DNA of 64,000 nucleotides from assembly GCF_004004565.1 (NCBI RefSeq), contig NZ_SACM01000001.1:1240001-1304000 (forward strand). Reading direction: 5' to 3'. Below are positions 1 to 64,000 of this stretch, piece by piece. This DNA comes from Inhella crocodyli (lineage in GTDB: Bacteria; Pseudomonadota; Gammaproteobacteria; Burkholderiales; Burkholderiaceae_C). Both the position numbers and the translations under genes were made by a program. Position 1 is the stretch's first letter. The number at the start of each line of letters is the position of its first letter. The notes under the pieces were generated by a model. That model was given only the letters and a program-made list of their open reading frames with translations, was not told the origin of the DNA and ran no database searches.

Positions 1-931
1 TGGTGTCGCAAGCGCCGCCGCCGCCCAGGCTCATGTTGATGACCTTGGCCGGGGTCGGGTTGGCGGGCAGGCCACTGACCGTGCCGCCGCTGGCCCAGAT
101 CATGCCGTCGGCGATGTCCGAGGTGTAGCCGCCGCAACGGCCGAGCACGCGCACGGCCTGCACCTTGGCGCCGTAGGCCACGCCGATCACGCCGGTGCTG
201 TTGTTGCCCACGGCCGCGATGGTGCCGGCCACGTGGGTGCCGTGCCAGCTGGAGTTGCTGGCCTGCGAGCCCGTGCCGCACTGGCCGGCGGTGTTCCAGT
301 CGCCGGGGTCGGAGGGGTCGCTGTCACGGCCACTGCCGTCGTTCGAGACCGTGGTGTCCACGATCATGTCGTAGCCCGACACGATGTTGGCGGCCAAGTC
401 AGGGTGCGGGCGAATGCCGGTGTCCAGCACGGCCACGGTCACGCCAGCGCCGTTGGTGGTGTCCCACGCGGTGTTGGCACGGATGCCGCCATTGCCGCTG
501 CCCAGGCCCCACAGGCTGCTGTAGTTGGTGTCGTTGGGCGTCAGCAGCGGGTACATCTTGCGATCGGGCTCGGCGTACTCGATGGTCGGGTCCTCGGCCA
601 TCATCTTGGCGGCCAAACCGCGCAGGTCGGCGACCGGCATGGCGCGGTTCAGTTGCATCACGTCGGCGCCCAGGCCGTTGCGGCGCAGTTGCGACATGGC
701 CAAGCCCATCTCGGCCGCCAAGCGGCCGCGCACGGCGCTGGCCTGGCTCGAGGCCTCGGCCACCAGTCCGTTGGTGGCGCGGTACTTGATGATCATGCGA
801 TCGGTGTGATCGGCCGCCTCGGCCGGCGCGCGGAACAACTGCTGCGCTTGGGCCATGCCCGCACAGGCCGTGGCCACGCACAAAGAAACCAACAACTTCA
901 CCGGCAACTGCTTCGAATCCATCCAAGACAT
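1..931 (-). CDS. S8 family (subtilisin-like) secreted serine peptidase, 3' part outside window
   Basis: Secreted serine protease; only the first ~310 codons are present and the frame runs off the left edge. Residues 1-29 form a signal peptide ending in A-Q-A. A propeptide-like region follows to about residue 125 and ends with the typical IEYAEPD segment. The catalytic Asp lies in VAVLDTGI (about D170) and the catalytic His in HGTHVAG (about H230). INMSLGGGGACDT follows, and the catalytic Ser should lie beyond the edge. The start at 931 was chosen because GGAG sits 8 bases upstream; a second ATG at 922 is possible. A perfect 9-bp stem-loop (961-983) lies in its leader. Confidence 0.9.
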   Translation of the reverse strand, partial: MSWMDSKQLPVKLLVSLCVATACAGMAQAQQLFRAPAEAADHTDRMIIKYRATNGLVAEASSQASAVRGRLAAEMGLAMSQLRRNGLGADVMQLNRAMPVADLRGLAAKMMAEDPTIEYAEPDRKMYPLLTPNDTNYSSLWGLGSGNGGIRANTAWDTTNGAGVTVAVLDTGIRPHPDLAANIVSGYDMIVDTTVSNDGSGRDSDPSDPGDWNTAGQCGTGSQASNSSWHGTHVAGTIAAVGNNSTGVIGVAYGAKVQAVRVLGRCGGYTSDIADGMIWASGGTVSGLPANPTPAKVINMSLGGGGACDT

Positions 932-1331
932 GGGAAAGCTCCAGAGATCGGGTTTTGAACGCGCCTTCGGGTGGCGAAGGCGCTTGGGGGGGGAGGCCCG
1001 GGGTAACGGGCGGGTCGACAGACGCCTCGGGCGTTGGCCCGGGTGCTGGCTGAAACGGCTGACCCCCTCCTTGCCTGCGGTGGGCAAGTGCTCAGCGGCT
1101 TCTTCGGCACAGGGGGAGCGTCGCCCCCTATTTCTTCTTCCATCGCGACGTCCCTTCGGGCCCGGCGAACCGAACCTTCTTGGACGCCGCGCAGTCTAAA
1201 AAATGACAAGGCCGTGAAATGTGACCGGTGGCAAAACGACACAACGGACTTTCCCGGTCGGGTGCAACCCTGTGTCGGCACCTGGAGTGCTCGCTCTACG
1301 CTGCGCGCCCTTCGGGTTTACCTGCGTCCCC
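932..1331. other. 400-base intergenic region with several stem-loops
   Basis: This region separates the divergently transcribed subtilase and M13 peptidase genes. I see no convincing gene in it. It holds perfect stem-loops at 961-983 (GCGCCTTCG arms), 1070-1088 (CTTGCC arms) and 1111-1129 (AGGGGG arms, followed by a T/C-rich run). I could not pick a sigma-70 promoter with acceptable spacing for either gene. Confidence 0.5.
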
Positions 1332-3335
1332 ATGACTTCGACGAAACGCCTTCTGCTGCCCCTGTCTTTGGCCCTCCTCGCACTGGGGGCTCGCGCCCAA
1401 TCCGAGGCCCCGGCGGCCTGCCAAGACTTCTACGGCCACGTGAACGCCGCGTGGCTGGCCCAGACCGAGTTGCCCGCCTCGCGCTCGCGAACCGGCTCGT
1501 TCGACGAACTGGCCCGGCGCAACGAAGCGGTGTTGCAAGCGGCCCTGGCGAGTCTGTCGGCCCAGCAGGCCCCGACGGCGGGCTTGCGCCACGCCGCCAC
1601 CGTGTGGGCCAGTGCCACGGACGAAGCAGCGCTCGAGCGCCAGGGCGTCGCGGCCCTGGCGCCCCTGCTTCAGCCGATCGCGGCGCTGCGCACGCGCGAC
1701 CAGTTGCCCGCGCTGATGGCCATGCTGGCCCGCGCCCAGGTGGCCGCCCCCATCGCCATCGGGGTGCGCCCCGACCCGATGGACACCCGCCGCTACACGC
1801 TGATGCTGGGCCAGGCCGGCCTGACCCTGCCCGACCGCGACGACGCCACGGGCACCGACGCCACCGCCCAGCGCCTGCGCGAGGCCGCGCGGCGCTACCA
1901 AGCGGCCTTGCTGACGGCCTGGCAAGGCCAGGCCCCCGACGCCGCCCGACTGGACGCCTTGGCGGCCTTCGAAGCACGGCTGGCCCAGGCCAGCACGCCC
2001 CGCACCCAACTGCGCGACCCGCGGGCCAACTACCACCCGCACGTCGCCGCCAGCCTGCGCGCGCAGGCGCCGGAGCTGGACTGGGCCGCCTTGATCCAAG
2101 CCCTGAAGCTGCCCGAGCGCGCGCCCGCGCGCTTCGTGGTCGGGCAGCCCGAGTTCCTGGCGGCCGTCGCGCGAGAGGCCGCAAACACCGAGCTGGGTGT
2201 GTGGCGCGACTACCTGGCCGTGCGCGTGCTGGACGCCTACGCCCCCGGCTTGAACCGGGCCTTCCAGCAAGCGCACTTCGAGTACCACGGCAAGACCCAG
2301 CGAGGCCTGCAGGCCCCCGCACCCCGCAGCGAACGCATGGTCGAGGCCATCGGCGGGCGCTACGGCAACGCGCCGCTGGCGCAGCTGCTGGGCGAGGTCT
2401 TCGTGCAGGCCGCCTTTCCGGCCGAAGCCGCCAAGCGCTCTGCCGAACTGGTGAGCGACATCAAGGAAGCCATGCGGGTTCGCGTGCGCGGCCTGCCTTG
2501 GATGAGCGAGGCCACCAAGCAAAAGGCCCTGGCCAAGCTGGACGCCATGTCGCTGAAGATCGGCGCGCCGGCCCGCTGGCCCGACTACACCGGCCTCGTG
2601 ACGCGGCCCGACGACCTGGCCGGCAACCTGCTGCGCGGCGCGCAGTGGGCCAGCGCGCAGCGCTTCAACGACCTGGGACGGCCGGTGGACCGCACGCGTT
2701 GGTTCACCAGCCCGCACATCGTCAATGCCTTCGCGGGGGGCTTGAACGAGATCACCTTCCCAGCGGGCATCCTGCAGCCGCCCTTCTTCGACGCCCAGGC
2801 CGACGACGCCAGCAACTTCGGGGGCATCGGCATGGTGATCGGCCACGAAATCATTCACCACTTTGACGACCGCGGGCGACAGTTCGATGGACAAGGCAAC
2901 CTCAACGACTGGTGGACGCCGCAAGACGCCGCCGCCTACCGCGAGCGGGCCGCCAAGGTCTCGGCGCTGTACGGCGGCGTCGAGGCCTTGCCCGGCCACC
3001 GCATCAACGGCGACCTGACCCTGGGCGAGAACATCTCCGACCTGGGCGGCCTGCAAATCGCCTTCGACGCCCTGCAGCGCTCGCTGGCGCGGCACCCGGC
3101 GCCCCCCCGCGCCGACGGGCGCACACCGGCCCAGGCCTTCTTCGTCAACCAGGCCCTGGTGTGGCGCAGCAAGTACCGCACCGAGGCCATGATCCAGCAG
3201 TTGCGCACCGACAGCCACTCGCCGCCGCGCTACCGGGTGCTGATTCCGATGGCGCACACCGAGGCCTTCCAAAAGGCCTTCCAGTGCCAGGCCGGCGACC
3301 CCATGGTGGCCGAGGCGCGCCTAACGGTGTGGTGA
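1332..3335 (+). CDS. M13 family zinc metallopeptidase (neprilysin/PepO-like)
   Basis: Zinc endopeptidase of the neprilysin family, probably secreted to the periplasm or outside. The 667-residue protein has a signal peptide (about 1-22, ending LGARA). An N-terminal M13 domain follows, then the catalytic domain with HEIIH at 505-509 (zinc ligands and catalytic Glu) and ENISD at 566-570 (third zinc ligand Glu). The NAFAGGLNEITFPAGIL segment before the zinc site is the substrate-binding stretch typical of M13. An open frame extends upstream to 1221, but the ATG at 1332 begins a clear signal peptide and is preferred. Its stop abuts the convergent MFS gene with no gap. Confidence 0.93.
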   Translation: MTSTKRLLLPLSLALLALGARAQSEAPAACQDFYGHVNAAWLAQTELPASRSRTGSFDELARRNEAVLQAALASLSAQQAPTAGLRHAATVWASATDEAALERQGVAALAPLLQPIAALRTRDQLPALMAMLARAQVAAPIAIGVRPDPMDTRRYTLMLGQAGLTLPDRDDATGTDATAQRLREAARRYQAALLTAWQGQAPDAARLDALAAFEARLAQASTPRTQLRDPRANYHPHVAASLRAQAPELDWAALIQALKLPERAPARFVVGQPEFLAAVAREAANTELGVWRDYLAVRVLDAYAPGLNRAFQQAHFEYHGKTQRGLQAPAPRSERMVEAIGGRYGNAPLAQLLGEVFVQAAFPAEAAKRSAELVSDIKEAMRVRVRGLPWMSEATKQKALAKLDAMSLKIGAPARWPDYTGLVTRPDDLAGNLLRGAQWASAQRFNDLGRPVDRTRWFTSPHIVNAFAGGLNEITFPAGILQPPFFDAQADDASNFGGIGMVIGHEIIHHFDDRGRQFDGQGNLNDWWTPQDAAAYRERAAKVSALYGGVEALPGHRINGDLTLGENISDLGGLQIAFDALQRSLARHPAPPRADGRTPAQAFFVNQALVWRSKYRTEAMIQQLRTDSHSPPRYRVLIPMAHTEAFQKAFQCQAGDPMVAEARLTVW

Positions 3336-4523
3336 TCAGTCCTTGACGCTTGGCTTGCCACCCGGGCTTTGGCTCAAGGGCCGGGTGGCGGGCCAGCAGG
3401 CCGCGGCCACCAGCGCCATCAGGCTCATCGGCGCGGCCGCGCCGGCCAGGCTGCTCACGGCGCCGAAGGCCAGGGGCATCAGGATGGCGGCGCCGTTGGT
3501 CAGCACCATGCGCAGGCCCAGGGCTTGGCCGTGGCGCTCGGGCGGCGTGATGTGCGTCAGCGCCGCCAACATGGTCGGCTGCACCGAGCCCAAGGCCATG
3601 CCCAGCAGGAAGCTGCCCAGCGCCATGCCCGGCACCCCGGGCAGCCAGGGGTAGGCCCCCAGGGCCGAGGCCGTGACCAGCAGCGCCGCGCGGATGGCCG
3701 TGCGGTCGCTCCAGGCCCCCGTCCATCGCACGATGGCCAAGCGCACCAAGGCCACGCCCACGGCAAAGGCCCCGAGCAGCAGCCCGATGGTCGAGGCCGA
3801 GTAGCCGCGCTCATGGCCCAGCACGGGCACGACGAAGGTGTGCGCGTCCCAGGCCACGGCCAACACCATGTTCAGCACCAGCAGCGCGCGCAAGGGGCGT
3901 TGGCGCAGCAGGTCCCAGGCCGGCATCAGGCTGGCATGGCGCGCCCCGCCCGGCCACGGCCGGTGGCGGTTCGCCCGCAACAGCAGCAAGCCGACGGGGG
4001 CGAGCAGCACCCCGGCAAAGAAGCCGTAGCGAAAGCCCAGGTGGTCGATCAGGAAGCCCGCGACCACCGGCGACAGGGTGTTGGACATCGCCGGCCCCAT
4101 GGCCGCCCAGCTGTAGAGCGCCTGCGAGGGCACGCCCCCGTCGGGCTGGGCCTGGGCGATGAGGGCGATCTCCCGCTGCACCGCCACGGCGGACAAGGCC
4201 AGGGACGCCCCGGTGCCCAGCGCGGCCAGGACCAAGGTGGGCACGCTGGGCCAGGCCCAGGCGGCCACGACGCCCAGGCCGGCCAATGCCGAGCCCCCCA
4301 CCAGCGGTCGCCACAGCCCAAAGCGATCGGCCCAGGCGCCGGCGGGTGCACCCAAGAGCGCGGGCGTGAGCGACACCAAGGCCAGCATCACGCCGACGAG
4401 GAAGGCGCTGTGCCCGGTCTTCAACAACCACAGCGTGGAGGTCACCCGCACCACCGCCATCGTGGCGTGCAGGGCCATCAGGGCCCCGATGAGCCGCAGG
4501 AAGCCCGCGGGCAAGCGGCTCAA
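3336..4523 (-). CDS. MFS transporter, 12 predicted membrane segments
   Basis: Major facilitator superfamily permease of 395 residues; the substrate cannot be read from sequence. The N-terminal half carries the loop 2-3 signature region (GAPAGAWADRFGLWRPLVGG), followed by repeated hydrophobic helices and a second six-helix bundle. The arrangement resembles multidrug or metabolite exporters of the EntS/enterobactin-exporter-like MFS_3 type. Its ATG overlaps the stop of rmuC by four bases (ATGA), so the two are probably cotranscribed. The 3' end touches the M13 peptidase stop without a spacer. There is no linked biosynthetic gene that would suggest cargo. Confidence 0.85.
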   Translation of the reverse strand: MSRLPAGFLRLIGALMALHATMAVVRVTSTLWLLKTGHSAFLVGVMLALVSLTPALLGAPAGAWADRFGLWRPLVGGSALAGLGVVAAWAWPSVPTLVLAALGTGASLALSAVAVQREIALIAQAQPDGGVPSQALYSWAAMGPAMSNTLSPVVAGFLIDHLGFRYGFFAGVLLAPVGLLLLRANRHRPWPGGARHASLMPAWDLLRQRPLRALLVLNMVLAVAWDAHTFVVPVLGHERGYSASTIGLLLGAFAVGVALVRLAIVRWTGAWSDRTAIRAALLVTASALGAYPWLPGVPGMALGSFLLGMALGSVQPTMLAALTHITPPERHGQALGLRMVLTNGAAILMPLAFGAVSSLAGAAAPMSLMALVAAACWPATRPLSQSPGGKPSVKD

Positions 4524-5950
4524 GCCTCGTCGCCCCGCTCGTCGGTTTCGGCCTCAGCGCTCAGCGACAGCAATCCCTGCGCCTGCGGCTCGGGCAGCGA
4601 CTCCACGCCCTTGAGCTTGCGCGCCATGGCCCGCGTGCGCACCTCGGCGTCGTCGATGGTCTTGCTGGCCTCGTCCAGCTTCTTCTTGGTCTTGGCCAGC
4701 ACGCCCCCAAACTTGCCGAACTCGGTCTTCACGGCGCCCAGCACGGCCCAGACTTCGCTGCTGCGCTTCTCCAGCGCCAGGGTGCGGAAGCCCATCTGCA
4801 GGCTGCCCAGGGTGGCCAGCAAGGTCGTGGGCCCGGTCAGCATGACCTTGTGCTCGCGCTGCAAGGCCTCGAACAGGCCGGGGCGGCGCAGGCACTCGGC
4901 GTACAGGCCCTCGGTGGGTACGAAGAGCAGCGCAAAGTCGGTGGTGTGCGGCGGCGCCAGGTACTTGTCGGCGATGGTCTTGGCCTCCAGGCGCAATCGG
5001 GCTTCCAAGGCCTTCCCGGCGGCCTCGGCAGCGGGGGCGTCGGCGCGCTCTTGGGCGTCTAGCAAGCGCTCGTAGTCCTCGCGGGGGAACTTGGCGTCGA
5101 TGGGCAGCCACAGCGGCGCCTCGCCCTGACCGGGCAGCTTCACCGCGAACTCGACGCGCGCCGTGCTGCCGGGCACGGTGACGACCTCGCGGCCGTACTG
5201 CTCGGGCGTGAACACCTGCTCCAGCAGGCCTGCCAGTTGCACCTCGCCGAACACGCCGCGTGTCTTCACGCCGGTCAGCACGCGGCTCAAGCTGCCCACG
5301 TCGCGCGCCAGGTTCTGCATGTCGCCCAGGCCCCGGTGCACCTGCTCCAGGCGCTCGGCCACCTGGCGGAAGCTCTCGCCCAGGCGCTGCTCCAGCGTGG
5401 CGTGCAGCTTCTCGTCCACCGTCTGGCGCATCTGCTCCAGCTTGGCGGCGTTGTCTTGCTGGATGCCCGTCAGGCGCTGCTCCACGGCGTGGCGCAGGTC
5501 GGCCATGCGCTGCTCGTTGGCCGTGGTCAGGGCCTGCAGTTGCTCGCGCAACTGGGTGCTGCTGCGCACCAACGCAGCATCTTGCGCCTCTCGGGCCGCG
5601 GCCTGGCTTTGGTTCAAGGCCTGGGTGGTTTGGGCCAGGCCGCCCAAGAGGCCCTGCTGCAGCCCGGCCACCTGCACGCGCAGCGAATCGATTTGCTCGT
5701 TCTGGGTGCGCGTGGCCTCGCCCGCTTGGCTCAGCAGGCTGCCCTGGAACTGGCCCAGCTGGCCCAGCAACTCTTGGCGCGTGGCCTGCGCCGCCCGCTG
5801 GGTGTCATCGCGCAGGTTGCGCTCGGTGGCTTGCAGGGCTTGCTGCAGGGGTTGGAGATCGGGGGCCGGCGCTGGGCGGCGCCAGAGGAGCAGCAGGAGC
5901 ACCGCGTTCAGCAGTGCCAGGGCCGCAATCAGCAGTTCGAACCAAGGCAT
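4520..5950 (-). CDS. rmuC: DNA recombination protein RmuC
   Basis: RmuC limits recombination at inverted repeats and has a predicted nuclease-like domain. The 476-residue protein starts with a membrane helix (residues 1-22, LLIAALALLNAVLLLLLW). A long Gln/Ala/Arg-rich coiled coil follows (about 30-190), then the RmuC domain with VKTRGVFGEVQL, LWLPIDAKFPREDYERL and the closing MGFRTLALEKRSSEVW region. The start at 5950 places the helix at the N terminus; open frame continues upstream but is not coding-like. It is followed by the MFS gene with an ATGA overlap and faces the divergent hydrolase gene 58 bases away. Confidence 0.95.
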   Translation of the reverse strand: MPWFELLIAALALLNAVLLLLLWRRPAPAPDLQPLQQALQATERNLRDDTQRAAQATRQELLGQLGQFQGSLLSQAGEATRTQNEQIDSLRVQVAGLQQGLLGGLAQTTQALNQSQAAAREAQDAALVRSSTQLREQLQALTTANEQRMADLRHAVEQRLTGIQQDNAAKLEQMRQTVDEKLHATLEQRLGESFRQVAERLEQVHRGLGDMQNLARDVGSLSRVLTGVKTRGVFGEVQLAGLLEQVFTPEQYGREVVTVPGSTARVEFAVKLPGQGEAPLWLPIDAKFPREDYERLLDAQERADAPAAEAAGKALEARLRLEAKTIADKYLAPPHTTDFALLFVPTEGLYAECLRRPGLFEALQREHKVMLTGPTTLLATLGSLQMGFRTLALEKRSSEVWAVLGAVKTEFGKFGGVLAKTKKKLDEASKTIDDAEVRTRAMARKLKGVESLPEPQAQGLLSLSAEAETDERGDEA

Positions 5951-6008
5951 TCGCAGATTGTCGCGGCGGGCCCCATGCCGCGCTGCGGGCTGGCCACAAT
6001 CCCGACCC

Positions 6009-6902
6009 ATGCGCCGATTCCTCTCCCTGCTGCTCGTGTCGATGGGCCTGGCCACCGCGCCGGGCTGCGCCCCCAGCCCAGGGCCGACGACCCGCATCCC
6101 GCCCCTGTCCAGCGGTCCCCAAGCGGCAGCGGGCCTGCCGGTGTGCGAGGTGGCCGGCGAGACCCTGCGGGGCGACCTGGTCCGCCCCGACCGAACCACG
6201 CACAAGCGCCGCGCGCTGCTCTTCGTGCACGGCGGCGGTTGGCGCGGCGGCGCGCGCGAGGACTTCGCCCCCCTCATGCACGCCCTGGCCGGCCAGGGGT
6301 ACACCGGGCTGACCGTGGACTACCGACTGTCGCCCGCCGTGCGCCACCCCGAGCACCTTGCCGACGTGAAGTGCGCGCTGCGTTGGCTCAAGGCCCACGC
6401 CAGCGAATTGGACATCGACCCCGATCGCATCGCCCTGCTCGGCGGCTCGGCCGGCGGCCACCTGGCCGCGCTGGCGGCCTACACGCCGAACGACCCGCGC
6501 TTCGAAGGGCAAGGGCAGCCCCGCGGTGGGGACACCCGCATCGCCGCCCTGGTGACCCACGGCGCCCCAACCGACCTGCGCGACGCCGCCCGCTACAGCG
6601 ACGAAACGCGCCGCGCGGTGGGCGTCTTGATGGGGCGCGTGCCGCTCAGCGCGGCCATGCTCGACGAAGCCAGCCCGGTGCACTTCGCGCGCCCCGACAA
6701 CCCGCCCACCTTGATCTTGCACGGCGAGCACGACCCCATCGTGCCGGTGGCCCAAGCCCAGCGCCTGAACGCGGTGCTGTCGGCGGTCAACGCGCCGCAC
6801 CGCTTGCACGTCATCCCCGGGGCCGGCCATGCCGACTTCGGCAGCGACCCCGATGCCGTCGGGCGCTTGCTCCTTCAGTTTCTTGACACCCACTTGCGTT
6901 GA
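6009..6902 (+). CDS. Lipoprotein alpha/beta hydrolase (BD-FAE/HSL-like esterase)
   Basis: Probable envelope-anchored carboxylesterase of 297 residues. The signal peptide ends in a lipobox (TAPGC, Cys about 20). The oxyanion motif HGGG begins at H74, the nucleophile elbow is GGSAGG (S147), and the acid and base are D242 (GEHDPIVPV) and H274 (GAGHADFG). This catalytic set is that of the hormone-sensitive-lipase / feruloyl-esterase-like group. Substrate is unknown. The stop overlaps the next gene's ATG (TGATG), so the two are likely translated together. The start at 6009 was chosen for the signal peptide. Confidence 0.9.
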   Translation: MRRFLSLLLVSMGLATAPGCAPSPGPTTRIPPLSSGPQAAAGLPVCEVAGETLRGDLVRPDRTTHKRRALLFVHGGGWRGGAREDFAPLMHALAGQGYTGLTVDYRLSPAVRHPEHLADVKCALRWLKAHASELDIDPDRIALLGGSAGGHLAALAAYTPNDPRFEGQGQPRGGDTRIAALVTHGAPTDLRDAARYSDETRRAVGVLMGRVPLSAAMLDEASPVHFARPDNPPTLILHGEHDPIVPVAQAQRLNAVLSAVNAPHRLHVIPGAGHADFGSDPDAVGRLLLQFLDTHLR

Positions 6903-7669
6903 TGCCCATGTCCCCTTCCCTTCGTGCCTGCTTCGCCCTTACCCTTGCCGCTGGACTCAGCCTGCCCCTCGACGCCCGCGCCGACGCCCTGAGCGACCTC
7001 AAGGCCGCGCTCGTGCGACTGCAAGGCCAAACGCCCATCAAGGGCCAGATCAGCGTCAAGAGCGAAAACCGCCAGAACGAAGGGCAGGACGATGCGCGCA
7101 ACGACGTCGGCGCGGCCCAAGTCGCGTTTGACGATGGCCCCCAGGGCTTGCGCGTGACCTACCCCCAGCCCGTCTTGGCCAAGGCCTTGCAGGAAGACAC
7201 GGCGAAGGATGCCAATCCCAAAGCCAGCACGCCGACCGCCACCGGCTTGTCGGGCCTGGCCTACCAGGACGTGCGCCAAATGACCCGCGCCGCCGATGGC
7301 CTGCTGCGCACTTTGAACCGCGCCACCTTCAAGAGCGAGCGGGCGGAAGCGTGGCAGGGCCAGGCGGCTCGCGTGGTCAGCTTCGACGTGCCCCTTCGTC
7401 AGCCCGACAAGTACGTCAAAAAGTTCAGCAACTTGCTAGAGGTGTGGGTGGCGGCGGATGGCACGCCCTTGGCTGCGCGCCAAACCCAAACCATCTCGGG
7501 CCGCGCCATGATGGTCATCACCTTCGAAATGAAGTCCACCGAAGAGACCCATTTCACCGTCGTGGGCGAACGCCTGGTGGCCGTGCGCCGCAGCAGCCAG
7601 TCCAGCGGCGAAGGGGCCGGCGAAAAGGGCCGGCAGAGCCGCCAACTGCAGCTCGACCTCGCCTCTTAA
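6902..7669 (+). CDS. Secreted protein of unknown function
   Basis: I do not recognise this family. The 255-residue protein has a signal peptide (about 1-28, ending DARA). The mature part is soluble, with short beta-rich stretches such as PIKGQISVKSENRQNEG and a Ser/Gly/Lys-rich tail (about 230-245). The repeated statements of 'strand, polar, strand' resemble periplasmic lipid-binding or outer-membrane-associated folds such as LolA/DUF1571-type proteins, but this is only an impression. It starts within the stop of the lipoprotein hydrolase (TGATG), suggesting a shared transcript. Its TAA shares bases with the stop of the convergent dehydrogenase gene. Confidence 0.8.
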   Translation: MPMSPSLRACFALTLAAGLSLPLDARADALSDLKAALVRLQGQTPIKGQISVKSENRQNEGQDDARNDVGAAQVAFDDGPQGLRVTYPQPVLAKALQEDTAKDANPKASTPTATGLSGLAYQDVRQMTRAADGLLRTLNRATFKSERAEAWQGQAARVVSFDVPLRQPDKYVKKFSNLLEVWVAADGTPLAARQTQTISGRAMMVITFEMKSTEETHFTVVGERLVAVRRSSQSSGEGAGEKGRQSRQLQLDLAS

Positions 7670-8619
7670 ATCGGGGTGGGGCCAGGGCGGCCATCGGCCC
7701 AGGCCAGGAGGTTGTCCACCGCCAACTGCACCATGGCGCGCCGCGTCGGCAGGGTGCTGCTGGCAATGTGCGGCGTGAGCACCGCGTTCGGGCAGGCCAG
7801 CAGCGCCGGGTGCACCTCGGGCTCGCCCTCGAACACGTCCAAGCCGGCCGCCGCCAAGCGCCCTTGCTGAAGCGCCGCGGCCAAGGCGGCATCGTCCACC
7901 ACGCCCCCACGGGCCAGGTTGACCAGGGTGGCGCTGGGCTTCATCCAGGCCAGTTCTGAGGCGCCGATCAAATGGTGCGTGTCCGGCCCATAGGGCACCA
8001 TCACGACGACGTGGTCTGCCTGCCGCAGCAGGTCCGGCAGGGGCAGGTGCTGGGCCTGCAGCGCCTCGGCCTCGGGCGAGGTGCTGCGCTGGCTGTAGAC
8101 GATGCGCATGCCAAAGCCATGGCGCGCCCGCCGGGCGATGGCGGTGCCGATGCGCCCCATCCCGACGACGCCCAAGGTCGTGCCCGCCACCGGTGCCCCG
8201 GCGAACTGGTCGATGGCCCAGCCCTGCCACTGCCCCGCGCGCACGAAGCGCTCGCCCTCTCCCACCCGCCGCGCCGCCGCCAGCAGCAGGGCCAGGCCGA
8301 AATCGGCGGTGGCTTCGGTCAGCACGCCCGGGGCGTTGCTGAGCCGCAGGCCCCGGGCGCGGCAGGCCGCCAGATCCAGGTTGTTGAAGCCCACCGTGAC
8401 CAGGGCCACCGCTTGCAGCGTGGGGCAGGCCGCCAGCAGCGCGGCGTCCACCCGCTCGGTGCCCGAGCCGAGCAGGCCCCAGCAGCCCTGCAGGCGCGCG
8501 GCCAGGGCGGCCGGCGGCAGGGGTTGGTCGCTGTCGTGCACGTCCAGCTCGTAGGCGGCCGCCAAGGGCGCCAGCACGTCGGGAAACAGGCGACGCGCGA
8601 CGAGCAGGCGCGGCTTCAT
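7666..8619 (-). CDS. D-2-hydroxyacid dehydrogenase (glyoxylate/hydroxypyruvate reductase-like)
   Basis: NAD(P)H-dependent D-2-hydroxyacid dehydrogenase of 317 residues, most like glycerate dehydrogenases that reduce hydroxypyruvate or glyoxylate. The Rossmann motif is GVVGMGRIG near residue 152. The catalytic Arg is in NLARGGVVDD, the Glu in DVFEGEP, and the His in TPHIASST. It is the last gene of a four-gene minus-strand operon; its ATG overlaps the antiporter stop by four bases (ATGA). Its stop codon shares four bases (TTAA) with the convergent unknown secreted protein. Exact substrate is not readable from sequence. Confidence 0.9.
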   Translation of the reverse strand: MKPRLLVARRLFPDVLAPLAAAYELDVHDSDQPLPPAALAARLQGCWGLLGSGTERVDAALLAACPTLQAVALVTVGFNNLDLAACRARGLRLSNAPGVLTEATADFGLALLLAAARRVGEGERFVRAGQWQGWAIDQFAGAPVAGTTLGVVGMGRIGTAIARRARHGFGMRIVYSQRSTSPEAEALQAQHLPLPDLLRQADHVVVMVPYGPDTHHLIGASELAWMKPSATLVNLARGGVVDDAALAAALQQGRLAAAGLDVFEGEPEVHPALLACPNAVLTPHIASSTLPTRRAMVQLAVDNLLAWADGRPGPTPI

Positions 8620-10013
8620 CGGAACCAGATCCAGGCCATCAGGGCCAGCACCGGCAGCAAGAGCCCGAAGCTCCAAGCGAGGAAGCCGAAGAAGCTGGGC
8701 ATGCGGATGCCGCGGTCTTCGGCGATGGCCTTGACCATGAAGTTGGGCGCATTGCCGATGTAGCTCATCGCCCCCATGAACACCGCGCCGGCCGACACGG
8801 CGGCGAGGGTGGCCGAGCCGGCGCCCATCAAGGCCTGGGCGTCGCCGCCGGCCAGGTTGAAGAACACCAGGTAAGTGGGGGCGTTGTCCAAGAAGGCCGA
8901 CAGCCAGCCCGTGGCCCAGAAGTAGGCCATGGGCACCGGCGCGCCCTGCGCGTCCGAGACCGCCCGCACCAGGCCCGCGAACGGGCCGTTCAGCCCGGCT
9001 TGCAGCATGGCCAGCACGGGGACCATGGTGAGGAAGATCCCGATGAACAACTTGGCCACCTCTTGCATCGGTGCCCATCCGAACTGGTTGGCTTCGCGCA
9101 CGCCGGCCGGCGTGATCCAAAGGGACAGCAGGGTCACGCCCAGCAGGCCCAGGTCTCGGACCACGGCTTGCAAGGTGACGGGCGTGCCGGCCACCTCGAA
9201 GACGACGCCGGGCTTCCACAGCCCGCTCATCAGCACCAAGCCGACCACCAGGGCCAAGGGCAAGAAGTTGATGGCGCCATCGAGCCCCAGCCGGGGCGAG
9301 TCGGGCGTGGGGTCGACGGGCGTGACGCCTTCCTTGCGGTACCAGTACGTGTCAATGGCGAAGAACATCGCCAGCAGGGTGCCGACCACGAACAAGGTCT
9401 CGGGGCCCAGTTCGCGCACCGTCCAAAAGAAGCTCACGCCTTGCAGGAAGCCGAGGAACAGGGGCGGGTCGCCCAGCGGCGTCAGCGCCCCGCCGGCGTT
9501 GCTGACGATGAAGATGAAGAACACGATGACGTGCACCACGTGCTTGCGGTTGTCGTTGGCCCGAATCAGCGGCCGGATCAGCAGCATCGAGGCGCCGGTG
9601 GTGCCCATCACGCTGGCCAGCAGGGCCCCCACGGCCATGATCCCGGCGTTCAGCGCCGGCGAGCCGTGCAGGTTGCCGCGGATGTAGATGCCGCCCGAGG
9701 CGGTGAACAGCGCCAAGAGCAGCAAGGTAAAGGGGATGTACTCGGCCAGCAGGGTGTGCACCACCGCACCGCCCGTGGCGGCCAGGCCCTGGGTCAAGGC
9801 CAAAGGCACCAAAAAGCAGGCCGCCCAAAAGGCCGCCACCTTGCCGAAGTGGTGGTGCCAGAAGGCAGGAACCAACAATGGCCCCAGGGCAATGGACAGC
9901 AAGATGCCCACGAAGGGCAAGGCCCACCAAGGGTTGAAGGCGCTGGCGTCGAGGGCGGCGGCGTGGGCCATCCCCGGCAGGGTCAAGCTCAAGGTGAGGG
10001 CAAGTCGGCGCAT
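8616..10013 (-). CDS. NhaD-like sodium:proton antiporter (CitMHS_2-type ion transporter)
   Basis: Inner-membrane ion transporter of 465 residues with about 11-13 hydrophobic segments and an N-terminal hydrophobic leader. SNAGGALTPLGDPPLFLGFL near residue 180 is the hallmark loop of NhaD/ArsB-superfamily antiporters, and a matching NAPTYLVFFNLAGGDA loop lies in the second half. The likely role is Na+/H+ exchange, but organic-anion transport is possible in this superfamily. It overlaps the nitroreductase stop by one base (TGATG) and the dehydrogenase start by four, placing it inside one operon. Confidence 0.85.
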   Translation of the reverse strand: MRRLALTLSLTLPGMAHAAALDASAFNPWWALPFVGILLSIALGPLLVPAFWHHHFGKVAAFWAACFLVPLALTQGLAATGGAVVHTLLAEYIPFTLLLLALFTASGGIYIRGNLHGSPALNAGIMAVGALLASVMGTTGASMLLIRPLIRANDNRKHVVHVIVFFIFIVSNAGGALTPLGDPPLFLGFLQGVSFFWTVRELGPETLFVVGTLLAMFFAIDTYWYRKEGVTPVDPTPDSPRLGLDGAINFLPLALVVGLVLMSGLWKPGVVFEVAGTPVTLQAVVRDLGLLGVTLLSLWITPAGVREANQFGWAPMQEVAKLFIGIFLTMVPVLAMLQAGLNGPFAGLVRAVSDAQGAPVPMAYFWATGWLSAFLDNAPTYLVFFNLAGGDAQALMGAGSATLAAVSAGAVFMGAMSYIGNAPNFMVKAIAEDRGIRMPSFFGFLAWSFGLLLPVLALMAWIWFR

Positions 10014-10711
10014 CAGGCCTCCAGGAAGGTCGTGAACTCGGCGACGGGTGCGCGCTCCGTGCGCAAGCGGTTGACCACCGCCTCGGGGTCGGCATGGCCC
10101 AGTGCCATCCCGCACACCAGCATCTCGTTGGGCGCAAAGTCGAGCATCTCGGCCAACTGGCGGTGGTAGTGGATCCAGGCCGCTTGCGGGCAGGTGTCCA
10201 GCCCGCGCGCCTTGGCCGCCAGCATCAGGGACTGCATGAACATGCCGTAGTCCACCCAGGCCCCCTGGGTCAGCACGCGGTCGATGGTGAAGATCAGGCC
10301 CACCGGCGCGTCAAAGAAGCAGTAGTTGCGGCCGTGCTGGGCGTGCATGCGCTCCTTGTCGCCCTTGCCAATGCCCAGCAGGCCGTACATGTCCCAGCCC
10401 ACCTTGCGGCGGCGGTCCACGAAGGGCGAGGTCCACTCCAGCGGGTAGTAGGAGTACTCGGCCTCCAGCGCGGCGGCTTGCGCCGGGTCGTTGTGGATGG
10501 CCAGGGCCATGTCGACCACACGCTTCAGCGCGGCGCCCGTCAGCACCCGCACCCGCCAGGGCTGGATGTTCGTGCCCGACGGGGCCTGCGCCGCGTCGGC
10601 CAAGATGGCCTCGATCGTGTCGCGCGGCACCGGCGTGGGCAAAAAAGCGCGCACCGAGTGGCGGGTGTGCAGGGCGTCGGAAACGCTCATCGGGGGCGTC
10701 GTTGCGGTCAT
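10013..10711 (-). CDS. Nitroreductase family flavoprotein
   Basis: FMN-dependent NAD(P)H oxidoreductase of 232 residues. RHSVRAF near the N terminus binds FMN phosphate and APSGTNIQPWRVRV is the second conserved FMN segment. Physiological substrate is unknown; family members reduce nitroaromatics, quinones or enones. The ATG at 10711 has GGAGA five bases upstream and overlaps the stop of the deacetylase-like gene (ATGA). The 3' end overlaps the antiporter ATG (TGATG). Confidence 0.92.
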   Translation of the reverse strand: MTATTPPMSVSDALHTRHSVRAFLPTPVPRDTIEAILADAAQAPSGTNIQPWRVRVLTGAALKRVVDMALAIHNDPAQAAALEAEYSYYPLEWTSPFVDRRRKVGWDMYGLLGIGKGDKERMHAQHGRNYCFFDAPVGLIFTIDRVLTQGAWVDYGMFMQSLMLAAKARGLDTCPQAAWIHYHRQLAEMLDFAPNEMLVCGMALGHADPEAVVNRLRTERAPVAEFTTFLEA

Positions 10712-11637
10712 GGTCTCTCCACAGGGTCGGCGGCATTCTTCCATCGGCCCCAATGGCCTTGGGCCAAGCGCACGGTTTGCACCTGCACGTCCAGCATGGC
10801 GTCCAAGTCCGTGGGGTAACCGCCGGCCATGGTCACCACCGCCGGCACCTGGCGCTGCCACAGCCAGTGCAAGACCGTGGTATCGCGTGCGGCCATGGCG
10901 TCTCGGCTCAGGCGCAGGCGCCCGAGGCGGTCGCCCTCATGCGGGTCGGCCCCGGCCAGGTAGAAGGCGAATTGCGGCGCCGGGAAGCGGTGTGCCAGCT
11001 CGTCCAGGGCCTGGTCCAGCGCAGACAGGTAAGCCCCATCGCCGCAGTCGTCGGGCAGGTCCACGTCCAGGCTGCTGGCCACCTTGCGGAACGGAAAGTT
11101 CTTCTCGCCGTGCAGGCTCAGGGTGAAAACGCGCTCGTCCCCGGCAAAGATCGAGGCCGTGCCGTTGCCCTGGTGCACGTCCAGGTCGATCACGGCGACG
11201 CGTTGAACCCAGCACTGCCGCTGCAGCCAGCGCGTGGCAACCGCCACGTCGTTGAACACGCAGTAGCCACCGCCGGCATCGGCCTTGGCGTGGTGGGTGC
11301 CGCCGCCCAGGTTCAGCGCCACGCCCTCGCGCCAGGCCGCCTCGGTGGCCGCCAAGGTCGCCCCGACGGAATGCAGGGCCCTCACCGGCATGCCCGGGTT
11401 CCAAGGAAAGCCGATCTCGCGCTGCTCTGCCGGCGTCAGCCCGCCGTCGCGCACCCGCGCCATGTAGGCCGGGTCGTGCACCAGGCCCACCGCGTCCCAG
11501 GCGGCCGCCGGCGCCGCTTGCAGGCGCAAACCGGGCACGCCCGCCAAGCGCTCGCGCAGGGCGCGGTACTTGTGGTGCGGAAAGCGGTGGCCCTCGGGCA
11601 GGTGCAGCGGCTGCGCGTCGAAATGAAAGACCTGCAT
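10708..11637 (-). CDS. Histone deacetylase / acetoin-utilisation family zinc amidohydrolase
   Basis: Zinc-dependent deacetylase-fold enzyme of 309 residues, homologous to class II HDACs and bacterial acetylpolyamine amidohydrolases. Zinc ligands are visible in VIDLDVHQGNGTA (Asp, His) and GADPHEGDRLG (Asp). The tandem catalytic His pair is in GGGTHHAKADAGGG, and the transition-state Tyr is in MAGGYPTDLD. Natural substrate is unknown (acetyl-lysine, acetylpolyamine or another amide). The start at 11637 gives a standard N terminus; a longer frame to 11724 would overlap the phasin promoter and is rejected. It is the first gene of the operon with nitroreductase, antiporter and dehydrogenase. Confidence 0.9.
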   Translation of the reverse strand: MQVFHFDAQPLHLPEGHRFPHHKYRALRERLAGVPGLRLQAAPAAAWDAVGLVHDPAYMARVRDGGLTPAEQREIGFPWNPGMPVRALHSVGATLAATEAAWREGVALNLGGGTHHAKADAGGGYCVFNDVAVATRWLQRQCWVQRVAVIDLDVHQGNGTASIFAGDERVFTLSLHGEKNFPFRKVASSLDVDLPDDCGDGAYLSALDQALDELAHRFPAPQFAFYLAGADPHEGDRLGRLRLSRDAMAARDTTVLHWLWQRQVPAVVTMAGGYPTDLDAMLDVQVQTVRLAQGHWGRWKNAADPVERP

Positions 11638-11649
11638 GCGAAGATTTTG

Positions 11650-11660
11650 TTGCAGTGCAA
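11650..11660. promoter_or_regulatory. Candidate regulator site A (TTGCAGTGCAA)
   Basis: Near-palindrome upstream of the phasin -35 box; it shares TGCAGTGCA with a second copy at 11708-11716. TGC-rich sites of this kind are bound by PhaR-type repressors of phasin genes. No phaR is in the window, so the assignment is inference. The site also lies 13 bases from the divergent deacetylase start. Confidence 0.45.
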
Positions 11661-11668
11661 AAAAGTGC

Positions 11669-11696
11669 TTGCCTTTCGGCTTGCCGTCCCTATACT
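11669..11696 (+). promoter_or_regulatory. Sigma-70-type promoter of the phasin gene
   Basis: TTGCCT (11669-11674) and TATACT (11691-11696) are separated by 16 bases. The predicted transcript would start near 11703, and the phasin ATG follows at 11754. Confidence 0.65.
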
Positions 11697-11704
11697 TCGT
11701 TTCA

Positions 11705-11720
11705 TGCTGCAGTGCACAAA
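11705..11720. promoter_or_regulatory. Candidate regulator site B (TGCTGCAGTGCACAAA)
   Basis: Second copy of the TGCAGTGCA core, 57 bases after site A and overlapping the expected transcription start of the phasin gene. That is a position where binding would repress. Probable PhaR-type operator; inference. Confidence 0.5.
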
Positions 11721-11753
11721 ACACTGCCCTCCATCCTCAACCAGGAGCCTGCC

Positions 11754-12296
11754 ATGATCACCCCCGACCAATTCCTCGCCGCCCAAAAGTCCTACGCCCA
11801 AGCCGCGTTCACCTTCGGCGCCACCGCCTTCAGCGGTGCCGAGAAGCTGGCCGAGCTGAACCTGCAGGTCGCCAAGACCTCGCTGACCGAGGCCGCCGAA
11901 ACCACCGCCGCCCTGCTGTCGGTGAAGGACGCCCAAGAGTTGATCGCCCTGCAAACCGGCCTGCTGCAACCCACCGGCGAGAAGCTGGCCGCGTACGGCC
12001 GCCACGTGGCCGACATCGGCCTGAGCACCAGCGCCGAGTTGGGCAAACTGGCCGAGTCGCAGTTCGGTGACGTGAAGTCGAAGTTCGACGGCCTGGTGGA
12101 GAACCTGGCCAAGAACGCCCCGGCCGGCACCGAAAACGTCGTGGCCCTGGCCAAGAGCAGCCTGGCCGCCGCCAACAACGCCTTCGAGTCGGCCCAAAAG
12201 GCCGCCAAGCAGGTCGCCGAAGTCGCCGAATCCAACTTCCAAACCTTGAGCGCCACGGCGACCAAGGCCACCAAGTCGGCCAAGCGCGCCGCCTGA
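11754..12296 (+). CDS. phaP: Phasin family protein (polyhydroxyalkanoate granule coat)
   Basis: Small (180-residue) amphipathic, Ala-rich helical protein with no signal peptide. It starts MITPDQFLAAQKSYAQAAF and ends in a Lys/Ala tail (ATKATKSAKRAA), the form of Burkholderiales phasins that coat polyhydroxyalkanoate granules and limit their size. An AGGAG Shine-Dalgarno lies about 8 bases before the ATG. It has its own promoter and a strong terminator, so it is transcribed alone. The two flanking TGCAGTGCA sites fit autoregulated PhaR control tied to granule surface. Confidence 0.93.
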   Translation: MITPDQFLAAQKSYAQAAFTFGATAFSGAEKLAELNLQVAKTSLTEAAETTAALLSVKDAQELIALQTGLLQPTGEKLAAYGRHVADIGLSTSAELGKLAESQFGDVKSKFDGLVENLAKNAPAGTENVVALAKSSLAAANNAFESAQKAAKQVAEVAESNFQTLSATATKATKSAKRAA

Positions 12297-12332
12297 CGAT
12301 CGTCTCCTCGTCCCCCCTCGGGGGCGATTTGG

Positions 12333-12362
12333 GCCCACCTGTTCAAGCAGGTGGGCTTTTTT
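12333..12362 (+). terminator. Rho-independent terminator of the phasin gene
   Basis: Perfect 9-bp stem (GCCCACCTG / CAGGTGGGC), loop TTCAAG, followed by six T residues. Confidence 0.9.
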
Positions 12363-12451
12363 CTTGGCCGTGACCTCCTCCATCCCCTGCGCGGTTTGGG
12401 GATACTGCGGCCGCCGTCTCGTGACGGCTTCGTGCAAAAGAGGAACGCACC

Positions 12452-13504
12452 ATGGGCCTGATGGATTTCATCAAGAAACAGTTCATCGACATCCTGCAGT
12501 GGACGGAGAGCGGCGACGGCACGCTGGCCTGGCGCTACCCGATGAAGGATTTCGAAATCCAGTACGGCGGTCAGCTCGTCGTGCGCGAGAGCCAGATGGC
12601 CGTCTTCGTGAACGAAGGCAAGGTGGCCGACGTCTTCGGCCCCGGCACGCACAAGCTCACGACGCAAACCCTGCCGGTGCTGACCTACCTGAAGAACTGG
12701 GACAAGCTCTTCGAGAGCCCGTTCAAGAGCGACGTTTACTTCTTCAGCACGCGCCAACAGATCGACCAGCGCTGGGGCACGGCGCAGCCGATCACCATCC
12801 GCGACAAGGACTTCGGCGCGGTGCGCCTGCGCGCTTTCGGCAACTACGCCTACCGCATCGTCGACCCGAAGAAGTTCCACACCGAAATCAGCGGCACGCG
12901 CGAGACCTACACCGTCACCGACCTCGACGGGCAGTTGCGCGGCCTGATGCTGCAGCACATCTCCGACGGCATCGCGCAGTCCGGCATCCCCTTCCTGGAC
13001 CTGGCCGCCAACCAGATCGAGTTCGCCAAGGCCATGGAGGCCGCGACGGGCCCGGCCTTCGAGGCCTTGGGCCTCAAGCTGGAAGCCGTGACGGTGCAGT
13101 CGGTGTCCCTGCCCGAGGAGCTGCAGAAGATCCTCGACCAGAAGATCGGCATGGGCATGATCGGCAACAACATGGGCCAGTTCATGCAGTACCAGACCGC
13201 CCAAGCCATCCCCAAGATGGCCGAAGGCGTGGCCAATGGCGGCGGGGGCGGCGTGATGGGCGACGCCATGGGCCTGGGCGCCGGTGTGGCCATGGGCCAG
13301 GTGCTGGCGCAGCAGATGCAAGCCAGTTTGGCCGGCGTGAACCCAGCGGTGCAAGCGGCCGCCGCGGCCGCTGCAGCGCCCGTGGCCGCCAAGGCCGAGG
13401 ACGTGATCGCCTTGATCGAGAAGCTCGGTGACTTGAAGGCCAAGGGCATCCTCAGCGACGAAGAGTTCGCCGCCAAAAAGGCGGAGCTGCTCGGGAAGCT
13501 GTAA
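12452..13504 (+). CDS. SPFH-domain protein with C-terminal SHOCT domain
   Basis: SPFH/band-7-like scaffold of 350 residues, similar to proteins annotated as 'virion core protein' or YdjI-like. Residues ~25-240 form the SPFH region, rich in beta strands and closing with VQSVSLPEELQKILDQKI. A Gly/Met-rich and Ala-rich linker follows (about 255-310). The end (about 315-350, ILSDEEFAAKKAELL) is a SHOCT oligomerisation helix pair. No membrane helix is evident, so membrane binding would be peripheral. The Shine-Dalgarno AGAGGA precedes the ATG. It is first in a co-directional group with DUF4178, DUF350 and aminopropyltransferase genes. A short stem-loop (12413-12428) lies in its leader. Function unknown; membrane-stress scaffolding is an inference. 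Confidence 0.85.
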   Translation: MGLMDFIKKQFIDILQWTESGDGTLAWRYPMKDFEIQYGGQLVVRESQMAVFVNEGKVADVFGPGTHKLTTQTLPVLTYLKNWDKLFESPFKSDVYFFSTRQQIDQRWGTAQPITIRDKDFGAVRLRAFGNYAYRIVDPKKFHTEISGTRETYTVTDLDGQLRGLMLQHISDGIAQSGIPFLDLAANQIEFAKAMEAATGPAFEALGLKLEAVTVQSVSLPEELQKILDQKIGMGMIGNNMGQFMQYQTAQAIPKMAEGVANGGGGGVMGDAMGLGAGVAMGQVLAQQMQASLAGVNPAVQAAAAAAAAPVAAKAEDVIALIEKLGDLKAKGILSDEEFAAKKAELLGKL

Positions 13505-13519
13505 GTCGTCGACCGCGCC

Positions 13520-15109
13520 TTGGCCGACGACCAAGCCCCTGCGCAACGCCGCTGGCGCGCCGCCTGTCCCAACTGCGGCGCGCCGGTCGAGTTTGCCTCG
13601 GCGCACAGTGCCAGCGCCGTTTGCAGCTTTTGCCGCAGCACCCTGCTGCGCGATGGCGATGCGCTGCTGCGCACCGGCGAGAGCGCCGAACTCTTTGCGG
13701 ACTACTCGCCGCTGCAAATCGGCACCCAGGGCACCTGGCAGAGCGAGCCCTTCACCGTCTTGGGTCGCGTTCAGCTGGCCTACGACGGAGGCCGGTGGAG
13801 CGAATGGCACGCCTACTTTGACAACAGCGGCAAGTCCGCCTGGTTGAGCGAGGACAACGGCCGCTTCGTGATGAGCTGGCCGCTGTCCCTGGCGCAGCCG
13901 CCCGCCCCGACCGCGCTCGTGCTCGGGGCCCAGCAGGTGGTCGACGGCGAGGGCTACCGCGTGGCCGCCCTCACCCCCGCCACCCTGCACGCGGCCGAGG
14001 GCGAACTGCCCCAGCCCCCGAAGCTGGGGCAGGCGGTCTTCGTGGCCGAGCTGCGCTCCAGCCGCGATTCGGTCGGCACCTTGGAGTACGTGGAAGGCGA
14101 AGCGCCGCGCTGGAGCGTGGGGCGGCCTGTGGAACTGGGCCAACTCAAGCTGGCCAACCTGCGGGAGGAGTCGGCGGCCGACCTCGGCAAAGGAGGGGCC
14201 GGGCGCAGCCTGGCCTGCCCGCACTGCGGTGCCCCCATCCAGCCGCAACTGAACCAGTCCCTGTCGGTCACCTGCGGCCAATGCCAGTCGGTGGTCGACC
14301 TCTCGGGCGGCCCCGGCGAGGCCCTGCGCCACCACCAGCAAGCCATCGGCATGGAGCCGCCCATCCCCTTGGGGCGCACCGGCAAGCTGTCGCTGCTCAA
14401 GGGCGGCGCGCGCGAGCCGTGGCAAGTGGTGGGCTTCCTGGAGCGCTGCAGCCGGGGCGACGACGAGCAGTACTTCTGGCGCGAGTACCTGCTCTACAAC
14501 CGCCAGCGCGGCTTCGCTTTTTTGGTCGACAGCGAGGAAGGCTGGAGCTTGGTCTCGGTGCTGACCGGCGCCCCGACCCCGGTGGGCGCGGGCGTGCAAT
14601 GGCAGGGCCAACAGTTCAACCTGCACGAGCGCTACCAGGCGGTGACGACCCACGTGCTCGGCGAGTTCTACTGGCGCGTCAAGCGCGACGAAGTCGGCGA
14701 TGTGGCCGACTACCGCCGTGGCGACCAGTTCCTGAGTTGCGAGCGCAGCGGCAACGAGATCACCTGGAGCCTGGGCCGCGCGATGGACGCCGCCGAGGTG
14801 GCCCAGGCCTTCGGGCTGAACCCGCAGCAGCAAAAGCAGATCCAGCGCGACGCCTCGCCGCTGAGCAGCGCGGGCGACACCCTGAAGGGCCTGCTCGTGT
14901 TCGCCCTCATCGCCATCGCCGTGGTGGTGCTGATGAAGGCCTGCAGCGACGAACCTTGCGACCGAACCAAGCAAACCTTCGGGGCGCAAAGCGCCGAGTA
15001 CCAATCCTGCCTGGCCAACCAGCGCCGCAGCGGGGGCTACTACGGTGGCTCTGGCAGCGGCAGTGGCGGCAGCTGGGGCGGCGGCTTCGGTGGCGGCGGC
15101 CACAAGTGA
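13520..15109 (+). CDS. Double zinc-ribbon, double DUF4178 membrane protein
   Basis: Protein of 529 residues with repeated architecture: zinc ribbon (CPNCGAP...CSFC), DUF4178 domain (about 65-135), a second zinc ribbon (CPHCGAP...CGQC, about 233-258), second DUF4178 (about 285-350). A single membrane helix (LLVFALIAIAVVVLMKA, about 458-474) and a Gly/Ser-rich tail ending GGGFGGGGHK follow. No ATG is available. The only sensible start is TTG at 13520, five codons after and in frame with the SPFH stop, with no clear Shine-Dalgarno. Translation may therefore depend on coupling to the SPFH gene. Molecular role unknown. Confidence 0.8.
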   Translation: MADDQAPAQRRWRAACPNCGAPVEFASAHSASAVCSFCRSTLLRDGDALLRTGESAELFADYSPLQIGTQGTWQSEPFTVLGRVQLAYDGGRWSEWHAYFDNSGKSAWLSEDNGRFVMSWPLSLAQPPAPTALVLGAQQVVDGEGYRVAALTPATLHAAEGELPQPPKLGQAVFVAELRSSRDSVGTLEYVEGEAPRWSVGRPVELGQLKLANLREESAADLGKGGAGRSLACPHCGAPIQPQLNQSLSVTCGQCQSVVDLSGGPGEALRHHQQAIGMEPPIPLGRTGKLSLLKGGAREPWQVVGFLERCSRGDDEQYFWREYLLYNRQRGFAFLVDSEEGWSLVSVLTGAPTPVGAGVQWQGQQFNLHERYQAVTTHVLGEFYWRVKRDEVGDVADYRRGDQFLSCERSGNEITWSLGRAMDAAEVAQAFGLNPQQQKQIQRDASPLSSAGDTLKGLLVFALIAIAVVVLMKACSDEPCDRTKQTFGAQSAEYQSCLANQRRSGGYYGGSGSGSGGSWGGGFGGGGHK

Positions 15110-15133
15110 ACGAACGAACCTAGGAGCACGACC

Positions 15134-15352
15134 ATGACCCTCGAATGGCTCACCCCCGCTGCCGTGGGCGGCACCCTGATGTACGCCCTGCTGGGCGTCG
15201 CGATCTTCTGGGTCAGCTTCATCGTGGTGGACAAGATCACCCCGTACAAGCTGTGGGAGGAGATCGTCGAACACCGCAACATGGCCTTGGCCATCGTGGT
15301 GGCGGCGATGTGCATCTCCATCGGCCTGATCGTCGCTGCCGCGATCCATTGA
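15134..15352 (+). CDS. DUF350 (YjfL-like) small inner-membrane protein
   Basis: 72-residue protein with two predicted membrane helices (about 12-33 and 50-71) separated by a short charged loop (DKITPYKLWEEIVEHRN). This is a single DUF350 unit; many relatives carry two. A TAGGAG Shine-Dalgarno precedes the ATG. It lies 24 bases after the DUF4178 gene and 123 bases before the aminopropyltransferase. DUF350 proteins recur with spermidine-synthase and SPFH/DUF4178-type genes, which supports a joint membrane role, but no activity is established. Confidence 0.85.
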   Translation: MTLEWLTPAAVGGTLMYALLGVAIFWVSFIVVDKITPYKLWEEIVEHRNMALAIVVAAMCISIGLIVAAAIH

Positions 15353-15394
15353 GCCCCCAGGCTTCGGCTCGGCCTGGACGGCGAGCCTGTGCCA

Positions 15395-15428
15395 CCCCCC
15401 GAGGGGGCTGCCGCCCGCTGGGGGCGGC
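15395..15428. repeat. Tandem GC stem-loops (possible dispersed intergenic repeat)
   Basis: CCCCC-GA-GGGGG (15396-15407) is followed directly by GCCGCCC / GGGCGGC arms (15410-15428). The pattern resembles intergenic repeats I associate with Comamonadaceae-type genomes. It lies between DUF350 and the aminopropyltransferase. There is no T-run, so it is not a standard terminator. Confidence 0.35.
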
Positions 15429-15475
15429 CCGGCGCGGGCGGCGTCCCGCATGGGGCCCATGCAAGCCTTGACACG

Positions 15476-17035
15476 ATGACCCCAAACCCGTCCGACCGCG
15501 TCAGCTGGGCCGAGGCCCTGCTGCTGCTCAGCGTCTTCCTCATCGCCGCCTGCGGCCTGGCCTACGAGCTGGCGGCCGGCGCGCTGGCCAGTTACCTGCT
15601 GGGCGACTCGGTGCTGCAGTTCAGCACGGTCATTGGCAGCTACCTGTTCGCGCTGGGCATCGGCTCCTTCCTGAGCCGGTTTGTCGAGCGCCAGTTGGTC
15701 GCCCAGTTCCTGGGCATCGAGCTGCTCGTGGCCGTGCTGGGCGGCCTGCTGCCCATGGCGCTGTTTGCCGCGCACAGCCTGCTGCCACCCGGCGCCGAGA
15801 CCGCGTTCCGCGTGCTGCTGTACGCCATGGTGCTGCTGGTGGGCACGCTGGTGGGACTGGAGATCCCGCTCATCCTGCGCATCCTCAAAACGCACGCCGG
15901 GGGCGAACGCGGTTCGCTGCGCGAGCTCGTCAGCCAGGTGCTGACCTTCGACTACCTCGGGGCCCTGCTGGTGGCCCTGGCCTTCCCCCTGCTGTTGGTG
16001 CCGCACCTGGGTCTGGTGCGAACCGGCCTGTTCTTCGGGCTGATGAACTGGGGCGTGGCGGTTTGGGCTTGGTGGATGTTCCGCGGCCAACTGCGCGCAC
16101 GCTCGTGGTTGGCCGCCGGCGGGGCCCTGGCCCTGGCCGTGCTGCTGTTGGCCTGGGCGGGGGCCGAGCGCCTGACCAGCTGGGCGGAGCAGCGCTTCTA
16201 CGGCGAACCCATGGTGCTGCAGCAAAGCAGCCCTTACCAGCGGGTCGTCGTCACCCATGGCCGCACCGGCGTCAAGCTCTACTTGAACGGCAACCTGCAG
16301 TTCCACGAGCGCGACGAGTACCGTTACCACGAGGCCTTGGTGCACCCGGCCATGGCCGCGCACGGCGCGCCCAAGCGCGTGCTGGTGCTGGGCGGCGGCG
16401 ACGGCATGGCCGTGCGCGAGATCCTCAAGTACCCGAGCGTGGAGCAGGTCACCCTGGTCGAGCTCGACAGCCAAATCACCGCCCTGTTCCGGCGCATGCC
16501 CTTGCTCACCCGGCTCAACGGCGACGCGCTGAACCACCCCAAGGTGCGCGTGGTCCACGCCGACGCCTACCAGTGGCTGGAAACGCAGCCGGGGCAGGGC
16601 TTCGACGTCGTCATCGCCGACTTTCCCGATCCCAGCAACCATGCGCTGGCCAAGCTCTACAGCACCAGCTTCTACCAACGCGTGATGGAGCACCTGAACG
16701 CGAGCGGCTACCTGGTGGTGCAAAGCACCTCGCCCCTGGTGGCGCGGCACAGCTTCTGGACGGTGGTCGACACCCTGGAGGCCGTGGGCTTGCGCACCGC
16801 CCCGTACCACGCCCACGTGCCCAGCTTTGGCGAATGGGGCTTCGTGCTGGCCGGCCAGCGACCTTGGCAGCCCCCCTCGCAACTGCCTGCGGGATTGCGC
16901 TTCCTGAACGCCACCGGCTTGCCCTTGATGCTGGACTTCCCGCCCGACATGGACCGCGTGCCCGGGGGCGTCAACCGCCTGAGCGACCCGGTGCTGGTCG
17001 AGCACTTCCAACGCGAATGGGGCGCGGTGCATTGA
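15476..17035 (+). CDS. Membrane-fused polyamine aminopropyltransferase (spermidine-synthase-like)
   Basis: 519-residue protein. The N-terminal ~230 residues contain about seven hydrophobic helices. The C-terminal half is a spermidine-synthase fold with YRYHEALVHP, the AdoMet-site motif VLVLGGGDGMAVREIL, the acidic LVELDS, and the aminopropyltransfer motif IADFPDPSN. It should transfer an aminopropyl group from decarboxylated AdoMet to an amine near the membrane. Cytosolic SpeE is about 280-310 residues and lacks the membrane part. The ATG at 15476 lacks a good Shine-Dalgarno; upstream in-frame sequence is GC-repeat-derived and unlikely to be coding. speD, which makes the donor, lies 2.2 kb away on the other strand. 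Confidence 0.88.
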   Translation: MTPNPSDRVSWAEALLLLSVFLIAACGLAYELAAGALASYLLGDSVLQFSTVIGSYLFALGIGSFLSRFVERQLVAQFLGIELLVAVLGGLLPMALFAAHSLLPPGAETAFRVLLYAMVLLVGTLVGLEIPLILRILKTHAGGERGSLRELVSQVLTFDYLGALLVALAFPLLLVPHLGLVRTGLFFGLMNWGVAVWAWWMFRGQLRARSWLAAGGALALAVLLLAWAGAERLTSWAEQRFYGEPMVLQQSSPYQRVVVTHGRTGVKLYLNGNLQFHERDEYRYHEALVHPAMAAHGAPKRVLVLGGGDGMAVREILKYPSVEQVTLVELDSQITALFRRMPLLTRLNGDALNHPKVRVVHADAYQWLETQPGQGFDVVIADFPDPSNHALAKLYSTSFYQRVMEHLNASGYLVVQSTSPLVARHSFWTVVDTLEAVGLRTAPYHAHVPSFGEWGFVLAGQRPWQPPSQLPAGLRFLNATGLPLMLDFPPDMDRVPGGVNRLSDPVLVEHFQREWGAVH

Positions 17036-17270
17036 ACCTAACAACGGCCGTTGACCGCTTGATTCCGCATGCAAGTCCTTGATCGCTCCCCCCTCGGCGC
17101 TCACGCCCAACTTGACCGTTGGGGTGAGCGCGCTGCACGACCGATTGCACCGCGCTGTGGCGCGCCGGCGGCCTTGCTCAGCCTCGCGGGCATGGGCCCG
17201 CAGCGTCTTCGCGCCTTGCTGGCGCACCGCATCACGGCGCACTCGGCCGTGTCCAACCGCCGTTTCTAGG
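17036..17270. other. Intergenic region without a recognised gene
   Basis: This stretch separates the aminopropyltransferase from the FAD enzyme. Short open frames here look random, and I found no promoter or terminator that I would defend. Confidence 0.4.
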
Positions 17271-18827
17271 TTGAAGCGCCGCCACGCCCTGGCCCTGCCA
17301 CTGCTGCCCCTGGCCGCCTGCCAGCGGCCCAGCCGTGGGCTGGACGTGGCCTGGCTCGGCCCCGACCCCGCTCGCGCCCACGCGCTGCGCGCTGCCGCGC
17401 CCAAGGGCAGCGCCCGGCAGCGCCGCGCCCAGGTGGTGGTGGTGGGCGCCGGCGTGGCCGGGCTCACGGCCGCCCGCCTGCTGCGGGCGCGGGGCGTGGA
17501 CGTGGCGCTGATCGAGTGGGACCTGCAGGCCGGCGGCAACAGCCAAGGCGGCCAGGTTCGCGGCCTGCCCTGCCCGCTAGGCGCGCACTACCTGCCCCAG
17601 CCCGGCACGGAGCTGCCCGAGCTGCAGGACTTGCTGGTCGAGCTCGGCGCGGCCCAGCGCGTGGCCGGCCGCTGGCAAGCCCACGAGGCGCTGCAGGTGC
17701 ATGCCCCGTCCGAGCGCCTGTACGACGGCCACGCCTGGCAGCCTGGGCTGCTGCCGCCGACCGAGGACGCGGCCGCCCTGGCCCAGCGCCGCCGCTTTGC
17801 GCTTCGCGTGCGCGAGGCCCAACGCCGCATCGGCTTTGGCCTGCCCACGCACCGCGCGCCGTGGACGCCCGCCCATGCGGCGCTCGACGCCGAGCCCTTC
17901 GACGCCTGGCTCCACCGGGAGGGCCTCGACGAGCCGGGCCTGCGCTGGTACCTGGACTACTGCTGCCGCGACGACTACGGCGCCGGCAGCGCGACCGTGT
18001 CGGCCTGGGCCGGCCTGCAGTACTTCGCCAGCCGCCACGGCTTCCACGCCCCGGGCGACGAGGACGATGACCCCCACGCCGCCGCACCCCCGGTGCTCAC
18101 CGCGCCCGACGGCAACGCTTGGCTGGTGCGCGGCCTGGCCCGCGAGCTGGGCGAGTCGCTTCATTTGCAGCGCTTGGCGGTGCAACTCGACGAGGAGCGA
18201 CACGGCGTACGCCTGCGCTGCATCGGGCCCGACGGCCTGGAAGAGTGGCGGGCGGCGCAGGCCATCGTCGCCACGCCCCTGTTCATCGCCCAACGCCTGC
18301 TACGCCAGCCCCCGGCAGCGCTCTCGGCGGTGGCGCTGCCACGGGCCCCATGGCTGGTGGCGAACCTGTGGCTCGACGGCCCCCTGGCCCCCCGGGTGGG
18401 CGCACCGGCCGCATGGGACAACGTGGTGCGCGACAGCCCCACCCTGGGCTACGTGAACGCGCAGCACCAAAGCCTGGACCCGCGTCCCGGGCCGCAGGTG
18501 CTGAGCCTGTACTGGGCCCTGCCCCAGGCCGACCGCCAACGCTTGCTGGACGCACCGGCCTCGGCCTGGGCCGATCGCGCGGTCGCGGCGCTGACCCCCA
18601 CGCACCCCGACCTCCTGCAACGCCTGCAGGCCGTGCGCTTGACCCGCTGGGGCCACGCCATGGCCGTGCCCGTGCCAGGCGTGCGCGCCCAGGTGGCCCA
18701 AGGGGCGCTGGCGGCCTTGCGCAGTGCACGCGGGCGGGTGCGTTTCGCGCACGCCGACCTGGCCGGCTACTCGGTGTTCGAAGAGGCCTTCTACGCCGGC
18801 CGGGCCGCGGCCGCCGGCCTGGCATGA
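17271..18827 (+). CDS. FAD-dependent oxidoreductase (amine-oxidase-like), probably exported lipoprotein
   Basis: 518-residue flavoprotein. The N terminus (KRRHALALPLLPLAAC) looks like a signal peptide with a twin arginine and a lipobox Cys. The FAD Rossmann motif VVVVGAGVAGLTAARLL follows near residue 55, then the GG-containing second FAD contact (QAGGNSQGG). The family resembles flavin-containing amine oxidases and phytoene-desaturase-like NAD(P)-binding proteins; I cannot see a decisive substrate motif. The start is uncertain: no ATG fits, and TTG at 17271 was chosen for the signal peptide. Position after the aminopropyltransferase suggests it oxidises the amine product, which is inference. 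The stop is one base from the convergent arsR stop. Confidence 0.75.
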   Translation: MKRRHALALPLLPLAACQRPSRGLDVAWLGPDPARAHALRAAAPKGSARQRRAQVVVVGAGVAGLTAARLLRARGVDVALIEWDLQAGGNSQGGQVRGLPCPLGAHYLPQPGTELPELQDLLVELGAAQRVAGRWQAHEALQVHAPSERLYDGHAWQPGLLPPTEDAAALAQRRRFALRVREAQRRIGFGLPTHRAPWTPAHAALDAEPFDAWLHREGLDEPGLRWYLDYCCRDDYGAGSATVSAWAGLQYFASRHGFHAPGDEDDDPHAAAPPVLTAPDGNAWLVRGLARELGESLHLQRLAVQLDEERHGVRLRCIGPDGLEEWRAAQAIVATPLFIAQRLLRQPPAALSAVALPRAPWLVANLWLDGPLAPRVGAPAAWDNVVRDSPTLGYVNAQHQSLDPRPGPQVLSLYWALPQADRQRLLDAPASAWADRAVAALTPTHPDLLQRLQAVRLTRWGHAMAVPVPGVRAQVAQGALAALRSARGRVRFAHADLAGYSVFEEAFYAGRAAAAGLA

Positions 18828-18828
18828 G

Positions 18829-19137
18829 TCAACCGAGGGTGCGCAACTCCTGGGCCCAGCGTTCGATCAACTCGATCGCCGGCTCGGCGGTCAGGAAGTG
18901 AAAGTTCTCCGTCCCCTGCTGCCGAACCTCGACCAAGCCGGCCTGCCGCAAGATCTTCAGGTGGTGCGAAATGGCCGGCCGCGACAGGGGCAAGCGCTCG
19001 GCCAGTTGCCCCACGTTCATTTCCTGGTGCTCGGTCAGGAGCAGCAAAATCTGCTGCCGAGGCGTCTCCGCCATCGCGAAGAACAGCGGCTTGCAATCGG
19101 CAAAGGTCTGGGCGAGCTGCTCAAGGGGTGCGGCCAT
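18829..19137 (-). CDS. ArsR/SmtB-family winged-helix repressor
   Basis: 102-residue transcription factor with a typical ArsR helix-turn-helix (MNVGQLAERLPLSRPAISHH then LKILRQAGLVEVRQQG) and beta wing. It lacks the metal-binding CxC in the recognition region, so it is unlikely to be an arsenic or cadmium sensor; the single Cys is near residue 15. A perfect 10-bp inverted repeat five bases upstream of the ATG is a likely autoregulatory site. It follows speD on the same strand and faces the FAD-enzyme gene, so it may regulate the polyamine locus. Confidence 0.9.
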   Translation of the reverse strand: MAAPLEQLAQTFADCKPLFFAMAETPRQQILLLLTEHQEMNVGQLAERLPLSRPAISHHLKILRQAGLVEVRQQGTENFHFLTAEPAIELIERWAQELRTLG

Positions 19138-19141
19138 TCGG

Positions 19142-19163
19142 TGCGTTCAAAGGTTTGAACGCA
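19142..19163. promoter_or_regulatory. Perfect 22-base palindrome, probable ArsR-family operator
   Basis: TGCGTTCAAA-GG-TTTGAACGCA: ten-base arms with a two-base centre, lying between the speD stop and the arsR start. It has no T-run on either strand, which argues against a terminator. Confidence 0.7.
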
Positions 19164-19205
19164 TTGTGACCCTCAGCTCCGCCGGGTGGGGGGTCTCTGT
19201 GGCCC

Positions 19206-19583
19206 TCAGGCCACCCCGCGGTGCAAGGCCTGCACGCGCGACTTCGCCGGTGCAAACGCCGCCACCAGACGCTCCATCAAGGCCTGGGCCTTGGCCGAGT
19301 TGTCTTGGCCGAGGTTGCAGACGTACACGTCCAAGGTCACCCCGCCCTGCTCGGGCCAGGTGTGCACGGCCACGTGGCTCTCGGCCAGCAACACCACGCC
19401 GGTGATGCCGGCCGGCTCGCCCGGCTTCGCCGGCTCGAAGGCGTGAAAGCGCTCGGCCACGGAGCAAAGGCCCACGGCGTGTACGGCGTCCACGCACAAG
19501 GCCCGCAAGGCGTCCACCTGGGTCATGGCCGCCGCGTGCGGATCGCAGCCACGCAGGTCGGCGCAAAGGTGCAGGCCTTGCAT
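19206..19583 (-). CDS. speD: S-adenosylmethionine decarboxylase proenzyme (prokaryotic class 1)
   Basis: Pyruvoyl enzyme that makes decarboxylated AdoMet, the aminopropyl donor for spermidine-type synthases. The 125-residue length fits the short SpeD/SpeH class. LLAESHVAVHTWPE near the middle carries the self-cleavage Glu-Ser that yields the pyruvoyl group, plus the conserved His; the downstream Cys in VYVCNLGQ is also conserved. It sits 14 bases after moaD in the alaT-hom-thrC-moeA-moaD operon, where Burkholderiales usually have moaE. Its functional partner is probably the membrane aminopropyltransferase 2.2 kb away. Confidence 0.93.
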   Translation of the reverse strand: MQGLHLCADLRGCDPHAAAMTQVDALRALCVDAVHAVGLCSVAERFHAFEPAKPGEPAGITGVVLLAESHVAVHTWPEQGGVTLDVYVCNLGQDNSAKAQALMERLVAAFAPAKSRVQALHRGVA

Positions 19584-19597
19584 GGGGGCGGCGCGCC

Positions 19598-19846
19598 TCA
19601 ACCGCCGGTCACGGGCGGGAAGAAGGCGACCTCGTCCCCGTCCGCGAGCAGCGCCGATTCCTCGGCCATCTGCTGGTTCAGCGCGCACCGCAGGAATTGC
19701 GAGCGGTCCAAGGCTTGGGCGTGCGCCCCGCCCTGGGCGATCAAGGCGTCGCGCAGTTGCCCCAGGCTTTGGCCGGGCACGAAAGGCCGCAACTCTTGCG
19801 GGCCGAGTTGCTCGCGCAAGCGGGCGAAGTACTTCAGGGTCAGCAC
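19598..19846 (-). CDS. moaD: Molybdopterin synthase sulfur-carrier subunit MoaD
   Basis: 82-residue ubiquitin-like sulfur carrier of molybdenum cofactor synthesis. It ends in the diagnostic Gly-Gly (PPVTGG), which is thiocarboxylated. The start is GTG at 19846, seven bases inside the 3' end of moeA. The protein LTLKYFARLREQLG is a standard N terminus. Its partner MoaE is not found in this window. Confidence 0.93.
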   Translation of the reverse strand: MLTLKYFARLREQLGPQELRPFVPGQSLGQLRDALIAQGGAHAQALDRSQFLRCALNQQMAEESALLADGDEVAFFPPVTGG

Positions 19847-21057
19847 GTCAGGTCAGAAAGCCACAGGGCCTCGAGCGTATCGCCCGGCTGCACCGTCTGC
19901 CCCGGCGCCAGCACGGCCAGCGCATCGGCGAAGGCCAGGCTGCTGAGCACGCCCGAGCCCTGGTTGGGGTAGAGGGCCAGCGTGCCGCCTTCGCTCAGGC
20001 GAACCCGCACGAACTCCTCGCGCTTGGGATCGGCCTTGGGCCAGGCAAAGGCCGCCGGCAAGCGCAAGCGCGCGGGCTCGGCTTGGGCCGCGCCCATGCG
20101 CGCCAGCAACAAGGGCCGGGCCAGCAGCAAGAAGGTGACGAAGCTCGAAACCGGGTTGCCCGGCAGGCCGACGAACAGGGCCTCGCTGCCATCGGCACGG
20201 CGCACCGCCCCGTGCGCGAAGGGCTTGCCCGGCTTGATGGCCACTTGCCACAGGTCCAAACGGCCCAAGGCCTGCACCGCGGGCTTGACGTGGTCTTCCT
20301 CGCCCACCGACACCCCACCGCTGGTGACGATGACATCGGCCTGGGCGGCGGCCCTTTGCAAAGCGTCCTGCGTCGCGTCCAGGCGGTCGGGCACCAGGCC
20401 CAGGTCTTGCACCTCCGCCCCGAGGCCTTCCAGCAGCGCGCGCAGGGTGAATCGGTTGCTGTTGTAAATCGCGCCCGGAGGCAAGGGCTCGCCCGGCATG
20501 ACCAACTCGTCGCCGGTGCTGAACAGTGCCACGCGCAAGCGGCGGCGCACGCTCAGGCGCGCCAAGCCCACCGAGGCCGCGAGCCCCAGCGCGGCCGCGT
20601 TGAGCCGCGTCCCGGCTGGCAGCACGGTGGCGCCGGCTTGGATGTCTTCGCCCCGGCGGCGGATGTGCTGGCCGGGGCGCACGTCGCCCGGTGCCTGCAC
20701 CCAGGACTGGCCGGCGTCGTCGGTGCGGACGTGGCAGTGCTCTTGCATCACCACGGCGTCGGCACCCGGGGGGATCGTGGCGCCGGTGAACACGCGCGCC
20801 GCCGTGCCATCGACCAGCGCCTCGGGCCAGTGCCCGGCCGGCACGCGCTGGCTCACGGGGAGTTCGCGGCCGACCTCGGCCGCGCGCAGCGCGTAGCCGT
20901 CCATGGCGGCGTTGTCGGCCGGTGGCACGTCCAGCGTGGACGCCACGTCGGCCGCCAGCACCCGGCCCAGGCACTGCGCCGTGGGCAGGGTCTCGACCTC
21001 GGCGACCGCCGTCACGCCGGCCAGCAAGCGCTGCAGCGCCTCAGCGCGCGTCAACAT
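19840..21057 (-). CDS. moeA: Molybdopterin molybdotransferase MoeA
   Basis: Inserts molybdate into adenylated molybdopterin. The 405-residue protein has the MoeA N domain (PPADNAAMDGYAL), RVFTGATIPPGADAVV, the molybdopterin-binding MoCF domain (VALFSTGDELV, IVTSGGVSVGEEDHV), the GLPGNPVSSFV loop and a C-terminal barrel. Start ATG 21057 is preferred because MLTRAEALQRLL is the usual N terminus; GTG at 21075 is an alternative. Either start overlaps the thrC 3' end. The operon continues into moaD. Confidence 0.94.
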   Translation of the reverse strand: MLTRAEALQRLLAGVTAVAEVETLPTAQCLGRVLAADVASTLDVPPADNAAMDGYALRAAEVGRELPVSQRVPAGHWPEALVDGTAARVFTGATIPPGADAVVMQEHCHVRTDDAGQSWVQAPGDVRPGQHIRRRGEDIQAGATVLPAGTRLNAAALGLAASVGLARLSVRRRLRVALFSTGDELVMPGEPLPPGAIYNSNRFTLRALLEGLGAEVQDLGLVPDRLDATQDALQRAAAQADVIVTSGGVSVGEEDHVKPAVQALGRLDLWQVAIKPGKPFAHGAVRRADGSEALFVGLPGNPVSSFVTFLLLARPLLLARMGAAQAEPARLRLPAAFAWPKADPKREEFVRVRLSEGGTLALYPNQGSGVLSSLAFADALAVLAPGQTVQPGDTLEALWLSDLTC

Positions 21058-22447
21058 GGGCGTCGATGAAGGCACGCACGGCCTGCACGTCGTTGTCGAT
21101 CACGGTCACGCGCTTGGGCAGGGCCTCGATGCCGTCCAGGCCGGCCGGGCGAGGCGGCTCCTGGCCCGTCGCCTCGCGCAAGGTCTCGGCGAACTTGGCC
21201 GGCAGCGCCGTCTCCAGCACGATCATGGGCACGCCGGCTTGCCGGCGCTCCAGCGCCACCTTCAAGCCGTCGGCCGTGTGCGGGTCGACCAGGCGCCCGT
21301 AGCGCTGCTGGCAGGTGCGAATCGTGGCCAGGCGATCGGCGTGGCTGCTGCGACCCGAGGCGAAGGCGTAGCGCCCCTCGACCGAGGCCCTCTCAGCCGC
21401 ACTCAGCTCAAACGAAGGGGACGTGAAGGCCGATTGAACCCGCGCGCCGTCGCGGCCGAACAGGTCGGCGATGAAGCGCTCGAAGTTGCTGGCCTTGCTG
21501 ATGTCCATGCTCGGGCTGCTGGTCGCGTGCGTTTGCGCCGCGCCGCGGGGCGCGTAGCGCCCGGTGCGGAAGAACTCGTCCAGCACATCGTTCTCGTTGG
21601 TGGCCACCACCAGCTGCGCGATCGGCAGGCCCATCTGCCGCGCCACGTGGCCGGCGCACACGTTGCCGAAGTTGCCACTGGGCACGGTGAAGCTCACGCG
21701 CTCGTCGTTGGACTTCGTTGCCGCGAAATAGCCCGCAAAGTAGTACACGACCTGGGCCAACAAGCGCGCCCAGTTGATGCTGTTGACCGTGCCGATGCGA
21801 CGGCTCTTCTTGAACCCCAAGTCGTTCGACACCGCCTTGACGATGTCCTGGCAGTCGTCGAACACGCCGCGCACCGCGAGGTTGTGGATGTTCGCGTCTT
21901 GCAGGCTGAACATCTGCGCCTGCTGGAAGGCGCTCATGCGGCCGTGCGGGCTGAGCATGAACACGCGCACACCGGCACGGCCGCGCATCGCGTACTCGGC
22001 GGCGCTGCCGGTGTCGCCGCTGGTCGCGCCCAGGATGTTGAGTGCTTCGCCGCGGCGACCCAGCTCGTACTCGAACAAGGCGCCCAGCAACTGCATGGCC
22101 ATGTCCTTGAAGGCCAGCGTGGGCCCGTTGGACAGCTCTTGCAGGTGCAACCCCGGCTCCAGGGTGTGCAGCGGGGTGATCTCGGGCCGGCCGCCGAAGA
22201 CCTCGGCGCGGTAGGTCTGGGCCGTCAAGCGGCGCAGGTCCTCGGCCGGGATGTCGTCGATGTAGAGCGACAGGATTTCGAACGCCAACTCGGCGTAGCT
22301 CAAGGTCCGCCAGCGCGCCAAGGTGGCCGCATCGATCTGCGGGTAGTGCGTGGGCAGGTAGAGGCCACCGTCGTCGGCCAGGCCTTCGAGCAAGATGTCG
22401 CAGAAGCGCTTTTGTGGGCCGCCGCCGCGGGTGGAAACGTACTTCAT
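21041..22447 (-). CDS. thrC: Threonine synthase
   Basis: PLP enzyme converting O-phosphohomoserine to threonine. The 468-residue length and N terminus MKYVSTRGGGPQKRFCDIL fit the long (yeast/enterobacterial-like) class. The PLP Lys is in LAFKDMAMQ and phosphate contacts are in GATSGDTGSAA. The ATG overlaps the hom stop (TGATG), placing it in the alaT-hom-thrC threonine operon. Confidence 0.97.
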   Translation of the reverse strand: MKYVSTRGGGPQKRFCDILLEGLADDGGLYLPTHYPQIDAATLARWRTLSYAELAFEILSLYIDDIPAEDLRRLTAQTYRAEVFGGRPEITPLHTLEPGLHLQELSNGPTLAFKDMAMQLLGALFEYELGRRGEALNILGATSGDTGSAAEYAMRGRAGVRVFMLSPHGRMSAFQQAQMFSLQDANIHNLAVRGVFDDCQDIVKAVSNDLGFKKSRRIGTVNSINWARLLAQVVYYFAGYFAATKSNDERVSFTVPSGNFGNVCAGHVARQMGLPIAQLVVATNENDVLDEFFRTGRYAPRGAAQTHATSSPSMDISKASNFERFIADLFGRDGARVQSAFTSPSFELSAAERASVEGRYAFASGRSSHADRLATIRTCQQRYGRLVDPHTADGLKVALERRQAGVPMIVLETALPAKFAETLREATGQEPPRPAGLDGIEALPKRVTVIDNDVQAVRAFIDAHVDAR

Positions 22448-23763
22448 CAGGCCAACTCTTCCTTGCGGATGCGGGCGATGGGCGCCAGCACCGAGGGCAG
22501 GCTTTGCATGAACTCTTGGGCGCGGTTCATGCGCTCTTCCACGGTCACGTGGGTCAAGATGATCAGGTCGGTCTGGCGCTCGCCCTCCAGGCTTTCACGC
22601 TGCAGCACGGCGTCGATGCTGATGTCGTTCTCGGCCAGGATGGTCGTGATGCGCGAGAGAACGCCGGTTTCGTCGGCCACGCGCAGGCGCAGGTAGTAGG
22701 CGGTGCGCACCCCGTCCATGGGCAAGATGGGGGTGCCCTGCATCTGGTCGGGCTGGAAGGCCAGGTGGGGCACGCGGTGGTCGGGGTCGGCCGTGGCCAG
22801 GCGGGTCACATCGACGATGTCGGCCACCACGCTCGATGCGGTGGGTTCAGCGCCGGCGCCCTTGCCGTAGTACAGCGTGGTGCCCACGGCATCGCCCTGC
22901 ACCATGACGGCGTTCATCGCGCCTTCGACGTTGGCGATCAGGCGCTGCGCCGGCACCAAGGTCGGGTGCACACGCAGCTCGATACCGCCCAATTCATTGC
23001 GGCGGCGCGTGATGCCCAAGAGCTTGATGCGGTAGCCGAGTTGCTCGGCGTACTTGATGTCCACCGCCTGCAACTGGCTGATGCCCTCGACGTGCGCCTT
23101 GGCGAATTGCACCGGGATGCCGAAGGCGATCGCGCTCAGGATGGTGAGCTTGTGCGCCGCGTCCACGCCTTCGATGTCGAAGGTCGGGTCGGCCTCGGCG
23201 TAGCCCAGGCGCTGGGCCTCTTTCAGCACGGTGGCGAAGTCCAGGCCCTTGGCCCGCATCTCGCTCAAGATGAAGTTGGTGGTGCCGTTGATGATGCCGG
23301 CCACCCACTCGATGCGGTTGCCCGCCAGGCTTTCGCGCAGGGCCTTGATGATGGGGATGCCCCCGGCCACGGCGGCCTCGAAGGCCACCATCACGCCCTT
23401 GTCGCGGGCCGACGAGAAGACCTCGTTGCCGTGCACCGCAAGCAGGGCCTTGTTGGCGGTCACCACGTGCTTGCCCGCCGCGATGGCGGCCATCACCACC
23501 TCGCGCGCGACGCCCTCGCCACCGATGAGTTCGACCACGATGTCGATGTCGGGGTCGCGAATGATCTCCATCGGATCGGCGACCACGCGCACGCCCTCGC
23601 CCACCTGGGCGCGGGCCGCGGCCAGATCGCGCCGGCACACGGCGGCGACCTCGATGCGGCGCCCGGCGCGGCGGCTGATTTCCTCTTGGTTGCGCGTCAA
23701 CACTTGGTAGGTGCCGCCGCCGACGGTGCCAAAGCCCAGCAGGCCGACTTTGATGGGTTTCAT
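22447..23763 (-). CDS. hom: Homoserine dehydrogenase
   Basis: NAD(P)-dependent reduction of aspartate semialdehyde to homoserine. The 438-residue protein has the nucleotide motif VGLLGFGTVGGGTY, the catalytic segment VAGIINGTTNFILSEM, EADPTFDIEGVDAAHKL, and a C-terminal ACT domain (about 355-430) for feedback control by threonine. Monofunctional, with no aspartokinase domain. The start overlaps the alaT stop by four bases (ATGA). Confidence 0.97.
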   Translation of the reverse strand: MKPIKVGLLGFGTVGGGTYQVLTRNQEEISRRAGRRIEVAAVCRRDLAAARAQVGEGVRVVADPMEIIRDPDIDIVVELIGGEGVAREVVMAAIAAGKHVVTANKALLAVHGNEVFSSARDKGVMVAFEAAVAGGIPIIKALRESLAGNRIEWVAGIINGTTNFILSEMRAKGLDFATVLKEAQRLGYAEADPTFDIEGVDAAHKLTILSAIAFGIPVQFAKAHVEGISQLQAVDIKYAEQLGYRIKLLGITRRRNELGGIELRVHPTLVPAQRLIANVEGAMNAVMVQGDAVGTTLYYGKGAGAEPTASSVVADIVDVTRLATADPDHRVPHLAFQPDQMQGTPILPMDGVRTAYYLRLRVADETGVLSRITTILAENDISIDAVLQRESLEGERQTDLIILTHVTVEERMNRAQEFMQSLPSVLAPIARIRKEELA

Positions 23764-24992
23764 GACGCGTGTTTCTTTCGGTAGCCAGCGAGGAATCGGG
23801 CGATGCGGCCGATGGCCTCTTCCAAATCGTCCAAATGGGGCAGGAACACCAACCGGAAGTGGTCGGGCGTGGGGTAGTTGAAGCCGGTGCCTTGCACGAT
23901 CAGCACCTTTTCTTCGGCGAGCAGCTCGTAGGCGAACTGCTGGTCGTCGGCGATGGGATAGATCTTGGGGTCCAGCCTCGGGAACATGTACAGCGCCGCC
24001 TTGGGCTTGACGCAGCTCACGCCCGGGATGGCGGTGATGAGCTCGTAGGCCCGGTCGCGCTGGCGGGTCAAGCGCCCGCCGGGCGCCACCAGGTCGTTGA
24101 TGCTTTGGTAGCCGCCCAAGGCCGTCTGGATGGCCAGCTGACCGGGCGTGTTGGCGCACAGGCGCAGCGAGGCCAGCATGTTCAGGCCTTCGATGTAGTC
24201 CTTGGCGTCGCGCTTGGCGCCGCTCACCACCATCCAGCCGGCGCGGTAGCCACAGCTGCGGTAGTTCTTCGACAGGCCATTGAAGGTCACGAACAGCACG
24301 TCGTCGGCCAGGGAGGCCATGGCCGTGTGCTTGACGCCGTCGAACAGGGTCTTGTCGTAGATCTCGTCGGCCAGGATGACCAGGCCGTGCTCACGCGCGA
24401 TGTCGATGATGCCGAGCAGGGTCTCGTTCGGGTAGAGCGCGCCCGTGGGGTTGTTCGGGTTGATGACGACGATGCCACGGGTGCGCGGCGTGATCTTGGC
24501 GCGGATGTCGTCCAGGTCCGGCAGCCAGCCCGCGCTCTCGTCGCAGCGGTAGTGGACGGGCACGCCGCCAGCCAGCCCCGTGACCGCGGTGTACAGCGGA
24601 AAGTCGGGCGAGGGGATGAGCAACTGATCGCCGTCGTTGAGCAGGGCCATCACGGCCATCTGCACCAACTCCGACGCGCCGTTGCCCAAGTAGACGTCGT
24701 CCACCGTCACCCCGGCCACGCCCTGCTGCTGCGTGTAATGCACGATGGCGCGGCGCGGGGCGAAAAGGCCCTTGCTGTCGGTGTAGCCCGCGGCCTCGGT
24801 GCTGGGCAGGTTGCGGATCATGTCCTGCACGATCTCGTCGGGCGGCATCAGCCCGAACGCGGCGACGTTGCCGATGTTCAGCTTGATGATCTTTTGGCCC
24901 TCGTCTTCCATCTGACGGGCTTTTTCCAGCACGGGGCCACGGATGTCGTAGGCCACGTTGGCCAATTTGCTGGACTTGTGCAGGGGTTTCAA
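23760..24992 (-). CDS. alaT: Alanine-synthesising aminotransferase AlaT-like (PLP class I/II)
   Basis: Fold-type I aminotransferase of 410 residues; AlaT orthologues transfer amino groups between glutamate and pyruvate. The PLP Lys is in FNGLSKNYRSCGYRAG, preceded by VINPNNPTGALY and LADEIYD. The start codon is TTG (24992) with GGAG eight bases upstream; no ATG fits. A promoter with TTGAAA/TATAGA lies just upstream. It heads the operon alaT-hom-thrC-moeA-moaD-speD. Confidence 0.93.
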   Translation of the reverse strand: MKPLHKSSKLANVAYDIRGPVLEKARQMEDEGQKIIKLNIGNVAAFGLMPPDEIVQDMIRNLPSTEAAGYTDSKGLFAPRRAIVHYTQQQGVAGVTVDDVYLGNGASELVQMAVMALLNDGDQLLIPSPDFPLYTAVTGLAGGVPVHYRCDESAGWLPDLDDIRAKITPRTRGIVVINPNNPTGALYPNETLLGIIDIAREHGLVILADEIYDKTLFDGVKHTAMASLADDVLFVTFNGLSKNYRSCGYRAGWMVVSGAKRDAKDYIEGLNMLASLRLCANTPGQLAIQTALGGYQSINDLVAPGGRLTRQRDRAYELITAIPGVSCVKPKAALYMFPRLDPKIYPIADDQQFAYELLAEEKVLIVQGTGFNYPTPDHFRLVFLPHLDDLEEAIGRIARFLAGYRKKHAS

Positions 24993-25016
24993 AACACGGG
25001 CTCCGAGAGGGCACTC

Positions 25017-25044
25017 TCTATAGTGTGCGGCGCACCAATTTCAA
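25017..25044 (-). promoter_or_regulatory. Promoter of the alaT-hom-thrC operon with palindromic spacer
   Basis: On the minus strand TTGAAA (25044-25039) and TATAGA (25022-25017) are 16 bases apart. The spacer contains an 11-base palindrome, GTGCGGCGCAC (25025-25035), which could be an operator. The transcript would start near 25010, giving a leader of about 18 bases. Confidence 0.6.
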
Positions 25045-25081
25045 CACACGAGACCCTCTAGCCTTCGCCGGCTGCGAATCC

Positions 25082-25453
25082 ATGAAGTTCCAACTCGACA
25101 CCGCCACCGGCGGCAATGTGATCACGCGGGTGGAACCCGGTTGCGTCTGGGTCAACGGGCAGGCGCACCAGCGTCCGGTCGTGGTGCCATGGGCTGGGCC
25201 GGTGGTGCCATGGGATCTGGAGGACTTTGACGCGCTGCGTGCCACGCATTTCGAGGCCTTGCTGGGTCTGAAGCCCGAGTTGGTGCTGCTGGGCACCGGC
25301 GCACGACTGCGTTTTGTGCACCCGGCCCTGAGTCAGAGCCTGATGCACGCCGGGATCGGCATGGATTGCATGGACCTCGCGGCGGCCTGTCGCACGTTCA
25401 GCGTGCTGACGGCCGAAGGTCGCAAGGCCTTGGGGGCCTTGATTCCGAGCTGA
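25082..25453 (+). CDS. Mth938-like domain protein (DUF498)
   Basis: 123-residue protein of the Mth938/NDUFAF3-like family. The motifs PELVLLGTGARLRFVHP and GIGMDCMDLAAACRTFSVL with a C-terminal EGRKALGALIP are typical. Function in bacteria is undefined; the mitochondrial relative assists complex I assembly. The ATG at 25082 was chosen over the upstream GTG at 25025, which lies within the divergent alaT promoter. It may be cotranscribed with bcp, 128 bases downstream. Confidence 0.9.
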   Translation: MKFQLDTATGGNVITRVEPGCVWVNGQAHQRPVVVPWAGPVVPWDLEDFDALRATHFEALLGLKPELVLLGTGARLRFVHPALSQSLMHAGIGMDCMDLAAACRTFSVLTAEGRKALGALIPS

Positions 25454-25476
25454 GGCGGGCGGGCTTGACGCTCCCG

Positions 25477-25549
25477 TATAATCGCGGGCTGCGTCTGGTT
25501 CGGTTGACCGGGCGCCCCCTGCAACGGGGGCTGGTGCTGGGTTCAACCG
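25477..25549 (+). promoter_or_regulatory. Perfect -10 box and structured leader of bcp
   Basis: TATAAT at 25477-25482 has no acceptable -35 at 15-19 bases. The leader then contains nested complementarity: CGGTTGA (25501-25507) with TCAACCG (25543-25549), enclosing CCCCC (25515-25519) with GGGGG (25526-25530). This is compatible with a two-tier stem-loop in the 5' untranslated region. Confidence 0.4.
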
Positions 25550-25581
25550 GCGCTGGTTCCCCAACACGAGAAGCCGACCTC

Positions 25582-26070
25582 ATGACGCCAGCGCTCAACA
25601 AAGCCCTTCCCGACATCGAGGCCCAAGCCACCGGCGGGCTGAAGTTCACCCAGCATAGCTTTGCCGGGAAGTTCTTGGTGCTGTATTTCTACCCCAAAGA
25701 CAACACCCCGGGGTGCACCACGGAGGCCATGCAGTTCCGTGACCACCACAAGGAACTCACGAAGTTGGGCGCGGTGGTGATCGGCGTGTCGCGCGACAAC
25801 CTCGCCTCGCACAACAAGTTCAAGGAAACCCTGGGCTTGCCGTTTGAGTTGGTGGCCGACACCGAAGAGAAGCTCTGCCACCTGTTCGGCGTGGTCAAGA
25901 ACAAGATCATGTACGGCAAGAAGGTCAAGGGCATCGAGCGTTCGACCTTCTTGGTCGACCCGCAAGGCGTGCTGCGCGCCGAGTGGCGCGGCGTCAAGGT
26001 GGCCGGCCACACCGAAGAAGTCGTGGCCGCCATCAAGGCCCTGCAAGCCGAAACCAAGGCCGCGGCCTGA
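25582..26070 (+). CDS. bcp: Thioredoxin-dependent peroxiredoxin, Bcp/PrxQ type, without the usual resolving Cys
   Basis: Peroxide-reducing thiol enzyme of 162 residues. The peroxidatic Cys is C45 in NTPGCTTEAMQFRD. Position 50, where two-Cys Bcp proteins have the resolving Cys, is Met, so this is a 1-Cys or atypical variant. Another Cys (C99, EKLCHLF) could resolve. The segment LVLYFYPKDNTPGC and GVVKNKIMYGKKVKGIERST are family hallmarks. A strong bidirectional terminator follows. Confidence 0.94.
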   Translation: MTPALNKALPDIEAQATGGLKFTQHSFAGKFLVLYFYPKDNTPGCTTEAMQFRDHHKELTKLGAVVIGVSRDNLASHNKFKETLGLPFELVADTEEKLCHLFGVVKNKIMYGKKVKGIERSTFLVDPQGVLRAEWRGVKVAGHTEEVVAAIKALQAETKAAA

Positions 26071-26093
26071 GCCTTCGGCGTCCCCCAAAAAAG

Positions 26094-26115
26094 CCCGGCA
26101 CTGCCGGGTTTTTTT
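26094..26115. terminator. Rho-independent terminator after bcp
   Basis: A-run, CCCGGCA / TGCCGGG stem, then seven T residues; it is symmetrical and could act on both strands. Confidence 0.88.
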
Positions 26116-26146
26116 GCGCCCGCTCCACGGCGAGCGCCAGCGACGC

Positions 26147-26161
26147 TGTAGCCAAGCTACA
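26147..26161. repeat. REP-like palindrome, copy 1
   Basis: TGTAGC arms around loop CAA, flanked by GC-rich sequence. It resembles the palindromes at 26235-26247 and 42924-42943. Confidence 0.5.
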
Positions 26162-26234
26162 ACGCATCTTCAACAGTTTTTGACATTTTGTGCAGCGCAC
26201 CTACGGGTTAGCGCGCTGCATATGGGCTCGGCGT

Positions 26235-26247
26235 GTAGTCAAACTAC
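26235..26247. repeat. REP-like palindrome, copy 2
   Basis: GTAGT-CAA-ACTAC. Compared with copy 1 the inner pair changes from C-G to T-A, so the stem is preserved. Confidence 0.5.
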
Positions 26248-26553
26248 GCCCCATCGCGCACCCCGTCGCCTGCAGTACGACGTCGAGGGATCGGCAGTAT
26301 TGGATGGCGCGATCGCCCCCAGGGAGACCGACCACCGCCTGCCACGCACGGGCGGGGCCGCATGGAGCCGAACGCGATGCACGACCTCTTGATCCAGCCG
26401 CCCGGCTGAGCCTGGCCGCCCGTCCTGGGCCGCCCTTTTTTCTTTCCCCTGCTGACCCCGTCTCGGCGCCCGGCCTTTGGACCGCTGGCGTCGCGGATGC
26501 GGCCGCGCCTGCCCGTTCCACACCAACACCGCCCCACCCCGAGGAGACCCCCC

Positions 26554-27963
26554 ATGACCCCGTTCCTGACCCGTTTGCGCCTCAAGCCCGTACTCGCCGC
26601 CCTCGCGCTGGGCGCCGCCAGCCTTGGCAGCGCCCAGGCCGACGTGATCCTGCACGCCTTCAACTGGAAGTACGCCGACGTGCAAGCCCGCGCCGCGCAG
26701 ATCCAGGCCGCGGGTTACCGCATCGTGCTGGTCGCACCGGCTTACAAGTCGGAAGGCACGGCCTGGTGGTCGCGCTACCAACCGCAGGACTACCGCGTCA
26801 TCCACGGACCCTTGGGGGACACCACTGCGTTCAAGAACATGATCGCGGCGCTCAATGCCAAGGGCATTCGCGTCTATGCCGACGTGCTGCTCAACCACAT
26901 GGCCAACGAGGCCTACAAGCGCTCTGACCTGAACTACCCGGGAACGGCGGTGCTCAACACCTACGCGGGCAACCCCACCTACTACAACGGCATCAAGCTC
27001 TTCGGCACGCTCACCAGCAACTTCCTGGGCGCCGGCGACTTCGGCCAAGCCGCGTGCATCAATAACTACACCGATGTCTGGCAGGTGCAGAACTGGCGTC
27101 TGTGCGGCGGCAGTGGCGATGCCGGTCTGCCGGACTTGGTGGCCAACAGCTGGGTGATCAGCCAGCAGCAGCAGTACCTGCAAGCGCTGAAGAACATGGG
27201 CGTGAAGGGCTTTCGCATCGACGCCGCCAAGCACATGCCCAACAGCCACATGAACGCGGTGCTCACGTCCACGATCAAGAGCGGCATGCACGTGTTCGGC
27301 GAAATCATCACCGGCGGTGGCGCGGGCGAATTGGAGTACGACCGCTTCCTGGCACCCTACTTGAGCGGCACCGACCACGGCGCCTACGACTTCCCGCTGT
27401 TCGCCACGATCCGCGGCGCATTCGGCATCAACGGCTCCTTGAGCAGCCTGGTCGACCCGACGGCCGTGGGCCAGGCGCTGCAGCCCTCGCGCGCGGTGAC
27501 CTTCACCATCACCCACGACATCCCAAACAACAGTGGCTTCCGCTACCAGATCATGGACGCCACCGACGAGAAGCTCGCCTACGCCTACATCATGGGCCGC
27601 AACGGCGGCGTGCCCATGGTCTATTCCGACAACAACGAGAGCGGCGACAACCGCTGGGTGAACGCCTACGACCGCGCGGACATCAAGGGGATGGTGCGCT
27701 TCCACAACAGCGTGCAAGGCAGCGACATGCAGGTGCTGTCGCACGGCCAATGCCACCTTGTCTTCCGCCGCGGCAACCAGGGCATCGTGGGCATCAACAA
27801 GTGCGGCAGCACGGTCAACGCCACGGTGAACATGAACAACAGCGTGCTGTGGTGGAACACGAACTACACCGACACCCTGGGCTCGGGCAATGTGGTGCGC
27901 ATTTCGAGCGGCAGCTACACCTTTGCACTGCCCGCCCGCACGGCGCGCATGTGGATGCGCTGA
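26554..27963 (+). CDS. Secreted GH13 alpha-amylase
   Basis: Extracellular alpha-amylase of 469 residues. Signal peptide 1-29 (ends AQA). The GH13 regions are visible: I DVLLNH (110-115), II GFRIDAAKH with nucleophile D223, III GEII with acid/base E250, IV ITHD with stabiliser D322. The C-terminal ~80 residues (from about 395) form the usual beta-sheet domain; there is no starch-binding module. It cleaves internal alpha-1,4 bonds of starch or glycogen. GAGGAG precedes the ATG. Confidence 0.94.
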   Translation: MTPFLTRLRLKPVLAALALGAASLGSAQADVILHAFNWKYADVQARAAQIQAAGYRIVLVAPAYKSEGTAWWSRYQPQDYRVIHGPLGDTTAFKNMIAALNAKGIRVYADVLLNHMANEAYKRSDLNYPGTAVLNTYAGNPTYYNGIKLFGTLTSNFLGAGDFGQAACINNYTDVWQVQNWRLCGGSGDAGLPDLVANSWVISQQQQYLQALKNMGVKGFRIDAAKHMPNSHMNAVLTSTIKSGMHVFGEIITGGGAGELEYDRFLAPYLSGTDHGAYDFPLFATIRGAFGINGSLSSLVDPTAVGQALQPSRAVTFTITHDIPNNSGFRYQIMDATDEKLAYAYIMGRNGGVPMVYSDNNESGDNRWVNAYDRADIKGMVRFHNSVQGSDMQVLSHGQCHLVFRRGNQGIVGINKCGSTVNATVNMNNSVLWWNTNYTDTLGSGNVVRISSGSYTFALPARTARMWMR

Positions 27964-27985
27964 GCCCGAGGACCGAGGGCTGGTG

Positions 27986-28054
27986 CATACTGGCCCACAT
28001 GCGCAGCAGCCCTGCTTTCTGAACCCAAAGCCGCTCCCCCGTGGGCGGCTTTTT
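27986..28054 (+). terminator. Terminator after the amylase gene, possibly an attenuator of phoH
   Basis: AGCCGC (28029-28034) pairs with GCGGCT (28045-28050), followed by five T residues ending at 28054. The PhoH ATG is only 11 bases further on. A -10-like CATACT (27986-27991) and a seven-codon frame (27999-28022, MRSSPAF) precede the hairpin. Confidence 0.6.
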
Positions 28055-28064
28055 CATTTCTGCC

Positions 28065-29753
28065 ATGCCACTGCCCAAAGCCCCCAGCAAGAAAGCCGAT
28101 CGCGTCGATGCCAAGAGCGTGTCTTCCGCGCTCAAGCCCATGAAGCAAGCGCCGACGGTCAAGGCCAGCGCGCCCGCCCCCCGCGCGGCACCCCCTGCCC
28201 GTCAGGCTGCGGCTCCGGCGCCCCTGCCCCCGCAGACCTCGACCCCGGTGACCACAAGCACCGCGCCGTCCAGCCCCATGGCCCCGCTGGCGGCCCGGGC
28301 CAAAGCCGTGACCGGCACCAAGGCGCGCACCAAGTCCCGAACCAAGCCGGGCGAGCCGACCAAGCTCTTCGTGCTGGACACCAACGTGCTGATGCACGAC
28401 CCGATGTCCTTGTTCCGCTTCGACGAGCACGACGTCTTCTTGCCGATGATGACGCTGGAGGAGTTGGACGGCCACAAGAAGGGCATGAGCGAAGTGGCAC
28501 GCAACGTCCGCCAAGTCAGCCGCGAGCTGGACGTGCTGGCGGGCGCCATGAGCACCCAATCGCTGGAGGAAATGGCCAAGGGCCTGCCGCTGGACCACAG
28601 CGGTCACAAGGAGGCCACCGGCCGCTTGTTCTTCCAGACAGAAGCCTTGGCCACCACGCTGCCATCCGGCCTGCCGCAAGGCAAGGCCGACAACCAGATC
28701 CTGGCCGTCGTGCAGGCCCTCAAGGAGCGCAACCCCGGGCGCGAGGTGGTGCTGGTGTCCAAGGACATCAACATGCGCATCAAGGCCCGCGCGCTGGGCC
28801 TGCCAGCCGAGGACTACCGCAACGACAAGGCGCTGGAAGACTCCGACCTGCTCTACACCGGCGTGCAACAACTGCCCGCCGACTTTTGGGAACGCCATGG
28901 CAAGACCATGGAAAGCTGGAGCGCCAACGGCCTGACCTACTACCGCATCAGCGGTCCGTTGGTGCCTTCGCTGCTCATCAACGAGTTGGTTTACCTCGAA
29001 GCCCCGGGCGAGACCCCGCTGTACGCCCGCGTCACCGAGATCACGGGCAAGAGCGCCGTGCTGCGCACCTTGAAGGACTACGGCAACAGCAAGCACGCCG
29101 TGTGGGGCATTGCCGCGCGCAACCGCGAACAGAACTTCGCGCTGAACCTGCTGATGGACCCCGAGATCGACCTCGTCACCCTGACCGGCACGGCCGGCAC
29201 CGGCAAGACCTTGATGGCCCTGGCCGCAGGCCTGTCGCAGGTGCTGGACGACCGCCGGTACAGCGAAATCATCGTCACCCGCGTGACGGTGCCGGTCGGC
29301 GAGGACATCGGCTTCTTGCCCGGCACCGAGGAAGAGAAGATGAGCCCCTGGATGGGCGCGCTGGACGACAACCTCGAGGTGCTGACCAAGGGCGATGGCG
29401 GCGCCGGCGAGTGGGGCCGCGCCGCCACGCAGGAACTGATGCGCAGCAAGGTGCGCATCAAAAGCCTGAACTTCATGCGCGGCCGCACCTTTCTGAACAA
29501 GTTCGTCATCATCGACGAGGCGCAGAACCTGACGCCCAAACAGATGAAGACCCTGCTGACCCGGGCCGGCCCGGGCACCAAGATGGTCTGCCTGGGCAAC
29601 CTGGCGCAGATCGACACGCCGTACCTCACGGAAGGCAGCTCCGGCCTGACCTTCTGCGTCGACCGCTTCAAGGGCTGGGCGCACAGCGGGCACATCACGC
29701 TGGCACGTGGCGAGCGCTCGCGCCTCGCCGACTTCGCTTCCGAAGTGCTTTGA
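28065..29753 (+). CDS. PIN-domain/PhoH-family ATPase (PhoH2-like)
   Basis: 562-residue fusion of a PIN ribonuclease domain and a PhoH ATPase, related to PhoH2 (YlaK-like), an RNA helicase/RNase. Residues 1-90 are a low-complexity Pro/Ala/Thr linker. The PIN domain begins at FVLDTNVLMHD (catalytic D105). The PhoH domain has Walker A GTAGTGKT (about 375-382) and Walker B VIIDEAQN (about 481-488), plus LTRAGPGTKMVCLGN. The ATG lacks a clear Shine-Dalgarno and lies 11 bases after a terminator-like hairpin. Confidence 0.93.
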   Translation: MPLPKAPSKKADRVDAKSVSSALKPMKQAPTVKASAPAPRAAPPARQAAAPAPLPPQTSTPVTTSTAPSSPMAPLAARAKAVTGTKARTKSRTKPGEPTKLFVLDTNVLMHDPMSLFRFDEHDVFLPMMTLEELDGHKKGMSEVARNVRQVSRELDVLAGAMSTQSLEEMAKGLPLDHSGHKEATGRLFFQTEALATTLPSGLPQGKADNQILAVVQALKERNPGREVVLVSKDINMRIKARALGLPAEDYRNDKALEDSDLLYTGVQQLPADFWERHGKTMESWSANGLTYYRISGPLVPSLLINELVYLEAPGETPLYARVTEITGKSAVLRTLKDYGNSKHAVWGIAARNREQNFALNLLMDPEIDLVTLTGTAGTGKTLMALAAGLSQVLDDRRYSEIIVTRVTVPVGEDIGFLPGTEEEKMSPWMGALDDNLEVLTKGDGGAGEWGRAATQELMRSKVRIKSLNFMRGRTFLNKFVIIDEAQNLTPKQMKTLLTRAGPGTKMVCLGNLAQIDTPYLTEGSSGLTFCVDRFKGWAHSGHITLARGERSRLADFASEVL

Positions 29754-29770
29754 GGCGTCTGCAGGCATGA

Positions 29771-29797
29771 AAAAGGGCGCCCCAGGGGCGCCCTTTT
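29771..29797. terminator. Bidirectional terminator between phoH2 and the PEP-CTERM gene
   Basis: Perfect 13-bp arms AAAAGGGCGCCCC / GGGGCGCCCTTTT around a single A; it serves both convergent genes. Confidence 0.93.
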
Positions 29798-29816
29798 GCT
29801 TTGGCGGGGTGCCTGA

Positions 29817-30425
29817 TCAGGCACGGCGGCGGCGGACCGCCCAGACACCGAACACGGCGAAAGCGGCCAGGCCCAGGGCGCCCGGCTCCGGCACGGTCAG
29901 GCTGACCGTGTCGAGCGAACCGCCCAGGCTGTCGTTGCCGCCCACCGAAGCAAAGCGCAGGCTGTTGGCGCCCGCGGCGGCGTAGACGTCGAACGAGAAC
30001 ACGTTCCAGTTGTTCTGGCTGCCGCCATTGCCAGTGAACGTCGGCGCCAGTTGCTGGCCGTTCCAGAACACGTTGATGCCGTTCGAAGCCGCGCCCACGC
30101 CGGGGCGGGGGCTGTAGGCAAAGCTCAGCGTGTACGCCGCGCTTGGCACCAAGCTGTTGAACAACTGCTCGATGGTCGTGTTGCCGTTGGTGTCCAACTC
30201 GATGTAATTGCTGCCCGTGTGGGCGGCACCGGCCACGTTGTTGCGGATCTCAAAACCCGTGCCCGGGCCACCCACGCGGGTCCAGCCGGCCATCGTGGTG
30301 ACGTTTCGCCACGTGCCGTTGGCCACGGCCGTGGCTTCGAAGTCGCCATTGACGACGAGATTGATCGGGGCGGCGTGGGCCAGCAGAGGCAGGCTCAACA
30401 GCGCGGCGGTCAGCAGTTTGCGCAT
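29817..30425 (-). CDS. PEP-CTERM sorting-domain protein
   Basis: 202-residue secreted protein. Signal peptide 1-18 (ends AHA). The middle (NLVVNGDFEA..., then beta-rich) resembles carbohydrate-binding or DUF642-like sandwich domains. The C terminus is a classic PEP-CTERM signal: VPEPGALGLAAFAVFGVWAV followed by RRRR. Such proteins are handled by exosortase and linked to exopolysaccharide or floc formation; no exosortase gene is in the window. It stands alone, and the terminator is shared with phoH2. Confidence 0.92.
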   Translation of the reverse strand: MRKLLTAALLSLPLLAHAAPINLVVNGDFEATAVANGTWRNVTTMAGWTRVGGPGTGFEIRNNVAGAAHTGSNYIELDTNGNTTIEQLFNSLVPSAAYTLSFAYSPRPGVGAASNGINVFWNGQQLAPTFTGNGGSQNNWNVFSFDVYAAAGANSLRFASVGGNDSLGGSLDTVSLTVPEPGALGLAAFAVFGVWAVRRRRA

Positions 30426-30648
30426 GATTACGAGGAGTTAACGGGGCCCGGCGGACCCACCGCGGGCGAATGTGCCGCAGCGGGGGCCCCAAGCGCCGTG
30501 AACAAATCACACCCACCCATGACGGCCGGTCGGCGCCCCCCCAGGCGAGGGGACGCAGGCGGTCCGATCAACCCAAGCCCTGCGGCCTGCCAACAACAGG
30601 CTGCCGGTGCCATGATGCGCGCGCCTTCGCTTGCCCGAGTCGCCATCC

Positions 30649-31335
30649 ATGACCCTGTCCCGCCGACTGCTCCTGTCCGCCGGCGCCGGCACGCTGGCCG
30701 CCTGCGCCAGCGCGCCGCCCGCCCCCACCGACCCCGAGCTGTGGCACGACCTGCCCTTGCCGGGCAAGGCGCGCAGCCGCTACCAGCGGGTGTTCAAGGG
30801 AGGGCGCTGGGCCTTCGAGGCCAACGCCGAGCGTTCGGCCAGCATGTGGCGCCAGCGGGTGGATGTGGCGCCCGAAGCCGTGGGAACGGTGGGCTTTTCG
30901 TGGTGGGTCGATCGCCTGATGCCCCGCGCCGACGTGGCCGACAGCGCCCGCGAGGACGCCGTGGCGCGGGTGATCTTTGGCTTCGACGGCGACGTGCAGC
31001 GCTTGCCGGCCCGCACCCGCGCCATGTTCGAACTGGCCCAACTGCTGACGGGCGAGGAGCCGCCCTACGCCACGCTGATGTACGTCTGGGACACCCGCGC
31101 GCCCGTCGGCACTTTGGTCACCAACCCACGCAGCGACCGGATTCGCAAGTGGGTGCTGGACAGCGGCCCCGAGCAACTCGGTCGCTGGCGCGACCACCGC
31201 CGGGACCTGCGGGCCGACTTCGAGCAGGCCTTCGGCGAGGCGCCAGGGCGCCTGCGTTCCGTTGCGTTGATGACCGATGCCGACAACACCGGTGGCACGG
31301 CGCGGGCCTGGTACGGCCCGCTGCAGTGGGGCTGA
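30649..31335 (+). CDS. DUF3047 lipoprotein
   Basis: 228-residue protein with an N-terminal signal carrying RR and a lipobox (LAAC, Cys about 19). DUF3047 features are clear: VGFSWWVDRLMPRADV, RVIFGFDG, TLMYVWDTRAPVGT, RIRKWVLDSGPEQLGRW and ALMTDADNTGGTARAWYG. Function unknown; an extracytoplasmic beta-sandwich is likely. The start at 30649 was chosen at the signal peptide. It converges with prpE. Confidence 0.88.
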   Translation: MTLSRRLLLSAGAGTLAACASAPPAPTDPELWHDLPLPGKARSRYQRVFKGGRWAFEANAERSASMWRQRVDVAPEAVGTVGFSWWVDRLMPRADVADSAREDAVARVIFGFDGDVQRLPARTRAMFELAQLLTGEEPPYATLMYVWDTRAPVGTLVTNPRSDRIRKWVLDSGPEQLGRWRDHRRDLRADFEQAFGEAPGRLRSVALMTDADNTGGTARAWYGPLQWG

Positions 31336-31351
31336 GGCGCTCAGGCTTGCA

Positions 31352-33253
<1,902 letters not shown>

Positions 33254-33474
33254 GGCGGGGTCGGTCCAGGGCTGTGGGAGGCCAAGATTGTGAAAAGCGC
33301 TGCCTGACGTGGGGCTGACCAGCGCGGTCTTTGCCGCCTGGGGTTTGCCCTGAAATTCGACCGGGATCGCGGGTCGATTGGGTTGACACCCCCTCCGCCC
33401 GGGGCCCACACTTCGCGGCTTCGCAAGGCTCCTGGCCCGCGTCAGCGGGTCGCCCGGCAGCTTCGCTGGGCCGA

Positions 33475-34146
33475 ATGCCAACCAATCCCAACGGATCCAC
33501 ACTTTTGACGTCAGTTCTGCGCTTCTTGTTGCCTTTTGCCTGCGCCCTTGCGCTGGGCATGGCACAAGCCGCGCCGGCCGGCCCCGTGGAACCCGACGCC
33601 GCCGAAGCCCCCAAGCCGGCGGCCAGCCAGCCGAGCGCTTCGCCCGCCGGGCTGCAGAAGTTCCTCCAAAACCAAGGCTGGATCGGCCCGCCGGCCGAAG
33701 GCGAGACCGCGGCCCCGGCGGGCGAGCAGCGCGGTTGGCTGAGCGGCGTGCGCGACGGCGCGGGCGCCATGGTGCGGCGCGCCATGGGTTTCTTGGGCGT
33801 GCCCTACGTGCGCGGCGGCAACAACGGCGAAGACGGCTTCGACTGCAGCGGCTTCACGCGCTACGTCTTCGAGCACAGCCTGGGCCTCGTGCTGCCCCGC
33901 CGCGCCGACGAGCAAGCCCGCAGCGACAGCCTGCTGACCATCGACCGCGCCGACCTCAAGCCCGGCGACCTGGTGTTCTTCAACACCATGAAGCGCACCT
34001 TCTCCCACGTCGGCATCTACTTGGGCGATGGCAAGTTCATCCACGCCCCGCGGGCTGGCGCCGTCGTTCGCGTGGAAGACATGCGCGACGCCTACTGGTC
34101 GCGCCGCTTCACCGGCGCCCGCCGCGCCACCCAGCCGGCCTCCTGA
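33475..34146 (+). CDS. NlpC/P60 family cell-wall peptidase (C40)
   Basis: 223-residue secreted cysteine peptidase acting on peptidoglycan stem peptides. A signal peptide covers about 10-36, then a Pro/Ala linker, then the NlpC/P60 domain. The nucleophile is in [10 protein letters not shown], the catalytic His in [10 protein letters not shown], and the third residue in FIHAPRAG. The leader (33383-33474) is rich in small GC stem-loops and contains TTGACA at 33383 without a good -10. The exact start is uncertain. Confidence 0.9.
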
Positions 34147-34175
34147 GCGCGCGGCCCTGGGCACAATGCCCGGCC

Positions 34176-35282
<1,107 letters not shown>

Positions 35283-35287
35283 GGCCC

Positions 35288-35866
35288 ATGCCCGGCACCC
35301 TCGGCCTCGTGCTGGCTGGTGGCCGCGGCAGCCGCCTGGGCGGGGTGGACAAGGGCTTGCAGCCTTGGCGCGGCACGCCCTTGGTGGACGCCGTTCTCGC
35401 CCGGCTGGCGCCGCAAGTGGGCGCCGTCGCCCTGAGCGCCAACCGGCATGCCGAGGTGTACGCGCTGCGCGGTTGGCCCGTGCTGGCCGACGCCGACCCC
35501 CAAGCCTTCGACGGCCCGCTGGCTGGGATGCTGGCCGCCCTGACCCACGCCGAAGCCCACGGTTGGGACTGGGTGCAACTCGCCGCCTGCGACACCCCCT
35601 TGCTGCCGCTGGACCTGTGCGCCCGCTTGCACGCCGCCGTGGGTGCGGCGGACGCCGCCTACCCGATGCCGCCACGCGGCCCCGAGCCCGCGCACGCGCT
35701 GCTGCACGTGCGCACGCGCCCGCGCTTGGCGGCGGCCCTGGCGGGCGGCGAGCGTCGCCTGCTCGGCTTTCTGCGCAGCCTGCCGGCCGTGGCGGTGGCC
35801 TGGCCGGATGCGGGCCAGGCCTTCGCCAACCTCAACACCCCCGAGGCTTGGCAGGATTTGTGCTGA
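35288..35866 (+). CDS. mobA: Molybdenum cofactor guanylyltransferase MobA
   Basis: Transfers GMP to molybdopterin. 192 residues; the nucleotide-binding motif LVLAGGRGSRLGGVDKGL lies at the N terminus, FDGPLAGMLAAL in the middle and AACDTPLLP near residue 97. The tail FANLNTPE is conserved. It starts six bases after the moaA stop, so it is cotranscribed. Confidence 0.94.
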   Translation: MPGTLGLVLAGGRGSRLGGVDKGLQPWRGTPLVDAVLARLAPQVGAVALSANRHAEVYALRGWPVLADADPQAFDGPLAGMLAALTHAEAHGWDWVQLAACDTPLLPLDLCARLHAAVGAADAAYPMPPRGPEPAHALLHVRTRPRLAAALAGGERRLLGFLRSLPAVAVAWPDAGQAFANLNTPEAWQDLC

Positions 35867-35902
35867 GTGGCGGGCCGGCCGGCCGGGGCTAGCATCGGCC
35901 GC

Positions 35903-36346
35903 ATGGCCCTCGTTCCCGCCCCCTTTGCCGCTCAATTCCCGCAACTGGCCGCGCTGGCGCAACGCGGCATCGCGCGATCGCTGAACGCCGGCGACTTGCT
36001 GCTGCGCGAGGGCGACCACGGCGACGCGCTCTACATCCTGCTCAGCGGCCGCCTGCGGGTGTTCGGCCGCAGCGGGCCCGAGGAGCGCGAGCTGTTGTAC
36101 GGCCACTGCGAGCCGGGCGACTACGTGGGCGAGATGGGGCTCGACGGCGGGCCGCGCATCGCCAGCGTGCAAGCCCTGGAAGCCAGCGAGGTCGTGTGCG
36201 TCAACCGCGAAGGCGTGCTGGATTACCTGCGGGAGGACCCCGCCTTTGCCCTGAGCCTGCTGGGCAAGGTGATGCGCCGCATCCGCAGCACGCAATCGGC
36301 GCTCAAGTCGCTCCAGGCGGCACCAGCGGCACCCGCCCGGGTGTGA
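35903..36346 (+). CDS. Stand-alone cyclic-nucleotide-binding domain protein
   Basis: 147-residue Crp-type beta-barrel (LREGDHGDALYILLSGRLRV, then GDYVGEMGLDGGPR) without the DNA-binding C-terminal domain of Crp/Fnr. The phosphate-binding cassette region retains GEMGLDGGPRIAS. It probably senses a nucleotide and acts through protein contacts. It converges directly on the patatin gene with abutting stops, so no coupling is implied. Confidence 0.88.
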   Translation: MALVPAPFAAQFPQLAALAQRGIARSLNAGDLLLREGDHGDALYILLSGRLRVFGRSGPEERELLYGHCEPGDYVGEMGLDGGPRIASVQALEASEVVCVNREGVLDYLREDPAFALSLLGKVMRRIRSTQSALKSLQAAPAAPARV

Positions 36347-37249
36347 TCAACGCGGCGCCACCGCCGCTTTCAGCCGTGGAAGCATGGCCAGCGCCACGGC
36401 CCGGCCGGCCGCGATGGCCTGCTTGCGGGCGCTGAAGTCGCTGCTGGCCACGCCGTTCAGGTCGGGGCGCAGCACCACCTCGGCCTCGCGCAGCTCCAGG
36501 CTGTTGATGCTGCGGCCCATGATGGCCACCGTTTGCATCAGCATGCTGAAGGGGTCGGTCTTGGTCTTGGGGTCGGGCGGCGAGCTGATGTCGATGGCGA
36601 TCACCACCTCGGCCCCCATCTGCCGCGCGTAGCGCACCGGCACCGGGGCCACCAGGCCCCCGTCCACGAAGGTGCGCGCGCCGATCTCCACCGGCTGGAA
36701 CACCGCCGGCACCGCGCTGCTGGCCCGCACGGCCAGGCCCAGGTCGCCGCTGCGGAACAGCACGCCGCTGCCGTCATGCAAATTGGTGGCCACGATGCCC
36801 AGGGGCACGGGCAGCTGCTCGATCGTCTTGCCGCCGGTTTGCTGGCGCACGTAGCGGGCCAGGGCCTCGCCCTTGATCAGCCCTTTGAGCGGGAAGCTCC
36901 AGTCGGTGATGGCGCCCTCGTCCATCGTCTCGGCCAACTTGGCCATCTCCTGGCCCGACTTGCCGCTCGCGTACAGCGCCGCCACCAGGCTGCCGGCCGA
37001 GGTGCCGGCCACCAGGTCTACCTTGATGCCGTTTTCTTCCAGCACCTGGATGACGCCGATGTGCGCAAAGCCGCGCGCCGCGCCACCGCCCAGGGCCAGG
37101 GCCACTTTGGGGGCCTTCAGCACGCGCGGGGGCGGCGTGGGGTCGGGCGACGGCGGCCCAGGCTGCGGCGCCGGGGCGGGGCCCATCACCGAACACGCGC
37201 TCAACAGGCCGATCAGGCCCGCCAGGGCCAGGGTCCACAGGCGGCGCAT
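36347..37249 (-). CDS. Patatin-like phospholipase lipoprotein (RssA-like)
   Basis: 300-residue serine lipase-fold protein, membrane-anchored through a lipobox (LLSAC, Cys about 19). The oxyanion loop GGGAARGFAHIGV, nucleophile GTSAGS and catalytic Asp in FVDGGLVAPV are all present. Probable phospholipase A or lysophospholipase activity. The ATG overlaps the stop of the FAD-dependent gene (TGATG), so the pair is an operon. A Pro-rich linker (about 25-45) separates the anchor from the domain. Confidence 0.9.
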   Translation of the reverse strand: MRRLWTLALAGLIGLLSACSVMGPAPAPQPGPPSPDPTPPPRVLKAPKVALALGGGAARGFAHIGVIQVLEENGIKVDLVAGTSAGSLVAALYASGKSGQEMAKLAETMDEGAITDWSFPLKGLIKGEALARYVRQQTGGKTIEQLPVPLGIVATNLHDGSGVLFRSGDLGLAVRASSAVPAVFQPVEIGARTFVDGGLVAPVPVRYARQMGAEVVIAIDISSPPDPKTKTDPFSMLMQTVAIMGRSINSLELREAEVVLRPDLNGVASSDFSARKQAIAAGRAVALAMLPRLKAAVAPR

Positions 37250-38913
37250 CACGCGGCCACGCCCAAGATCGAACGCCCCACCGACTCGGCCACCTCGATG
37301 CCGTCCACCCCCGCCGACATGATGCCGCCGGCGTAGCCCGCGCCCTCGCCCGCCGGGTACAGGCCCTTCACGTTCAGGCTTTGGTGGTCCTTGCCGCGCG
37401 TGATGCGCAGCGGCGACGAGGTGCGCGTTTCCACGCCCGTCAGCACGGCGTCGGGTCGGTCGAAGCCGCGGATCTGGCGGCCGAAGGCGGGCAGCGCTTC
37501 GCGAATCGCGTCCAGCACGTAGTGCGGCAGCACCGGGCGCTCGGGGTCGGCCACCTGGGTCAGGGTCACGCCCGGCTTGTAGGAGGGCTCCACCTCGCCG
37601 AACACCGCCGAGCGCTGGCGCTTCAAAAAGTCGCCCACCAAGGCGCCGGGCGCGCGGTAGCCGCCCTCGCCCAGCTCGTAGGCGCGGCTTTCCCAAATGC
37701 GCTGGAAGGCCACGCCGTCCAGCGGGTTCACGGGGCCGCTGGACAGGCCGTCCTGCCGGTAGTCCTGCGGGTTGATGCCCACCACGATGCCGGCGTTGGC
37801 GTTGCGCTCGGCGCGCGAGTACTGGCTCATGCCGTTGGTGACGACGCGGTTCGGCTCGGACGTGGCCGCCACCACCGTGCCGCCGGGGCACATGCAAAAG
37901 CTGTACACCGAGCGCCCGTTGCTGGCGTGGTGCACCAGCTTGTAGTCGGCCGCGCCCAGGATCGGGTGGCCGGCGTTGGGGCCGAAGCGCGCGCGGTCGA
38001 TGACCGACTGCGGGTGCTCGATGCGAAAGCCGATCGAGAAGGGCTTGGCCTCCATATAAACGCCGCGCTGCTGCAGCATGGCGAAGGTGTCGCGCGCGCT
38101 GTGGCCCAGGGCCATCACCACGTGGTCGGCGCGCAGCTGCTCGCCGCTGTCCAGCGTCACGCCGCGGATGTGGCCGTCCTCGATCAGCACGTCCGTCACC
38201 CGCTGCTGGAAGCGGATCTCGCCGCCAAGCGCGGTGATGTCGGCGCGCATCCTCTCGATCATGCTCACCAGCCGGAAGGTGCCGATGTGCGGCTTGCTCA
38301 CGAAGAGGATCTCTTCCGGCGCGCCGGCCTTCACGAACTCCGTCAGCACCTTGCGGGTGAGGTGCCGCGGGTCGGAGATTTGGCTCCAGAGCTTGCCGTC
38401 GGAGAACGTGCCCGCCCCGCCCTCGCCGAACTGCACGTTGCTCTCGGGCTGCAGCACGCTTTGCCGCCACAGGCCCCAGGTGTCCTTGGTGCGCTCGCGC
38501 ACGGCGCGGCCCCGCTCCAGCACGATGGGCTTCAGGCCCATTTGCGCCAGCACCAAGGCCGCGAACAGGCCGCAAGGCCCAAAGCCCACCACCAGCGGGC
38601 GCAGCTTCTCGCCGCTGGCGTAGAAGTCCGCCGGCGCTTGCGCCACGTTGCGGTAGGTGGTGTCCGGGCTCGGGCGCAGGTGCGGGTCGCCCTGGGCCAG
38701 CAGCGCGGCCTCCTTCGCGGCCTCGGCCAGCTCGCAGTCCAGCGTGTAGATCAGCTGGATGTCGGTCTTGCGGCGCGCGTCGTAGGCGCGCTTGAATACC
38801 GTGAATGCCACCAACTCGGCGTCGCGCTTCAGGCCCAAGCGCGCCATCACCGCCGCGCGCAAGGCAGGCTCGGCGTGATTCAAGGGCAGACGAAGGTCGG
38901 TGATGCGGAGCAT
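37249..38913 (-). CDS. Uncharacterised FAD-dependent dehydrogenase (COG2509 type)
   Basis: 554-residue cytosolic flavoprotein. An N-terminal ~95-residue domain precedes the FAD motif VVGFGPCGLFAALVLAQMG. ESNVQFGEGGAGTFSDGKLW and YSFCMCPGGTVVAATSE are family signatures, and the end GEGAGYAGGIMSAGVDGIEV is the second FAD contact. Physiological substrate unknown. The ATG at 38913 has no clear Shine-Dalgarno; an upstream TTG at 38940 lies inside the preceding terminator and is rejected. It is cotranscribed with patatin. Confidence 0.9.
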   Translation of the reverse strand: MLRITDLRLPLNHAEPALRAAVMARLGLKRDAELVAFTVFKRAYDARRKTDIQLIYTLDCELAEAAKEAALLAQGDPHLRPSPDTTYRNVAQAPADFYASGEKLRPLVVGFGPCGLFAALVLAQMGLKPIVLERGRAVRERTKDTWGLWRQSVLQPESNVQFGEGGAGTFSDGKLWSQISDPRHLTRKVLTEFVKAGAPEEILFVSKPHIGTFRLVSMIERMRADITALGGEIRFQQRVTDVLIEDGHIRGVTLDSGEQLRADHVVMALGHSARDTFAMLQQRGVYMEAKPFSIGFRIEHPQSVIDRARFGPNAGHPILGAADYKLVHHASNGRSVYSFCMCPGGTVVAATSEPNRVVTNGMSQYSRAERNANAGIVVGINPQDYRQDGLSSGPVNPLDGVAFQRIWESRAYELGEGGYRAPGALVGDFLKRQRSAVFGEVEPSYKPGVTLTQVADPERPVLPHYVLDAIREALPAFGRQIRGFDRPDAVLTGVETRTSSPLRITRGKDHQSLNVKGLYPAGEGAGYAGGIMSAGVDGIEVAESVGRSILGVAA

Positions 38914-38931
38914 GGCGGAGGCGTCAAGCTG

Positions 38932-38959
38932 AAAAACCAACGGCGCCCAGGGGCGCCGT
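38932..38959 (-). terminator. Terminator of the 54-residue gene
   Basis: On the minus strand a perfect 9-bp stem (ACGGCGCCC / GGGCGCCGT) is followed by TTGG and five T residues. Confidence 0.82.
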
Positions 38960-38982
38960 GCGGAAGGAGTTCGGAAGACCGA

Positions 38983-39147
38983 TCAGCCTTGGTGCGGACG
39001 CTTGCCCGGGTTCTTCTTGCTGCGGGTGTGCGAGCCGCGCTCTTGGCTGCGCTTTTGGCCGCGGGCGGTCGTGTAAGTCACGCCCTTGGGGGCGACGGGA
39101 CGGGGGGTGGCCTTGCGGTCGGCTTCGGTGCGGATCTTGTTGCCCAT
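38983..39147 (-). CDS. Small basic protein of unknown function (54 residues)
   Basis: I do not recognise a named family. The protein is highly basic and hydrophilic (MGNKIRTEADRKATPRPV at the N terminus, RSKKNPGKRPHQG at the end) with no hydrophobic core, suggesting nucleic-acid or ribosome binding. GGAG lies eight bases before the ATG and a good terminator follows, so it is a real free-standing gene. Confidence 0.75.
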   Translation of the reverse strand: MGNKIRTEADRKATPRPVAPKGVTYTTARGQKRSQERGSHTRSKKNPGKRPHQG

Positions 39148-39301
39148 GGTGTGGCTCCAGAAAATGAGAGAGGTTGAACGGGCAGAAGCCAGCGAGGGAC
39201 ATCGGCGCATTGCCTGCCACAGGCCTCGCGTGCGGGGCACGCGCGGGCGACAGGAAGGGCGGGAGTTTAGGCGATGCCCGTCTGCCTACACTGAACCGGC
39301 C

Positions 39302-40243
39302 ATGAGCCCGCCTGCCGCACCGCCCCTCGACCTCCCCGCCCTGATCAAAGAAATCGGCCGCGGCGCCCGGGGCGCCCGCGACCTGAGCCGCGCGCAAGCC
39401 GCCGCCCTCTTCGGCGCCATGCTGGACGGCGAGGTCGACGAGCTGCGCCTGGGCGCCATCGTGCTGGCCCTGCGCGTCAAGGGCGAATCGGTGGACGAGC
39501 TGCTGGGCTTTCACGACGCCATGCAGGCCCGCGTGCAGCGCCTGCAGCACCCGAAGCGGGTCGTGCTGCTGCCCACGCTCAACGGCGCGCGCAAGCTCTT
39601 GAACCTCATGCCCCTGCTGGCCCTGCACCTGGCCCAGCAAGGCGTGCCCGTGCTCGTGCACGGCCGCAAGGACTTCGGCGCCGCCCGCGGCGACACCTTC
39701 GCCCTGTTCGCCGCCCTGGGCCACCCCCTCTGCACCAACCTGGCCGAGGCGCAAGAGCGCCTGAACGCCCAGAACCTGGCCGTGCTGCCCACCGCCCTGC
39801 TCTGCCCGGGACTTGACCGCCTCATGGCCCTGCGTCCCCGCCTGGGCCTGCGCAACAGCGCGCACACGATGGCCAAGCTGCTCGACCCCTCCCGCGGCCA
39901 CAGCGTGCGCGTGGCGGCCGTGACGCATGGCGACTTCCTGGATGCCCTGGCGACGGTGCTGCCTCAACTGGACGGGCCGAGCTTGTTGCTCAAGGGGTGT
40001 GAGGGGGAGGCCTATCCGCACCCGCGGCGGCCGGCGAGTTTGCAAGCGTTTGCGGGCGGGAAGCCGCTCGACTTGGCCTTGGCAGAGGCTGAGGAAGCAT
40101 CACTTTGGGAAAGCTCGGGCAATACCGAAGCGGACGCCGAGGCGCTGCGCGGGTTTTCGCTGGCGGGCCAGCAATCTTGGCCCACGCGAATGCAGGAGAT
40201 GGCGGCAGTGCTGGAGCAGTTGGTCAGCACTGCGATTCCGTGA
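39302..40243 (+). CDS. ybiB: YbiB-like DNA-binding protein (TrpD2 family)
   Basis: 313-residue protein with the anthranilate phosphoribosyltransferase fold (helical N domain, alpha/beta C domain). It lacks the PRPP-binding glycine motif of TrpD. TrpD2/YbiB proteins bind nucleic acids non-specifically and are SOS-regulated in E. coli. Conserved segments include LRLGAIVLALRVKGES, TLNGARKLLNLMPLLAL and LGLRNSAHTMAKLLDP. No LexA box was searched for with certainty. Just after its stop the sequence turns AT-rich. Confidence 0.9.
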   Translation: MSPPAAPPLDLPALIKEIGRGARGARDLSRAQAAALFGAMLDGEVDELRLGAIVLALRVKGESVDELLGFHDAMQARVQRLQHPKRVVLLPTLNGARKLLNLMPLLALHLAQQGVPVLVHGRKDFGAARGDTFALFAALGHPLCTNLAEAQERLNAQNLAVLPTALLCPGLDRLMALRPRLGLRNSAHTMAKLLDPSRGHSVRVAAVTHGDFLDALATVLPQLDGPSLLLKGCEGEAYPHPRRPASLQAFAGGKPLDLALAEAEEASLWESSGNTEADAEALRGFSLAGQQSWPTRMQEMAAVLEQLVSTAIP

Positions 40244-40320
40244 CCACTCCTCGGCACAGAGAGAAGGAGCCGTCTTGAAGTCAATTCACGCTCAACATTG
40301 GACTGCTTCGATGCTTGAAA

Positions 40321-40635
40321 ATGAGTAACCCAGGCATTAAAACTTCATTTCCCGCGCTTTTGCGATGGACTTTAATCACCTCGCCGCTCATTTACTTTGT
40401 GCTCGGCATATACATATCCACACGGTTCGATAGCTTTTTACTTTTCTTGATGTCAGTCGGTTTCGGCTCTTATTTTTCTTACGCAGCTTGGCGCCGCACA
40501 AAGGAGCTGCCAGCCTCATTGGGCACGCTCAGTCTGAGCTTTGATAACGCATACCTCGCAGATTTTTTTGACAAATTGCTAACGCTGCATGCAATCATTT
40601 CTCCGATCTGTATTTTGATTGCCCTGATTGTTTAG
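40321..40635 (+). CDS. Small membrane protein in an AT-rich island, unknown function
   Basis: 104-residue protein with about three hydrophobic segments (16-34, 39-56, 85-104). No family recognised. The surrounding DNA is visibly AT-richer than the window (43-48% GC in three 60-base lines I counted, 40261-40320 and 40381-40500). Codon use (many A/T third positions) differs from neighbours. No Shine-Dalgarno stands out. It may be acquired DNA; it could also be a decaying gene. Confidence 0.6.
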   Translation: MSNPGIKTSFPALLRWTLITSPLIYFVLGIYISTRFDSFLLFLMSVGFGSYFSYAAWRRTKELPASLGTLSLSFDNAYLADFFDKLLTLHAIISPICILIALIV

Positions 40636-40895
40636 CAAGGAATCTGAGCGAGGGCCGTTGAATCCGTAGCACGAATTGCAGACTGACCTTTTTCCCCAGT
40701 TACTTGGAGGGGGTGTCACTTGCCCGCTGCCCCAAGATCCAAAACATCTATCCCGCATGACTCAACGAAATGCGCATAGCTCCTTGACCGCGCACGCTCC
40801 TAAGTAGCTGTTGTACCAAGTGAAATATCTTTTGGATGTTTCCTGGATCGCACAAGCCTTGCGGCACAGGCCAGGCGACAGGTTTACTGCGGCGC
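40636..40895. other. AT-richer intergenic remnant
   Basis: 260 bases between the small membrane protein and the lipoprotein gene. Composition is intermediate. I see no gene, tRNA or attachment-site repeat in it. Confidence 0.4.
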
Positions 40896-41768
40896 ATGAC
40901 CCCCAGCCGCACTTCGCCCCCCACCCCATTCCCTGACCGCTCCCGTCCGCCGGCCCGCCGCTGGTGGGCCACTTGGGTTGGCACCTTCCTACTGGCCGCC
41001 TGTGGCGGCGGTGGTGGCAACACCGCCAACGACAGCAGCGCCAGCGCGCCAACGCCACCGACCACGCTCACTGCCGAGGTCAGCGTGCTGATGATGGGCA
41101 ACAGCCACACCTCGTCGGCCCGCTTGCCCGAGCAGCTGGCGGCCCTGCTGCGTGGCGGTCTGCCGGGCAGAACGGTGGCCGTTGCGGTGGCGCCAGGTTG
41201 GATGTTTTTGGACGAACGCCTGGCCCACGGGCCATCGATGGCGCTGCTGCGCAGCCAGCCTTGGACGGCGGTGGTGCTGCAGGCGCAGAAGTACAGCACC
41301 ACGGGGCAGTACAGCTACTCCACGCAGGAGGCCGAACTTCTGGTGCAAGCCGCGCGTGGCCAGCGGGCGCTGCCCGTGCTGTTCCCGGAGTGGCCACGGC
41401 TGGGGGTGCCGGAGACGGCCCAGATTCACGACTTGCACGTGGGCATTGCGCAGGTGCAGCCAGCCTGCGTGGCGCCCATTGGGCAGGCTTGGGACCTGGC
41501 GCTGCAGCGCCACCCCGCGCTGCGCCTGCACAGTGACGACGGCAACCATGCCGACGTACCGGGCGCTTACCTGGCGGCGCTGGTGCTGTACAGCACCATC
41601 ACCGGGGGCTCGCCGCGCGCGCTGCCGGACATCGACAACGGCTTGGCGCCGTCCGTGCAGGCACAGCTGCGCGCGGCGGCTGCCGACACGCTGCAAACCT
41701 GGCCAGCGCGCCGCCATTGCCCGGCGGATGCCGTGCTGGTGAGCGCGGGGCCGCGGCCGCAGGGGTGA
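40896..41768 (+). CDS. SGNH-hydrolase-like lipoprotein
   Basis: 290-residue envelope lipoprotein: Tat-like or Sec signal, lipobox LLAAC then five Gly. The mature part starts with a strand and MMGNSHTSSARLP, where GNSHT replaces the usual GDSL nucleophile block; near the end DGNHADVPGAYLAALVLYSTI supplies a DxxH-type pair. This matches SGNH/GDSL-like hydrolases of DUF4886-type. Substrate unknown. It directly follows the AT-rich island and converges on the desaturase gene. Confidence 0.75.
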   Translation: MTPSRTSPPTPFPDRSRPPARRWWATWVGTFLLAACGGGGGNTANDSSASAPTPPTTLTAEVSVLMMGNSHTSSARLPEQLAALLRGGLPGRTVAVAVAPGWMFLDERLAHGPSMALLRSQPWTAVVLQAQKYSTTGQYSYSTQEAELLVQAARGQRALPVLFPEWPRLGVPETAQIHDLHVGIAQVQPACVAPIGQAWDLALQRHPALRLHSDDGNHADVPGAYLAALVLYSTITGGSPRALPDIDNGLAPSVQAQLRAAAADTLQTWPARRHCPADAVLVSAGPRPQG

Positions 41769-42845
41769 TCAGGCGGGCACGGCCTTGGGCGGGAACGTGT
41801 TCACCCAAATCCGCTTCATCACCGTGCCGTACTGCTTCCACAGGCTGCCGGTGTTGTAGCGAAGGCCGTACTTCGCGCACAGCGCTTGGATTTGCGGCGC
41901 CACCTCGGCGTAGCGGTGCGCGGGCATGTCGGGGAACAGGTGGTGCTCGATCTGGTGGCTCAGGTGCCCCGTCAGCACGTGGAACCAGCGCGGGCCGGTG
42001 AGGTTGCTGGAGCCGGCCAGCTGGCGCAGGTACCAGTCGCCGCGGGTTTCCTTCTCGCAGTCTTCGGGGCGGTAGATGGCCACGCCTTCGGTGAAGTGGC
42101 CGCAAAAGATGACGAGGTAGGTCCAGAGGTTGCGCAGCAGGTTGGCCGCGGCGTTGCCGGCCAGCACGCGCAGCCAGCCGTGCCAGGCCAGCAGCGGGAA
42201 CAGCGCGTAGTCCTTGGCCCACTGCAGGCCCACCTTGCGGCGGAAGCGCTTCCAGCGGTCCATGAAAACGGGCTTGGGCAGGGCGCCGTGCTTGTAGCGG
42301 CCCAGCTCCAGGTCGTGCGAGCCCACGCCGTACTGGAAGCCCAGGGCGAGCATGGCGTTGGCGATGGGCTGCAGCCAGTGGCGGGGCTTCCAGCGCTGCT
42401 CGGGCGTCATGCGCAGCAGCGAGTAGCCCAGGTCGCGGTCCTTGCCCAGGATGTTGGTGTAGGTGTGGTGCACCACGTTGTGCGAGTGGCGCCAGCTTTC
42501 GCCGTCGCAGGCGATGTCCCACTCGTAGGTTTGCGAATTCAGCGCCGGGTCGCCCGTCCAGTCGTACTGGCCGTGCATGACGTTGTGGCCGATCTCCATG
42601 TTGTCCAGGATCTTGGCGTGGGCCAGGGCGAGCACGCCGCCGAGCCAGCTGAGCGGCCCCACGCCGAAGTGCAGCAGCGCGCGGCCCGCCGCCTCGCTGG
42701 CGCGGCAGCGCCAAATGATGCGACGCAGGTGGTCGACATCGGCCTGACCGAGGTCGTTCATCACCCGCTCGCGAATGGCGTCGACCTCGGTTTGGAACTG
42801 CGCGACTTGTTCGCGGGTGAGGTGGGTGGGGGCGGCGAAGCTCAT
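41769..42845 (-). CDS. Membrane acyl-CoA/lipid fatty acid desaturase (DesB-like)
   Basis: 358-residue inner-membrane di-iron desaturase. The three His boxes are HNVMH (87-91), HSHNVVHH (120-127) and HLSHQIEHH (near 290). It introduces a double bond into acyl chains using electrons from the adjacent ferredoxin-reductase-type protein. The gene lies 168 bases after that reductase on the same strand, with two hairpins in the gap. The module resembles DesCB of Pseudomonas. Confidence 0.93.
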   Translation of the reverse strand: MSFAAPTHLTREQVAQFQTEVDAIRERVMNDLGQADVDHLRRIIWRCRASEAAGRALLHFGVGPLSWLGGVLALAHAKILDNMEIGHNVMHGQYDWTGDPALNSQTYEWDIACDGESWRHSHNVVHHTYTNILGKDRDLGYSLLRMTPEQRWKPRHWLQPIANAMLALGFQYGVGSHDLELGRYKHGALPKPVFMDRWKRFRRKVGLQWAKDYALFPLLAWHGWLRVLAGNAAANLLRNLWTYLVIFCGHFTEGVAIYRPEDCEKETRGDWYLRQLAGSSNLTGPRWFHVLTGHLSHQIEHHLFPDMPAHRYAEVAPQIQALCAKYGLRYNTGSLWKQYGTVMKRIWVNTFPPKAVPA

Positions 42846-42885
42846 GGCGTTTCAGAGGGTGAGAGGGGATCGGATATGCCCGAAA

Positions 42886-42903
42886 GGGCCGCCCAAGCGG
42901 CCC
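42886..42903 (-). repeat. Stem-loop between reductase and desaturase genes
   Basis: GGGCCGC / GCGGCCC arms with loop CCAA, 41 bases upstream of the desaturase ATG; there is no T-run on the minus strand. It could affect mRNA processing or relative expression. Confidence 0.4.
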
Positions 42904-42923
42904 CGATCTAGGCGCGAAGCACA

Positions 42924-42943
42924 GCCGTAGCTCGTGCTACGGC
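42924..42943. repeat. REP-like palindrome, copy 3
   Basis: GCCGTAGC-TCGT-GCTACGGC, perfect 8-bp arms. It shares the GTAGC/GCTAC core with the palindromes near 26.2 kb. Confidence 0.6.
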
Positions 42944-43013
42944 GAGCATTCGCAACGACGAGTGGGGGCGTTTGGGCGGTCAAGGCGGGCATGTGCGATC
43001 CGCTTTCACCCTC

Positions 43014-44135
43014 TCATAGGTCGAGGGTCAGGTCGGAGCGTGCGGCGCTGACGCACAGGCGGATGAGTTCGTTCGGCTCGCTGCTGAGCGCGCCGGTTTG
43101 CAGGTTTTGCACCGTGCCGCTGCGCTTCACGCACTGGCAGGAGCGGCAGATGCCGATGCGGCAGCCGTGCTTGGGCGCGAGGCCGGCTTGCTCGGCCTGC
43201 TGCAGCAGCGAAGTGGCGCCGGTGCTGGCGAAGCGGCGGCCGGCGCGCTGGGCTTGGACGATCACGGGCGCTTCCAAGGGCTGGGGAGGCGTCCACGCCG
43301 GCGCAAAGCGCTCGCGGCGCAGCGGGGCCCGCGCGCCGTGGGCGGCCCAATGGGCGTCGACGGCGTCCATGAAGGCGGCAGGCCCGCACAGCCAGGTCGG
43401 GCGCCCAGCCCAGTCGGGCACGGCGGCGGCCAGCTCGGCGGGCGTCCATCGCCCCGCGCTGGCGCTGAAGTGCAGGTGCACGCGCAGGCCGGGCAGTTCC
43501 GGGCACCCGCTGGCCAGGGCGCGCAGTTCGTCGCCAAAGATCAGGTCTTGCGGCGTGCGGCAGACGTGCACGAAGTCGACCGCACCGGCATGGCCCAGGC
43601 GGCGCAGCGCGCGCAGCAAGGCCATGACGGGCGTGATGCCGCTGCCGGCGCTGAGCAAGGCGAGCCGCGCGGGCGGCACGGCGGGCAGCACGAAGTCGCC
43701 CTCGGCGGCACCCAGCGCCACCACGTCGCCCACGCGCAGGGCGTCGTGCAGGTGGTTCGACACCAGCCCGCCCGGCTGGCGCTTGACGGTGATGGCCAGG
43801 GGGCCGTCGTCCGGGGCGCTGGAGAGGCTGTACGGGCGCTGCACGCGCCGGCCGTTGCGCACGGTGCGGACGGTGACGTGCTGGCCGGCTTGGTGGCCGC
43901 GCCACAAGGCGTTGGGTTGCAGCAGCCAGGTGCGGGTGTCCGGGGTTTCGTCGCGCACGGCCAGCACGCGGGCGCGCACCTCGGTCAGGGAGGCGGTGGG
44001 GCGCAGCAGCTGCAGCGCCTCCTCGATGGCACTCAGACGCACCACGTTGTCCACCAAGGGGTGGCGCAGCCAACGCACCAGGGGCTGGCTGAGGCGCTCG
44101 GCCAAGGGGCGTGCGGGGGTGGCGGTGCTGGGCAT
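43014..44135 (-). CDS. Ferredoxin reductase with C-terminal 2Fe-2S domain (DesC-like)
   Basis: 373-residue electron-transfer flavoprotein. FAD domain with RPYSLSSAPDDGPL, NAD(P) domain with LLSAGSGITPVMALL, and a C-terminal plant-type 2Fe-2S ferredoxin (GCRIGICRSCQC, last Cys in IRLCVSAA). It supplies electrons to the desaturase downstream. The ATG at 44135 is preferred over upstream starts that enter the divergent regulator's control region. Confidence 0.92.
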   Translation of the reverse strand: MPSTATPARPLAERLSQPLVRWLRHPLVDNVVRLSAIEEALQLLRPTASLTEVRARVLAVRDETPDTRTWLLQPNALWRGHQAGQHVTVRTVRNGRRVQRPYSLSSAPDDGPLAITVKRQPGGLVSNHLHDALRVGDVVALGAAEGDFVLPAVPPARLALLSAGSGITPVMALLRALRRLGHAGAVDFVHVCRTPQDLIFGDELRALASGCPELPGLRVHLHFSASAGRWTPAELAAAVPDWAGRPTWLCGPAAFMDAVDAHWAAHGARAPLRRERFAPAWTPPQPLEAPVIVQAQRAGRRFASTGATSLLQQAEQAGLAPKHGCRIGICRSCQCVKRSGTVQNLQTGALSSEPNELIRLCVSAARSDLTLDL

Positions 44136-44175
44136 GGGGGTTCCTGGACACCCGACGGGGTGCGGCGCCCGCATT

Positions 44176-44191
44176 GTGTACAACTGTCCAC
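44176..44191. promoter_or_regulatory. Imperfect dyad in the desC-desT intergenic region
   Basis: GTGTAC-AACT-GTCCAC, with five of six bases matching across the arms. It lies between divergent desC-like and tetR-type genes; its layout is like FabR/DesT operators. Tentative. Confidence 0.35.
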
Positions 44192-44290
44192 CGACATGGT
44201 TGGACTCGAGCACTCTTTAGAGGACAGCACCCAAGAACATTCGTCAATCCACCCCGAAGCCCCGAAGGCCGGGACAGGCAGAATGGCCGC

Positions 44291-44944
44291 ATGACCGATG
44301 CCAGCCTCCGCAAGGACAGCCTGTCGCGCGCCGAGCGCAAGGACCTGACGCGTCACGCGCTGATGCAGGCGGCGCTGACGCTGATCGCCGAGGGGCGCAG
44401 CTTCACCAGCCTGGCGCTGCGCGAGATCGTGCGCGAGGCTGGCGTGGCCCCCAATGCCTTCTACCGGCACTTCCGCAACACCGACGAACTCGGGCTGGCC
44501 CTGGTGGAAGAGGTGGGCATCACGTTGCGGCGTCTGCTGCGCGAGGCCCGCGAGATGGGGGCCAGCCAAGGCTCCACCGTGCGCCGCTCGGTCAAGGTCT
44601 ACCAGGAGTACGTGAACGCCAACCGCCCCACCTTCTTGTTCATCTCCAGCGAACGAGCCGGGGGCAGTCGCATCCTGCGCTTGGCCATCCGCAACGAGGT
44701 GGCGCACTTCACGAACGAGATGGCGCAGGACTTCCGGCGCCTGGGCGTGTTCCCGGACATGCCCACGACGAGCCTGCAGATGGTGTGCGGCCTGATCGTC
44801 ACGACCATGCTGGCCGCCGCGCCCGAGATGCTGGACCTGCCCCCCGAGCAAGCCCTGCTCGAAGCCGAGATGACCGACACCTTCGTGCGGCAACTGCGCG
44901 TGGTGCTGCTGGGGGCGGCGGCCTGGCGGGAGCCCAGTCGCTGA
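44291..44944 (+). CDS. TetR-family regulator of unsaturated fatty acid genes (FabR/DesT-like)
   Basis: 217-residue repressor. The helix-turn-helix region LALREIVREAGVAPNAFYRH is close to FabR/DesT (REVAREAGIAPTSFYRHF type). DesT senses the saturated/unsaturated acyl-CoA ratio and controls desCB; this protein is divergent from a desC-like gene, which matches. The C-terminal ligand domain is helical and ends LLGAAAW. The start is ATG 44291; longer frames extend into the control region. Confidence 0.9.
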   Translation: MTDASLRKDSLSRAERKDLTRHALMQAALTLIAEGRSFTSLALREIVREAGVAPNAFYRHFRNTDELGLALVEEVGITLRRLLREAREMGASQGSTVRRSVKVYQEYVNANRPTFLFISSERAGGSRILRLAIRNEVAHFTNEMAQDFRRLGVFPDMPTTSLQMVCGLIVTTMLAAAPEMLDLPPEQALLEAEMTDTFVRQLRVVLLGAAAWREPSR

Positions 44945-44946
44945 CT

Positions 44947-44998
44947 CTTATTCTTCATTTGAATATGAAGAGAACGAATATTTCGTTGATGGAATAAG
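44947..44998. promoter_or_regulatory. AT-rich nested palindromes upstream of the sulfate operon
   Basis: CTTATTC (44947-44953) and GAATAAG (44992-44998) enclose TCTTCAT / ATGAAGA (44952-44971) and ACGAA-TAT-TTCGT (44974-44986). This AT-rich symmetric block just upstream of the -35 is where a LysR-type activator such as CysB would bind; the assignment is inferred. Confidence 0.5.
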
Positions 44999-45014
44999 CA
45001 GCCGTCTTTAGAGT
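44986..45014 (+). promoter_or_regulatory. Promoter of the sulfate-assimilation operon
   Basis: TTGATG (44986-44991) and TAGAGT (45009-45014) with a 17-base spacer. The start site would lie near 45021, only a few bases before the first ATG. Confidence 0.55.
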
Positions 45015-45024
45015 CGCGCCTTCC

Positions 45025-46008
45025 ATGAAGATCCGCGACCTCGACCTCAGCGACAACCCGGTGAACGCCGAGCACGCCGCGCTCGGCCTGCCGCCGCTGG
45101 AGAACGCCGTGACGCACGCGGGCGACCCGCACCAGCCGGTGCTGCGCTTCGCGATGTGGTCGGTGGTCTTCCTGCTGATGGCCGTGACCATCGCCCTGGC
45201 CACGCGCTTGTTCACCCAGCCGGGCGCGGGCCACAGCGGCTTCGAGCTGATCGGACAGGCACTGAGCAGCCGCGAGTTTTGGCTGGCCGCCGCCGTGGGC
45301 CTGCTGGCCCAGACGGTGGACGGTGCGCTGGGCATGGCCTACGGCATCACCAGCACCAGCTTTCTGCTGGCCACGGGCACCAGCCCGGCGGTGGCCAGCG
45401 CGTCGGTGCACATCGCCGAGGTGTTCACCACCGGCGTGTCGGGCATCTCGCACATCAAGCTGGGCAACGTGAACAAGCGCCTGTTCTTGCGCCTGCTGGT
45501 GCCCGGGATGATCGGCGCGGCCGCCGGCGCCTGGCTGGTGTCGAGCATCGACGGCAAGGCCATCAAGCCCTTCATCGCCGCCTACCTGCTGCTGATGGGC
45601 CTCTACGTCATCAGCAAGATCTTTCGCAAGATCAAGCCGCGCCGCGAGGAGCCCAAGCACGTGGCCAAGCTGGGCCTGTTCGGCGGCTTCGTCGACGCCG
45701 TGGGCGGCGGCGGCTGGGGCCCCGTGGTGACCACCACGCTGGTGGGCACCGGCAACGACCCCCGCATGACCATCGGCTCGGTGAACCTGGCCGAGTTCTT
45801 CCTGACCTTCATCAGCGCCGGCGTGTTCGCCGTGCTCGTGGGCGAAAGCCCCTGGACGACGGTGGCCGGCCTGGTGGTCGGCGGCCTGTTCGCCGCCCCC
45901 TTTGCCGCCCTGCTCACCAGCAAGCTGCACACCAAGGCCTTGCTGGGCCTGGTGGGCAGCGTCATCGTGCTGATCAGCGCCTTCAACATCTGGAAGGCTT
46001 TGAGCTAA
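45025..46008 (+). CDS. TSUP-family (TauE/SafE) sulfite/sulfur-compound permease
   Basis: Inner-membrane permease of 327 residues with ~8 hydrophobic segments, of the TauE/SafE (TSUP) family. LLAQTVDGALGMAYGITSTS and LGLFGGFVDAVGGGGWGPVV are the duplicated TSUP signatures. As first gene of the sulfate operon it may export sulfite or import sulfate. The ATG at 45025 has no Shine-Dalgarno and is only ~4 bases after the predicted transcript start, so translation could be leaderless; M44 is an alternative. Only four bases separate it from cysI. Confidence 0.9.
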   Translation: MKIRDLDLSDNPVNAEHAALGLPPLENAVTHAGDPHQPVLRFAMWSVVFLLMAVTIALATRLFTQPGAGHSGFELIGQALSSREFWLAAAVGLLAQTVDGALGMAYGITSTSFLLATGTSPAVASASVHIAEVFTTGVSGISHIKLGNVNKRLFLRLLVPGMIGAAAGAWLVSSIDGKAIKPFIAAYLLLMGLYVISKIFRKIKPRREEPKHVAKLGLFGGFVDAVGGGGWGPVVTTTLVGTGNDPRMTIGSVNLAEFFLTFISAGVFAVLVGESPWTTVAGLVVGGLFAAPFAALLTSKLHTKALLGLVGSVIVLISAFNIWKALS

Positions 46009-46012
46009 TCCT

Positions 46013-47734
46013 ATGTACCGCTACACCGACTTCGACCGCCAGTTCGTCCACCAGCGCGCCGCGCAGTACCGCGACCAGCTCGAACGCCACCTGCGCGGCG
46101 AGCTGAGCGCCGACGACTTCCGCCCGCTGCGCCTGCAGAACGGCTGGTACGTGCAGCGCCATGCGCCCATGCTGCGCGTGGCCATTCCCTACGGCGAGCT
46201 GAGCAGCCGCCAGCTCCGCCAGCTGGCCAAGATCGCCCGCGAGTACGACGTGGTCAGCAGCGGCCCCTTCGCCGGCCAAGGCGGCTACGGCCACTTCACC
46301 ACGCGGCAGAACCTGCAATACAACTGGATCCCGCTGGACAAAAGCGCCGACGTGATGGATCTGCTGGCGGCCGTTGACATGCACGGCATCCAGACCAGCG
46401 GCAACTGCATCCGCAACATCACCAGCGACGCCTTCGTGGGCATCGCCCCTGACGAGATCGTCGACGCGCGGCCGTACTGCGAAATCCTGCGCCAGTGGTC
46501 GACGCTGCACCCCGAGTTCGCCCACCTGCCGCGCAAGTTCAAGATCGCCGTCAGCGGCGCCGAGGAAGACCGCGCCGCCATCCTCTGGCACGACATCGGC
46601 CTGCAGCTGAAGAAGAACGCCGCCGGCGAGGTGGGCTTCCAGGTCTTCGTGGGCGGCGGCATGGGCCGCACGCCCATCGTCGCCACCGAGATCAACGCCT
46701 TCGTGCCCTGGCAGCAGATCCTGGTCTTCATCGAGGCCATCGTCCGCGTCTACAACCTGGCCGGCCGCCGCGACAACCTCTACAAGGCCCGCATCAAGAT
46801 CTTGGTGAAGGCCGAGGGGCAGAAGTTCGTCGACGCCGTGAACGCCGAATTCGCCGCCATCCTGGCCGATGACGCTGGCGGCAACGAGCACCTGATCCCC
46901 GAGGCCGAGCTGGCCCGCGTGAAGGCCGGTTTCGTCGACCCCGAGGGCGTGAGGCCTGCGCCCGCCATCGACGTGGCGGCGCTGAACGCCGAGCCCGCCT
47001 ACCAGCGCTGGTTGCAGCGCAACGTGCACGGCCACCGCGTCAGCGGCCACCGCGCCGTCACCCTGAGCCTCAAGCGCGTGGGCATCCCACCGGGCGACAC
47101 CACCGCCGACGTGATGGACACCGCCGCCGCGCTGGCCGACCGCTTCAGCCACGGCGAGCTGCGCGTGAGCCACCGCCAAAACCTGGTGCTGCCCTGGGTG
47201 AAGGAGGCCGACCTGCCCGATCTGTTCCAAGCCGCGCGCGCCGCCGGCTTTGCCACGCCCAACGCCGGCCGCCTGACCGACCAGATCGCCTGCCCGGGCG
47301 GCGACTACTGCGCGCTGGCCAACGCCCGCTCGCTGCCCATCGCCGCCGACATCGCCGAGCGCTACCAAGACCTCGACGAGCTGGAAGACCTGGGCGACAT
47401 CGACCTGCACATCAGCGGCTGCATCAATTCCTGCGGCCACCACCACAGCGGCCACATCGGCGTGCTGGGCGTCGACAAGGACGGCACCGAGTGGTACCAG
47501 CTGACCTTGGGCGGCAGCGACGGCTCCACCCTGAGCGGCCCGGCCGTGGCCGGCAAGGTCATCGGCCCGAGCTTCGCGGCCGACGAGATTGCCGACGCCA
47601 TCGAGGCCGTGCTGGACACCTACAAGGCCCAGCGCCTGAGCGGCGAGCGCTTCGTCGACGCCGTCAAACGCCTCGGCCTGGACCCCTTCAAGGCCGCCGC
47701 CAACGCCGTGCGCGTGGCCACCGCGCGAGCGTGA
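46013..47734 (+). CDS. cysI: Sulfite/nitrite reductase hemoprotein (CysI)
   Basis: Six-electron reduction of sulfite to sulfide on siroheme-4Fe4S. The 573-residue protein has both half-domains. The cluster cysteines are C427 and C433 (CPGGDYC) and C470 and C474 (CINSC), the last bridging siroheme. TTRQNLQYNWIPL and GNCIRNITSD are family motifs. No cysJ flavoprotein is present, so ferredoxin is the likely donor. It is followed by DUF934, as in many Burkholderiales. Confidence 0.95.
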   Translation: MYRYTDFDRQFVHQRAAQYRDQLERHLRGELSADDFRPLRLQNGWYVQRHAPMLRVAIPYGELSSRQLRQLAKIAREYDVVSSGPFAGQGGYGHFTTRQNLQYNWIPLDKSADVMDLLAAVDMHGIQTSGNCIRNITSDAFVGIAPDEIVDARPYCEILRQWSTLHPEFAHLPRKFKIAVSGAEEDRAAILWHDIGLQLKKNAAGEVGFQVFVGGGMGRTPIVATEINAFVPWQQILVFIEAIVRVYNLAGRRDNLYKARIKILVKAEGQKFVDAVNAEFAAILADDAGGNEHLIPEAELARVKAGFVDPEGVRPAPAIDVAALNAEPAYQRWLQRNVHGHRVSGHRAVTLSLKRVGIPPGDTTADVMDTAAALADRFSHGELRVSHRQNLVLPWVKEADLPDLFQAARAAGFATPNAGRLTDQIACPGGDYCALANARSLPIAADIAERYQDLDELEDLGDIDLHISGCINSCGHHHSGHIGVLGVDKDGTEWYQLTLGGSDGSTLSGPAVAGKVIGPSFAADEIADAIEAVLDTYKAQRLSGERFVDAVKRLGLDPFKAAANAVRVATARA

Positions 47735-47745
47735 TCGGAATTGCC

Positions 47746-48228
47746 ATGAAGTACATCGACCCGCACCACGACCTTTGGCAGCACGCGGTGGGCGAAGACG
47801 GCCCCAAGCCCGACCCGGACCCCGCCCCCAACCGCCTGCTGAGCCTGGAGCAATGGCACGCCGTGCGCAGCCACTGGCCGGCGGACCTGCCCGTGGCCAT
47901 CGAGTTCCCCAACGACGCCGACATCGCGCAGCTGGCCCCCGACCTGGACCGCATCGCCCTGGTGGTGCTGGACTTCCCCAAGTGGACCGACGGCCGCGCC
48001 TACAGCCAGGCTCGATTGCTTCGCGCCCGCTACCGCTTCGCCGGCGCCATCCGCGCCAGCGGCCAGGTGCTGGTGGACATGATGCAGCTGCTGCACCGCA
48101 CCGGTTTCAGCGAGGTGCAACTGCGCGGCGACCAAAGCCAAGCCGCGGCCGAGCGCGCGCTGGCCTTCTTCCCGCAAGGCTTCTACCAAGGCGACGTGCA
48201 CGCCACGGCACCGGTGTTCGCCCGATGA
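47746..48228 (+). CDS. DUF934 protein of the sulfite-reductase operon
   Basis: 160-residue soluble protein always found between cysI and cysH in related genomes. FPNDADIAQLAPDLDRIALV, FPKWTDGRAYSQARLLR and ASGQVLVDMMQLLHRTGF are typical DUF934. Its exact role (assembly or electron transfer to CysI) is unknown. It starts 11 bases after the cysI stop and overlaps cysH by four bases. Confidence 0.92.
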   Translation: MKYIDPHHDLWQHAVGEDGPKPDPDPAPNRLLSLEQWHAVRSHWPADLPVAIEFPNDADIAQLAPDLDRIALVVLDFPKWTDGRAYSQARLLRARYRFAGAIRASGQVLVDMMQLLHRTGFSEVQLRGDQSQAAAERALAFFPQGFYQGDVHATAPVFAR

Positions 48229-48983
48229 GCAGCAGCGCCCTGCCCTGGGCCACCCCGGCCGCCGCGACCGCGGGCAATGCCATCGCGTTGTACGCGCGCT
48301 GGAGCCCGGCGCTGGACGCCAAGATCGAGGCCGCCGTGCAGCGCCTGCGCGAGGCCAGCATCGCCCACGGCCAAGGCCTGGTGCAAAGCAGCAGCCTGGG
48401 CGTGGAAGACATGGTCGTCACCGACCTGATCGCCCGCCACCAGCTGCCCATCGACATCGCCACGCTGGACACCGGCAAGCTGCACCCGGAAACCCTGGGC
48501 CTGCTGCCGCGCATCCAGGCCCAGTACGGGCGGGACGTGGCCGTGTTCCAGCCCAAGCAAGAACACGTCATCGCCTTTGTACAGCGCGAGGGCGAGGACG
48601 CCATGTTCAAGTCCATCGAGCTGCGCAAGGCCTGCTGCGGTGTGCGCAAGCTCGAGCCCCTGGGCCGCATGCTGGCCGGCCGCAGCGCCTGGATCACCGG
48701 CCTGCGCCGCGAGCAATCGGGCGCCCGCGCCGAGGTGGCGTTTGACGAGGACGACGGCCAGGGCCGCCGGAAAATCAGCCCCATCGCCGACTGGACCTGG
48801 GCCGAAGTCTGGGCCTACGTCGAGCGATTTGCCGTGCCCACCAACCCGCTGCACGACCAGTTCATGCCCAGCATCGGCTGCGCGCCTTGCACCCGCGCCA
48901 TCGCCGTGGGCGAGGACTTCCGCGCGGGCCGCTGGTGGTGGGAGGATTCTTCGAAGGAGTGCGGCCTGCACGCCAAGTCATGA
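48225..48983 (+). CDS. cysH: Adenylyl-sulfate (APS) reductase, iron-sulfur type CysH
   Basis: Reduces activated sulfate to sulfite. The 252-residue protein has RKACCGVRK and GCAPCTRAI (the CC...CxxC 4Fe-4S ligands) and a C-terminal ECGLH catalytic Cys, the pattern of APS rather than PAPS reductases. SSLGVEDMVV is the nucleotide-binding loop. No cysC is in the operon, which agrees with direct APS reduction. It overlaps DUF934 and cysD by four bases each. Confidence 0.94.
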   Translation: MSSSALPWATPAAATAGNAIALYARWSPALDAKIEAAVQRLREASIAHGQGLVQSSSLGVEDMVVTDLIARHQLPIDIATLDTGKLHPETLGLLPRIQAQYGRDVAVFQPKQEHVIAFVQREGEDAMFKSIELRKACCGVRKLEPLGRMLAGRSAWITGLRREQSGARAEVAFDEDDGQGRRKISPIADWTWAEVWAYVERFAVPTNPLHDQFMPSIGCAPCTRAIAVGEDFRAGRWWWEDSSKECGLHAKS

Positions 48984-49945
48984 ACGCCGCGACCAACCCC
49001 ATGAGCCTCATTCCCGACGTCGACCACGCGCACCTCGATGCGCTGGAAGAAGAAGCCATCTTCATCTTGCGCGAGGTGGCCGCCAGCTTCGAGCGCCCGG
49101 CCCTGTTGTTCAGTGGCGGCAAAGACAGCTGCGTCGTCCTGCGCCTCGCCGAGAAAGCCTTCAAGCTGAAGGACGCCAGCCACCCCAGCGGCTTCCGCGG
49201 GCAGCTGCCCTTTCCGCTGGTGCACATCGACACGGGTCACAACTTCCCCGAGGTCATCGCCTTCCGCGACGAGCGCGTGGCCACCATGCAAGAGCGCCTG
49301 GTGGTCGGCCACCTGGAAGACAGCATGGCCAAGGGCACCATCCGCCTGGCCCACCCGCTGGAGAGCCGCAATGGTCACCAGACGGTGACGCTGCTCGAGA
49401 CCATCGAAGAGCACAAGTTCGACGCCCTCATCGGCGGCGCCCGTCGCGACGAAGAGAAGGCCCGCGCCAAGGAACGCATCTTCAGCCACCGCGACAGCTT
49501 CGGCCAATGGCAGCCCAAAGAGCAGCGCCCCGAGCTGTGGACCCTGTTCAACACCCGCATCCGTCCGGGCGAGCACTTCCGCTGCTTCCCCATCAGCAAC
49601 TGGACCGAGCTGGACGTGTGGCTGTACATCGCCCGCGAGAGCATCCCGCTGCCCCCCATGTACTACGCCCACCCGCGCCAGGTGATGCGCCGCAAGGGCC
49701 TGCTGGTGCCGCTGACCGAAGTGACGCCGCCGCAAGACGGCGAAACCGTCGAAACGGTGGAGGTGCGCTTCCGCACCGTGGGCGACATGACCTGCACCTG
49801 CCCGGTGGAAAGCCCGGCCCGCAACGCCACCGAGGTGGTGGCCGAAACGCTGACCGTGACCGTCAGCGAGCGCGGCGCGACCCGCATGGACGACCGCACC
49901 AGCGAAGCCTCGATGGAAAAGCGCAAGAAAGAGGGCTACTTCTGA
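48980..49945 (+). CDS. cysD: Sulfate adenylyltransferase subunit 2
   Basis: Catalytic subunit of ATP sulfurylase (321 residues). PP-loop LLFSGGKDSCVVLRL near residue 45, GGARRDEEKARAKER, and NTRIRPGEHFRCFPISNWTE are typical. Forms a complex with CysN. It overlaps cysH by four bases and cysN by one. Confidence 0.96.
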   Translation: MNAATNPMSLIPDVDHAHLDALEEEAIFILREVAASFERPALLFSGGKDSCVVLRLAEKAFKLKDASHPSGFRGQLPFPLVHIDTGHNFPEVIAFRDERVATMQERLVVGHLEDSMAKGTIRLAHPLESRNGHQTVTLLETIEEHKFDALIGGARRDEEKARAKERIFSHRDSFGQWQPKEQRPELWTLFNTRIRPGEHFRCFPISNWTELDVWLYIARESIPLPPMYYAHPRQVMRRKGLLVPLTEVTPPQDGETVETVEVRFRTVGDMTCTCPVESPARNATEVVAETLTVTVSERGATRMDDRTSEASMEKRKKEGYF

Positions 49946-51234
49946 TGCAAGCACTTCGCTTCCTCACCGCCGGCTCCGTCGACGACGGCAAAAGCACCCT
50001 CATCGGTCGCCTGCTGTTCGACAGCCAGGCCATCCTGGCCGATCAGCTCGACGTGCTGGCCCGCCGCGCCGCCGGCAAGCCCCTGGACCTGAGCCTGCTG
50101 ACCGACGGCCTCGAGGCCGAGCGCGAGCAAGGCATCACCATCGACGTGGCCTACCGCTACTTCGCCACCAAGACGCGCAAGTTCATCATTGCCGACGCCC
50201 CGGGCCACGAGCAGTACACGCGCAACATGGTGACGGCCGCCGCAGGCAGCGACGCCGCCGTGGTGCTGGTGGACGTGACCAAGCTCGACCTGAGCCAGCC
50301 CGAGGTGGCCCTGCTGCCGCAAACCCGCCGCCACAGCCTGCTGGCGCAGCTGCTGCGCGTGCCCAGCATCGTGTTCGCCGTGAACAAGATCGACGCGCTG
50401 GCCGAGCCCGGCCCGGGCTTTGCCAAGGTCAAGGCCGCGCTCGAGGCCTTCGCCCAGGCCGCCGGCCTGAACGTGGCCGCCACCGTGCCGGTGAGCGCGC
50501 TGCGCGGCGACAACGTCACCCAGCCGCTGGACGCCCCTTGGTGGGACGGCCCCTCGCTGCTGCAGGTGCTGGAAGGCCTGCCCACCACGCAAGAGCGCAC
50601 CGACGCCCCCTTGAGCCTGCCCGTGCAGTTCGTGCAGAAAGACGCCTACCAGACCGAAGGCGCCGGCTTCCAGCCGCGTGTGCTGTGGGGCCGCATCGCC
50701 CACGGCGGCGTGAAGGTGGGCGACGAGGTCGAGGTGCTGCCCAGCCGGCAGCGCGCCATCGTGGCCGCCTTGCGCCGTGCCGGCGACGAGGTCGCCGACG
50801 CCAAGGCCGGCGAATCGGCGGGCCTGATCCTCGACCGCCAGCTGGACGTGAGCCGCGGTGACTGGATCGTCACGCCCGAGACGGCCGACAGCCGCACCCA
50901 CTTCCCCGCCACCCTGGCCTGGCTGGACACCGAGCCCGCCAAGGCCGGCCGCAAGTACTGGGTGCGCCACGGCAACCGCTGGGTGCAGGCCCGCATCAGC
51001 AGCATCGACTCGGTGCTCGACATCCACACCTTGCAGCCGCAGGACGCGCACGAACTGCCGGTCAACGCCATTGGCCGCGTGCAGATGGAGGTGCAGCACG
51101 CCCTGCCCGTGGAGCCCTTCGCCGACAACCGCGTGGGCGGCGCACTGATCGTGGTCGACCCGGCCAGCCACCGCACCAGCGGTGCGTTGCTGGTCGACGC
51201 CATCCCTGCCCCGGCCGAGGACGACGCGTGGTGA
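49945..51234 (+). CDS. cysN: Sulfate adenylyltransferase subunit 1 (GTPase)
   Basis: GTPase partner of CysD, 429 residues. G1 GSVDDGKSTLIGRLL, G2 EREQGITIDVAYR, G3 DAPGHEQYTRNM, G4 NKID. A beta-barrel C-terminal part follows. No fused CysC kinase domain, in line with APS use by CysH. It starts in the cysD stop (TGATG). Confidence 0.96.
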   Translation: MQALRFLTAGSVDDGKSTLIGRLLFDSQAILADQLDVLARRAAGKPLDLSLLTDGLEAEREQGITIDVAYRYFATKTRKFIIADAPGHEQYTRNMVTAAAGSDAAVVLVDVTKLDLSQPEVALLPQTRRHSLLAQLLRVPSIVFAVNKIDALAEPGPGFAKVKAALEAFAQAAGLNVAATVPVSALRGDNVTQPLDAPWWDGPSLLQVLEGLPTTQERTDAPLSLPVQFVQKDAYQTEGAGFQPRVLWGRIAHGGVKVGDEVEVLPSRQRAIVAALRRAGDEVADAKAGESAGLILDRQLDVSRGDWIVTPETADSRTHFPATLAWLDTEPAKAGRKYWVRHGNRWVQARISSIDSVLDIHTLQPQDAHELPVNAIGRVQMEVQHALPVEPFADNRVGGALIVVDPASHRTSGALLVDAIPAPAEDDAW

Positions 51235-52004
51235 GCGTGCGGGTCAGCTTCGTCAGCGCCGGCCCCGGCGCCGCCGACCTCATCACCCTGCGTGGCGTGC
51301 AACGCCTGAGCCAGGCCGAGGTGGTGCTGTTCGACGCGCTGACCGACCCGGCCCTGCGCGCTTTCGCCCCCCAGGCCACCTGGGTGGACGTGGGCAAGCG
51401 CGGCTTTGACCACGCGGCCAAGCAAAGTGACATCAACGCCTTGCTGGTGCAGCACGCCCAAACCGCCACCGGCTTGGTGGTGCGCCTCAAGGGCGGCGAT
51501 GCCTCGGTGTTCGGACGTCTCGAAGAAGAACTCGAAGCGCTGGCGCAGGCCGGCATCGCCAGCGAGGTGGTGCCGGGCGTGACCGCCGCCTCGGCCGCCG
51601 CCGCCGACACCCAGCGCCCGCTCACCCGCCGCGGCAGCGGCCGCACCGTGGCCCTCACGACGGCCATGACCCGCGAGGGCGATCTGCATGCTGGTAAGGC
51701 TGCCGACACCGAAGTGTTCTACATGGCGGGCAAGCAGTTACCCGCCTTGCGCCGCCGCCTGCTGGCGGCCGGCTGGCCCGCCGAAACGCCCACCTTGGTG
51801 GTCAGCCGGGCCGGCTGCGCCGACGCCCTGCACAGCAGCCACGCCCTGGCGAACTTGGCCGACGCGCAGGCGCTTCACGCCGGCCGCCCCACGGTCGTCA
51901 CCGTGGGCGTGGGGGCCCAAGAAGTCGGCGCGGCTGTGGCAAAGCCGGTACACGCCGCTGCGGCTTCCCAGCCCCTCCCCAGGAAAACCCCCGCCCCCAC
52001 CTAA
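51231..52004 (+). CDS. cobA: Uroporphyrinogen-III C-methyltransferase (siroheme branch)
   Basis: Methylates uroporphyrinogen III to precorrin-2 for siroheme, the CysI cofactor. The 257-residue protein has [18 protein letters not shown] at the N terminus, [20 protein letters not shown], and [18 protein letters not shown]. No fused CysG dehydrogenase/chelatase domain. The start is GTG 51231 (overlapping the cysN stop) or GTG 51228. It is the last gene of the sulfate operon. Confidence 0.92.
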
Positions 52005-52056
52005 AATCGCGCGCTTTGCCTTTTCTGGCGTCAACCCTCGCGCGAGCCTTGCCACC

Positions 52057-52380
52057 ATGACCCACGTCGTTACCGAAGCCTGCATCCGCTGCAAGTACAC
52101 CGATTGCGTCGACGTCTGCCCTGTCGATTGCTTCCGCGAAGGCCCGAACTTCCTGACCATCGACCCGGACGAGTGCATCGACTGCGCGGTCTGCATCCCC
52201 GAGTGCCCGGTCAACGCCATCGTGCCTGAAGAGGATGTGCCCGGCGATCAGCAGCACATGATCAAGCTGAACGCCGACCTGGCCAAGAAGTGGCCCTCGA
52301 TCACCAAGCGCAAGGCCCCGCTGCCCGACGCCGACGACTGGAAAGACAAGACGGGCAAGCTGCCCGAGCTGATCAAGTAA
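52057..52380 (+). CDS. fdxA: Seven-iron ferredoxin FdxA
   Basis: 107-residue ferredoxin with a 3Fe-4S and a 4Fe-4S cluster: [18 protein letters not shown] and [17 protein letters not shown]-terminal extension (about 60-107) is typical. It ends directly before the next ATG without a gap. TAAAAT (52002-52007) may be its -10. As the gene just after cysI-cobA, it may reduce CysI (inference). Confidence 0.95.
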
Positions 52381-53469
52381 ATGACCCAGAACCAAACCCC
52401 CGCAGGCGTCATCGAGACCGACGCCGTCATCGTTGGCGCCGGCCCCGTGGGCCTGTTCCAGGTGTTCGAGCTCGGCCTGCTCGAGATCAAGGCCCACATC
52501 ATCGACAGCCTGGCCTACCCCGGTGGCCAGTGCATCGAGCTGTACCCCGACAAGCCGATCTACGACATCCCGGCGCTGCCGGTGGTGACTGGCAAAGAGT
52601 TGACCGACAACCTGCTCAAGCAGATCGAGCCCTTCGGCGCGACCTTCCACCTGGGCCAGGAAGTCACCACCGTCGAAAAGCAAGACGACGGCCGCTTCTT
52701 CGTCGCCACCAGCAAGGGCACGCAGTTCTTGACGAAGACCATCTTCATCGCCGGCGGCGTGGGCTCGTTCCAGCCGCGCACGCTGAAGGTCGACGGCATC
52801 GACAAGTACGAAGGCAGCCAGGTGCACTACCGGGTGAAGAACCCGAGCCAGTTCGCCGGCAAGAACCTGCTGATCGTGGGCGGCGGTGACTCAGCGCTGG
52901 ACTGGGCGCTGAACTTCTGCGCCGGCAACGCCGACGGCAACCCGCACAAGGCCGAGTCGGTCATCTTGGTGCACCGCCGCGACGGCTTCCGTGCCGCCCC
53001 CGCCAGCGTGGCCAAGATGCGCGAGCTGTGCGACGCCTACGAGATGCAGTTCATCGTCGGCCAGGTCACCGACCTGGACGAGACCGAGGACGGCAACCTC
53101 AAGGGCGTGAAGGTCACCGGCGGCGACGGCGTCACCCGCGTGGTGCCTTGCGACGAGGTGCTGGTGTTCTTCGGCCTGAGCCCCAAGCTCGGCCCCATCG
53201 CCGAGTGGGGCTTGGCCCTCGAGCGCAAGCAGATCTTGGTGGACACCGAGAAGTTCAGCACCAGCGTGCCGGGCATCTTCGCGGTGGGCGACATCAACAC
53301 CTACCCCGGCAAAAAGAAGCTCATCCTGAGCGGCTTCCACGAAGCCGCCCTGGCCGCCTTCGGCGCGATGCCCATCATCAACCCCGAAAAGCGCGTGCAC
53401 CTTCAGTACACGACCACCAGCCCCAAGCTGCACAAGGTGCTGGGCGTGGAATCGCCGGTGTTCGACTGA
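52381..53469 (+). CDS. Ferredoxin-NADP+ reductase, thioredoxin-reductase-like
   Basis: 362-residue flavoprotein of the bacterial FNR/TrxR-like family. FAD motif [17 protein letters not shown] and NADPH motif [15 protein letters not shown]; no CxxC redox pair, which separates it from thioredoxin reductase. [20 protein letters not shown] is conserved. It likely transfers NADPH electrons to FdxA, encoded immediately upstream. A bidirectional terminator follows. Confidence 0.94.
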
Positions 53470-53488
53470 AGCGTCGATGGCCTCAAGC

Positions 53489-53516
53489 AAAAACGCCACC
53501 CTCGGGTGGCGTTTTT
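53489..53516. terminator. Bidirectional terminator between fpr and the isomerase gene
   Basis: Perfect arms AAAAACGCCACCC / GGGTGGCGTTTTT; it serves both convergent genes. Confidence 0.93.
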
Positions 53517-53531
53517 GTTGGGCGCTGGGCT

Positions 53532-54362
53532 TCAGTCTTTGAACGTGGGCGCGCCGCCCTTCTTGCCGCGCATCATCACCGCCATCAGGTCTTCCGACAG
53601 CAGCATGGCCGCGTTCCAGGTGGCGATCTGCTCCAGGCCCTCGGCCACCGAGTGGTCGCGCGCGTAGTTCAGCGCCTGCTTGGTGCCCCGGATCGCCAGC
53701 GGCGACTTGGTGGCGATGTCCTGCGCCAAGGCCAGCACGCCCTCGTCCAGGGCCGCGCGGTCGGCGAACACCCGGCTCAGCAGGCCACGCTGCAGGGCCT
53801 CGTCGGCGCTGACGCTGCGGCCGGTGTAGGCCAACTCGCGCACCCAGCTCTGGCTGCCCACCAGCTTGGGCAGGCGCTGCAAGGTGCCCACGTCGGCCAC
53901 CATGCCAATGTCGATCTCCTTGATGGCAAAGCTGGCGTCGGCGCTGGCCAAGCGCAGGTCGGCGCAGCAGATGAGGTCGATGCCCCCGCCCAGGCACAGG
54001 CCGTGCACGGCGGCCAGCACCGGCTTGCGGCAGCGCTCCAGGCTGGTGAGCGTGTCCTGCAACTCCAAGATCAGCCCGCGCAGCTTCTCGCGCATGCGGG
54101 CTTCGCAGTCGTCGGCGATCTGGCCTTGCAGGCCGGCCATCATGGCCAGATCGATGCCGGCGGTGAAATGCGCCCCCTCGCCGCGCAGCACCACGGCACG
54201 GACTTCCGGCGTGCGGTCGGCCCACTGCATGGCCGCGCGCAGCGACTGCCACATCGGCCAGTGCATGGCGTTGAGCTTGTCCGGCCGGTTCAGGCTGACA
54301 ACGGCCACCGCGCCGTCCAGGCGCAGGTGCAGGGCTTCGAGGTCGGGAGGCGTGGCGCTCAT
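53532..54362 (-). CDS. Delta3,5-delta2,4-dienoyl-CoA isomerase (crotonase family, ECH1-like)
   Basis: 276-residue enoyl-CoA hydratase-fold enzyme. FTAGIDL and GLCLGGGIDLICCADLR form the oxyanion hole. EIDIGMVADVGTLQRLPK matches the ECH1 catalytic segment with its acidic residues, and ARDHSVAEGLEQIATWNAAML is shared with the mitochondrial enzyme. It acts in beta-oxidation of odd-position unsaturated acyl-CoAs. The ATG at 54362 was chosen; a longer frame runs into the riboswitch region. Confidence 0.88.
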   Translation of the reverse strand: MSATPPDLEALHLRLDGAVAVVSLNRPDKLNAMHWPMWQSLRAAMQWADRTPEVRAVVLRGEGAHFTAGIDLAMMAGLQGQIADDCEARMREKLRGLILELQDTLTSLERCRKPVLAAVHGLCLGGGIDLICCADLRLASADASFAIKEIDIGMVADVGTLQRLPKLVGSQSWVRELAYTGRSVSADEALQRGLLSRVFADRAALDEGVLALAQDIATKSPLAIRGTKQALNYARDHSVAEGLEQIATWNAAMLLSEDLMAVMMRGKKGGAPTFKD

Positions 54363-54420
54363 GGGGTCAAAACGGGCAAGCCAAAGACCGCAGTCTGGCA
54401 CGCTGCCTAGAATGCCAACC

Positions 54421-54447
54421 TGCCGCCCCGGATCCTTTGGGGCGGCA
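54421..54447 (+). repeat. Stem-loop just upstream of the TPP riboswitch
   Basis: TGCCGCCCC / GGGGCGGCA, nine-base arms. It lies between the TAGAAT-like -10 (54408-54413) and the aptamer. Confidence 0.5.
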
Positions 54448-54448
54448 T

Positions 54449-54541
54449 CCACGCTAGGGGTGCTGGCGCGTTCACGGACGCGGCCGGCTGAGAAACACCC
54501 TTGGAACCTGACTGAGGTAATCCTCGCGCAGGGAAGCGTGG
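54449..54541 (+). ncRNA. TPP (THI-box) riboswitch aptamer
   Basis: Canonical thiamine pyrophosphate aptamer. P1 arms CCACGCT (54449-54455) / AGCGTGG (54535-54541). The conserved blocks AGGGGTGC, CTGAGA, ACCC, GAACCTGA, TAAT and AGGGA occur in order. It controls the downstream TonB-dependent receptor. Confidence 0.95.
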
Positions 54542-54542
54542 T

Positions 54543-54598
54543 CACCCCGGCCGCCACGGCCGGGGTGCCCGCCGACCTGCCATCCACCGCCGATGGCA
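54543..54598 (+). promoter_or_regulatory. Expression platform: two hairpins before the receptor start
   Basis: First hairpin CACCCCGGCCG / CGGCCGGGGTG (54543-54567) has 11-bp arms but no T-run. Second, TGCCATC / GATGGCA (54578-54598), encloses the first ATG (54593). Control of translation initiation is more likely than transcription termination. Confidence 0.6.
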
Positions 54599-56719
54599 AT
54601 GCAAACGAATCGACTCTTCCCCCTGTCTCTCTTGGCCCTGGCCGCGCTCGTGCACGCCCAGGAGGCCGCGCAAACCCAACTCCCTGCCGTCACCATCACC
54701 GGACGCAACTTGAATGCGCCCGTGAACGTGGGCGGCTTTGGCGACACCCCCAACGCCCGGCTGCCCCTGCAGGCCCTGCGCGTCGACGCCGAGCGCCTGA
54801 GCGAGCTCGGTGCCACCGGCCTGAGCGCGCTGCCGCGCCTGGACGCCTCGGTGAGCGACGGCTACAACAGCCTGGGCTACATCCCGCAGCTGAGCGTGCG
54901 CGGCTTCGAGCTGGACACCCGCTTCAACCTGCGCCGCGATGGCCTACCCCTGAACGGGCAAACCGCCTTCGACTTGAGCAACAAGGCCGCGGTGGAACTG
55001 CTGAAAGGGGCCAGCGGCCTGCAAGCCGGCACCAGCGCGCCCAGCGGCCTGCTGAACCTGGTGGTGAAGCGCCCCGAAACCGCCCCGCGCTTGGACCTGA
55101 GCCTGGGTTGGGAATCGGCCAACACCTGGACCGCCAGCGTCGACGCCGGCACCCGCACGGCCGCCGGGCTGGGCCTGCGCGTGAACGCCAGCGCCACGCG
55201 CCTGTCGCCCTGGCTGCGCAACACGGAAGGCGAGCGGCAGGCCGCCGCCTTCGCCAGCGACTGGCGTGTGGGTCCGCAGGACTTGTTGGAGCTCGAAGGC
55301 GAGTGGAGCCGTCAGTCCCAGCCCAGCCAACCGGGCTTCAGCCTGCTGGGCAACCGCCTGCCCAGCGCCGGCGAGATCGACCGCCGCCGCAACCTGGGCG
55401 ACACGCCTTGGCAGTTGCCGGTGGACTTCGACAACCGCATCGCCAGCCTGCGCTGGACGCACACAATCAGCCCCGACTGGCGTTTGGTGGTGCACGGTGG
55501 CCAGCAACGCGCGGTCAACGACGACCGCGTGCCCTTCCCCTTTGGCTGCTACGACGCCGCCGCCGACGTCTACTACGCCGACCGCTACTGCCCCAACGGC
55601 AGCTTCGACCTGTACGACTTCCGCAGCGAGGACGAGCGCCGCACCAGCACCGCGCTGCGGGCCACCTTGGAGGGCAAGCTGCAGTGGGGCGGTCTGACGC
55701 ACCAGTTGCGCGTCGACGCGCTGGACCACCGCCTGCGCGCTGACTTCCAGCGCCAGGCCTACAACTACGCCGGCACCGGGTCGGTGTTCGGCTCCAGCGT
55801 CAGCACGCCCGACCCGGCCTTGACCGACGAGAACACCAACCGCCGCGAACACAGCCGCGAAATCGGCATCAGCGACCAAGTGCAGTGGGGCGACTGGGAG
55901 TTGTTCGCCGGCCTGCGCCACACGCGCCTGCAACGCGCCGCCGTGCGCACCGACGGCTCGCGTCCCACCGACTACCCGCAATCGTTCACCACACCCTGGC
56001 TGGGCCTGACCTGGGCGCTGGCCCAGGACCTGCGGGTCTACCTGAGCACCGGCGAGGGCGTGGAAAGCGAAGTCACGCCGAACCGCAGCCGCTATGTCAA
56101 TGCCGGCCAAGCCTTCACGCTCAAGAGCCGCCAAACAGAAGTCGGGCTGAAGAGCGGCAGTCAAACCGTGGACTGGAGCCTCGCGGCCTTCGACATCCGC
56201 CGCCCGGCTTGGCGCGACATCGGCGCCTGCGGTGCGGCCGGCACCTGCGTGCGTCGCATCGACGGCGAGGCCCAGCACCGTGGCCTCGAAGCGCAGGCCG
56301 ACCTGAAATGGCGCGGCGGCGGGTTGCTCGCCTCGGCCCAGTGGCTCAATGCCAAACGCCAAGGCTCGTCGGACGCAGCCGCCAATGGCCTGCGCAGCGT
56401 CAACGTGCCGCAAGACAGCCAGCGCCTGAGCCTGCGCCAGCAACTGCAAGACGGCCTCATGGCGCAAGCCAGCCTGGTGCGCGAAGGCCGCCGCGCCGCG
56501 CTGTCCGACAACAGCTTGTGGCTGCCCGCCTGGACGCGCCTGGACTTGAGCGCTCGCTACGTCACGCAGGTGCAAGGTCAAACCTGGACGGCCATGCTGG
56601 GCGTGGACAACGCGACCAACGCCAAAGCCTGGCGCGAAGCCCCCAACAGCTTCGGCCACGTCTACCTCTTCCCGCTGGCACCGCGCACCTTCAGCGCAAG
56701 AATTTCGGTCAGCCTCTAG
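54593..56719 (+). CDS. TonB-dependent outer-membrane receptor under TPP control (probable thiamine/precursor uptake)
   Basis: 708-residue TonB-dependent transporter. Signal peptide about 1-22 (ends VHA). Plug domain with YIPQLSVRGFELDTRFNLRR and LLKGASGLQAGTSAPSGLLN, then a beta-barrel ending in aromatic-poor SARISVSL. By family it looks like a siderophore receptor, but the TPP aptamer directly upstream indicates thiamine, thiamine phosphate or a pyrimidine precursor as cargo. Start is ATG 54593 or 54599; no Shine-Dalgarno is evident and the ATG lies in a hairpin. Confidence 0.92.
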   Translation: MAMQTNRLFPLSLLALAALVHAQEAAQTQLPAVTITGRNLNAPVNVGGFGDTPNARLPLQALRVDAERLSELGATGLSALPRLDASVSDGYNSLGYIPQLSVRGFELDTRFNLRRDGLPLNGQTAFDLSNKAAVELLKGASGLQAGTSAPSGLLNLVVKRPETAPRLDLSLGWESANTWTASVDAGTRTAAGLGLRVNASATRLSPWLRNTEGERQAAAFASDWRVGPQDLLELEGEWSRQSQPSQPGFSLLGNRLPSAGEIDRRRNLGDTPWQLPVDFDNRIASLRWTHTISPDWRLVVHGGQQRAVNDDRVPFPFGCYDAAADVYYADRYCPNGSFDLYDFRSEDERRTSTALRATLEGKLQWGGLTHQLRVDALDHRLRADFQRQAYNYAGTGSVFGSSVSTPDPALTDENTNRREHSREIGISDQVQWGDWELFAGLRHTRLQRAAVRTDGSRPTDYPQSFTTPWLGLTWALAQDLRVYLSTGEGVESEVTPNRSRYVNAGQAFTLKSRQTEVGLKSGSQTVDWSLAAFDIRRPAWRDIGACGAAGTCVRRIDGEAQHRGLEAQADLKWRGGGLLASAQWLNAKRQGSSDAAANGLRSVNVPQDSQRLSLRQQLQDGLMAQASLVREGRRAALSDNSLWLPAWTRLDLSARYVTQVQGQTWTAMLGVDNATNAKAWREAPNSFGHVYLFPLAPRTFSARISVSL

Positions 56720-56746
56720 ACAACACCGAAAAATCTCGTCTATACT
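56717..56746 (+). promoter_or_regulatory. Promoter of tRNA-Asn
   Basis: TAGACA (56717-56722) and TATACT (56741-56746) are separated by 18 bases; the -35 overlaps the stop codon of the receptor gene. Confidence 0.6.
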
Positions 56747-56758
56747 CTTTGGCTCTGT

Positions 56759-56834
56759 TCCCCGATAGCTCAGTCGGTAGAGCGCCGGACTGTTAATCCG
56801 TAGGTCCCTGGTTCGAGCCCAGGTCGGGGAGCCA
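56759..56834 (+). tRNA. tRNA-Asn (anticodon GTT)
   Basis: 76-base tRNA. Seven-base acceptor stem TCCCCGA / TCGGGGA, discriminator G, encoded CCA end. The anticodon loop CTGTTAA gives GTT (Asn). D-loop and GTTCGAGCC T-loop are normal. Confidence 0.97.
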
Positions 56835-56842
56835 AGAACAGG

Positions 56843-56875
56843 AAGCCCCAGCACTGCAAGGTGCTGGGGCTTTTT
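56843..56875 (+). terminator. Rho-independent terminator after tRNA-Asn
   Basis: AAGCCCCAGCAC / GTGCTGGGGCTT arms, loop TGCAAG, then a T-run. Confidence 0.92.
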
Positions 56876-56896
56876 CCTTTGCCCGGAACGAATCGC

Positions 56897-57238
56897 ATGA
56901 GCACCCTGCCCCCTTGCCCGACCTGCCAATCGGCGTACACCTACGAAGACGGCACGCAGCTGGTTTGCCCGGAGTGCGGGCACGAGTGGGGCCGCTCGGC
57001 GGCGGCGGAAGTGGCCGAGGCCCCACGCGTCGTGCGCGATGCAGTGGGCAAGGTGCTGCAAGACGGCGACACGGTCACCGTGGTCAAAGACCTGAAGGTC
57101 AAGGGCTCGTCCTTGGTGGTCAAGGTCGGCACCAAGGTCAAGAACATCCGCCTCACCGACGGCGACCACGACATCGACTGCAAGATCGACGGCGTGGGGG
57201 CGATGGGGCTGAAGTCCGAGTTCGTGAAGAAGGCCTGA
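56897..57238 (+). CDS. yjdM: YjdM/PhnA-family zinc-ribbon protein
   Basis: 113-residue protein with an N-terminal zinc ribbon ([22 protein letters not shown]) and a beta-barrel C-terminal domain ([38 protein letters not shown]). Long named PhnA, but no phosphonate genes are near and its role is unclear. Confidence 0.93.
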
Positions 57239-57254
57239 TCCGCCGTCGACCGAC

Positions 57255-58229
57255 TTAAGGCGCGCCTCGCAGCGCCGGCACCGCCGCCTCCAGCCGGTCG
57301 AACACCCGCGGCCACAAGCGCTCGCCCACGTGGCGTGCAAACGGCGCAAAGTGCCCCAAGCGCCGACGCCCCACGTCTTGCGGGCGCAGGCGGTGCAGCT
57401 CAGCCACCCCCGGCGCGCCGTCAAAGGCGTCCACCAAGGCCTGCACGGCAGGCTCCGGACCAAAGACCCAGTCGTCGCTCACGCACCAGAAATGCGCCAC
57501 GCCTCGCCAGTCCGGCACCCGCAGGCGGACGGCCATGTCCGGGTCGCTGGCGTAGTAGTTGGGCAGTTGCCCCCATCGCGACCAGTCCATGGCGGCTGCA
57601 GCCGGCAAGTCCTCACCGCCGCCCAAGGCCCAGCGCGGCAGCCGCCCTGTCCAGCGCACCAGCCAAGGCACGTAGCGCTGGAAGAAGAAGCGGGCGCCCC
57701 AGCGGCGGTGCCCCGCCGGCCAGCGATGAAACGCCGGCAACTGGGCGCCGATGCACAGGGCCGCGTCGATGCCCTGCAAGCCCGGCTGGAGCGGCAAGGC
57801 ATGCCCGCCGAGCGAGTGGCCGATCCAAACGACCGGCACCTGCGCCTCGCGGGCGCGCGCCTGCACCTCGTCCAAGGCGAGTGGCAGGTCGCGCAGCATC
57901 CAGTCGCGCATGCTGGCGCCCTCGGCCACCGCCGCCCTCGAGGCCGAGAGCCCCGCGTAGTCCAGCGTCAAGGTGGCGTAGCCGCGGGCGGCCAACCAGC
58001 GCGCCAGCCCGGCATAGAAGCGCTGCGGCACGCCCGTGGCCGGTGCGATGAGGGCGGCCGCCCGCAAGCGGCCGCGCGGCGCGTACCAACGCGCATGCAG
58101 GTGGTGTTGGCCGCTCAAGGGCAGGAGCACCGGGTGCTCGTCGTGGACGGCGGCCTCGTCGGCCAGGCCCAGGCTGGCGTGCAGCAAGGCGAGGTTGGGG
58201 GAACGGGGCGCTTGCAGGGTGGCGGACAT
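57255..58229 (-). CDS. Alpha/beta hydrolase
   Basis: 324-residue hydrolase. Nucleophile elbow WIGHSLGG near residue 148, strand ALIAPATGVPQRFYAGLARW before it, and a late acid/His region. The family is related to predicted 'alpha/beta hydrolase' of unknown substrate. ATG 58229 is chosen for GGAG six bases upstream; ATG 58262 is an alternative. Divergent from the LysR gene with a palindromic operator between, so likely LysR-controlled. Confidence 0.85.
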   Translation of the reverse strand: MSATLQAPRSPNLALLHASLGLADEAAVHDEHPVLLPLSGQHHLHARWYAPRGRLRAAALIAPATGVPQRFYAGLARWLAARGYATLTLDYAGLSASRAAVAEGASMRDWMLRDLPLALDEVQARAREAQVPVVWIGHSLGGHALPLQPGLQGIDAALCIGAQLPAFHRWPAGHRRWGARFFFQRYVPWLVRWTGRLPRWALGGGEDLPAAAAMDWSRWGQLPNYYASDPDMAVRLRVPDWRGVAHFWCVSDDWVFGPEPAVQALVDAFDGAPGVAELHRLRPQDVGRRRLGHFAPFARHVGERLWPRVFDRLEAAVPALRGAP

Positions 58230-58269
58230 GCGCAACTCCAGAGGAACGATCTGGGTCGGCATGCTAGAA

Positions 58270-58288
58270 AGTCAATCTTGGATTGACT
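58270..58288. promoter_or_regulatory. LysR-type operator between the hydrolase and LysR genes
   Basis: AGTCAATC-TTG-GATTGACT, perfect 8-bp arms and 3-base centre, in the 70-base divergent intergenic region 11 bases before the LysR ATG. Confidence 0.7.
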
Positions 58289-58299
58289 AGATTCGTCAA

Positions 58300-59271
58300 A
58301 TGCCACAAACCGGTTCTAAAACCTCAACAATTCGAGGCTTGCCTCGCTCGTTCCAGGCCGATCCGGGCTTGGACGCCAACGCGTTGGAACTGTTCGCCCG
58401 CGTGGTGCAAGCCGGGAGCTTTGCCCAGGCGGCGCGCCAACTGGGCCTGACCCGCGCTGCGGTGAGCCGCCGCATCGCCAGCATCGAGGCCCAAGCCGGT
58501 CAAGCGCTGTTGGCCCGCACCACCCGCTCTTTGGGGCTGACCGAGCCGGGGCGCCGCTTGGCGCAGCGGGCCAAGGCCGTCCTGGAGGCCAGCGACGCGG
58601 CCCGCGCGGCGCTGCGGGCCAGCAGCGCCGCCTTGGCCGGCCGCCTGCGCGTCACGGCCGTGCCCAGCTTCGGCCGGGCGGTCTTGGTGCCTTTGTTGGC
58701 GGCGTTCCGTCGAGCGCACCCGGGCGTGCAATTCGAACTGCTGTTCACCGACCGGCGGGTGGACCTCTTGCGCGAAGGCGTGGACGTGGCCTTTCGCATC
58801 ACGCGCTCGCCCCCCGACGATTGGGTGGCCACCGCCCTCATGCCCTTCCGGGTGGGGGCCTACGCCACACCCGATTGGACGCCCCGCCCCACGCAACCGG
58901 CGGCCCTGCAAGCCCAACCCCTGCTGCTGCTGGGACAAGCCCGCGACGCCCTGCCCTTGGAGTGGCGTTCGGCCCAGGGCCAAGCGCAGCGGGTGCTGCT
59001 CGACGGCCTGGGCTGCACCTTCAGCGAGGACATGGACAGCCTCGTGGGCTTGGCGCGCGCCGGCAGCGGCGTGGTCTTGGCCCCGGATTACTGCGTGGCG
59101 CAAGACCTGAAGGCAGGCAGCTTGGTGGACCTGATGCCGGGCTGGACCCTGCCCGTCGTGGAAGGCAGCGCCGTCATGGCCTTGACCTTGCCGCATCCCC
59201 TGGCGGGAGAGGCGGCACGCACCCTGGTGCGCTTCGTGCGCGAGCACCTCGCCCCACCTCCCTCCAACTGA
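58300..59271 (+). CDS. LysR-family transcriptional regulator
   Basis: 323-residue regulator. The winged HTH (LELFARVVQAGSFAQAARQL then GLTRAAVSRRIASIEAQAG) is at about 28-90 and the periplasmic-binding-like effector domain at about 110-310. It probably regulates the divergent hydrolase through the palindrome at 58270. Effector unknown. Confidence 0.93.
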   Translation: MPQTGSKTSTIRGLPRSFQADPGLDANALELFARVVQAGSFAQAARQLGLTRAAVSRRIASIEAQAGQALLARTTRSLGLTEPGRRLAQRAKAVLEASDAARAALRASSAALAGRLRVTAVPSFGRAVLVPLLAAFRRAHPGVQFELLFTDRRVDLLREGVDVAFRITRSPPDDWVATALMPFRVGAYATPDWTPRPTQPAALQAQPLLLLGQARDALPLEWRSAQGQAQRVLLDGLGCTFSEDMDSLVGLARAGSGVVLAPDYCVAQDLKAGSLVDLMPGWTLPVVEGSAVMALTLPHPLAGEAARTLVRFVREHLAPPPSN

Positions 59272-59329
59272 GGGGGCACCCGCTTTCAGGGGGTGTTACC
59301 GATGGTGACATCTGCGCAAGATGCAGGGT

Positions 59330-59545
59330 ATGAACTTCACCCGCCGCAGCATCTGGACCCCGTCCTCGCGGACGGGCTCGACCACCCCCCAAACCCCATC
59401 GGCTGGGCCGACCGAACGGGCCGACCTGAGTGGCTTGGAGGTCAGCGATTCCAGCTGGGACGAGTGGGTGCTGGTGCAGCAAGAAGTCCAAGCGCGACGC
59501 GCCGCCGTGGCGCAGGGCACGCCGCGCAAGAACTCACTGCAGTAG
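59330..59545 (+). CDS. Short hypothetical protein overlapping the HDOD gene 3' end
   Basis: 71 residues from ATG 59330 (74 from ATG 59321); polar, Thr/Ser-rich N half, then SDSSWDEWVLVQQEVQARR and a basic tail. No family recognised. Its end overlaps the convergent HDOD gene by 12 bases. Weak Shine-Dalgarno. It could be a real small gene or noncoding. Confidence 0.4.
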   Translation: MNFTRRSIWTPSSRTGSTTPQTPSAGPTERADLSGLEVSDSSWDEWVLVQQEVQARRAAVAQGTPRKNSLQ

Positions 59546-60385
59546 GGCGTCGACGTCCTGCGCCGGGTCGCCGGCCGCCGCCACACGGGCGCGCAGGTCG
59601 TCGAGGTCCAGGTGCACGTGCTGCACCAACTCGGGCACCGCGGCTTGCAGCGCCGCCACCGGATCGGCACTGCCCGCGGCATCGGCCAGAACCTCCGCCA
59701 GGTGCAACACGGCGGCCATCAAAGAGAAGGGCCGAACCTCGAGGGGTTCGTTGGCGTCGGTGAAGGCCTGCACCATGGCCGCCGGGAAGTGCCAATGCGC
59801 GGCCAGGGACGCGGTCACATCCGCATGGGTGCAACCAAAGCGGTGCTGCTCCAACGAGTAGCGGCTGCCGGGTTCGGTGGCCATGCGCTCCACCTCGGCG
59901 ACCTGATCGGGCTCGCTGATGGCCATCAGCAGTTGGCCAGTGCGCAGCATCATGCCGGCCACGTACACCTCGTCGGCGTCGAGCCGCAGCAGCTTGCCCA
60001 AGGTGCGCGCGTGCGCTGCCGTGGTGGCGGCATGGCGCCACACGGCACGGCGGTCCAATCCCTTCAGGTCGGGGAAGCGCCCGCTGATTGCGGCCGCCAT
60101 GCTGAGGTTGCGCAGCATGTCCAGGCCCAGGGTGTTGGCCGCGTCGATCAAGGTGGCCACGTTGTGCGAAGGGCTGAAGCGCGCGCTGTTGGCCAAGCGG
60201 AGCACCCGGGCGCTGAGCGTGGGGTCCTTCTCGATCAGGTCGGCGAGCGAGCGCAAACTGACATTGGGGTCGTCAAAGCTCTTGATGAGCCGCGTGGCCA
60301 CTTCGGGCATGGGCTGCAACTGCCCATGGTTGGCGAAGAATCGCTCGGCGGCAGCGGGGATGGCGTGGGGCTTGGCTGGCGTCAT
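59534..60385 (-). CDS. HDOD-domain protein
   Basis: 283-residue stand-alone HDOD protein, a metal-lacking HD-type signalling domain. LRSLADLIEKDPTLSARVLRLAN is the hallmark, followed by a GMMLRTGQLL helix where HD phosphodiesterases have HD residues. Usually linked to c-di-GMP or motility signalling, but no partner domain or gene is adjacent. Confidence 0.9.
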   Translation of the reverse strand: MTPAKPHAIPAAAERFFANHGQLQPMPEVATRLIKSFDDPNVSLRSLADLIEKDPTLSARVLRLANSARFSPSHNVATLIDAANTLGLDMLRNLSMAAAISGRFPDLKGLDRRAVWRHAATTAAHARTLGKLLRLDADEVYVAGMMLRTGQLLMAISEPDQVAEVERMATEPGSRYSLEQHRFGCTHADVTASLAAHWHFPAAMVQAFTDANEPLEVRPFSLMAAVLHLAEVLADAAGSADPVAALQAAVPELVQHVHLDLDDLRARVAAAGDPAQDVDALLQ

Positions 60386-60421
60386 GGAACGGGTCCTTTC
60401 TGCCGCCCACGCTACCCCAAC

Positions 60422-61360
60422 TTAGCCGCGTGGTTTGCGCAATTCGTCGCGCATTCGATCCAGGCTAACCCGGGTCTCGCTGGCCACCTCCAAGCGCGGC
60501 ACCGGCTTGATCGCGTGCCCCACCACGAACTCGAGCGTCAGGGCCAAACGGCCGTCGGCCCGGCGCAAATGCCGCTCGGCCGCCGCGAACCATGCGGCTC
60601 GCCAGGCGCGGGACCGGCAGCCCGCAAACCGCTGGGCGTGCAGGTTCCCCCCCAGGGCCGCGAGGTCGCGCCACAGGGCCTCGGGCTCGGTCCAGGTGAG
60701 CGTCAGCCGCTCTTGGTCCATCACCGGTTCGGCGAAGCCGCCTTCGACCAAGAGGTCGCCGAGGTCGTGCAAATCCACCCACGACGGGGTGACCGGCCCC
60801 CAGCCCTCGGCCTCGTACATGCGCCGCAGTTCCACCAGGCTGTCCGGGCCCCAGCAAGAGAAGAGCACAAAGCCGTTCACGGCCAAGGCCGCGTGCCATT
60901 GCGCCATGCGCGCGCTCAGGTGCGTGCAAGCGTGCAGCCCATGGCCGGCCCACACCAACTGCGCTTGGCCCACCGGAACCTCGTCGGGCGTCACCACGGT
61001 GGCGCGCGGCGCCTGCCAAGGCTTCCACCAGGGCACTTGCAGCTCCTGCTGGGCGCGCTCGAAGCCGAGGTCCTCCACCCAGGTGTGCTGGGCTTGTGGG
61101 TAGCGTGCGCGCAGGGCCGCGTCGCCCCCACTCCATCGCGGCTGCCACTGCACCACCTGCTGAACGTCCAGCTTGATCCAGCCCAAGCGCTCGGCCATGC
61201 GGTCGGCCAGCTCGGCGTGCAACCACGGCGTGGCACCCCCGCGCAGCAAGCGCCGCGCCTGACGCGCCACCGCCCGCGGGTCCAGGCCCGTGGACTGGAG
61301 CAGGGTCGGGTCGGCGGCTTCGCGGTCGCGCTCGGGGACGGTCGAATGGGGCTCGGTCAT
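60422..61360 (-). CDS. BioC-like methyltransferase homologue with degenerate SAM motif
   Basis: 312-residue protein aligned by order and flanking motifs with BioC-type 'biotin synthesis' methyltransferases (LHAELADRMAERLGWIKLD, WGPDSLVELRRMYEAEGWG). The usual glycine-rich motif I is not visible; the segment reads VQQVVQWQPRWSGGDAAL, so SAM binding is doubtful. Divergent from comF across 23 bases. Could be an inactive or altered enzyme. Confidence 0.8.
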   Translation of the reverse strand: MTEPHSTVPERDREAADPTLLQSTGLDPRAVARQARRLLRGGATPWLHAELADRMAERLGWIKLDVQQVVQWQPRWSGGDAALRARYPQAQHTWVEDLGFERAQQELQVPWWKPWQAPRATVVTPDEVPVGQAQLVWAGHGLHACTHLSARMAQWHAALAVNGFVLFSCWGPDSLVELRRMYEAEGWGPVTPSWVDLHDLGDLLVEGGFAEPVMDQERLTLTWTEPEALWRDLAALGGNLHAQRFAGCRSRAWRAAWFAAAERHLRRADGRLALTLEFVVGHAIKPVPRLEVASETRVSLDRMRDELRKPRG

Positions 61361-61383
61361 GGGCCGCGCAGTATCGTGTGGCC

Positions 61384-62091
61384 ATGTGGCGCGCCTGCCT
61401 TGACCCCACCCAATGGCCCTGGCCCGGGGGCTGCCAAATTTGCCTGGCCTGGGGGACCGAGCGCCTGTGCAAGGACTGTCTGGCGCGGTTCTGCCCGGCC
61501 GTGCTGCGCTGCCCTCGCTGCGCACAGCGCCTCTTCGGGCCCCACTGCGCCGACTGCCTGCGCGAGCCCCCGGCTTGGGACGGCGCGGTGTGCGCCGTGG
61601 ATTACGCGCCGCCCTGGGACCGCCTGCTGCACGGGTTGAAGTACCACGAACAAATGGGGGCCGCCCCGGCCCTGGGGCACTTGCTGGCCTGCGCGGTTCG
61701 GGCGGCACAGGCGCCCACCGATGCCCTGTGCCTGCTGCCCGTTCCGCTGCACCCACACCGCTTGGCGCAGCGTGGCTACAACCAAAGCCAGCGCCTGGCC
61801 TCGGTGTTGGCCGGCCAACTCGGCGTGCCCTTGGCCCCGGGCTGGGTCCTGCGGGTGGAGGACAGCCTGCCGCAGGCACAGACCGAGTCCCGCGACGCCC
61901 GCTGGCGGCAGATGCAACGCGCCTTCGCCCTGGCGCCAAAGGCCGACGTTCGTGACCGCCACATCGCGCTGGTCGACGACGTCATGACCACGGGTGCGAC
62001 GATGTCGGCTTTGGCCACGCTCTTGCGCCGGCACGGCGCCGCGTCCGTCCAGGCCTGGGCGGTGGCCCGCACCCCGCGTCCTCACGACTGA
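61384..62091 (+). CDS. comF: ComF family phosphoribosyltransferase-like protein
   Basis: 235-residue protein with an N-terminal Cys-rich zinc ribbon (CQICL, CKDC, CPRC, CADC) and a PRTase domain with the PRPP motif VDDVMTTGATMSAL. ComF family members assist DNA uptake/competence. GTG at 61378 is an alternative start. Confidence 0.94.
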   Translation: MWRACLDPTQWPWPGGCQICLAWGTERLCKDCLARFCPAVLRCPRCAQRLFGPHCADCLREPPAWDGAVCAVDYAPPWDRLLHGLKYHEQMGAAPALGHLLACAVRAAQAPTDALCLLPVPLHPHRLAQRGYNQSQRLASVLAGQLGVPLAPGWVLRVEDSLPQAQTESRDARWRQMQRAFALAPKADVRDRHIALVDDVMTTGATMSALATLLRRHGAASVQAWAVARTPRPHD

Positions 62092-62094
62092 TCC

Positions 62095-62568
62095 ATGTTC
62101 AACATCGTCCTCGTCCAACCGGAGATTCCTCCCAACACCGGCAACGTCATCCGGCTCGCGGCCAACACCGGCTGCCGCCTGCACCTGATTCGCCCCCTGG
62201 GTTTCAGCCTGGAAGACAAGCTGCTGCAACGTGCTGGCTTGGATTACCACGAGTACGCCGACCTGCGCGTGCACGACGATTGGGACGCGTTTCTGGCGCA
62301 AGAGCGCCCGGTCGCCGAGCGCCTGTTTGCCTTCACCACGCGGGGGCAGCGGGGCTTCCACCAGGTCGCCTGGCAGGCCGGCGACTGGTTGGTGTTCGGC
62401 CGCGAAAGCTCCGGGCTTCCCGAGGACCTGCGGTCCCGCATCCCGTCCGAGCAATGGCTGCGGCTGCCCATGCGCCCCCAACAGCGCAGCTTGAACCTGA
62501 GCAATGCGGTGGCCGTGTCGGTGTTCGAAGCCTGGCGTCAGCAAGGCTACGACGGGGCCGTGGCATGA
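62095..62568 (+). CDS. trmL: tRNA (cytidine/uridine-34 2'-O)-methyltransferase TrmL
   Basis: 157-residue SPOUT methyltransferase for the wobble base of tRNA-Leu. PEIPPNTGNVIRLAANTG, VFGRESSGLPEDL and RSLNLSNAVAVSVFEA are the three SPOUT motifs. It starts three bases after comF and overlaps the next gene by four (ATGA). Confidence 0.96.
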   Translation: MFNIVLVQPEIPPNTGNVIRLAANTGCRLHLIRPLGFSLEDKLLQRAGLDYHEYADLRVHDDWDAFLAQERPVAERLFAFTTRGQRGFHQVAWQAGDWLVFGRESSGLPEDLRSRIPSEQWLRLPMRPQQRSLNLSNAVAVSVFEAWRQQGYDGAVA

Positions 62569-63374
62569 ACGCACCGGCCCTGCCGCGCCATGCGTGGTGG
62601 CTGATGCTGCGCGCCGGCTTGTCGCGCCCGCGCGCTGGGGGCGCCGTGCCCGAGGCCCCGGCCCACTGGCAGGCGCCCGCGTTGAGCGCGCGGGAGCGGT
62701 CGGCGTTCAAGGCGCACCTGGGCTTCGGCCCCGAAACCGAGGTGCCCTTGAGCTTGCACTACCTGGCGCTGCAGCGCGCCCAGTTGGAGTGGATGCTGCG
62801 GCCGGCATTTCCCTTCCGCCTGCTGGGCATGGTGCACATGGCCCAGTCCTTGACGCGCTTGGCACCCTGGGAGGTGCAAGCGCCGTTCGAGATCGGCCTT
62901 CAGGCCGCCCTTGAGGGCAAGCGCAACGTGCGCCTGGAGGCCGAACTGCGCCAGGCCGGACGCCCCGTGCTGCGGGCGAGCAGCCTGTACCGCCCCCCTC
63001 GCGACCCCGGCGCCCGGCCCTTGCGCGAGCGCGCCGCCGAGCCCCCACCCGAGGGCGCGCCATTGGCCGAATGGACGCTCCCGGCCCACGCCGGTCGCGC
63101 CTACGCCCGGCTGTCCGGCGACGCCAACCCCATCCACCTCTGGCCTTGGACGGCGCGCTACTTCGGTTTGCCCCGGCCCATCGTGCATGGCATGCACACG
63201 CTGGCGCGCTGCGAAGCCGAACTGGCCCGTGCCCGCGGCGAGGCCTTGAGCCACATCGAGTTGCAGTTCCTGCGGCCGATCGCCCTGCCCGGTGCGGCCC
63301 GCTTGCACGGGGACGCCGCAGGCTTCGAGGTGTTCAGCGCCGCCGGCCGCTGCGCCACCGGCTCGGCGCGCTAA
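62565..63374 (+). CDS. MaoC-like hot-dog dehydratase/hydratase
   Basis: 269-residue double hot-dog protein. The C-terminal hydratase-2 motif [16 protein letters not shown] then [20 protein letters not shown] has the catalytic Asp-His. Likely acts on (3R)-hydroxyacyl or related thioesters, possibly linking to PHA metabolism. Overlaps trmL by four bases; its stop shares four bases with the convergent gpsA stop. Confidence 0.87.
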
Positions 63375-64000
63375 ATCTCGGCCCGCGGGTCGCGGTTCAT
63401 CAGCAGCGCCAAGCCTTGGGCCGGCGCCAGGCGGCCTTCCAGCAAGGCCACCACGGTGCGGGTGATGGGCAGGTCCAGGCCCAGGGCTTCGCCGCGGGCC
63501 AGCACCGTGCGCGCGCTGTACACGCCCTCGGCCACGTGCCCCAAGCGGCCCAGCACCTCGTCCAGCGCCAAGCCTTGGGCCAACAGCAGGCCGACCTTGC
63601 GGTTGCGGCTCAAGTCGCCCGTGGCGGTGAGCACGAGGTCGCCCAAGCCCGCCAGGCCCAAGAACGACTCGGCCTTGGCCCCCAGGGCGACGCCCAGGCG
63701 CGTCATTTCGGCGAGCCCCCGCGTCAGCAGGGCGGCGCGCGCGTTCAGACCCGGCGCGTTGGCCCAGTCTTGGGCGGCTTCGGCCTGCTCGCGCAGGCCG
63801 TCGGCCACGCCGGTGGCAATGGCCATCACGTTCTTCACCGCCCCGCCCACTTCGACGCCCACCGGGTCGGTGCTCGTGTAGACGCGCAAGCGCTCGCCAT
63901 GGAACGCGCGCACGGCCAACTCGGCCACCGCCGGCCATTCGCTGGCCGCGACCAAGGCCGTGGCTTGGCCGCGGGCCACTTCCTGCGCGAAGCTGGGGCC
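63371..64000 (-). CDS. gpsA: Glycerol-3-phosphate dehydrogenase GpsA, 5' part outside window
   Basis: NAD(P)-dependent G3P dehydrogenase for phospholipid synthesis; the N terminus (nucleotide-binding domain) lies beyond the right edge. The visible 209 residues include [37 protein letters not shown], the catalytic [20 protein letters not shown] and VAEGVYSA. Stop shares bases with the MaoC-like gene. Confidence 0.95.

Follow-up and report, generated by a model that had tools for sequence, protein, structure and literature searches.

A locus of Inhella crocodyli, lying within the 64,000-nucleotide stretch of DNA analyzed here (the window), encodes a conserved gene module centered on a membrane-fused aminopropyltransferase (APT), the transferase domain of which likely faces the periplasm, judging from the distribution of charges, the number of helices, and the scarcity of cysteine. 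This likely orientation is the new point of the present analysis and was absent from the original prediction made for this DNA. With modest confidence, we lean toward an envelope aminopropylation module, in which a periplasmic APT would be supplied by outward passage of decarboxylated AdoMet (dcAdoMet) and an exported flavin enzyme would carry out oxidation outside.

All seven genes that had been predicted for the locus were found by profile searches. Five lie on the plus strand: an SPFH/Band_7_1 protein with a C-terminal SHOCT domain (12452-13504; 350 amino acids; Band_7_1, 253 bits; SHOCT, 34.4 bits), a double DUF4178 protein (13520-15109; 529 amino acids; 121.4 bits in 2 stretches), a DUF350 protein of the YjfL family with two predicted membrane helices (15134-15352; 72 amino acids; 57.1 bits), the APT (15476-17035; Spermine_synth, 126.8 bits), and a flavin amine-oxidase-type enzyme (FAD enzyme; 17271-18827, from a TTG start). 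The SPFH-SHOCT protein is a putative cytoplasmic membrane-surface scaffold. Two CPxCG zinc-ribbon-like motifs, recognized by eye, and one C-terminal hydrophobic helix were present in the DUF4178 protein, in which all Pfam zinc-ribbon matches fell under their cut-offs. The minus strand carries an arsR gene for an ArsR/SmtB-type regulator (18829-19137), assigned by profile match and a neighbor only, and speD for a class 1b S-adenosylmethionine decarboxylase proenzyme (19206-19583). The latter is convergent to the FAD gene and comes immediately after moeA and a short minus-strand frame, and so stands beside the five-gene operon, not within it.

Conservation of this neighborhood, proposed earlier as a check, was seen in a sample of 150 genomes of the order Burkholderiales, in named loci, and in distant loci. 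The full-length APT, DUF4178, and FAD enzyme were encoded by an identical set of 24 of the 150 order genomes, which span 11 families by their printed labels; 7 of these families also hold genomes lacking all three. DUF350 was present in all 24. Among 60 named loci, SPFH-SHOCT fell inside the locus in 48 (loci of at least 17 kb) and DUF4178 in 55. Operon order was kept in the named loci, also in Gemmatirosa, Novosphingobium, and Burkholderia records, and the neighborhood persisted in distant loci of a phylum sample. No FAD enzyme was detected in 17 of 20 phylum-sample loci (some of those contigs being short), and the core can hence do without oxidation. ArsR, previously counted as a member of the system, gave no match at an E value of 1e-5 in 80 named loci. 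The locus is thus a real module in which ArsR is incidental; the cluster is widespread among bacteria and the family is common in environmental Burkholderiales.

The APT combines a seven-helix membrane domain (residues ~11 to 242) with a complete aminopropyltransferase domain (~236 to 516), and its AlphaFold model (pLDDT, 88.2) has seven helices. It matched NF002956/PRK03612 over its full length and above the curated cut-off (655.8 bits against 472; residues 11 to 517). The protein also matched NF037959, MFS_SpdSyn (50.2 bits; cut-off, 40); the fold search covered mainly residues 236 to 498. With 1uir_B, the catalytic domain superposed as a full aminopropyltransferase fold (Z, 35.4; rmsd, 2.1; 275 aligned residues). 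Q255, Y284, H285, the GGGD at 306 to 309, D363, D382, and D385 were kept in 24/24 fusions of the order sample; GGGDG, D363, D382, D385, Y284, and H285 we take to be the dcAdoMet-binding and catalytic residues. The fusion therefore resembles soluble SpeE (1uir, 6qmm, and human 2o06) in its complete fold and in its donor and catalytic residues, but differs in the seven-helix domain, an extra conserved C-terminal segment, few cysteines, and a Phe in place of the gate-loop Tyr (F451 in 24/24 fusions; Tyr in 20/20 soluble enzymes). By this sequence evidence, F451 marks an acceptor side altered relative to the soluble enzymes. Within the membrane domain, E31, E129, D159, Y160, and N191 were invariant in 129/129 homologues, and acidic residues invariant or nearly so occur in both halves (E31 and D44; E82, E129, and D159).

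Topology was assessed with 129 fusion homologues, which are not independent of one another: 80 share 59% identity or more with the window protein over the best segment. With helices taken from the AlphaFold model, seven in number, the positive-inside rule gave an N-in/C-out arrangement with a periplasmic catalytic domain in all 129; seven helices and an inside N terminus place the C-terminal transferase domain outside. In 122 sequences, the mean number of K+R was 1.86, 3.94, and 2.44 in loops 2-3, 4-5, and 6-7, against 0.01, 0.04, and 0.11 in loops 1-2, 3-4, and 5-6, and the flank after helix 7 was acidic (2.01 K+R versus 4.07 D+E). The hydropathy sum alone favored 7 helices in 70 homologues, 8 in 47, and 9 in 12, and the rule was correct for 9/9 control proteins of Escherichia coli with given helix numbers. 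For the APT of the window itself, six helices (8 versus 5) put the domain inside, whereas seven (9 versus 3) and eight (4 versus 7) put it outside. Cysteine was missing from the catalytic domain in 111/129 fusions, and in 21 of the 25 most distant ones, while 20/20 soluble enzymes contained it; since 13/24 order-level fusions have at least one, cysteine is depleted rather than absent.

Rather unlikely, in our estimate, is a cytoplasmic transferase domain that aminopropylates an inner-leaflet lipid or membrane protein, the product then being flipped out to the exported FAD enzyme. Such an arrangement would make dcAdoMet export unnecessary, and it agrees with the cytosolic nature of SpeD and of the structurally solved aminopropyltransferases; we know of no extracytoplasmic use of dcAdoMet and of no dcAdoMet exporter, both of which count against a periplasmic domain. 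Imposing five helices did place the domain inside in 81/129 homologues (31 outside, 17 ties). Choosing, among sufficiently hydrophobic segmentations, the helix number with the largest charge bias gave an inside domain in 28/129 (23 of them with five helices), against 97 with seven helices and the domain outside and 4 more outside. The opposite charge distribution, in 129/129 with seven helices and, with helices placed by hydropathy alone, in 113, 129, 95, and 93 of 129 with 6, 7, 8, and 9, speaks against a cytoplasmic domain, as do the acidic flank and the cysteine depletion.

The FAD enzyme is best started at TTG 17271, giving the N terminus MKRRHALALPLLPLAAC, which contains a twin arginine, a hydrophobic stretch, and a lipobox-like Cys and is predicted to belong to a Tat lipoprotein. 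Across 20 proteins, R3, R4, and C17 each showed conservation of 90% or more. The twin arginine occurred in 19/20 order-level proteins (18/20 with the lipobox as well) and, before a hydrophobic stretch, in 43/50 proteins from named loci (41/50 with the lipobox); TatC is encoded in the genome (232.4 bits). The export-type N terminus claimed previously thus gains support as a predicted Tat-type, mostly lipoprotein-type signal. The protein matched PF01593 (69 bits; cut-off, 19.8), and the structural neighbors of its model were headed by monoamine and putrescine oxidases (Z, 30.2 to 29.2; best, 8p84 at 30.2), with identities of 16 to 23% in the best eight matches. Protoporphyrinogen oxidase (Z, 27.8) and phytoene desaturase (Z, 26.8) ranked 2 to 4 Z units lower. 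With flavin amine oxidases (putrescine oxidase 2yg3 and monoamine oxidases), the enzyme shares its fold (Z, ~29 to 30) and the FAD-binding motif; sequence similarity to SpdH (7d9f) was weak, at 35 bits. The modeled fold would thus indicate an amine as the substrate class.

That the FAD enzyme instead acts on something other than amines, for example as an exported isoprenoid/carotenoid-type desaturase linked by operon membership only, we regard as improbable. In a sequence profile search of the PDB, protoporphyrinogen oxidase tied for the top score with 2b9w, a fatty acid isomerase whose entry is labeled a putative aminooxidase, and the best NCBIfam match was hydroxysqualene dehydroxylase (HpnE), yet at 40.7 bits, far under its cut-off of 283.05; the carotenoid desaturase CrtD was likewise rejected (30.6 bits; cut-off, 549.7). 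The grouping with a carotenoid or unrelated pathway that had been named as a possible refutation was not seen, the model being closest to amine oxidases. Gene arrangement also argues against a non-amine role: in 19/20 other genomes with the two genes side by side, the end of the APT frame overlaps the FAD frame or lies close to it (coding gap, -22 to +35 nt). In the window, a 244-bp MITE-like element (17032-17275; 22-nt inverted ends, TTGAA at each end) splits the overlap of APT stop and FAD start and leaves both frames intact; at the empty site, the genes overlap by TTGA. Partial relatives of the element were found in two plasmid records.

SpeD reached the class 1b equivalog score (TIGR03330; 85.7 bits against 75.65), and its catalytic ESH, HTWPE, and Cys align with 2iii and 1tlu. 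It was present in 52/150 order genomes, among them all 24 with the fusion, 27 that have no fusion but a strongly matching soluble spermidine synthase (at least 130 bits), and 1 with neither; the other 98 genomes, which lack SpeD, had neither the fusion nor a strong soluble match. In the single genome with neither, the SpeD match has an internal stop and the genome is 78% complete. Soluble matches of at least 130 bits were lacking in 21/24 fusion genomes. The only other PF01564 protein in I. crocodyli (38 bits) has GGGS in place of the aminopropyltransferase GGGDG and no DxxDP motif, as compared by eye, and a cytosolic spermidine synthase elsewhere using this SpeD was accordingly not seen. The co-occurrence of SpeD and fusion supports the predicted membrane-associated aminopropyl system in which SpeD would feed the APT.

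More improbable still is that the fusion is an ordinary SpeE tethered to the membrane, making spermidine or a related polyamine that a polyamine oxidase would break down. The family name of NF002956, polyamine aminopropyltransferase, the retained donor and catalytic residues, and an OKR-type decarboxylase in the genome that could supply a diamine all fit such a role, but the speE equivalog model TIGR00417 was missed (144.4 bits; cut-off, 249.55), the gate Tyr is replaced in every order-level fusion, and linkage to DUF4178 and the FAD enzyme is strict in the order sample. Li et al. (2019, Biochem J) reportedly described an MFS-SpdSyn fusion with a class 1b AdoMet decarboxylase and DUF350, argued that the acceptor is not putrescine, and are said to have observed neither spermidine nor rescue of an E. 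coli speE deletion strain, which also speaks against spermidine synthesis. Our locus has the same pairing of fusion and decarboxylase and adds DUF4178, SPFH-SHOCT, and the Tat-type flavin enzyme. A chance neighborhood of unrelated genes, which the opposite strand of speD and arsR and the position of speD behind moeA might suggest, is contradicted by the identical presence sets in 150 genomes and the order kept in named and distant loci, and holds for arsR only.

The topology, the cysteine-poor domain, and the Tat-type N terminus together favor envelope-amine aminopropylation with a donor that crosses the membrane and oxidation outside. Cytoplasmic SpeD, given its family and kept catalytic residues, would produce dcAdoMet, which may pass outward most simply via the seven-helix domain with its conserved acidic residues, or aided by DUF350. 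The recipient of the aminopropyl group would then be an envelope amine, not cytosolic putrescine; the likeliest acceptors would be an aminophospholipid (for instance, phosphatidylethanolamine), an amine of a lipoprotein or of peptidoglycan, or an imported amine. On the same face, the flavin enzyme, predicted to be Tat-exported and mostly lipid-anchored, may oxidize the aminopropylated product or a free polyamine, as turnover or a second processing step. To this fuller version, with export via the seven-helix domain or DUF350, modification of an outer-leaflet lipid or envelope amine, and the FAD enzyme as eraser or second step, we incline only slightly. MprF-like lipid-charging enzymes are membrane proteins that add a cationic group to the envelope; they offer a works-like comparison only, with different donor chemistry and homology neither shown nor expected.

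The cluster type was already predicted by Ravi et al. 2024 (PMC11237479), whose band-7/SHOCT operons hold the same gene families as our locus, with DUF350, an AdoMet decarboxylase, and a polyamine-oxidase-type gene together. The claim that this is not a characterized pathway consequently stands for the biochemistry, as far as searched, but not for the gene association. PspA (PF04012), part of the PSP-type operon of that paper, gave no match in the I. crocodyli genome and occurs in 9/150 order genomes; by its gene families, the locus corresponds to the PspA-free band-7/SHOCT variant, for which the paper describes a 2TM segment between band-7 and SHOCT. By gene exchange, SPFH-SHOCT, DUF4178, and DUF350 may form a membrane scaffold and sensor in place of PspA/CesT parts. 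A link between aminopropylation and membrane dynamics is proposed in both studies; the transferase domain is not placed in the periplasm by that paper, in the main text of which the word occurs 0 times.

Some bacteria have SpeD without a recognizable soluble spermidine synthase, and with SpeD in 24/24 fusion genomes and no strong soluble synthase in 21/24, the purpose of that SpeD becomes testable. If the transferase domain is periplasmic, AdoMet-derived chemistry would take place outside the cytoplasm and a dcAdoMet carrier must exist; group transfer of the AdoMet type would then be extracytoplasmic, served by the first dcAdoMet exporter known to us, and bacteria would have a new route to a positively charged envelope, a matter of relevance to membrane stress.

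The window (contig positions 1,240,001-1,304,000) holds five co-directional genes encoding an SPFH/Band-7 protein with SHOCT at its C terminus, a protein with two DUF4178 domains, a DUF350 protein of 72 residues, a membrane-spermine/spermidine synthase fusion (APT; 15476-17035, + strand), and a flavin amine-oxidase-type protein (FAD enzyme; 17271-18827, + strand), followed on the opposite strand by genes for an ArsR-type regulator (18829-19137) and SpeD (19206-19583), in a genome of 3.76 Mb. Against NCBIfam equivalogs, the fusion scores above the cut-off for NF002956 (655.8 versus 472 bits) and below that for speE (144.4 versus 249.55 bits), and SpeD, the AdoMet decarboxylase that yields decarboxylated AdoMet (dcAdoMet), passes TIGR03330. 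A terminator-like site (12331-12358, + strand) lies between an upstream phasin gene and the cluster, in a scan that returned 3 such sites versus 4.3 expected in shuffles. By eye, the DUF350-APT intergenic stretch (15353-15475) is GC rich and contains a palindromic CCCCCCGAGGGGG-like sequence.

Related clusters have been described. Ravi et al. (2024; PMC11237479) report operons linked to PspA that carry a 7TM-spermidine synthase fusion together with DUF350 and DUF4178, as well as a variant lacking PspA in which band-7/SHOCT is joined by AdoMet decarboxylase and polyamine oxidase, and propose a role in monitoring polyamines or aminopropylation in membrane dynamics. The window's cluster shares with that variant the band-7/SHOCT, AdoMet decarboxylase, and polyamine-oxidase-type genes, and given this prior description the cluster is of an already known kind. 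A partnership with PspA was rejected for the window's genome. The literature searched, which covered few subscription journals, yielded neither experimental work on the cluster nor any claim that the transferase is periplasmic.

Of 150 sampled Burkholderiales genomes, 24 encode a full-length relative of the fusion, alignable at 48% identity or more across almost its entire length; this count omits one distant match in G067, which spans residues 19-474 at 26% identity within a frame of 1158 aa. As the original prediction had anticipated, the cluster families co-occurred: DUF4178 and the FAD enzyme were each found in 24/150 genomes, the same 24 as the fusion, and SpeD, DUF350, and Band_7_1 were present in all of these (overall in 52, 36, and 54 of the 150 genomes, the last at an E value of 0.001 and falling to 38 above the cut-off). 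Relatedness in this profile was handled by printed family labels alone; by these labels the fusion genomes span 11 families (f1, f3, f4, f5, f8, f14, f15, f21, f22, f33, and f35), 7 of which (f1, f3, f4, f8, f15, f21, and f35) also contain genomes without the fusion, DUF4178, and the FAD enzyme. The only further recurrent partner was a longer, divergent form of DUF350, missed by the window-based query and seen in 13 loci; other candidate clusters reached at most 4 loci. Statistics on these sequences support a module whose genes act together.

Two gene orders were observed: that of the window (SPFH-DUF4178-DUF350-APT-FAD) and one in which FAD-APT diverges from DUF350 (longer form)-SPFH-DUF4178-SpeD. 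FAD adjoined APT in 21 of the 24 genomes, and SPFH shared a 20-kb stretch with APT in 17; in G111 the parts were dispersed across ~43 kb of a single contig, and in G032 and G077 FAD was on a separate contig. A scan of named genomes took the best 80 of at least 589 stretches encoding a relative, by their titles mostly Burkholderiales. The neighborhood was conserved here too: the 60 loci spanning 17 kb or more held APT (60), FAD (59), DUF350 (55), DUF4178 (55), SPFH (48), and SpeD (23). The ArsR-type regulator, originally counted as part of the system, had no match at an E value of 1e-5 in the 80 named loci and was rejected as a member. In the window, speD directly follows moeA and a short frame that by eye is MoaD-like (19583-21075, minus strand); of the 28 named loci whose flank includes speD, 9 have moeA adjoining it.

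The whole set, including FAD, was also found on plasmid records of Novosphingobium (annotated, with SpeD directly after FAD) and Gemmatirosa (Gemmatimonadota), and a Burkholderia stagnalis plasmid record carried all of it except DUF350, which the window-form profile did not detect there. In a phylum-level sample, 43 of 388 genomes had a fusion match at an E value of 1e-60. FAD was present in 3 of the 20 loci examined (L171, L172, and L187) and thus belongs stably to one branch but not to all branches; the other loci encoded APT with some of DUF350, DUF4178, SPFH, and SpeD, or APT alone, some of them on short contigs. An Alteromonas mediterranea plasmid (L194) has an operon of APT-speD-hypothetical-toxic anion resistance protein-DUF4178-hypothetical-DUF350, a variant without adjoining SPFH and FAD genes. 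DUF4178 occurs as two separate adjacent frames, not one double-domain gene, in L171-L173, L175, L179, L181-L182, L190-L191, and L193. The Gly-rich, HK-ending tail of the window's DUF4178 protein was considered as an aminopropyl acceptor and dropped, as among 24 proteins only it and those of loci L033 and L034 end so.

The C-terminal domain of the fusion is a complete aminopropyltransferase when its AlphaFold model (mean pLDDT, 88.2) is compared with Thermus 1uir (Z, 35.4; rmsd, 2.1; 275 aligned residues); the PDB list for the fusion was filled by soluble-domain relatives. Kept in 24/24 fusions were Q255, Y284, H285, G306-D309, D363, D382, and D385, the residues that solved enzymes lead one to expect at the dcAdoMet site and in catalysis. 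The gate-loop position is Tyr in 20/20 soluble enzymes versus Phe in 24/24 fusions, and a C-terminal segment common to the fusions is absent from the soluble proteins, the latter set representing 20 of the 30 genomes with a strong soluble spermidine synthase; two loci, L065 and L068, were dropped from the APT set as soluble enzymes, L068 also from the SpeD profile, and A1 drew on 19 of the 24 APT proteins. Together, the conserved residues, the Tyr-to-Phe gate, and the extra segment fit a transferase whose donor site was kept and whose acceptor may have changed.

The distribution of soluble spermidine synthases bears on which enzyme would use the product of SpeD. Among the 28 genomes with SpeD but no fusion, 27 carry a soluble spermidine synthase at 130 bits or more; the remaining one has an internal stop in its SpeD match and is 78% complete. 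A strong soluble enzyme accompanied the fusion in only 3 of 24 genomes (G093, G105, and G133), leaving the fusion as SpeD's only strong partner in 21; in G093 and G133 the soluble enzyme lies in the same open frame as the genome's sole SpeD. Weaker PF01564 paralogues persist in many genomes, and among the matches listed those below 70 bits are frequent in genomes without SpeD. Use of this speD by another cytosolic spermidine synthase, raised at the outset as an objection, was not seen: the second PF01564 protein of the window's genome (L002) was rejected as the true SpeD partner, reading by eye as GGGS without a DxxDP motif. SpeD and soluble spermidine synthase matches fall in open frames of equal length (448 and 451 aa) in G093 and G133 (same family), L068:2699-3991, and L089, and in equal-length frames in several other order genomes; the shared 448/451-aa frames suggest SpeD-SpeE fusion enzymes in close relatives. 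Spermidine synthase-like matches of ~40 to 67 bits in 950- to 1160-aa frames (e.g., G103, G143, G022, and G083) apparently belong to much larger proteins. An MFS-spermidine synthase fusion with AdoMetDC was reportedly studied by Li et al. in 2019, with spermidine absent and no complementation.

Seven helices precede the catalytic domain in the AlphaFold model (residues 11-42, 45-69, 74-102, 108-140, 148-178, 180-201, and 209-242). Across 122 homologues, mean K+R was 1.35 ahead of helix 1. Loops 2-3, 4-5, and 6-7 averaged 1.86, 3.94, and 2.44, versus 0.01, 0.04, and 0.11 for loops 1-2, 3-4, and 5-6, and the flank that follows helix 7 had 2.01 K+R versus 4.07 D+E. By the positive-inside rule, this distribution would leave the N terminus inside, with the catalytic domain outside. 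With the model's seven helices, 129/129 homologues favored that orientation (mean, 9.60 versus 1.93), a set of 24 order-level fusions, 80 named loci, 20 phylum-level loci (of the 43 matching genomes), and 5 plasmid records that are not independent, since the 80 named ones are close relatives. These seven-helix counts oppose the same system operating with a cytoplasmic transferase domain, a reading we regard as unlikely but which gains if five helices are imposed. With helices called from hydropathy only, the domain was outside in 113 of 129 proteins with six imposed, 129 with seven, 95 with eight, and 93 with nine, but inside in 81 with five (outside in 31; 17 ties). When charge bias chose among acceptable segmentations, a seven-helix protein with an outside domain resulted for 97 of 129, another 4 were outside with a different helix number, and 28 were inside, of which 23 had five helices; judged by hydropathy sum alone, 70 proteins fit seven helices best, 47 eight, and 12 nine. 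The window's own protein gives a cytoplasmic domain with six helices (8 versus 5) and keeps it outside with eight. A similar charge count returned the accepted orientation for 9/9 Escherichia coli controls (LacY, MscS, ArgO, LapC, EptA, AdiC, ProP, ProW, and BasS), two of them N-out, with helices by hydropathy, the helix number given, and for four the search region also given. The catalytic domain lacks cysteine in 111/129 fusions (79/80 named loci, 21/25 distant, and 11/24 in the order sample), and cysteine is present in 20/20 soluble enzymes; over 272 shared columns the means were 0.54 (zero in 11/24) and 2.95 (zero in 0/20), respectively. Sequence statistics thus support a transferase domain facing the periplasm. 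That it works there, with dcAdoMet exported, aminopropyl groups put on envelope amines, and an exported flavin enzyme alongside, we judge a shade better than an even proposition.

The export-type N terminus first noticed on the FAD enzyme recurs in its relatives. In 20 order-level proteins (A2, 20 of the 24), R3, R4, and C17 reach 90% conservation or more, giving a twin arginine and, further on, a lipobox-like cysteine; RR is present in 19/20 and RR with lipobox in 18/20. N termini were analyzable in 50 of the 80 named loci (FAD had no match in 4, and 26 fell outside the motif): a stricter count gave RR before the hydrophobic stretch in 43/50 and, with a broader lipobox pattern, a lipobox after it in 41/50, and a lenient pattern gave RR in 46/50, with lipobox in 36/50. 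TatC is present in the window's genome, and the motif statistics support export of the FAD enzyme. A Burkholderia cenocepacia plasmid record (L200) encodes a FAD enzyme with the twin arginine but without the lipobox cysteine, so a lipid anchor would not be universal. The FAD model (pLDDT, 82.4) is nearest to monoamine and putrescine oxidases (Z, 30.2 to 29.2), versus 27.8 for protoporphyrinogen oxidase and 26.8 for phytoene desaturase; the predicted fold leans against the carotenoid grouping that the original prediction had named as a threat. The sequence profile matched many flavin oxidases weakly, the top two being protoporphyrinogen oxidase and a fatty acid isomerase labeled putative aminooxidase, with spermidine dehydrogenase SpdH among the next, in short collinear pieces.

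A 244-bp MITE-like element (17032-17275) sits exactly at the APT/FAD junction, with TTGAA at both ends and 22-nt inverted ends, 200 nt apart and 82% complementary, and leaves both frames open. The APT-FAD coding gap is 235 nt in the window and -22 to +35 nt in 19 of 20 other genomes with the two genes side by side, the twentieth (L055, -244) reflecting a misplaced start and not counted as coupled. Removing one repeat and the body in silico makes the APT stop and the FAD start overlap at TTGA, and translational coupling was presumably lost in this Inhella crocodyli strain. The window contains no second copy; partial relatives (73 to 78% identity over about 63%) were found in one Polaromonas and one Caballeronia plasmid record.

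The best explanation for the cluster, held with somewhat more belief than doubt, is an envelope aminopropylation module. Family membership and kept residues show its predicted first steps: SpeD making dcAdoMet, and an aminopropyltransferase whose donor site is intact. From there, dcAdoMet would cross the membrane, perhaps via the helix bundle of the fusion, where E31, E129, D159, Y160, and N191 are kept in 129/129 homologues, D44 in 126, and E82 in 123; the acceptor would be an envelope amine, and the FAD enzyme may act on the aminopropylated product. For cluster-bearing genera, the sources consulted gave usable polyamine contents only for R. pickettii (putrescine and 2-hydroxyputrescine). To a cluster type already described, our analyses add two things: the reading of its topology, by which the transferase would face the periplasm, and the strict linkage of the FAD enzyme.
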